From positions 1 through 22,889 of IMG/VR virus record IMGVR_UViG_3300043803_000016: DNA of 22,889 nucleotides, one strand, 5' to 3'. The notes beneath the pieces are model-generated. The model saw only the letters and a list, made by a program, of their open reading frames with translations. It was not told the DNA's origin and did no database searches. This document shows positions 1 to 22,889 of the stretch, in pieces. The DNA is from a virus. The number at the start of each line of letters is the position of its first letter. Within the stretch, counting starts at the first letter, position 1. Made by a program: the position numbers and the translations under genes.

Positions 1-513
1 TCGTATCTGGCGGCTTTCCATGCCAAGATATCTCCGCAGCGGGGGGGGGGGGTGGCATTGATGGCGAAAGATCAGGAATGTGGCGAGAAATGGCGCGCAT
101 CATTCACGAAGTACAGCCTGGATTCGTTTTCGTGGAAAACTCACCAATGCTCACTTCTAGGGGACTTGGAAGAGTTCTTGGAGACTTGGCCAAAATGGGG
201 TTTGATGCGAAATGGGGAGTGCTGGGAGGCGAAGATGTTGGGGCCGTTCATAGAAGAGACAGAATTTGGATTGTCGCTTCCAACGATAGTCAAATCAGAC
301 TCAAATGCGACATCAAAAAACAGATTCCTAAATTCACGCCATTTCCGTGGGGCAAAGATGTCAGAGGGATTGAGGATTTGCGAAACAGACCCGACCTCAG
401 TCCATCCATCATTTGGCGAAAAGACTATGGGGTGGCCGACTATGTGGACAGGGTTAGCGCCATTGGCAATGGACAAATTCCAAGAGTGGCAGCAACAGCA
501 TGGAGGCTTTTAA
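1..513 (+). CDS. Overlapping second frame resembling a phage methyltransferase-associated protein
   Basis: A same-strand frame, shifted one base from the cytosine methyltransferase frame, stays open from the left edge to a stop at 511-513. Possible internal starts are GTG at 52 and ATG at 61, but it may begin upstream. The translation does not look like a random shadow. It has a SFSWKTHQCSLLGDLEEF segment, then TWPKWGLMRNGECWE, then SLPTIVKSD, and near the end HPSFGEKTMGWPTMWTGL followed by LAMDKFQEWQQQHGGF. From memory these match a widespread phage protein group with W-P-x-W-G-x-M-R-N-G and M-G-W-P-x-x-W-T-x-L signatures, usually annotated loosely as methyltransferase-related. Its function is not known to me. 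It may be a real overprinted gene, or the database family may itself be a recurrent misreading of methyltransferase genes. Long open shadow frames are common in this window, so openness alone proves little. Confidence 0.45.
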   Translation, partial: SYLAAFHAKISPQRGGGVALMAKDQECGEKWRASFTKYSLDSFSWKTHQCSLLGDLEEFLETWPKWGLMRNGECWEAKMLGPFIEETEFGLSLPTIVKSDSNATSKNRFLNSRHFRGAKMSEGLRICETDPTSVHPSFGEKTMGWPTMWTGLAPLAMDKFQEWQQQHGGF

Positions 514-524
514 ATGACAAATGA
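1..524 (+). CDS. C5 cytosine DNA methyltransferase, 3' part (partial at left edge)
   Basis: Transfers a methyl group from SAM to C5 of cytosine in DNA, probably protecting phage DNA from host restriction. The reading frame has codons starting at base 3 and enters from outside the window, so motifs I to III are missing. Visible family motifs: motif IV GGFPCQDIS (bases 9-35) with the catalytic Cys at 21-23; motif VI, FVFVENS, with Glu-Asn at 135-140; motif VIII, HRRDRIWIV, from about 249; and the motif X-like AIGNGQIPRVAATAW near the end. Only about 60 residues lie between motifs VIII and X, so the target-recognition part is short, as in small phage enzymes. A run of 12 G (41-52) encodes the glycine stretch after PCQ, and its length fits the family spacing, so the frame is intact as given. 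It overlaps a second open frame and, by 11 bases, the next gene. Family call is firm; target sequence unknown. Confidence 0.9.
   Translation, partial: VSGGFPCQDISAAGGGGGIDGERSGMWREMARIIHEVQPGFVFVENSPMLTSRGLGRVLGDLAKMGFDAKWGVLGGEDVGAVHRRDRIWIVASNDSQIRLKCDIKKQIPKFTPFPWGKDVRGIEDLRNRPDLSPSIIWRKDYGVADYVDRVSAIGNGQIPRVAATAWRLLNDK
41..52 (+). repeat. G12 homopolymer tract in the methyltransferase gene
   Basis: Twelve consecutive G lie between the PCQDIS catalytic motif and the GIDGERSG segment. They read as Gly codons in the methyltransferase frame. Such a tract is prone to strand slippage. Loss of one G would place the PCQ half in frame with the overlapping second reading frame. Confidence 0.95.
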
Positions 525-693
525 ATTGCCACCGGCCCTTGATGCCTGCCTCGACTTGGTCAAAGACTTACTCCACCCAGAAGTCTTTGGCCATGCAATC
601 CCCAATGACGTTAAAAGCCGTGCATACGTTGTCAGGACCATGCTGGAGCGCTTAAAAGCCCGAATGGAGACCAGCACATGGCCAGAGGCTTAA
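514..693 (+). CDS. Small hypothetical protein, 59 residues
   Basis: Starts at ATG 514, inside the last codons of the cytosine methyltransferase, and stops at 691-693, inside the start of the next gene. It is thus coupled at both ends in a three-gene plus-strand operon. The product begins MTNELPPALDACLDLVKDLL and is mixed-charge and probably helical, with no signal peptide, membrane segment or known motif. The overlaps on both sides and an open frame that fills the space support a real gene. Function unknown. Confidence 0.6.
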   Translation: MTNELPPALDACLDLVKDLLHPEVFGHAIPNDVKSRAYVVRTMLERLKARMETSTWPEA

Positions 694-1064
694 AACCCCG
701 TGTAGAGCCTGCCATCGAGGCAGCGCTCCAAAAGAAAGGCAACCTCTCAGACCTTGACTTGGCCAAGCTGTGCTTTTGTGCCAGGCGTAGTGCTGCGAGG
801 ATTCTGTTTGACCTTCACCGCCATGAGCTGGTCTACATCAGCGGATACACCAGAGTGAGCGCCAATGGCCAGTGGCGGCCTCTGTGGTCATGGGGTGATG
901 CTGATGATGTCATTGCCCCTGGGCCTGTGCCAGGCTCAGAGCGCATCAAAAAATACCGCGAAAAAATGTCAGCCGATGACAAAGACTTTGGCTTGGCCAG
1001 ACGCAGGCAGAAAAGACGGGTTGTGAAACGCGACCCACTTGTGGCCGCGTTTTTTGGTCAGTGA
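678..1064 (+). CDS. Small winged-helix-like DNA-binding protein
   Basis: A 128-residue basic protein starting at ATG 678, overlapping the end of the 59-residue gene by 16 bases. Residues about 22-46 (NLSDLDLAKLCFCARRSAARILFDL) read as a helix-turn-helix, followed by a wing-like strand pair (LVYISGYTRV... then WRPLWSWG). The C-terminal third is rich in Lys and Arg (RRRQKRRVVKR), as in a DNA-binding tail. The architecture is like small phage regulators placed beside DNA-modification genes, so a transcriptional regulator is likely (inference). Its stop codon touches the stop codon of the convergent late operon with no spacer, and a terminator-like hairpin lies within its last codons. Confidence 0.7.
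   Translation: MARGLKPRVEPAIEAALQKKGNLSDLDLAKLCFCARRSAARILFDLHRHELVYISGYTRVSANGQWRPLWSWGDADDVIAPGPVPGSERIKKYREKMSADDKDFGLARRRQKRRVVKRDPLVAAFFGQ
1026..1055 (+). terminator. Terminator-like hairpin at the end of the plus-strand operon
   Basis: AAACGCG (1026-1032) pairs with CGCGTTT (1046-1052), with inner CCAC/GTGG pairing across a small asymmetric bulge. The T run spans 1050-1055. It lies inside the last codons of the winged-helix gene, which fits the absence of any spacer before the convergent operon. Not a perfect stem, so moderate support. Confidence 0.45.
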
Positions 1065-2882
1065 TTACTGGCTCAATAGACTGATCAAACCGGCTGCACC
1101 AGTTGTCGGGAACATCTTTTTCAAGAGTTCTTGTGTGGCCGCATCAGTGCTTGGTGCAACACCAGTCTGCATTCTGGCTGCCAAGTTTGCAGTTGGCTGG
1201 GCCGTATAGGCACGGGCTGCAATATTAGTTGGCGCGGCCAACATCATGCTCAATGGGCTGACTTCCATGGACCTTGTGGCCGTTCCAGAGTCGCCAACAA
1301 TTGGCTTAAATGCTTGGGCAAATCTAGCGGCCTCATACATTGGTGTCTGGTTAGAGCCAAACACAAAGCCTTGTGGGTCTTTGCGAGTCAATGCACTGGC
1401 TAAATTCAAGCCTGACACATTGCCAGTCGATGGATTGACCACACCTTGATTGGACCTGATGGTCATCAAGTTGCGATAGTTGGCACGGGCCAGCTGGAAT
1501 GCCGCCTGCTGCTCTTTAGACAAGCCTTGGGCCAAGGCATCATCGACCATTTCTTTTAGTTGGAATAAAGCGCTGCCAAGCTCACGATCACCCATTGCCG
1601 TGGTCATTTCGTTTTTGGCACGTTTACCGATCTTTGATGACAAGGTCTGCAATTGATTGCCACTAGCTTCACCCTTGGCCGCCAAGTCTTGCAGCTGCTT
1701 GACAAAGATATTTGATTTGAGGGGCTGAGTTGTCAGACCTTCAAATGCGTTATCGACCAGCTCAATACCAGTTTGGATGGTGTTGCCATCTAGCTTTTTG
1801 ACTTCTGGGCTGGCCACTTGTTTGTAGACATTGCTGATCTGTCTTTGTGCCTGGGCCAAGACTGGATTGCTCAATTCATCAGAATTGACACCAATGGCTT
1901 GCGCTGTGGATCGATTAAGAATCTTTTGGTTTGCATCTTTAATTGCGTTAAATGGTCCAGAAGTAAATGGGCTTGACTCCATTCGAGCTTCCATCTGCTG
2001 CAAAGACCTAGAGCCAGTCTCTTGACCAGGCGTTGTTCGGAATCCCATTTCTTTGCCACGGCCAAGGATGGATTGCTGGGCCGCAGTCAATCCAGCTGAT
2101 ACATCTGGCCCAACAACACCAGGAGTCATGCCACCACCAGTGACTGTGGCTGTGGGCGTTGTGGTCACATTGACTTGAGCGCCACCAATACCTGGTTGTC
2201 CAGGCATTGGCATGGCTGGTGGTTTAGCGCCAAACAGAATGTCGGATAACTTACCGCCAAGATATCCAGCGCCTGCACCAAATGCTGTGCCTGCTCCAGT
2301 TTGCTCAACTTTTTGCGCAAAGAATTCTGGCGTTGTTGTGCCAGGCGTTGTGGCCACGGGTTGCAAAGCGCCACCAACTGCACCAGTAATTGCTCCGGCC
2401 CGTACTGGGGCAGTGGTTGCACCAAGTACGCGCACAGCAGCGGTTGATGGGATCAATGTGCCTGCAATGTTGCCTATGACTCGGCCTACATCAATTTCAC
2501 CTTGACGCATTTGACCTTGTCGAATGTTTCTCTGGTAATCCAGTTCAGCCTGACGATTAATGTCTTCAACCCTTCTGCGCTCTGATTGCGCAAACTGCTC
2601 AAGACTTGAGCCTGCTGGTGAAATAGCTTCTAGGCCGCGAGTCAGCAGTTGAGCGCCAGCGTCTGGAATATCACGCAAACCGCGAATGACACCACCCACT
2701 GGTGAATTTAGAATTTTGGCTCCAAAAGACTCTGGGGCTTTGCCAGTTGGCGCTGGGGCAGTAATTGGTGCAGCAGCTGGCGCTTGCAATGATTGAATGG
2801 CCTTGATGATCTGCTCATCAGTCATGCTTTCTGGAAAAGACACTGGCCCAATATTTGGGATTTGAACAATTTTGTCTGCCAT
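1065..2882 (-). CDS. Putative internal virion / DNA-ejection protein, 605 residues
   Basis: Last gene of the late operon; starts at ATG 2882 with a GGAG Shine-Dalgarno about 6 bases upstream. The N terminus (VSFPESMTDEQIIKAIQ, residues 14-30) is a short helical motif seen at the start of many phage virion proteins. Residues about 31-50 are Ala/Pro-rich, and residues about 130-210 are rich in Gly, Ala and hydrophobic residues with glycine-zipper character (GAVGGAL, GAGAGYLGG), as in proteins that enter or line a channel through the host envelope. The middle and C-terminal parts are Gln-rich and helical. No enzyme motif is seen. Position downstream of tail genes, size and composition suggest an ejected internal virion protein; the exact role is inferred. 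Confidence 0.6.
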   Translation of the reverse strand: MADKIVQIPNIGPVSFPESMTDEQIIKAIQSLQAPAAAPITAPAPTGKAPESFGAKILNSPVGGVIRGLRDIPDAGAQLLTRGLEAISPAGSSLEQFAQSERRRVEDINRQAELDYQRNIRQGQMRQGEIDVGRVIGNIAGTLIPSTAAVRVLGATTAPVRAGAITGAVGGALQPVATTPGTTTPEFFAQKVEQTGAGTAFGAGAGYLGGKLSDILFGAKPPAMPMPGQPGIGGAQVNVTTTPTATVTGGGMTPGVVGPDVSAGLTAAQQSILGRGKEMGFRTTPGQETGSRSLQQMEARMESSPFTSGPFNAIKDANQKILNRSTAQAIGVNSDELSNPVLAQAQRQISNVYKQVASPEVKKLDGNTIQTGIELVDNAFEGLTTQPLKSNIFVKQLQDLAAKGEASGNQLQTLSSKIGKRAKNEMTTAMGDRELGSALFQLKEMVDDALAQGLSKEQQAAFQLARANYRNLMTIRSNQGVVNPSTGNVSGLNLASALTRKDPQGFVFGSNQTPMYEAARFAQAFKPIVGDSGTATRSMEVSPLSMMLAAPTNIAARAYTAQPTANLAARMQTGVAPSTDAATQELLKKMFPTTGAAGLISLLSQ

Positions 2883-2885
2883 TTT

Positions 2886-4490
2886 TTACTCCGTTACATA
2901 GCGAAAGATGCCGGTCGCAGGGTCTCTGACAAGTCTAGGCACACCAGCAGTTGGTGCAGCCATTGGGGCATTCCGTGCAGCCAATTGTTTTTCAATCTGC
3001 TTATAAGCTGGACCAGCTCGGACAGTCATGGCCAGCTCGGTGTCGCGTCTAGCACGGGCTTTTTGCTCAATGGTTTTTGGCGCGTCATTGGTCTGTGGAA
3101 AATACTTAGTAATCTCTTTTTCCATTTCTTCCACACCAATAACCGCACCAGACTCTGGTCGCAAGTTAGCAGTGACCCAGTTCTCTTGGGCTTGACGATA
3201 CTGCTGACGGCCAACATCTTCTGAGACATTGGCCAAGCCGGTTGTCAATCCAGCACTTGGAATGGCACGCATGATGGCCTGATACTTACCTGGCTGACCA
3301 TAAGCCTGTTCAAGTGTGACTGGCTTGCCAGTCTTAGGGTCCAAGATTGGCTCACCAGTCTTATCTACAGCAGGCTGATTGAAAATATTCGTTGCTTGCT
3401 TCATTCGGAAAGCAAAGCCTGCTGATTTGCTTTGGTCTTCAGTAGGCTTAGAGCCAGCGCCTTCAAATGGTGTTCCGGCTGCTGTCATCACTGGGATGGT
3501 TGGGCCGCCTGGTGCAGTTGGCACATAAGACAGACCATCTGGGCCTTCTTTGAGTTGATATGCACCACGGGCAAATTCTTGCTGACGCAAGCCAAGGCCA
3601 GCCTGGGCCACACCTAAATTGGCTTGTGCAACACCAAGATTTCCTTGAGCAACAATATTGGATGCCACTTCCCCTGGACTCATAGTTTTTGCAATTCGCT
3701 CAAGTTCCTTGTTTGTGTTTTTGTCACGCACACTAATGTAAGAGCCAGTGTCTTGATAGTTAAACTCAGGACTGCGCTGGACATCCAACAACTTCATGCC
3801 GCCTGATTCGCTTAAGACATATGAAATTGGTGTGCCTTGTTTGCTGTTGCCAAACTGTGGTGTTGTAGAGTATTTTTCTGGAGGCTTAATCTTTAAAGCC
3901 TGACCCATCAATTTGTCTGCATCATCAAATTTTCCAAACTGATTGGCCACATCGGCTTTGCGCATCAGTTCGTTATATCGCTTTTCTGTCGCGGTCAAAG
4001 GCTCTGGCGCTATTGTTGGTTGCGCTTGGATTTGATCCATTAACTGCGCTCTTTCTGGACTTGGCCCAACACGGCCAGCCGCACTGATGGGTGCAGTCTG
4101 ACTAAGCAGGCTTGCCTGTGCTGCCGTTAATGGCTCCATTGGTTGCGCAGACTCTGCTGCTTGGGGCGCTCCAGTCAAGGCCGTTTGATACTGCCCAAGT
4201 CGCTGCATCTCTTTCAGCTTTCCAGCCAAAAGCAAATCTTGAAAAGAGCTGGCACGGGCTTGCTGATAACCTTGCTGGCCCGCCTGCAAAGCTGATCCAA
4301 GTGCTTGGCCCATGCTGATTGGCACTGCACTTCGGCCACTGGCTTGCAGCAATGCACCGGCTGCTGACAGCGCAGCATTACGGCCCAAGAGCTTGCGCTG
4401 ATCTTCTGTCAGCAATGCATCAAGCCCAGTTGGCACGCCGCCACCGCCAAATAAATTGCCTAGATTTGCAAAATCAAATTGAGTCGCCAT
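2886..4490 (-). CDS. Putative internal virion / ejection protein, 534 residues
   Basis: ATG 4490 is preceded by AAGGTGG at good spacing; it ends 3 bases before the next gene starts. The first 90 residues hold a Gly run (GGGG near residue 15) and an Ala/Gln-rich helical region. Residues about 281-300 carry a short internal repeat, NLGVAQA twice and then a variant, typical of a long helix or coiled coil. The C-terminal third is hydrophilic, with KYFPQTNDAPKTIEQKARARRDTELAM before a Pro/Ala-rich end finishing IFRYVTE. No catalytic motif is recognised. It sits in a run of five proteins of similar composition behind the tail genes, the place where short-tailed phages keep their internal core proteins. 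Function inferred from context only. Confidence 0.55.
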   Translation of the reverse strand: MATQFDFANLGNLFGGGGVPTGLDALLTEDQRKLLGRNAALSAAGALLQASGRSAVPISMGQALGSALQAGQQGYQQARASSFQDLLLAGKLKEMQRLGQYQTALTGAPQAAESAQPMEPLTAAQASLLSQTAPISAAGRVGPSPERAQLMDQIQAQPTIAPEPLTATEKRYNELMRKADVANQFGKFDDADKLMGQALKIKPPEKYSTTPQFGNSKQGTPISYVLSESGGMKLLDVQRSPEFNYQDTGSYISVRDKNTNKELERIAKTMSPGEVASNIVAQGNLGVAQANLGVAQAGLGLRQQEFARGAYQLKEGPDGLSYVPTAPGGPTIPVMTAAGTPFEGAGSKPTEDQSKSAGFAFRMKQATNIFNQPAVDKTGEPILDPKTGKPVTLEQAYGQPGKYQAIMRAIPSAGLTTGLANVSEDVGRQQYRQAQENWVTANLRPESGAVIGVEEMEKEITKYFPQTNDAPKTIEQKARARRDTELAMTVRAGPAYKQIEKQLAARNAPMAAPTAGVPRLVRDPATGIFRYVTE

Positions 4491-4499
4491 ATTTCCACC

Positions 4500-4949
4500 T
4501 TAATCCAATAAACCTTTGAGGCGTGTGCTGACCACATCGCCTCTGCTCATCATGTTAGTTGATCCTGTATCTGGTGCAAGCAAAGATGCCGCACGCATAG
4601 CCTGTCTTTCTTGACCAGGCTTGATGGCCAGTTCTGCCACCGGTGTTCTGTTTCTATCCATGGCCACCGCCACATTGTCAAAGCCTTTGGCCTGATCGTA
4701 TGCATAGCCAAAGAGCGCCATGCCCACATCTTTTTCAGACCCTTGGTCAATGATCTTGACCTTTGCTGGGTCACTGGTGATCACAATGCCTCGGCTGGTT
4801 TCAGCCACTGTCAACCCGTCAGGGATGCGAGATGGCATTGGTGATCCAGGCGTGATCAGGATGGTGTCACGCTTGCTTGATGGATCAAGCAAAGCCATGA
4901 GCTGCGCGTCAGCGTAGCGTTGTGGCTCTGGAGTCGGAGTGTTTCTCAT
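4500..4949 (-). CDS. Hypothetical virion-region protein, 149 residues
   Basis: Starts at ATG 4949, one base after the stop of the upstream gene, with no clear Shine-Dalgarno, so translation is probably coupled. The product is soluble: an N-terminal Pro-rich stretch (NTPTPEPQRYADAQLMALL), a central beta-looking segment (GLTVAETSRGIVITSDPAKVKIID) and a helical end with MMSRGDVVSTRLKGLLD. No membrane segment or known motif. Placed between two ejection-type proteins, it may be a minor virion component or chaperone. I do not recognise the family. Confidence 0.55.
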   Translation of the reverse strand: MRNTPTPEPQRYADAQLMALLDPSSKRDTILITPGSPMPSRIPDGLTVAETSRGIVITSDPAKVKIIDQGSEKDVGMALFGYAYDQAKGFDNVAVAMDRNRTPVAELAIKPGQERQAMRAASLLAPDTGSTNMMSRGDVVSTRLKGLLD

Positions 4950-4950
4950 G

Positions 4951-5904
4951 TTAGATCAGGGATGCCAATGCACCAAGAGCTGCACCAGTGCCACCAGTGA
5001 GGCCGGCCACACCAGCCAATTGAGAGCCAGCCAATGCACCGCCTAATAGGCCAGCACCGACATTCTGACTGTATGGGGTTGTCGCCACTTGGCCGAGGTT
5101 GGCAGGCTGCGCACCGAGTGAAGACTGGACCACACCAAGACGCTGGAGGCCAATGTTTCGGATTGCATCCATTTGTTGCTGCTCTTGGGCCTGACGCGCA
5201 CCGCCAGCGCCCATGACCGCTTGAGCGCCACCAAGACGCAATGCTTGTTGCTGTGCAGCCAAATTGCCTAGCTGGCTTGCACCGCCTAGTCGCAATTGCG
5301 CACCTTGCAAGCCTGCTTGCTGATTGGCGATGTCGGCTGCTGACATCCGGCCAATGTCGGCCTGCTGCGCGGCCATGGCCTGATTGAATGCTTGCTCGTT
5401 TAATGTTGCCCCAAGGTTGCCAGCCTGCTTGGCAAAGCCAAGATTGGTCAAGCTCTCGGCCACACCTTGGCGTGATCCACCAAAAGCCTTGGCAGCGTTG
5501 GCACGCTCACCCATCTGCTGGATGGCAGTCTGGCGTGAAGACTCAAGGTCAGCCAATGCGTTCTTGCGCACCATCTCTGAAAAGGGATTCATGTAAGAGC
5601 CAATAGTGCCTGGACCTTGTCCAAGGCCCAGATTGGTTTTCTGCGCTGTGATCTGGCTGGGCTGATAGACACCGCCATAAGCGGCCATTTGAGCTGCCAA
5701 GTCAGTGCCAGTGATGCCTGGGCCAGCCAAGGCCGTGTTGACCAGAGCCTCCTCGCCTGCCTGGTACAAAGGGTTGTACCCTGCAAACTGCTGAGTCGGC
5801 AAAGCGCCAGCGACCCCTTGGGCCTGCTGAAAGTTGGCCAAGAATGCTTCTTTGATCTGAGGATCAATGGAGCTTGTTGATGTAGTTGTTCCACCTTTTG
5901 ACAT
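4951..5904 (-). CDS. Putative internal virion protein (gp14-like role), 317 residues
   Basis: ATG 5904 has AAGGTGG at good spacing. Residues about 104-125 (YMNPFSEMVRKNALADLESS and following) and 141-154 (FGGSRQGVAESLTN) are motifs I recall from many uncultured and marine phage virion proteins. Residues about 155-260 are Ala/Gln/Leu-rich with short repeats such as LGGA and AQQQ, predicted helical. Residues about 281-317 are a hydrophobic Gly/Ala tail (GAGLLGGALAGSQLAGVAGL) that could insert into a membrane. Size and membrane-active look recall the small internal core protein gp14 of T7, but no sequence homology is claimed. Function is inferred. Confidence 0.6.
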   Translation of the reverse strand: MSKGGTTTSTSSIDPQIKEAFLANFQQAQGVAGALPTQQFAGYNPLYQAGEEALVNTALAGPGITGTDLAAQMAAYGGVYQPSQITAQKTNLGLGQGPGTIGSYMNPFSEMVRKNALADLESSRQTAIQQMGERANAAKAFGGSRQGVAESLTNLGFAKQAGNLGATLNEQAFNQAMAAQQADIGRMSAADIANQQAGLQGAQLRLGGASQLGNLAAQQQALRLGGAQAVMGAGGARQAQEQQQMDAIRNIGLQRLGVVQSSLGAQPANLGQVATTPYSQNVGAGLLGGALAGSQLAGVAGLTGGTGAALGALASLI

Positions 5905-5913
5905 ATCGCCACC

Positions 5914-7224
5914 TTATCCGAGTAAAGATTTCATTTTCTTGGCAGGCACTTTGCCCTCATTGATCATGTCCAAGAGTCCACGGCCATACTTATTGACTGA
6001 AGACTTCCTGATTACATATTCGCCCATATCAAGATTGACAGCGCCATCATCTGGACCAGGAGGGTTGGGGCCAAACATGAGGCCGCCATGGACATAGCCG
6101 CCACGGGCCAAGTCACCACCATCATCACCATCATCACCAACAGCGCCCATATCCGCTGCGTTTGCCGCTGTCGTAGACGCAGGGCCACCAGCACCACCAA
6201 CACCACCAGTACCGCCAACACCACCACCACCGGCATCACTGCCACCAGCACTAGAAACAGGTATTCCACCAAGCCTTGCAATTTCAGCGTCAGCTTGAGC
6301 CTTGGCCAGATTGGCAGCCTCAATGCGGTCATACAGCCCTGGGTCATATCCACCCATTGGCGTGTTGGCCACAAAGTTCTGATAAGGGTTTTGGAATGGC
6401 TTCATCTGGCCCATGATCTGAGAGTATGGGGATGCACCACCAGCTGTCACGGCAGGGTTAAATTGAGCGCCAATGGGGATGGACTGAAAATTAGCGAATG
6501 AGCCGCCAATGCCCATGTTCGCACCAGGCGCTGCCGTTGTTGGCGTGTAAAACTTGCCACCGGCATTGTTCTGAATCCATGACAAGTCAGCATCTGTCAG
6601 GTTAAACATATTCTTTGCTTGCGCTGATGTCACCTGATTCTGTGCCAACAGACTATTGAGCAAGGCAATGTCACCATCCTTGTATGCTTTTTCAAGCTGG
6701 GCATTCAATGCCGTATTGGTGGCTGGAGGCGTAACTGGTGGCTTAACGACAGGAGGAGTGACCACCGGAGGCTTGACCACTGGCGTTGTCACTACAGGGG
6801 GAGCCACCACAGTGGGTGGAGTCACCACAGTGGGTGGAGTCACCACCGGAGTTGTTGTGACAGGAGGTGTCACTACAGTTGGAGTTGTGACCACTGGTGT
6901 GGTCTCAAGCAATGACGCAAGCCTTGTTTGCTCTTGTCTTTGTCTTGCAGCCAATTCTGCTTGGGCTGCTCGTTCATAGGCCAAGTCAGCCTCAGTTGTT
7001 GGCGCTGCCGCTTCCATGCGAGCCTGCACACTCTCAGGCGTTACGCCAGTGGCCCTTGCAAGGTCGCCAGCGCTGATGCCATACTGATTCATGCCAATTT
7101 CAATCTGGGCATCGCTCAAACCTTGAGCCTGAGCCTTTGCAAACGCATCAAAGATTTGTTTGTAATACTGCTCTTGGGTCATCCCGTTATTGAGCGCGTA
7201 ATTCAGTGCTGCTGAAATTGCCAT
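5914..7224 (-). CDS. Low-complexity virion-associated protein with Pro/Val/Thr repeats and conserved C-terminal module
   Basis: ATG 7224 follows AGGGGAT at about 6 bases. Regions in order: N-terminal helical part (residues 1-105) with two small helix-turn-helix-like units (LSDAQIEIGMNQYGISAGDL, then ARATGVTPESVQARM); a Pro/Val/Thr repeat linker (108-167); a middle globular part; a Gly-rich run (about 324-347); an Asp/Gly run (DDGDDGGD near 363); and a C-terminal module (372-436) with ARGGYVHGG, GPDDGAVNLDMGEYVIRKSS and NKYGRGLLDMINEGKVP. That last module, an aspartate-rich lead-in followed by a GEYVI motif and a KYG helix, recurs at the end of many unrelated phage virion proteins. Its role is unknown. 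The protein is probably an extended minor virion or ejection component (inference). Confidence 0.6.
   Translation of the reverse strand: MAISAALNYALNNGMTQEQYYKQIFDAFAKAQAQGLSDAQIEIGMNQYGISAGDLARATGVTPESVQARMEAAAPTTEADLAYERAAQAELAARQRQEQTRLASLLETTPVVTTPTVVTPPVTTTPVVTPPTVVTPPTVVAPPVVTTPVVKPPVVTPPVVKPPVTPPATNTALNAQLEKAYKDGDIALLNSLLAQNQVTSAQAKNMFNLTDADLSWIQNNAGGKFYTPTTAAPGANMGIGGSFANFQSIPIGAQFNPAVTAGGASPYSQIMGQMKPFQNPYQNFVANTPMGGYDPGLYDRIEAANLAKAQADAEIARLGGIPVSSAGGSDAGGGGVGGTGGVGGAGGPASTTAANAADMGAVGDDGDDGGDLARGGYVHGGLMFGPNPPGPDDGAVNLDMGEYVIRKSSVNKYGRGLLDMINEGKVPAKKMKSLLG
6724..6903 (-). repeat. Tandem repeat encoding the Pro/Val/Thr linker
   Basis: Short degenerate tandem repeats of GTGACCACC-like units. 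The clearest part, around 6800-6850, has an 18-base unit repeated twice with near-identical flanking copies. Each unit encodes about six residues of the type TPPVVT or TPPTVV. The pattern suggests growth by slippage or unequal recombination. Confidence 0.85.
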
Positions 7225-7233
7225 ATGTATCCC

Positions 7234-7602
7234 CTAAAGTTCCTTTGCCATTACAGACCATTGTGGACTGTAACCTTCGTCTTTTAAAAATGTCTTTGCC
7301 CAGCCTCTACGGCCTGCCAAAGTCACCCTGGTGCAACCAATTGATTTGCCCCAGGATTCGATCAATGGTCTCATCCTTGAGAGTTCATCTAGGTCGCCAC
7401 CAGCCAAGAAGTAATGCAAACACTTCAGTCGTGGGTAGACAATGATCTCTGTCAATACCACCGAGTCCTTGGCCGGCCACAGCTGTAATCTGTGACCCTC
7501 GACCATCTCAGTGACATCGTCAAAATTATGTGTGCCTCCAGAGTATTCTAATGCCGCCTCCACATGGTGGCGTAGCCTCTCCAAATGTTCTTGGTCACTC
7601 AT
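7234..7602 (-). CDS. Small GNAT-like protein, 122 residues
   Basis: Starts at ATG 7602, overlapping the stop of the gp10-like gene in an ATGA junction. The product has a beta strand/helix pattern like the core of a GNAT acetyltransferase: VVLTEIIVYPRLKCLHYFLA (about residues 48-67), then DLDELSRMRPLIESWGKSIGC, then VTLAGRRGWAKTFLKDEGY. A clear acetyl-CoA P-loop (Q/RxxGxG/A) is not seen, so catalysis is doubtful. T7 gp13, an internal virion protein, also has a degenerate GNAT-like look, so a structural or assembly role is possible by analogy. It sits between a neck/tail protein and the ejection-type proteins. Confidence 0.55.
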   Translation of the reverse strand: MSDQEHLERLRHHVEAALEYSGGTHNFDDVTEMVEGHRLQLWPAKDSVVLTEIIVYPRLKCLHYFLAGGDLDELSRMRPLIESWGKSIGCTRVTLAGRRGWAKTFLKDEGYSPQWSVMAKEL

Positions 7603-9077
7603 CGCTTTCCACTTGGGACTGCATCGAGCCTCATCACCCCAATTCGCCAGTCGGCCAATACCGCACCAGTCACCTTCACATTGACCTGACGCGCTGCAAA
7701 CCGGACATCAGTTGGGTTGGCTGCCGTGTATGGCCCAAATGTGGATTGTGTGCCAGTGGGGTAATTTCGGGTTTTGAATGAAACCACCGCCTCACCCAGC
7801 GTCTGCTCATCTGGCACAACTTGCCTGACCGACATGATGTTGTCGCCATTGCCCAATTGCACTGGCCCAGACTCAGCGTAGACGCTGGCGCTGTCATAAG
7901 CAAAGCCAACCTCATGCTCATAGACATAACCATCGGTGGACACGGCCATGGGGTTGGTGAACACTCCGGCATCAGTGCCAGCAGTTCTGGCCAATGTGCC
8001 TATGTTCCAGTGGTTTTCTCTGTAGTTGAAAGTGCAGTAGCTGTCATTCTCATTGCTGCCACTGCTTGGGTAGTACCACCAAATCTCACCATATTGGCTG
8101 TTGTGGACCGCATAGACCTTGGATGACTGATTGAAGTTCATATTGCCAAAGACATAGTCGGACACATCGCTTGGCAGTGGCTTGACATATCCGTCATAAA
8201 TCCAAAAGCCTGCCTTGCTCATCCAAATGGCAGCAGTGTCAATGGCAGCCACTGCCTGGGCTGAAATGAGACCGCAGCCAGAGCCGGCCTTCTCAAAGCC
8301 ATAGACAAATGGCGCGCCAACATACTGGGCCGTGTGGACATCGACATCGGTAAACAAGAGGTTTATACCCTTGACCCGCTTGCCGGCAATGAGAGTGCCA
8401 GGCGTTGCAAGCTCATAGTCGCCTGCCTGGTTGTCGCCTGCCGGTGTCCAGACTGTATTGTTCTCTTGGTCGCACCATTGGACCTTGCGTGGGTTTCCAC
8501 CAGCGCCAAGGGCAAACATGATGCGCTCGGCAGTCACCATGACCGCCTTGTTGCTCGTTGGGGCATTGGTGATGACAGCTGCGAGTGTGGGGGTTGTGAA
8601 ACCCAGTTGCCACTCATAGAGCTTGCCATCTGCATTGGAGCAGGCAATCAAATACTGGCCCCATGTGTCCATTGACCATGTGGTGGCCGGAGTGATTGCA
8701 CCCAAATCGGGTCTGGCCACACCATAGCTGAATTTGCCATAGTCGCTGTAGCCGTAGCCCGTCTTGACAATGGCATCAGCCACACCGGCTGTAAAACCAG
8801 TCGGGGTGATTTCCTTGATCGTGCCAGACTCGCTCATGGCATAGAGCTTGGTGTGCGTGCCAATGCCGGTAAAACGTGTCGCGCTATTGTCGCGCCAGCT
8901 CAAGAAGCCTCGGCACATTCCGCTGATCTGGGTCGATGAGCGCTTTCTCCACCCACCCATGGGCCGCAAAGTATTCTCGTACCAGCGCACCAGATTTGCG
9001 TCATACCACCGGCCAGCCGCCTGGTACTCAGTGCCGTTTCTGTAAATGCCTGGGGGGAGTTTGAGGGGTATGTACAT
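7599..9077 (-). CDS. gp10-like packaged-DNA stabilisation / tail hub protein
   Basis: 492 residues, close to the roughly 470 of P22 gp10, which plugs the portal channel and forms the short-tail needle collar. The N terminus has the hallmark YRNGTEYQAAGRWYDANLVR (residues 12-31) and a WRKRSS segment. The body is a long series of Gly/aromatic beta strands (WSMDTWGQYLIACSNADGKL, YEWQLGF, IWMSKAGFWIYDG, GEIWWYYPSSGSNE), consistent with a beta-propeller. The end is a beta domain (VSFKTRNYP, RFAARQVNVKV, DWRIGVMRLD). The start is ATG 9077, 8 bases after the upstream gene, with no good Shine-Dalgarno. The family-level call is likely; the exact name rests on fold pattern and position. Confidence 0.7.
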   Translation of the reverse strand: MYIPLKLPPGIYRNGTEYQAAGRWYDANLVRWYENTLRPMGGWRKRSSTQISGMCRGFLSWRDNSATRFTGIGTHTKLYAMSESGTIKEITPTGFTAGVADAIVKTGYGYSDYGKFSYGVARPDLGAITPATTWSMDTWGQYLIACSNADGKLYEWQLGFTTPTLAAVITNAPTSNKAVMVTAERIMFALGAGGNPRKVQWCDQENNTVWTPAGDNQAGDYELATPGTLIAGKRVKGINLLFTDVDVHTAQYVGAPFVYGFEKAGSGCGLISAQAVAAIDTAAIWMSKAGFWIYDGYVKPLPSDVSDYVFGNMNFNQSSKVYAVHNSQYGEIWWYYPSSGSNENDSYCTFNYRENHWNIGTLARTAGTDAGVFTNPMAVSTDGYVYEHEVGFAYDSASVYAESGPVQLGNGDNIMSVRQVVPDEQTLGEAVVSFKTRNYPTGTQSTFGPYTAANPTDVRFAARQVNVKVTGAVLADWRIGVMRLDAVPSGKR

Positions 9078-9085
9078 GGCAGTGT

Positions 9086-9736
9086 TTAGGTAATGTTTGA
9101 GACAAAGCTCATTGTGACAATGGCTGATGGGACTGCTGGCCGTGTGGGGGTTGTTCCGGCAGGGTATTGCTCAATCGAGACACCGACATCGGTTGTCCTC
9201 CACATTATCTCAACATAGTCATTGGCATTCAAGCTCAAAAAGTAATTCATGGCTGCAATGGTGTGATACGGGTCGCCAGCACCTTTTCTGGGTGCAAAGC
9301 CGAATCTGCTGTTTGAGTTTGCCGCATTTGTGCCATTGACCCGAAACCAGACATCCACATCTTGAGACGCATTTGTTGTGTTTGTAAACTGAATGGAAAA
9401 CTGCAAGTTCCAGATTCCGGCATCGGCCACAGTGATTCTGGACCCACTGGCAATTGTCACGCCATTGGAAAAGTCTGTGGTGTTAAATGTGATCGCATAG
9501 GCCGTGGTGGTGTTGGCAGCCGTTTGGTCGGTTGAGTCTTGAAATGCCCCATGGGGGTTATTCATAAACTTGCCACCCTTGGGTCCAAACAGAGACCCCA
9601 GCACTGTAGTCAGTTTTCTGAAGTATCCATTCAAGGCACTGTAGTTCTCATTCAAGTGCCTGCGCTCATACGCCTCTGGGGGGAAACCCAGACTCGGTAT
9701 CGATGGAGTCTCTAATTGTTGCTGCTTGGTGGCCAT
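9086..9736 (-). CDS. Putative virion surface/tail protein with jelly-roll-like domain, 216 residues
   Basis: Starts at ATG 9736 with a weak ribosome site. The N-terminal helix (FPPEAYERRHLNENYSALNG, about residues 18-37, then YFRKLTTVLGSLFG) looks like an anchor to another virion protein. From about residue 68 the sequence is beta-rich (TTTAYAITFNTTDFSNGVTI, AGIWNLQFSIQFTNTTNASQ, VDVWFRVNGT, NDYVEIMWRTTDVGVSIEQY), a pattern like C1q/TNF jelly-roll domains in phage appendage and head-fibre proteins. No enzyme motif. The neighbours are the lysin upstream and the gp10-like protein downstream. I infer a trimeric exposed component; the exact location on the virion is unknown. Confidence 0.6.
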   Translation of the reverse strand: MATKQQQLETPSIPSLGFPPEAYERRHLNENYSALNGYFRKLTTVLGSLFGPKGGKFMNNPHGAFQDSTDQTAANTTTAYAITFNTTDFSNGVTIASGSRITVADAGIWNLQFSIQFTNTTNASQDVDVWFRVNGTNAANSNSRFGFAPRKGAGDPYHTIAAMNYFLSLNANDYVEIMWRTTDVGVSIEQYPAGTTPTRPAVPSAIVTMSFVSNIT

Positions 9737-9742
9737 GGCTAA

Positions 9743-10336
9743 TTATGTCAGGACAGACAGGGCATGGTTGATGTGTTTGATCCTATCGTCTAAACCTATG
9801 AACCCGCCATTGATCTTTTTGGTCATGGTCTTATAGTCTTGATTGTCTGCATACTGGTTGAGCTTGTGGGTGTCCCAGAACCAGCCGGCAGTCAGCGCAG
9901 CATACTGGGGCGTGGCCACCAGCTCCGGCTGCATGATCAGGTCCACACCCAGCGCCTTGCCAGCATGGTGGTAGTTCGCAGACCCTGTGAGCTGGATGCA
10001 TCCTCGGCCTCTAAATCTGTACCCATCCCCACTGGCCTCATCTCGGTTGCCCATTCGGCTGCTGTAGACAGTGTTGGCAATGAGCTTGGGATTCTTGGCA
10101 CACATCTGGGCCTTGGCCGCATCAAAGCGCCTTGGCCAGAGCTTTTGCAAAGCCTCGGCTCTGTAGTTCAAGTTCTCTTCAAGGATTCTGAAATTACCAC
10201 ACTCATGGCCACACTGGCCGATAAAGGCAGCCTGGCGCAATGGCGTTGAAATGTCAAAGCGCTGGAATGTTCCGTTGAGCGCATCGACCCACTCTGGGCC
10301 AATGTGCAGCTTGGCCAGTTGATCGCTATTGACCAT
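9743..10336 (-). CDS. Endolysin, glycoside hydrolase family 19 (chitinase-like)
   Basis: Cleaves the glycan strand of peptidoglycan in the periplasm at the end of infection. 197 residues, the usual size for single-domain phage GH19 lysins. Residues 35-49 (QAAFIGQCGHECGNF) hold the probable catalytic acid Glu45; EENLNY (54-59) may hold the second acidic residue; YRFRGRGCIQLTGSANY (106-122) is the conserved substrate-groove segment. No signal peptide or cell-wall-binding domain is seen, so it needs a holin. I chose ATG 10336 because AAGGAG lies about 9 bases upstream; a TTG at 10342 is less likely. It overlaps the end of the Rz gene by 11 bases, giving the usual spanin-lysin cluster. Confidence 0.92.
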   Translation of the reverse strand: MVNSDQLAKLHIGPEWVDALNGTFQRFDISTPLRQAAFIGQCGHECGNFRILEENLNYRAEALQKLWPRRFDAAKAQMCAKNPKLIANTVYSSRMGNRDEASGDGYRFRGRGCIQLTGSANYHHAGKALGVDLIMQPELVATPQYAALTAGWFWDTHKLNQYADNQDYKTMTKKINGGFIGLDDRIKHINHALSVLT

Positions 10337-10802
10337 TGACAATTCTCCTTACTTCTTCGTAGGCGCTGACGCAGGCGTTGAGCTTGGTGATGGCTTTGTC
10401 TCCTTCGGCTGCGAGGTCGATAAGAGTTGCAATAGTCTGTCGCTCAAGTTCGCTTTCATCGGGCTGGCTGGGTTGTGGATTTCCAGTGGCAATGGTGGCA
10501 CTTGGACTGGCTTGTGGACAACTGGCGGTGGGGAGGCGCAGCCGGCCAGTGCGAGCAAGCTCATGCATAGCAGACTGTTTTTTCTTGACATCATCTTGGG
10601 CCTTTCTGAGTTTCGTTTCCTGATCAATCAATTTAGTGCCAAGCTCTGCCTCTTTGGCTCTGGCCTCTTCATTCTTTTGGGCAATGGCCAGCTTCATGTC
10701 ATTGTCCCTGTCTGTCCATCCATAGTGATAGCCGCCTTTGTATGAGCCAAGCAGGGCAATGCCCACAGCAAATGCAATCCAAGGGAGTGGTATTCCAAAC
10801 AT
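10326..10802 (-). CDS. Rz: Rz-like inner-membrane spanin subunit
   Basis: Spans the periplasm with Rz1 and fuses inner and outer membranes in the last step of lysis of Gram-negative hosts. 158 residues: N-terminal signal anchor (residues about 5-20, PLPWIAFAVGIALLGS), then a long charged periplasmic helix (AIAQKNEEARAKEAELGTKL and following) with coiled-coil pattern, and an Ala/Glu-rich C-terminal helix. The start is ATG 10802, in a TAATG junction with the upstream gene and with AGGAG about 9 bases before it. A separate lipoprotein gene lies wholly inside this one in the +1 frame, the same layout as lambda Rz/Rz1, which strongly supports the call. Confidence 0.9.
   Translation of the reverse strand: MFGIPLPWIAFAVGIALLGSYKGGYHYGWTDRDNDMKLAIAQKNEEARAKEAELGTKLIDQETKLRKAQDDVKKKQSAMHELARTGRLRLPTASCPQASPSATIATGNPQPSQPDESELERQTIATLIDLAAEGDKAITKLNACVSAYEEVRRIVNGQ
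10349..10594 (-). CDS. Rz1: Rz1-like outer-membrane spanin lipoprotein, embedded in Rz
   Basis: Wholly contained in the Rz gene, in the +1 frame. From ATG 10594 (or the next ATG at 10591) the product starts MMSRKNSLLCMSLLALAGC: basic n-region, hydrophobic core and a LAGC lipobox for signal peptidase II. The mature part is about 60 residues and Pro-rich at its start (SPPPVVHKPVQVPPLP), as in lambda Rz1. The frame is open further upstream to 10627, but the lipoprotein signal decides the start. Confidence 0.9.
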   Translation of the reverse strand: MMSRKNSLLCMSLLALAGCASPPPVVHKPVQVPPLPLEIHNPASPMKANLSDRLLQLLSTSQPKETKPSPSSTPASAPTKK

Positions 10803-11347
10803 TATTCTGACTCCTGTCTGGCAGCTGCCAGTTGAATGCGCTCATGGTCATCCTCAAGATGGTCCGGTGGCGTGTCTGGTGGTGGACCAGGAGTCCATGA
10901 CTCATCAAGCTCTGGGTTGGTCCAAGTGGGCATTGCACCAAATGGCTGAGATGGGATGCCGTTGGTCTTTGCGTTAAAGCCGTGATTGTTGCTGTAGCCG
11001 TATTGCTGGCCATAGCCTTGCATGGGCTGGCCTATGCACTGGCCCATGGGTGGCGTTGGATTCATTCTTCCAGCAAATGATTTAGCGCCTTTGTTGATGG
11101 CAAACATACCAATCAATGTGCTGATACTTCCAACCAATAAAAGCACAACGTCATTTAAGAGCTTGGTAAAAGCACTGTCAATCGGGGCCATTGATTTGAT
11201 TGGTTGGGTCACAAAAATTACAGAATAGAGCATTGCAAAGACTGTGAAGCCAAAGACAAGCATGACAACAACCACTGCAAAAAGCCACCCATAAACTTTC
11301 AGAAGCTCAATCGTTTCCTCTGTGCTTTTAACTTCAGAAAGTTTCAT
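10802..11347 (-). CDS. Membrane protein, holin candidate, 181 residues
   Basis: Two or more hydrophobic segments are visible: about residues 18-48 (LLKVYGWLFAVVVVMLVFGF, running on through TVFAMLYSVIFV) and about 62-85 (FTKLLNDVVLLLVGSISTLI, then GMFAIN). The C-terminal 95 residues are hydrophilic, rich in Pro, Gly, Gln and Met, and look disordered. The LLNDVVLLLVGSISTLIGMF segment resembles the second membrane helix of several phage holin families. Together with the Rz, Rz1 and endolysin genes directly downstream this makes it the leading holin candidate. It starts at ATG 11347 in an ATGA junction with GAGGAAG about 9 bases before. The long disordered tail is unusual for a holin, so another membrane role is possible. 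Confidence 0.6.
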   Translation of the reverse strand: MKLSEVKSTEETIELLKVYGWLFAVVVVMLVFGFTVFAMLYSVIFVTQPIKSMAPIDSAFTKLLNDVVLLLVGSISTLIGMFAINKGAKSFAGRMNPTPPMGQCIGQPMQGYGQQYGYSNNHGFNAKTNGIPSQPFGAMPTWTNPELDESWTPGPPPDTPPDHLEDDHERIQLAAARQESE

Positions 11348-11547
11348 TTTTTGGCTTCCTCTTGTGGTTGGACATCACCAATCTTTTTGTCCAAGATGGG
11401 TGCGACCAAGTATTCTGGACACATCTGGGTAAATAAGCACTTTGGCTTCTGACACTCTGGTGCATGGAAATGGTCAGGATTCTGGCACTTGTATCGATAA
11501 CGATCTTCGCAGCCAGTCAGCAGTAAAAGAAGCAATAGATATCTCAT
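11344..11547 (-). CDS. Small Cys-rich lipoprotein
   Basis: 67 residues. Short signal with seven Leu in a row and a LTGC lipobox (Cys13), so the mature protein begins CEDRYRYKCQNPDHF and is lipid-anchored. Four further Cys (21, 32, 37, 43) in a C-x10-C-x4-C-x5-C pattern could form two disulfides in the periplasm. Similar small CEDRYRY-type lipoproteins recur in phages from water samples (memory). Role unknown: a lysis accessory or a superinfection-exclusion lipoprotein, as T5 Llp is, are both possible. It is coupled by ATGA overlaps at both ends. Confidence 0.75.
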   Translation of the reverse strand: MRYLLLLLLLTGCEDRYRYKCQNPDHFHAPECQKPKCLFTQMCPEYLVAPILDKKIGDVQPQEEAKK

Positions 11548-11699
11548 TTTCCCAATCCTACTCTGCCCAGCAGTAAATTGACAATTCTGTCAGATAAGTC
11601 ATCCGGCAAAAACTTCAAGAAGCCAAGAAACCATAATGCCACACACCCGTAAACGAATATCTTGAGGCATAGGTCAAAGGTCTTCTGGTACTCATTCAC
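11544..11699 (-). CDS. Small single-span membrane protein, 51 residues
   Basis: I chose GTG 11699 because it overlaps the upstream stop codon in a GTGA junction and has AAGG about 8 bases before it; the frame is open a little further upstream without a better start. The product begins NEYQKTFDLCLKIFVYGCVA and has one hydrophobic segment (about residues 11-30) followed by an amphipathic helix (LPDDLSDRIVNLLLGRVGLGK). It lies in the chain of overlapping membrane genes before the lysis cassette. Function unknown; holin or antiholin is a guess. Confidence 0.55.
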   Translation of the reverse strand: MNEYQKTFDLCLKIFVYGCVALWFLGFLKFLPDDLSDRIVNLLLGRVGLGK

Positions 11700-12190
11700 C
11701 GACCACACCTTTTGGTAGTTGCACAAAACTCCATGAGTTCATAGATACCAATACCGACCAGGAACAAAACAAAAGCCACACCGCCAATGATCATGGCCAG
11801 CTCATTCATCTCTTCTTCTTTCTTTTTGGCCGCCTTCTCTGCCTTCTCTAAAGACCGCAGCTCTCTCGCGTCATCGATGTCCATCTGGTCCTGACGGGCC
11901 TTGATCTTGTTCCAGACATCGACCTTGCCTGTGGTCATAAAGAGCATTTTTAACTCTTCCTCAAAGGCTCTGGCCTGCTCCAGTGCCATCTCAATCTGGA
12001 GCGCTTGCCCCATGTTTGAGCCTTTGTTTTTCTTAGCATCAAGCAGGGCCTTGGTGGCTGTACTCTTGGCATCAAACATCTTGCCAATCATTGGAGCGAG
12101 ACCGCCTAGATCATTGGCAACCTTGCTGGCCTTCTTGACCATGCTGATAGCACTTTGCAGACCTTCTAATGCGCTGATTGGATCGATCAT
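11696..12190 (-). CDS. C-terminally anchored helical membrane protein, 164 residues
   Basis: Starts MIDPISALEGLQSAISMVKK, then a helical region with a coiled-coil stretch ending in a Lys/Glu-rich segment (EKAEKAAKKKEEEMNE, about residues 116-130), then one membrane segment (about 131-152, LAMIIGGVAFVLFLVGIGIY) and a short Cys-containing tail. The layout of an MxDP start, a charged helical domain and a C-terminal anchor recalls a small-protein family common in aquatic phages, usually left unnamed. It could be a lysis timing protein or a virion-associated membrane protein; the sequence does not decide. Joined to its neighbours by ATGA upstream and GTGA downstream. Confidence 0.65.
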   Translation of the reverse strand: MIDPISALEGLQSAISMVKKASKVANDLGGLAPMIGKMFDAKSTATKALLDAKKNKGSNMGQALQIEMALEQARAFEEELKMLFMTTGKVDVWNKIKARQDQMDIDDARELRSLEKAEKAAKKKEEEMNELAMIIGGVAFVLFLVGIGIYELMEFCATTKRCGR

Positions 12191-12309
12191 TTTTTCTCAA
12201 CCTTTTCCCACTTGATGCAGACAACCCTCCGATTGTAGACATCACCGGTCCATGTCCACTTGACGCATCTGTACTCGATGGCCGCTAATAGGACCAGAGC
12301 ATAAATCAT
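12187..12309 (-). CDS. Very small membrane-anchored protein, 40 residues
   Basis: From ATG 12309, which overlaps the stop of the preceding 30-residue frame (ATGA), the product is MIYALVLLAAIEYRCVKWTW followed by a basic tail with two Cys in total. The short hydrophobic start could be an anchor or signal. The same frame is open upstream to 12456 with a Cys/His-rich translation that does not look like a protein, so I prefer the short form. Function unknown. Confidence 0.5.
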   Translation of the reverse strand: MIYALVLLAAIEYRCVKWTWTGDVYNRRVVCIKWEKVEKK

Positions 12310-12398
12310 GGCCAAAACAAAATGATGACAAAAAAAGACCATGCAATGGTCAGAACAAGCAAGGCCGCAGCAATGATTGCCACGGCCCAGTCTCTCAT
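12306..12398 (-). CDS. Possible 30-residue single-span membrane peptide
   Basis: ATG 12398 overlaps the upstream stop (ATGA), and the stop overlaps the next ATG (ATGA), exactly as in the neighbouring genes. The product, MRDWAVAIIAAALLVLTIAW plus ten more hydrophobic residues, is almost entirely one membrane helix. The middle of the frame also encodes a terminator-like hairpin with seven T, so this segment may be regulatory as well as, or instead of, coding. Confidence 0.45.
   Translation of the reverse strand: MRDWAVAIIAAALLVLTIAWSFFVIILFWP
12330..12351 (-). terminator. Intrinsic terminator or attenuator inside the small-gene chain
   Basis: Reading the minus strand: perfect 6-bp stem GACCAT/ATGGTC with loop TGC, then seven T. 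It sits within a 30-residue frame rather than between genes, so it could lower or condition read-through into the downstream lysis genes. Confidence 0.55.
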
Positions 12399-12592
12399 AG
12401 CCCGAATATTTTTTTGACGAATTCGGCAGCGACACCTGGTCCAAACAAGACCGCAATGATCACCGCATACAAAAGGTATTCAATCTTGGTCATGCGCTTG
12501 TCCCCATCGCGCAGTGACCGATCAATGTTGTTGTATCTCTCTAAACAGATCGCCTCATGCACGGCAAGCCTTTTGTCAATATCTGCATCCAT
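12395..12592 (-). CDS. Holin-like small membrane protein with hydrophilic N terminus
   Basis: 65 residues from ATG 12592 (a GTG at 12598, overlapping the upstream stop, is also possible). The first 40 residues are charged and helical (DADIDKRLAVHEAICLERYN, then NIDRSLRDGDKRMTKIEY), followed by one membrane helix (LLYAVIIAVLFGPGVAAEF) and KKIFGL at the end. A charged helix before a single C-terminal span is the layout of XhlA-type lysis proteins. Location just upstream of other membrane genes and the lysis cassette supports a role in lysis, but no residue-level signature proves it. Confidence 0.55.
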   Translation of the reverse strand: MDADIDKRLAVHEAICLERYNNIDRSLRDGDKRMTKIEYLLYAVIIAVLFGPGVAAEFVKKIFGL

Positions 12593-12594
12593 GA

Positions 12595-12744
12595 TCACTC
12601 AGCAGCTGGCGCTTCTTTGACAAGCTGCGCGTCTGCTTGCTCTTTGACCTTGACGATCAATGGCCAGACACCGCTGGATGATGGCAGCTGACCCAGAGTC
12701 TGCAAAATGAATTGCACTTCATTAACTTCAAGATTCAAATTCAT
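12595..12744 (-). CDS. Small hypothetical protein, 49 residues
   Basis: Starts at ATG 12744 in an ATGA overlap with the upstream gene and stops at 12595-12597. Product MNLNLEVNEVQFILQTLGQL, then PSSSGVWPLIVKVKEQADAQ and a short Ala/Glu tail; soluble and helical. Small proteins with an L-x-x-V-x-x-I-L-Q-x-L-G-x-L-P core followed by a V-x-x-Q-x-x-A-Q-L helix recur near tail fibres in aquatic phages (memory). A fibre-assembly or structural role is possible but unproven. Confidence 0.65.
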   Translation of the reverse strand: MNLNLEVNEVQFILQTLGQLPSSSGVWPLIVKVKEQADAQLVKEAPAAE

Positions 12745-13040
12745 GCTGCACTCCAAGGTGTGCCAGTAGCAGTTACAGGGTTCTTTTGCAAAGCAATATT
12801 AGCCGCCAGAGCATCTTCTGTTGCTTGTTTATCAACCCCATTAGCCCATACCCATCCAAGCACAGTTTCTTGTGTGAGTTCTGCATAGGGAATCGTTGGT
12901 GTGCCATCAGCCCATGAGCAAGTTGAATAGATAGAGGCTGTGTAGTCTCCATCTACTGCTGTGGCTTGCCAGTGGGCAACAGTTACAAAGCCATTTGAGG
13001 TTTCACGCTCAAGAGTTGAGATAGTCCAAGTAGTAGTCAT
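12741..13040 (-). CDS. Hypothetical tail-region protein, 99 residues
   Basis: ATG 13040 has AAAAGGAAA about 8 bases upstream; lies 19 bases after the tail fibre gene. The first half is beta-rich (TTTWTISTLERETSNGFVTV, AHWQATAVDGDYTASIYSTC), the second half helical with WVWANGVDKQATEDALAANI. The W-T-I-S-x-L-E-R start and the A-H-W-Q-A-T-A-V-D-G core recur in proteins next to tail fibres of many aquatic phages (memory), usually unnamed. Its place directly after the fibre gene makes a fibre-associated or assembly role plausible. Confidence 0.65.
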   Translation of the reverse strand: MTTTWTISTLERETSNGFVTVAHWQATAVDGDYTASIYSTCSWADGTPTIPYAELTQETVLGWVWANGVDKQATEDALAANIALQKNPVTATGTPWSAA

Positions 13041-13059
13041 GATATTTTCCTTTTAAAGA

Positions 13060-14862
13060 TTATGGGTGTGATGCTTTGTAGGCATCAAATTCTGCTTTTA
13101 GTTCTTGAATAGCCGCAGTCAATGTAGCCACTAAGAATGATGTGTCAATGCCTTGTGGCTTAATGTTTCCATCTGCATCTACTGCATCTTTTGCACCAGT
13201 AACCGCATTAGGCACAACCTCTGCCAATTCGTGAGCAATGAAACCCTCTCCATCAGAGCCATCAGCATTCCACTTGTAAGTGCAAGGTTTAAGCAATGCC
13301 ACTTTTGCCAATGCGCCTGTCATTGGGGCGATTGTGTTCTTTAGGCGGTAGTCAGATGAAGTGTTATAGGCTGTTGCTGTGTTATTGCCAGAAATAGAGC
13401 CAATAGTTGTTGCCCCGTATCGGAATAAAATAAAGTTTTGTGTCCCTGCATTTGTTTGCCGATTGATAAGTCCCCAAGCATCCCCATCAGTGTCTATAAA
13501 AACATTGGTGTCGCCTGAGACATAGGAAGTAATCTTGCCAGATTTTGTCGTAGTCCCCACCAGCAAGTTACCGCTAGAGTCTATTCTGGCTCGTTCTGTT
13601 GAGCCTGTTTGAAAAGTAAGTACGTTGTTACCAGTAACATCAATTGTGCTTACTTCAGAGCCACCACCATTGGTTAAACGAAGAATAGAACCAAAAGACG
13701 ATTGAATCTTTAAAAGGCAATTGTCGGTAGTGTGTTTAAGGTGTAGCCGTGTGTCTGATGCAATAGAAGTCTCACCTATGCCCAATCCACCACTTGCATT
13801 AAGAGTCATCGCCTGAGTAAAGGTGACAGCGTTTCCTGCTGTTCCTGATGCGGCACTAGACCAAGAATGCTCCCCACCATTTTGCTGATACACAGATGCT
13901 GCGGCAGTAGTTCTATATTTCCATCCTGAGTTGTAGTAAGCATTTGCGCCTTGAGCAGAATAAGGATTTGCTGCAAAAGCACATAAAAAAGCATTGCCAA
14001 GTTGAAAAGCAGGTACAAGGTCTGTCCATGTGTCCGGAGTAACTCCCAAGCCTAGATTGCCTGAGGAGTCGAGTGTTAATTTGATAGCATTTGCAATTGA
14101 AAAATACTGTGCCGCACCACTAGGGACAGTTCTGTAAAGACTTCCTGTCAAACTGTATGTTCCTGCCATTGTGGTAGATGCGTATGCACCATTAAATGAC
14201 AACGCTGGCAATGTAGTTGAGTTTGACAACACACCCAAAGTAATTGGTGTTGCCGCTGTTGATGTTTTTACATGAAGTGTTTGTGCGGGTGATGCGCCAA
14301 TACCCAAATTAGCCCCATCAAAGTTAAGCGCAGACCCAGTAGCCAATGCACTAGAACTAGATGCGTAAACCACACCGCCTGATGTGAATGATGTTAGGTT
14401 TGTACCGCCATTTGCAGTAGGTAGTGTTCCTGTCACTCCAGTTGTCAAAGGCAAACCAGTTAAGTTGGTTGCAGTACCGCTAGAGGGTGTACCCAATGCA
14501 CCATTGAACAATACTGGCGCACCAGCAGAGCCTGTATTAACCGCTAGAGCAGTAGCAATACCAGTACCCAGACCTGATACACCTGTAGCAATAGGAAGAC
14601 CTGTAGCGTTTGTTAAGGTTGCGCTAGTGGGTGTTCCTAGAATAGGAGTAACTAGGGTAGGGCTTGTTGACAAAACATTGTTGCCAGAGCCTGTGCTTGT
14701 GCCAACACCAGTGCCACCTTTAGTGACCTTGAGCAATGGGCCTGCATCAAACAATGCGTCAATTGAATCCAGATCGCTATTGATCTTTGTTCCCCAAGAA
14801 TCTGTTGAGGCTCCAACCTCTGGCTTGGTCAGTAATAGGTTGGTTGTCGTGGAATCTGCCAT
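13060..14862 (-). CDS. Tail fibre with C-terminal S74 self-cleaving chaperone
   Basis: 600 residues; ATG 14862 has TAGGAG at good spacing. The N-terminal 50 residues ([20 protein letters not shown], then [18 protein letters not shown]) are a typical virion-attachment start. Residues about 75-190 are collagen-like or beta repeats ([40 protein letters not shown]). The middle is beta-rich with repeated LGIG/SGNLGLG/SGNLLVG motifs. The C-terminal 100 residues form a Peptidase_S74 intramolecular chaperone: SDYRLK holds Ser503 and Lys508, the catalytic pair spaced five residues apart as in endosialidases. This domain guides trimer folding and then cuts itself off. It is likely the host-recognition protein, so its distal part should vary fast between relatives. 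Confidence 0.9.
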
Positions 14863-14871
14863 TTAATGCTC

Positions 14872-15633
14872 CTATGCGGCTATTTGCCATGTTTCGCTAT
14901 TATCCGCAATTGCAGTCCAAGTTTCACTGCTGTCAGCAATTGCATCCCATGTTTCTGATGTGTCTGTGATCGGTGTCCAAGTCTCTGAATTGTCAGAGAT
15001 TGCATTCCATGTTTCTGCCGTGTCAGACTCTGCCACCCATTTTAGATTGCCATCGACAGTCATAGATGACTGGCAAGTGAAATTGATTGGCGTGCTTTGT
15101 CTTCTCTGGCCGTTAATTGTCATGCCAGATTCGGCTGCAATCAGCACTGATCCGCGCAGCACCACCTTGGTGGCCACAGTCATCACACCAAAGTCTTCAA
15201 TCAGGATTTGAATCAGTGGGACCCTGATGGCCGCCACCGCCATGGTGCTGACATCGACTGAGGCAAATGCCCCAATTGCCACTCGCCTGGCTGCAAAGCT
15301 GGCGCTAGAGCTTGCCGCAAGTGTCGATGCACCTATGGCATACCGCACCGCATTGGCGGCCATGGTGCTGGCGCTTGTGGCCGTGGCCGCGCCAATGGCA
15401 ATGCGCTGTGCAGCAACTGTGGCAGTGCTAGAGGCTGAAACCGAGAATGATGCTGTCTTGACTACATTGGCGCTGACTGTCTCTGTGCTAGAGGCAGAAA
15501 CAGAAAACGCGCCTATGCAGACGCGCTGTCCATTGATTGCAGCCGTGCTGGTGGCTGCAAGGGTAACTGCTCCAAGGCTTACGCCATAGGAATAATTCCC
15601 TTGTCCATACGGGCCAAGACCATAGGCTGCCAT
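14872..15633 (-). CDS. Repeat-built tail protein: 20-residue beta repeats and 10-residue ETW repeats
   Basis: 253 residues. N terminus YGLGPYGQGNYSYG (residues 4-17) is a Gly/Tyr motif seen at the start of some phage tail proteins. Residues 29 to about 190 consist of about eight 20-residue units, each starting ST or SS, with hydrophobic positions and a V-A-I-G-A core (for example STATVAAQRIAIGAATATSA). Residues 207-253 consist of five units of the type ETWxAIxDxS, the last cut short. No enzyme motif. A stacked beta-solenoid or fibre is the likely shape (inference). It lies between a small tail protein and the tail fibre, so it may be a tail spike, linker or fibre adaptor. Confidence 0.65.
   Translation of the reverse strand: MAAYGLGPYGQGNYSYGVSLGAVTLAATSTAAINGQRVCIGAFSVSASSTETVSANVVKTASFSVSASSTATVAAQRIAIGAATATSASTMAANAVRYAIGASTLAASSSASFAARRVAIGAFASVDVSTMAVAAIRVPLIQILIEDFGVMTVATKVVLRGSVLIAAESGMTINGQRRQSTPINFTCQSSMTVDGNLKWVAESDTAETWNAISDNSETWTPITDTSETWDAIADSSETWTAIADNSETWQIAA
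14875..15015 (-). repeat. Five 30-base tandem repeats encoding ETW units
   Basis: Each unit encodes ETW, two residues, Ile, one residue, Asp, one residue, Ser; the fifth ends early as ETWQIAA before the stop. The DNA copies are diverged at wobble positions but keep the 30-base period. An older, degraded copy (WVAESDTA) precedes them. Confidence 0.85.
15070..15549 (-). repeat. About eight 60-base repeats encoding 20-residue beta units
   Basis: Units begin with ST, SS or a variant every 20 residues and share a hydrophobic V-A-I-G-A/F core. Five units are clear; the later three are degraded. Confidence 0.75.
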
Positions 15634-15634
15634 G

Positions 15635-16033
15635 TCATGTCAATGTGACATCAAGGTCGCCAGCTGGGATGCGCAGCACATCGCCATCATTGATGGTGCG
15701 TGCAGTTGTGAGCGCTGCCCAGGCTAAAAGATTGCCGCCAGTGCTTGCATCAAAGATGCCGGCCCAGCCAATTGATCCCCAGTTACCGCCAGAGGCAGCC
15801 GCAAACTCGATGGCCGCTGCGTTTGTTGCGTTTGTGGGGCTTGTGCCGGAGACAGTGATCGTGCCAGTCACCACTCGCGCATAGGCGCTGCCAGACACCT
15901 CAGTGCCGCCACCAGTGTCGCTCGGTGCAGCCGTGAAGAGGCCAACATACCAAGCCGTGGGGCGCGTGACAGAGCCTGTGGTCAGCAAGTAAGTTAAAAC
16001 TAGATTTTCGGTGTAGTCGGTAAAAGATGACAT
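15635..16033 (-). CDS. Small phage tail protein, 132 residues
   Basis: ATG 16033 follows AAGGACTG. The N-terminal helix (SFTDYTENLVLTYLLTTGSV) leads into beta-rich sequence with TAWYVGLFTAAPSDTGGGTE (about 26-45), AYARVVTGTITVSG and NWGSIGWAGIFDASTGGNLL. The YVGLFTAAPSDTGGGTE segment is characteristic of small tail or decoration proteins of many phages, usually called tail fibre protein without proof. Located between the head-tail adaptor and the repeat protein, which fits a neck or tail component. Confidence 0.65.
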   Translation of the reverse strand: MSSFTDYTENLVLTYLLTTGSVTRPTAWYVGLFTAAPSDTGGGTEVSGSAYARVVTGTITVSGTSPTNATNAAAIEFAAASGGNWGSIGWAGIFDASTGGNLLAWAALTTARTINDGDVLRIPAGDLDVTLT

Positions 16034-16041
16034 ATCAGTCC

Positions 16042-16665
16042 TTATCCAAAAGTCTTCGCACGGGTCAGCAATGCACCACCAGAAGATGCACTTCGATCAT
16101 CGGCAGTTTGTGAATCATTCAAGGCTCGCTCATAGAGTGTCGCCCACACTTGGATTCTCGCATCATCTTGCAAGTATGGTGCAGCCTGTAATAGCGCACC
16201 ATACAGATAAATGTCGGGGTTTGATGTCAAAAGCCAATTAGTCGTGTTGCTAGTTGATAACTTTGACAACTTTGCGTAATAGGTCAGCTCAGTGGTGTAG
16301 TTTGCATCTGGTGTTGGGACAATCCTAAACTGGCCACCAACAATGCCAAAGAATTTGGGCTTGCCGCTGGCCGTGTACTTGGTCATCTCATTGTCCAAGG
16401 CATCAATGCTTAAAAACTGCAATGGTGTTTGGGGGTTTGTGCTTGTGAGCTTGAGGGATTTGGTCTCCAAAAAGTCAGCAGGCACAGCGCCATATTGCGC
16501 ATCAAAAGACGCATTGGCCCTGACGATCATCTGCCTGGTGCGCAGTGTTCGCTCTATTTGTGCCTCGGCCAAAGAGATAAAGTCAGGAATGACAGCAGTC
16601 AGGTCGGCTCGGTTGAGCCAGTCACCAATGGATGTCTTTAATTCCGCGTATGTAGTCAGTGCCAT
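16042..16665 (-). CDS. Head-tail adaptor-like protein (P22 gp4 / SU10 adaptor type), 207 residues
   Basis: I chose ATG 16665, in a TAATG junction with the upstream glycosyltransferase, rather than an upstream start at 16704 that would overlap it. The product begins ALTTYAELKTSIGDWLNRAD, then DLTAVIPDFISLAEAQIERT (about residues 18-37). This helical start followed by a beta middle (ASFDAQYGAVPADFLETKSL) and a helical end (DIYLYGALLQAAPYLQDDAR) is typical of adaptor proteins that bind under the portal in short-tailed phages. Position after portal and capsid supports the role. Call is from pattern and order, not a catalytic motif. Confidence 0.7.
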   Translation of the reverse strand: MALTTYAELKTSIGDWLNRADLTAVIPDFISLAEAQIERTLRTRQMIVRANASFDAQYGAVPADFLETKSLKLTSTNPQTPLQFLSIDALDNEMTKYTASGKPKFFGIVGGQFRIVPTPDANYTTELTYYAKLSKLSTSNTTNWLLTSNPDIYLYGALLQAAPYLQDDARIQVWATLYERALNDSQTADDRSASSGGALLTRAKTFG

Positions 16666-17315
16666 TATTGGGCCTCTTTTTCCATTTCCTCTTTCACAAT
16701 CCAAGTGTGTTCATGGCGAAATTCAAAAGTGCCAATGTGGCCAATTTCCTTTGAGACATCATGGTCGATGTAGACCTTGTAACCTAGCTCTTGAGCTTTC
16801 TTACAAAAAAACACATCCTCACCCATGTAGCCTCTGGTGGTCTGCCACGGCATATCAAACCATGGCTCACTCATGCCCTCAAACACCTCGCGCTTGATCA
16901 GCATTATGCCCGTTCCAATGCTTCCCACCTCTTCGATTCCAGTGGAATCTGGCATGGTGTAGACCGCCTGGCGCTTGCCGTTCTCATCATAGTTCTGGGC
17001 CGTTGGGCCGGTTGGCATTCTGCGTCTGGCACAGTTGGCAGCCACAATCTCTTTGTCGTGCTTCAAGAGCCGCTGGACCATGTCCTGTGGGAATGTCATG
17101 TCCGAGTCAATGAAGAGAATGTGTGTGCAGCCTTCTTTCATGGCATCCAAGCAAAGGTCAGCCCTTTGGTTTTGGATGATCGTGCCTTGCATCAATTTCA
17201 GACTGATAGCGTCTGTGGTGTTGAGTGTGTGATAGGCCACCATGTTTACTAAACAATATGTGTAGTTGGTGTGGACCTGATCACGGGCCGGTGTGCATAC
17301 AGCAATGTAGTTCAT
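16665..17315 (-). CDS. GT-A type glycosyltransferase within the head-gene cluster
   Basis: 216 residues. The fold signature is a GT-A nucleotide-sugar binding domain: HILFIDSDMTFP (about 65-76) with the DxD motif Asp70-Ser71-Asp72 that binds metal and the sugar nucleotide; then a GSIGTGIMLIKREVFEGM strand; then GYMGEDVFFCKKAQELGYKV (162-181) with a family-2-like acidic residue; then HDVSKEIGHIGT. No signal or membrane segment. It transfers a sugar, acceptor unknown. Its place between the capsid and adaptor genes, read in the same late operon and coupled by ATGA and TAATG overlaps, suggests it modifies a virion protein or a host glycan late in infection (inference). Confidence 0.8.
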   Translation of the reverse strand: MNYIAVCTPARDQVHTNYTYCLVNMVAYHTLNTTDAISLKLMQGTIIQNQRADLCLDAMKEGCTHILFIDSDMTFPQDMVQRLLKHDKEIVAANCARRRMPTGPTAQNYDENGKRQAVYTMPDSTGIEEVGSIGTGIMLIKREVFEGMSEPWFDMPWQTTRGYMGEDVFFCKKAQELGYKVYIDHDVSKEIGHIGTFEFRHEHTWIVKEEMEKEAQ

Positions 17316-17629
17316 ACTTTCCCAGGGCGAGTTCTAAAAAATTGATTTTCGCTTGAGTTTAACCAGCGTTTCATGTACTCCTGGTCATCGATCTTGCCCT
17401 CGGCCTTCATCTTGTAATAAAGGGATTCGGGGATGGATGCCACCAAGTGCCACTCACCGGTCCAGTTGGCTTTCTCGTCTACAGCGTTATAGATGGCCTT
17501 GTTGGCCTCGATAACGGCAGTCACATCTTGTTGGGTCTCAATGGTCACATCGCCAGTCTCTGGGTTTTCATGCCAGATTCGTTTGATGCCTTGTTCTTTG
17601 TTTTCGCTAAATAGTCTTTTGTGAATCAT
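17312..17629 (-). CDS. Hypothetical protein between capsid and glycosyltransferase genes
   Basis: 105 residues from ATG 17629. A TTG at 17647 would lie in the loop of the preceding terminator hairpin and is unlikely. The product starts IHKRLFSENKEQGIKRIWHE, includes the ETGDVTIETQQDVTAVIEAN segment and ends with YMKRWLNSSENQFFRTRPGKV. It is soluble, with a beta N-terminal half and helices later. No Shine-Dalgarno of note. I recall similar unnamed small proteins beside capsid genes of aquatic phages. Function unknown. Confidence 0.6.
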   Translation of the reverse strand: MIHKRLFSENKEQGIKRIWHENPETGDVTIETQQDVTAVIEANKAIYNAVDEKANWTGEWHLVASIPESLYYKMKAEGKIDDQEYMKRWLNSSENQFFRTRPGKV

Positions 17630-17633
17630 CTTT

Positions 17634-17663
17634 AAAAAAAGGGCCAAGTTTCCCTGGCCCTTT
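17634..17663 (-). terminator. Intrinsic terminator after the major capsid gene
   Basis: Perfect 8-bp stem AAGGGCCA/TGGCCCTT with an 8-base loop, followed on the minus strand by seven T, starting 14 bases after the capsid stop codon. It should give strong capsid expression relative to downstream genes, which then depend on read-through. Confidence 0.9.
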
Positions 17664-17677
17664 CCGTTTACCTTCGA

Positions 17678-18640
17678 TTAAGAAGTGATCAAGTCAGCGG
17701 CCAAACCATGGGCCAGCTCAGAAGTCACCTTGTGACCCCACTCCACGATCAGCATACGCTTTTCAGCATCGCCAGTCTTGGCCAATTCGACTTGCTGGTA
17801 AGGGCGCAGCACAGTCATCTTGGCGTAGTCAGGATCGATCACCCATGCATCACGCTCACGCTGGAAGCGGTTTGCAATCACTTGCACATTGCCGAAATCA
17901 CTGACATAAATGTCAACGGCCCCGACCAATGTGGCAGGCTTTGCACCACCATCAATGTTGAAACGGCTTGAGGCAATACCAGAGAAGCCTGACACGCGCT
18001 GCTTGTTAACAGGACCGCACATCAAAATCTTAGGTGTACCACCTTGTGTCCACACTTTCTGAATCACATTCTTGAGAATGGTTTCAGTGAATGTGCGCAC
18101 ATTGCCATCTGTACGGGCGCTGTTTGGCAGCGTTGTATAAGATGGATCAGTACCATTGGTCTGCTTGTCTGTGTTCGTCTTGATAAACGCACCCAAAGAA
18201 GCAGTCACACGGGCAGTTGTCGAGTCACCAGCGACAGCAATGCCGCCATTGAGCATGACAAATTCTTGGTCTCTTTTTAGCTCGCTCGCCCTTTTAGAAA
18301 TTTGGTAGGCTAATTCTGAGCGCCTGCCTGCCTTGTTGACCACTTCTTCAGTGGCTGACAAGATGATTGTCTTGCGTGAAATCTGCGCATAGTTTTGCAT
18401 ACGCACAGTTGCAGTCACAGCGTCAAACGATGCGACATCGTCACCCTCAAGCTGTGCATTGGCAGCGGCTGCGGCCAATGTATCAGTCTGATACTCGAAC
18501 AAAGCATTGGACACGTTTTCACGGCCAATGTTGCTCATGTAAGGGGTTTCTTCGGGTGCAATATTTGTGATGATATTGCTCAAGTCTTCGCGGATGCCCT
18601 TGGCTGAGTAGCTCAAGAACGTGTTACTTACGATCGCCAT
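17678..18640 (-). CDS. Major capsid protein, SU10/DUF5309 type (HK97 fold)
   Basis: 320 residues, normal for the family. ATG 18640 has GAGGAAAT at ideal spacing, the best ribosome site in the region, as expected of the most abundant virion protein. Family segments: NTFLSYSAKGIREDLSNIIT (6-25), IAPEETPYMSNIG (27-39), NYAQISRKTIILSATEEVVN, ELAYQISKRASELKRDQEFV, the central LKNVIQKVWTQGGTPKILMC, and the end TGDAEKRMLIVEWGHKVTSE. The RDQEFVMLNG and WGHKV segments are typical of SU10-like capsids. Scaffold gene upstream and terminator downstream complete the usual context. Confidence 0.9.
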   Translation of the reverse strand: MAIVSNTFLSYSAKGIREDLSNIITNIAPEETPYMSNIGRENVSNALFEYQTDTLAAAAANAQLEGDDVASFDAVTATVRMQNYAQISRKTIILSATEEVVNKAGRRSELAYQISKRASELKRDQEFVMLNGGIAVAGDSTTARVTASLGAFIKTNTDKQTNGTDPSYTTLPNSARTDGNVRTFTETILKNVIQKVWTQGGTPKILMCGPVNKQRVSGFSGIASSRFNIDGGAKPATLVGAVDIYVSDFGNVQVIANRFQRERDAWVIDPDYAKMTVLRPYQQVELAKTGDAEKRMLIVEWGHKVTSELAHGLAADLITS

Positions 18641-18647
18641 AATTTCC

Positions 18648-19628
18648 TCATTTCAATAAGAGTTCAATTGCAGAAGCCGCATCATCGATGCGACCAGTTT
18701 TAGCAAGACGCTGCTTTGCTCGCATACTCTCAGTTGTTGTCGAAACCCGACCAGCTGCACCAGGCTTGGCTGTTCGTGGGCCATTGTTCACCACAGGCTT
18801 AATGCCTTGGCGTTTACTTACCATCTGGTCAAACAGTGCTGCTTTGCGCAGCAGTAAAACCAGGCGGTGGTCGTAAACGCTCTTCAAGTCTTCATCGGTA
18901 AAGCCTGCTGCCTTCGCAGACTCAATCACCAGCGCCTTCTCGGCCTTTGCCTTCTTGGGGTCTTTCCAATCGGGCAAGGCTGCCAATAGAGCTTCTTGCT
19001 GGCTGGCAAGTTGGGCTTCCATGGCGCGCTGCTGTTCATGCTGGGCCACTTGAGAGAGTCGTTGCTGTTCGGACTGAATAGCACCTAATTTCTCTTGTCG
19101 CTCCCGCATGACTTCCTTTTGCCTCACCCATTCGATAGGGTCCTCGTGATAGAGGCGCTCCAAATCGACTTGAGGCTCTGAAGACTGAAGTTGGGCTTGC
19201 AATGCTCCCAACAATTGAGCGTATTGCTCACGCTCGGCCCGTACTGCATACGTCTCTGCCTCGGCTTGCTTTCGCACCTCGGCAATCTGCTGCGTTTTAC
19301 GGGTGTAGTCCTGAGTCCTGGAGTAGCCCTTCTGGAGTTCGTCTAGCGTGACAGAAACTTCCTTGCCGTCAACTTTGACAGTGAAAGTCTGTGGCTGTTC
19401 GCCCTCTTCTTGCTCTTCCTCTTCTTCGGACTGTTCCTCTGAAGTCTCTTCATCTAGCGCGTCTTCCACACCAGAGTCATCCTCTCCAGAGGCCGCTGTC
19501 TCGGTGTCCTCTTCGGACTCCTCGACTGGCTGCGTCTCATCAAGTTCTGCTTGTCCCTGTTCGGGGGCTAACATTGCTGAGATAGCACTGGCCGCATCGG
19601 CCACATTCATTGCTTGTATTTCTGCCAT
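18648..19628 (-). CDS. Scaffolding protein
   Basis: 326 residues. Guides capsid assembly and leaves the head before packaging. The N-terminal part (28-78) is strongly acidic, with runs of Glu and Ser; then TFTVKVDGKEVSVTLDELQK and GYSRTQDYTRKTQQIAE (about 81-117), a segment recurrent in phage scaffolds; then a long Gln/Glu/Ala-rich coiled coil to about 235; and a basic C terminus (TESMRAKQRLAKTGRIDDAA), which in other scaffolds binds the capsid protein. No catalytic motif. Its place directly upstream of the capsid gene agrees. Confidence 0.85.
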   Translation of the reverse strand: MAEIQAMNVADAASAISAMLAPEQGQAELDETQPVEESEEDTETAASGEDDSGVEDALDEETSEEQSEEEEEQEEGEQPQTFTVKVDGKEVSVTLDELQKGYSRTQDYTRKTQQIAEVRKQAEAETYAVRAEREQYAQLLGALQAQLQSSEPQVDLERLYHEDPIEWVRQKEVMRERQEKLGAIQSEQQRLSQVAQHEQQRAMEAQLASQQEALLAALPDWKDPKKAKAEKALVIESAKAAGFTDEDLKSVYDHRLVLLLRKAALFDQMVSKRQGIKPVVNNGPRTAKPGAAGRVSTTTESMRAKQRLAKTGRIDDAASAIELLLK

Positions 19629-19637
19629 AGTATTTTC

Positions 19638-19901
19638 TTAAATTAGATTTTTCTGTGATTTGCTGATAGCGTTCTGTGCAATTTTTCCGTTGTCCATCAT
19701 CTTGATCAACTCTTGTCTTAGGCCGTCAATGGCCTGCAACATACACCACGCTGTCTCGCGCCTCGCAGACTCTTCGGGTTTCGATGATCGAAATGCCCAA
19801 AGTTGGTCGTTTTCCAATTTTGCAATTGCAGTGTTGAGGGTTTCATCCTCTAGCAGCTGCTTGGCCTTTCGGCCTTTATTTACCTGGTCTTCGTTTGTCA
19901 C
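19638..19901 (-). CDS. Small hypothetical protein between portal and scaffold
   Basis: 87 residues, starting at GTG 19901 immediately after the portal TAA, with GGAATGG a few bases before. Fully hydrophilic and helical (QVNKGRKAKQLLEDETLNTA, then KLENDQLWAFRSSKPEESAR, then ETAWCMLQAIDGLRQELIKM), probably a small coiled-coil dimer. Genes of this size and type at the portal/scaffold junction recur in short-tailed phages without known function. Confidence 0.65.
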   Translation of the reverse strand: MTNEDQVNKGRKAKQLLEDETLNTAIAKLENDQLWAFRSSKPEESARRETAWCMLQAIDGLRQELIKMMDNGKIAQNAISKSQKNLI

Positions 19902-22115
19902 TTACTGTGCCATTCCTTGAAAGGTTGATGGGGGCATCATCTCAGGCGCTGGTGGCTGCGGCTGGGACACAAACTGTGCCGCCTGCTGCTGGGCCAAGAG
20001 CGCCTGCTGACGCATTGCTTCACGATCAATACTTTGTGCCGCATCAATTTCGGCTGTAGAAATCTGTGACTTGTACTTTAGCTCAATTTCGTACTTTTTG
20101 AGATACAAATCTTGAGCCATTTTGTCGCGGTTTAAATCGTCATCCATGATCATCTGCTGGCGCTTGAGTTCAAGCTCGGCTGCTTTCTTTTGGATGTCGG
20201 CCTTGATGGACTCGGCCTGCACTTGGGCCAGCACCTCTTCGGGTGATGGTTTTGGTGTTGGTGTTGGCGGCTGGTAGTCAGCAGGGATATTCTGGAAAAA
20301 GCTCGTTGAATCTTTGAACCCAGATAACTCTACGATTTTGCGCAGGGTATTACTGAATTGCTGTGGCGTGACTAATGGATTGGTTGGGCCAAGCTGCTGC
20401 AAGATTTGCTCTTGCTTGGACATGATCATCATCAGCGCTTGCAGTTTCTCATTGGTGTCGCCATTGCCCAAGGCAATATTGATGTTGGCATCCATCGACA
20501 CATCCCAGAACCTTGGATCGATCTGCACCCACTCATTGCGCATTCGCACCATTCGGGCTTTGTCCTGGTGCGTTGTGGCCAAGAACAAAATGCCCTTGAA
20601 TAGCTTTTTCATGCCTTCAGCCAGAATGCGTGCTGTGAGTTCAATCCGGCCTTGGCTGGCATTGATCGTTGCATTCACAGCTGCTTTAGTGCTTGACTGC
20701 AATGCGTCAGCATTCAGTCCCATGGCGGCCTTGCTCATGCCGGTGCGATCTTCTTTGATCTGGTCCATGTATTCCATCATCGGGAATGCGGCCTGACCCA
20801 CAAACGGGGTTGTCAGGGGTTGGACCATGCCAGGCGCTCTCATGCGAATGATTGCACCAGTCTCATTGTTCAAGACATCATCGATGTTGACTTGGCCTTC
20901 GACCACCGCTGTGCGAGGGTGAATTGACTGGGCCAGACTGTCTAGCGTGTTTCGGAGTATTTCCGACTTGATCTCTTGCAAGTCGCGGGTAATGTCAAAA
21001 ATCGACATAGCCTCAAGTGGGCTTGTGTGTGGCTCTGGGTCACAGGGAAAGTCAGCAAATGGAATGTAGCTGGCCGGCAGATTGCGCACCACCTTATAAC
21101 CACCACCCATGCAGCAGACCTTGCGCAGCTCTGCAATGCCATCATTGTCAAAGTCCACACGGGAATAAGCCTCGATGTACAGCACTCTGCGCATCATCGG
21201 GTTGGCAGCGTCATTTGTTCCAAATGTGGTGGACAGTGGCTGACGCGCTAAATACTCGTCATTGCTATCCAAGTCTGTCGTTGACAGATTCTCTTCAATC
21301 TCATCTTGGTCATAGCCCATGGCCAACAAGTCAGCCATGGTGGCCATTTGCCGGTGGGCAATGATGGTCGAATCGTCAAACGATCTGGCGCGTCTGTCCA
21401 GCAATAACTCCTCTGGTGGCACGGCCATGATCCTGATCCGGCCATCCTTTGTGATGCGCTTGATTTGCACATCATGGACCATGGCGGGTGGGGCCATAAC
21501 CGGCTGGCCAGTCATTGGGTCCACAGTGCTGATCTGCATTTCATCAATGCTTGGGTCAGGGTAAGACGTAATGATCTTGACCTCGCCACCAGGCTCTTGC
21601 ATTAGCATCTCTAGGGTCTGGTCATCGAGGCCGGTGTACTCTTCAATCCGGACCTTCTCCTCATCTTCCCACCAGAATTTGGCTATGCCGCATTTCCTGA
21701 CCAGGGCATCTTTAAAGATGGCATAACTGGTCAAAAACCCGTTGTTGTCGTTCTGGAAAACATAGTTTGCGTAGTCGGTCGCCTGCTGGGCCATCTTCAC
21801 ATCTTCTGGTCCACGGGGGGCAAACTCGACCACATTCTCAGAATTAAAGAAAACCCGCATCAGGCTTGGCAGCATGGCCGAGACAGTGTCCCGCACCTCC
21901 ATGGCCACCACCTTGCTGTTGCCTTCGACCTCATTGCCGAATAAATCACCGCGATAGTATTCAGTCCCCTTGGCGCGTGTGGGTGACAGATCACTGTCAA
22001 CATAGCTGATGGCATCGGTCAGGTCTTGCGTGATGATGCTTTGCAGTTCCATGTCATCCATTGGCTCGGTGGCTGCAATGTCGGTGGATAAATTTTCGGT
22101 GATATTTTCAATCAT
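19902..22115 (-). CDS. Portal protein, P22-like
   Basis: 737 residues, in the range of P22-type portals (about 700-725). Forms the dodecameric ring at one head vertex through which DNA is packaged and ejected. Family-type segments: ISYVDSDLSPTRAKGTEYYR near 37-56, VVAMEVRDTVSAMLPSLMRV (68-87), the FKDALVRKCGIAKFWW helix/strand, a middle with DNDGIAELRKVCCMG and FADFPCDPEPH, and GMSKAAMGLNADALQSSTKA. The C-terminal 150 residues are a long Gln/Lys/Ala-rich helix, like the barrel of P22 portal. ATG 22115 has AAAGGTC upstream and overlaps the methyltransferase stop by ATGA. Confidence 0.88.
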   Translation of the reverse strand: MIENITENLSTDIAATEPMDDMELQSIITQDLTDAISYVDSDLSPTRAKGTEYYRGDLFGNEVEGNSKVVAMEVRDTVSAMLPSLMRVFFNSENVVEFAPRGPEDVKMAQQATDYANYVFQNDNNGFLTSYAIFKDALVRKCGIAKFWWEDEEKVRIEEYTGLDDQTLEMLMQEPGGEVKIITSYPDPSIDEMQISTVDPMTGQPVMAPPAMVHDVQIKRITKDGRIRIMAVPPEELLLDRRARSFDDSTIIAHRQMATMADLLAMGYDQDEIEENLSTTDLDSNDEYLARQPLSTTFGTNDAANPMMRRVLYIEAYSRVDFDNDGIAELRKVCCMGGGYKVVRNLPASYIPFADFPCDPEPHTSPLEAMSIFDITRDLQEIKSEILRNTLDSLAQSIHPRTAVVEGQVNIDDVLNNETGAIIRMRAPGMVQPLTTPFVGQAAFPMMEYMDQIKEDRTGMSKAAMGLNADALQSSTKAAVNATINASQGRIELTARILAEGMKKLFKGILFLATTHQDKARMVRMRNEWVQIDPRFWDVSMDANINIALGNGDTNEKLQALMMIMSKQEQILQQLGPTNPLVTPQQFSNTLRKIVELSGFKDSTSFFQNIPADYQPPTPTPKPSPEEVLAQVQAESIKADIQKKAAELELKRQQMIMDDDLNRDKMAQDLYLKKYEIELKYKSQISTAEIDAAQSIDREAMRQQALLAQQQAAQFVSQPQPPAPEMMPPSTFQGMAQ

Positions 22116-22645
22116 GGCTTGACCTTTGTAAGAACCACATACATGGAGTCCACAGCCCTTGGCGTGCGGATAATTTCGTCTTGTGGCAATTCTAGTGCTT
22201 CTCCCACCTTTGAGAGACGCATTTCCAGTGTTGTCAACTCAAACCGATCTGGCCACCCCAAGTACCAGTGCCAATCGGTGTAATACCGCCAAGAGTTCTC
22301 ATTGAATGCCCTGACATGGGTCGGGTCCTGCCAAGCGCCAAGGCTCAAGTCATATGGCACATGAATCCGCATCTGGCCGCCAACCCTTAAAAGCTCTTTG
22401 CAGTTGGTCATGGCATCGACCAAGTTGGGAATGTGTTCTAGCACATCATTGGCCACAATGGCCTCAAACATACCTGGCACGATCTCCAGCTGCCCAAACC
22501 TAGTCTTTAGCGTGTCGCCCCATTTCACTTTGCTGATATCGACCAGCCAGTCAGGATTCTTGCTGGCCTGTATATCTGCATTCAGATACTCAGCATTCCA
22601 GTCCTTGCCGGACCCTAGATTAAGAATCAAACCAGGCACTCGCAT
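22112..22645 (-). CDS. Class I SAM-dependent methyltransferase
   Basis: 177 residues from ATG 22645. The frame is open further upstream to 22726 but there overlaps the neighbouring gene heavily. Motif I LILNLGSGKDWN (about 6-17) with the Gly-x-Gly SAM loop; then LNADI (22-26); then FEAIVANDVLEHIPNLVDAM (motif post-II/III type); and the GGQMRIHVPYDLS strand. No membrane segment. The acceptor is unknown. Small enzymes of this type often act on sugars or on other small molecules, and the neighbouring glycosyltransferase-like gene makes a sugar O-methylation plausible (inference). Overlaps the portal start by ATGA. Confidence 0.8.
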   Translation of the reverse strand: MRVPGLILNLGSGKDWNAEYLNADIQASKNPDWLVDISKVKWGDTLKTRFGQLEIVPGMFEAIVANDVLEHIPNLVDAMTNCKELLRVGGQMRIHVPYDLSLGAWQDPTHVRAFNENSWRYYTDWHWYLGWPDRFELTTLEMRLSKVGEALELPQDEIIRTPRAVDSMYVVLTKVKP

Positions 22646-22889
22646 ATTCTGGCCGATTCTCTTTGAGCCATGGCAGCGCCTGGTCATGCAGTTTTTGCGC
22701 GTCAAAGCCAATGGTGTTTGAGCCAATGTGGTGAACGTAACTTGCGCTCACATAGTGGCCATAGCCTTTTCTCACCAAATCCATACAATGCACATCGTCA
22801 CTGTACCAATTCAGAGGGGGGAACTTTGCCTCTTCAAATGCATCACTTGATATCCATGCAAAGATTGGACTGATCTCTTGGACCAGTTT
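22620..22889 (-). CDS. Glycosyltransferase-like protein, C-terminal part (partial at right edge)
   Basis: 89 codons enter from the right edge and stop at 22620-22622, so no start is in the window. Visible: ISPIFAWISSDAFEEAKFPP, then LNWYSDDVHCMDLVRKGYGH and YVSASYVHHIGSNTIG, ending in a hydrophilic helix. The W-Y-S-D-D-x-H/W pattern followed by a Y-V-x-H-x-G strand is the acidic pair and metal-binding His of family-2-like glycosyltransferases. Overlaps the methyltransferase start by 26 bases. Family call fair; the substrate cannot be told from this fragment. Confidence 0.6.
   Translation of the reverse strand, partial: KLVQEISPIFAWISSDAFEEAKFPPLNWYSDDVHCMDLVRKGYGHYVSASYVHHIGSNTIGFDAQKLHDQALPWLKENRPEYASAWFDS

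Follow-up and report, generated by a model that had tools for sequence, protein, structure and literature searches.

A chain of small overlapping genes joined to the lysis genes of a freshwater podophage

To our knowledge most lysis genes of freshwater phages lack annotation, and the locus described here raises the question of what a phage would do with a long row of very small, largely membrane-associated products. The window (IMG/VR record IMGVR_UViG_3300043803_000016, the whole stretch of 22,889 nucleotides that was analysed) derives from a freshwater podophage and carries eight tiny overlapping genes in a row. The initial annotation had suggested a complex module for lysis timing or superinfection exclusion, and had remarked that the membrane genes far exceed in number the needs of a holin/antiholin pair. 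The remark is true, but it has a precedent in one Gordonia phage, which has four holin-like TM proteins (PMC11385102).

Architecture and conservation of the chain

On the minus strand, from 13040 to 10326, overlaps of 4 nt or 1 nt join ten reading frames from DUF7936 to Rz, and the order including the lysin is DUF7936-g49-g65-g30-g40-g164-g51-g67-g181-Rz(Rz1)-GH19 endolysin (Table 1). The overlap is ATGA (4 nt) at DUF7936/g49, g65/g30, g30/g40, g40/g164, g51/g67 and g67/g181, GTGA at g164/g51, and TAATG (1 nt) at g181/Rz; the g49/g65 junction depends on the start of g65, being GTGA for GTG 12598 and a 2-nt gap for ATG 12592, the latter start being usable in the relatives carrying g65. When a chain is defined as consecutive frames of at least 28 aa linked by 4- or 1-nt overlaps, the longest chain here is 10, as compared with a maximum of 4 in 500 dinucleotide shuffles (347 of which gave a longest chain of 2) and 3 in the other minus-strand parts of the window. 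The claim of a start-stop chain reaching Rz is thus borne out, with every named frame found in its place. As to its members, the 30-residue membrane peptide (g30), the C-terminally anchored g164, the membrane protein g51 and the Cys-rich lipoprotein g67 are all present, and the two holin candidates of that annotation are presumably g65 and g181. Two descriptions required correction: g49 is a soluble and not a membrane protein, and the 40-residue anchored peptide exists as g40 but is more aptly taken as a signal or anchor followed by a 30-residue, two-Cys extracytoplasmic hairpin. No clear ribosome sites are seen for g65, g30 and g40, and their translation probably depends on re-initiation. Terminator-like hairpins lie inside g30, in a scan that gave little above the shuffled expectation.

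Table 1. Features of the chain and adjoining lysis genes, with the number of relatives carrying each gene and its median dN/dS.
Feature	Position	Strand	Description	Relatives	dN/dS
DUF7936 protein (PF25590), 99 aa	12741..13040	-	Pfam E 1.8e-25; 3' of tail fibre, upstream end of chain		
g49, 49-aa soluble protein	12595..12744	-	without TM segment	22	0.09
g65, 65 aa	12395..12592	-	charged N-terminal helix, single C-terminal TM 41-59; alternative GTG start 12598	67	0.08
g30, 30-aa single-TM peptide	12306..12398	-	without evident Shine-Dalgarno site	106	
g40, 40 aa	12187..12309	-	short N-terminal signal/anchor + EYRCxxWxWTGDVYNRxVxCxxW two-Cys hairpin	138	0.14
g164, 164 aa	11696..12190	-	cytosolic helical domain + C-terminal TM 131-149; phrog_32327	140	0.10
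g51, 51-aa single-TM protein	11544..11699	-	GTG start	143	0.07
g67, 67-aa lipoprotein	11344..11547	-	lipobox LLTGC (C13); YRYxCQNP...C..P.C....C domain	132	0.12
g181, 181 aa, predicted holin/holin component	10802..11347	-	TM 22-40, 67-85; phrog_25359		0.15
Rz (i-spanin), 158 aa	10326..10802	-	phrog_1327 Rz-like spanin E 5.6e-11		
Rz1 (o-spanin lipoprotein), 80 aa	10349..10591	-	phrog_3198 Rz-like spanin E 3e-4; lipobox LALAGC		
GH19 (chitinase-type) endolysin, 197 aa	9743..10336	-	PF00182 E 5e-12; phrog_181 endolysin E 4e-77		0.08

Frames of 30-50 aa are frequent by chance, and it could be argued that most of those in the chain are spurious artefacts of a dense region. Poor conservation, with stops or frameshifts in relatives, had been named as the outcome that would speak against the module; the short frames are instead intact in about 150 IMG/VR relatives, with overlaps mostly the same (the g40/g164 ATGA is kept in 119, and g51 has its GTG start in 99/143). 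Internal stops are absent from g49, g65, g30, g164, g67, g181 and Rz (22-140 relatives each), and occur in one of 138 relatives for g40 and seven of 143 for g51. Most short frames have a dN/dS of 0.07-0.15, resembling the endolysin. The looser member is g30, with a relaxed pN/pS of 0.41 in close pairs, its length nevertheless being 30-31 aa almost everywhere. Given these intact frames, kept overlaps and low dN/dS across dozens of relatives, together with a chain length that the shuffles never approached, spurious frames are a vanishingly improbable explanation and one already refuted, g30 possibly excepted. The genes are real, are under purifying selection and, as described below, are arranged as swapping blocks.

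Lysis context and exchange of gene blocks

Rz and the GH19 endolysin lie directly 3' of the chain, and Rz1 is embedded in Rz in another frame, the pair comprising an i-spanin with an N-terminal TM and an embedded o-spanin lipoprotein, as in two-component spanins. Because the chain runs into these genes, we take it to form the first part of a late lysis operon. As in the lambda-type cassette, Rz with its embedded Rz1 stands beside the endolysin among late genes; unlike that cassette, the spanins here precede the lysin, the holin slot holds a lipoprotein and a two-TM protein, and six more tiny genes lie upstream.

The gene-order comparison with relatives that the initial annotation proposed divides the chain into blocks. 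The first, block A (g40-g164-g51), stays upstream of differing lysis modules, and X4-X5-X6 can take its place as a whole. In block B the g67 lipoprotein and the two-TM protein g181 travel together, followed by Rz/Rz1 and GH19. We compared 194 non-redundant loci that carry a g164-type gene and extend downstream for at least 1.6 kb; they are phylogenetically related, so that the counts are not independent. Of these, g181 is present in 126, always with g67, and a three-TM holin or holin-like gene in 62 (47 of PF11351 type, and 15 of a second type not recognised as holins by Pfam); no locus has both. The exchange is also seen among close relatives, where two loci sharing g164 with the window at 88% and 87% continue into g67-g181-Rz-GH19 (L011) and into a 167-aa gene with a lysozyme (L012), respectively. 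Gene-distance correlations are highest for g67-g181 (0.50), followed by g164-g51 (0.46) and by Rz-lysin, g67-g51 and g67-lysin (0.44-0.45). As the chain is continuous with Rz/Rz1-GH19, and as the slot of the three-TM genes is filled by g181 (with g67), a complex lysis module is well supported. The context lends no support to exclusion, so that the initial interpretation is borne out in part.

The persistence of block A when the downstream lysis module swaps, its own replacement by X4-X5-X6 and its lack of a functional family match would all suit a late membrane module unrelated to lysis, for example in host takeover or assembly at the membrane, that happens to be placed between the tail genes and the lysis genes. 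However, the g164 family is found next to holin or lysin genes in several groups of phages whose lysins differ, and such adjacency is not easily given by chance proximity to tail genes: in ctjtQ328 and ctYwJ313 the neighbours of the g164 relatives include genes annotated as holin and lysin, and other g164 relatives adjoin a holin-like gene and a lysozyme in ctnlZ23, and lie a few genes from a lysozyme in HMO-2011. As such, we hold a non-lysis role for block A to be a minority possibility, if a tangible one.

Family searches returned no match to a family of known function for the block A proteins, g67 or g181, and no usable match for the tiny proteins in PADLOC, NCBIfam or Pfam. The PHROG families matched by g164 (phrog_32327, E 1.6e-11, profile 1-142 of 152) and g181 (phrog_25359, E 3.6e-8, profile 7-81 of 94) have no function label. 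Weak matches of g164 to EssA, FixQ and spanin2 fell below curated cut-offs and probably reflect helix/TM composition. AlphaFold models were moderate or poor: that of g164 is all-helical (pLDDT 74), with nothing in the PDB below E 0.5 by Foldseek and only uncharacterised phage proteins among the matches (E <0.001) in a viral library, and that of g67 is poor (pLDDT 65). In a collection of bacterial and archaeal genomes g67 was found on two MAG contigs only and g164 was not found. An alignment of distant g164 proteins proved too divergent for scanning a collection. PDB profile searches gave no relevant match for g67 or g181, a match of g67 to actin-depolymerising factor (E 0.001) being dismissed as chance, and tblastn searches of GenBank phages with g51 and X0 gave no credible relative.

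The lipoprotein and its two-TM neighbour

The gene for g181 lies directly 3' of g67 in 151/151 non-redundant loci, and g67 precedes g181 in 159/161. The pair is also found in Actinomycetia phage DSL-LC01, in ct7L0027, where an N-terminal TM takes the place of the g67 lipid anchor, and in 50 of 71 actinophage-like contigs, those with the pair being freshwater; the distant pairs keep a 4-nt overlap in 38 cases and have a VanY peptidase cluster beside them in 29 loci. The lipoprotein has four further Cys, and g181 has three K/R directly after its second hydrophobic segment, a conserved 20-residue loop and a Pro/Gln-rich tail of about 95 aa. Like the mycobacteriophage D29 holin gp11 and other class II holins, g181 would have two TM segments in an N-in/C-in orientation and a long C-terminal tail (81 aa in gp11; PMC9671378); the likeness is in layout only, the g181 tail differing in its Pro/Gln content and g181 in its constant lipoprotein partner. 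Several holin-like membrane genes per lysis cassette are also known from Gordonia phages and F1 mycobacteriophages (PMC9671378, PMC11385102, PMC13056207), a likeness in gene make-up only, and the portions of these sources available to us describe no lipoprotein partner. In F1 mycobacteriophages a two-TM protein encoded beside a one-TM protein turned out to be no simple holin (PMC13056207), a case that we counted against reading g181 as one.

One could instead assign the holin function to g65, or to g65 and g30, with g67-g181 as an antiholin or lysis-inhibition pair in which g67 would act as T4 RI and g164 as RIII. One-TM helical proteins like g65 occupy the same slot with either holin type, T4 has both a periplasmic and a cytoplasmic antiholin (PMC11413866), and in the actinophage-like contigs a further holin-like gene adjoins the pair (phrog_443 holin, 2e-6, the best PHROG match being a short family labelled nuclease), so that g181 may not be the main holin there. 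The layout of g65 is XhlA-like, a likeness of layout only, XhlA being named by no match in Pfam, PHROG or NCBIfam at the thresholds used. T4 has, and the chain would have, a Cys-containing protein outside the cytoplasm and a cytosolic one next to a holin (PMC11413866); this is a likeness of arrangement, and RI is no lipoprotein but is made with a signal peptide that is cleaved. Furthermore, g65 or its analogue occurs both with and without a three-TM holin and thus does not act like a substitute for it, unlike g181. We regard this alternative as doubtful.

Superinfection exclusion would have g67, perhaps with g181 or block A, block adsorption or DNA entry of later phages, acting like Llp, Cor or Rtp45 at the outer membrane or like Ltp in a Gram-positive host. 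Like Llp and Cor, g67 is a small phage lipoprotein (PMC12685063, PMC13164509), in size and disulfide-type make-up it resembles Rtp45, a disulfide-containing lipoprotein of about 6 kDa that acts in exclusion (PMC12685063), exclusion in a Gram-positive host is known for lipoproteins such as Ltp (PMC3952083), and the start of the chain adjoins the tail fibre. However, g67 is tied to g181 and the lysin, whereas DUF7936 and the fibre vary freely (34 relatives, as against 132), and g67 is absent wherever the three-TM lysis gene type replaces g181. The TM-anchored form in ct7L0027 and the homologues in actinophage-like contigs would argue against an outer-membrane receptor role, and PDB profiles gave no match to any solved exclusion lipoprotein. 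Exclusion is therefore a weaker rival than the lysis reading, and we think it improbable.

A candidate lysis-timing module

Our preferred reading, which we hold to be probable, is that the chain forms the front of a lysis operon; from sequence and gene order we infer that g181 is a holin or essential holin component and g67 its extracytoplasmic partner, with block A, g65, g30 and X0 as accessories. A role for the module in lysis timing is plausible. In such a scheme g181, with N-in/C-in topology, would be the holin or an indispensable part of it, and g67, a lipid-anchored domain of disulfide type on the outer face of the cytoplasmic membrane, might bind the conserved g181 loop and set the time of opening. 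Block A, with its secreted two-Cys peptide, tail-anchored cytosolic helical protein and small TM protein, would be a separable accessory, optionally joined by g65, g30 and X0, that tunes the trigger of whichever holin follows; the start-stop overlaps would hold the products in a fixed ratio, and Rz/Rz1 and the GH19 enzyme would complete lysis.

The lysis cassette is of a known kind, and these components and the g67-g181 pair appear to be undescribed. More tentatively, and at some distance from what we would call likely, g67-g181 may be a new two-component holin, in which a two-TM hole-former is gated from the outer side of the membrane by a disulfide-bonded partner with a lipid anchor. Such a holin would be common to phages of actinobacterial and Gram-negative hosts, and g40-g164-g51 would serve different holins as a general sensor or timer. 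Hundreds of environmental phages share a cassette with the lipoprotein and two-TM pair in the holin slot, and the accessory block persists through changes of lysin and holin. The reading, if confirmed, would provide two lysis markers for annotating many uncultured phages, and a lipoprotein-gated holin that is directly testable.

Conservation of the overlapping genes

The window is a complete 22,889-base virus record, a podophage by its SU10-type portal, capsid and adaptor proteins, and its minus strand carries most of the long frames, including every structural one. The interval between tail fibre and endolysin holds a DUF7936 gene, g49, g65, g30, g40, g164, g51, g67 and g181 (numbered by protein length in residues), then Rz with embedded Rz1. 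When the GTG start of g65 is used, ten frames are linked by 4- or 1-nt overlaps; such chains reach four frames at most in shuffled sequence, and three elsewhere on this minus strand.

Features with coordinates in the window and on contig L404
Feature	Position	Strand	Remark
Tail fibre	14862-13060	minus	Bounds the interval upstream
Endolysin	10336-9743	minus	Bounds the interval downstream
Terminator-like hairpins (two)	12388-12362; 12351-12337	minus	Inside g30; scan barely exceeds shuffled expectation
Anp1-type glycosyltransferase gene (PF03452)	16665-17315	minus	Between adaptor and capsid genes
g67-like frame (L404)	5950-6105		At the end of a contig from a Bacteroidia MAG; may be phage DNA that was binned with it

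The short genes noticed in the initial annotation are real, as judged from about 150 related loci retrieved with g164 or g181 as query. Frames are intact except for g40 (broken in 1/138) and g51 (7/143), and overlaps recur: 4 nt for g65/g30 (58/63), g40/g164 (119/132) and g164/g51 (118/139), and 1 nt for g181/Rz (126/128). Median dN/dS is 0.07-0.15 for most chain genes, comparable to the endolysin (0.08); the higher value of Rz (0.37) is expected because Rz1 is embedded in it. The least secure gene is g30, with a pN/pS of 0.41 in close pairs, yet its length is nearly constant.

Units of the chain and the holin slot

Comparison of gene order across relatives, as the same annotation had proposed, shows the chain to be an assembly of units kept or swapped together. 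Block A (g40-g164-g51) is followed by g67-g181-Rz-GH19, by a 167-aa three-TM-holin-like protein with a phage lysozyme (PF00959), or by X4 with GH108 (PF05838). X4 stands in place of block A or of g67-g181 (L140, L142, L143, L148, L150-L152, L158; L037, L039, L050); it is 200-250 aa long, is anchored at its N terminus, has a domain predicted to be extracytoplasmic and matches no Pfam family. X4-X5-X6 substitute for block A in eight loci. Two further genes are optional: X0 (53-58 aa), which lies between g51 and g67, and the hydrophobic X1 (about 31 aa). An HNH/AP2-like homing-endonuclease frame interrupts the cassette at varying sites (g40|g164, g51|g67, Rz|lysin; L019, L111, L041, L071, L153).

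At the loci of distant g164 relatives (L167-L246), the preceding gene often encodes a small protein other than g40 that has two Cys and a signal-like N terminus (overlap most often 4 nt, 30 of 52 scored), and the genes that come next are often those of a PF11351 three-TM holin and of a lysin, M15-type or other; a two-Cys peptide and g164-type pair is therefore repeatedly sited immediately 5' of a holin. A longer g164-like protein (cluster c20, about 220-230 aa; L253, L254, L256, L249, L164) fills the g164 slot in 13-14 loci with g67-g181.

Among 194 non-redundant loci, 126 carry g181, 62 a three-TM holin or holin-like gene, and none both. Close relatives of the window with g51 comprise 106 loci with g181, 14 with the 167-aa type and two with neither, both of which carry X4. 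The 167-aa protein, not recognised by Pfam, is probably a holin, given its nearly full-length alignment to a PF11351 holin (24% identity, E 0.006). One contig, IMGVR_UViG_3300042938_000134 (L082, L083), has a g181 copy towards each end and is perhaps a joined assembly.

The g67-g181 pair and a possible lysis mechanism

The spanins and endolysin fall into known families, of which they are ordinary members. Relatives of g164 and g181 are already grouped in phrog_32327 and phrog_25359, families without function. The limited literature searched contained no account of the g67-g181 pair. g67 has a lipobox, its YRYxCQxP...C..P.C....C domain is strictly conserved, and g181 lies directly 3' in 151/151 loci. 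Actinomycetia phage DSL-LC01 carries the pair too, as does ct7L0027, which has an N-terminal TM instead of the lipobox. The two-TM protein of DSL-LC01, used as query in a separate scan, gave 71 contigs, 50 with the lipoprotein motif immediately upstream (overlap 4 nt in 38); near the pair were a VanY peptidase in 29 loci and, in 46, a small holin-like protein, which matches phrog_443 holin at E 2e-6 but has its best match in a short family labelled nuclease. If the actinobacterial host is correct, a label of one metagenome-assembled record only, the cytoplasmic membrane would be where the lipoprotein acts.

g67 has the size of known exclusion lipoproteins (Rtp45 and Llp, PMC12685063; Ltp, PMC3952083) and could therefore conceivably act in superinfection exclusion; its gene linkage, however, is to lysis genes. 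In F1 mycobacteriophages a two-TM protein is no simple holin (PMC13056207), which cautions against over-reading g181. Block A may also turn out to be unrelated to lysis.

The ribosome sites of g65, g30 and g40 are poor, which together with the overlaps suggests translation by re-initiation, with products in fixed ratios. In the lysis mechanism we propose, g181 would open the membrane, restrained or timed from outside by g67 via a conserved g181 loop (consensus VTQPIKSMAPIDQAYTKMLND); block A and g65/g30 would adjust triggering, and Rz/Rz1 and GH19 would complete lysis.
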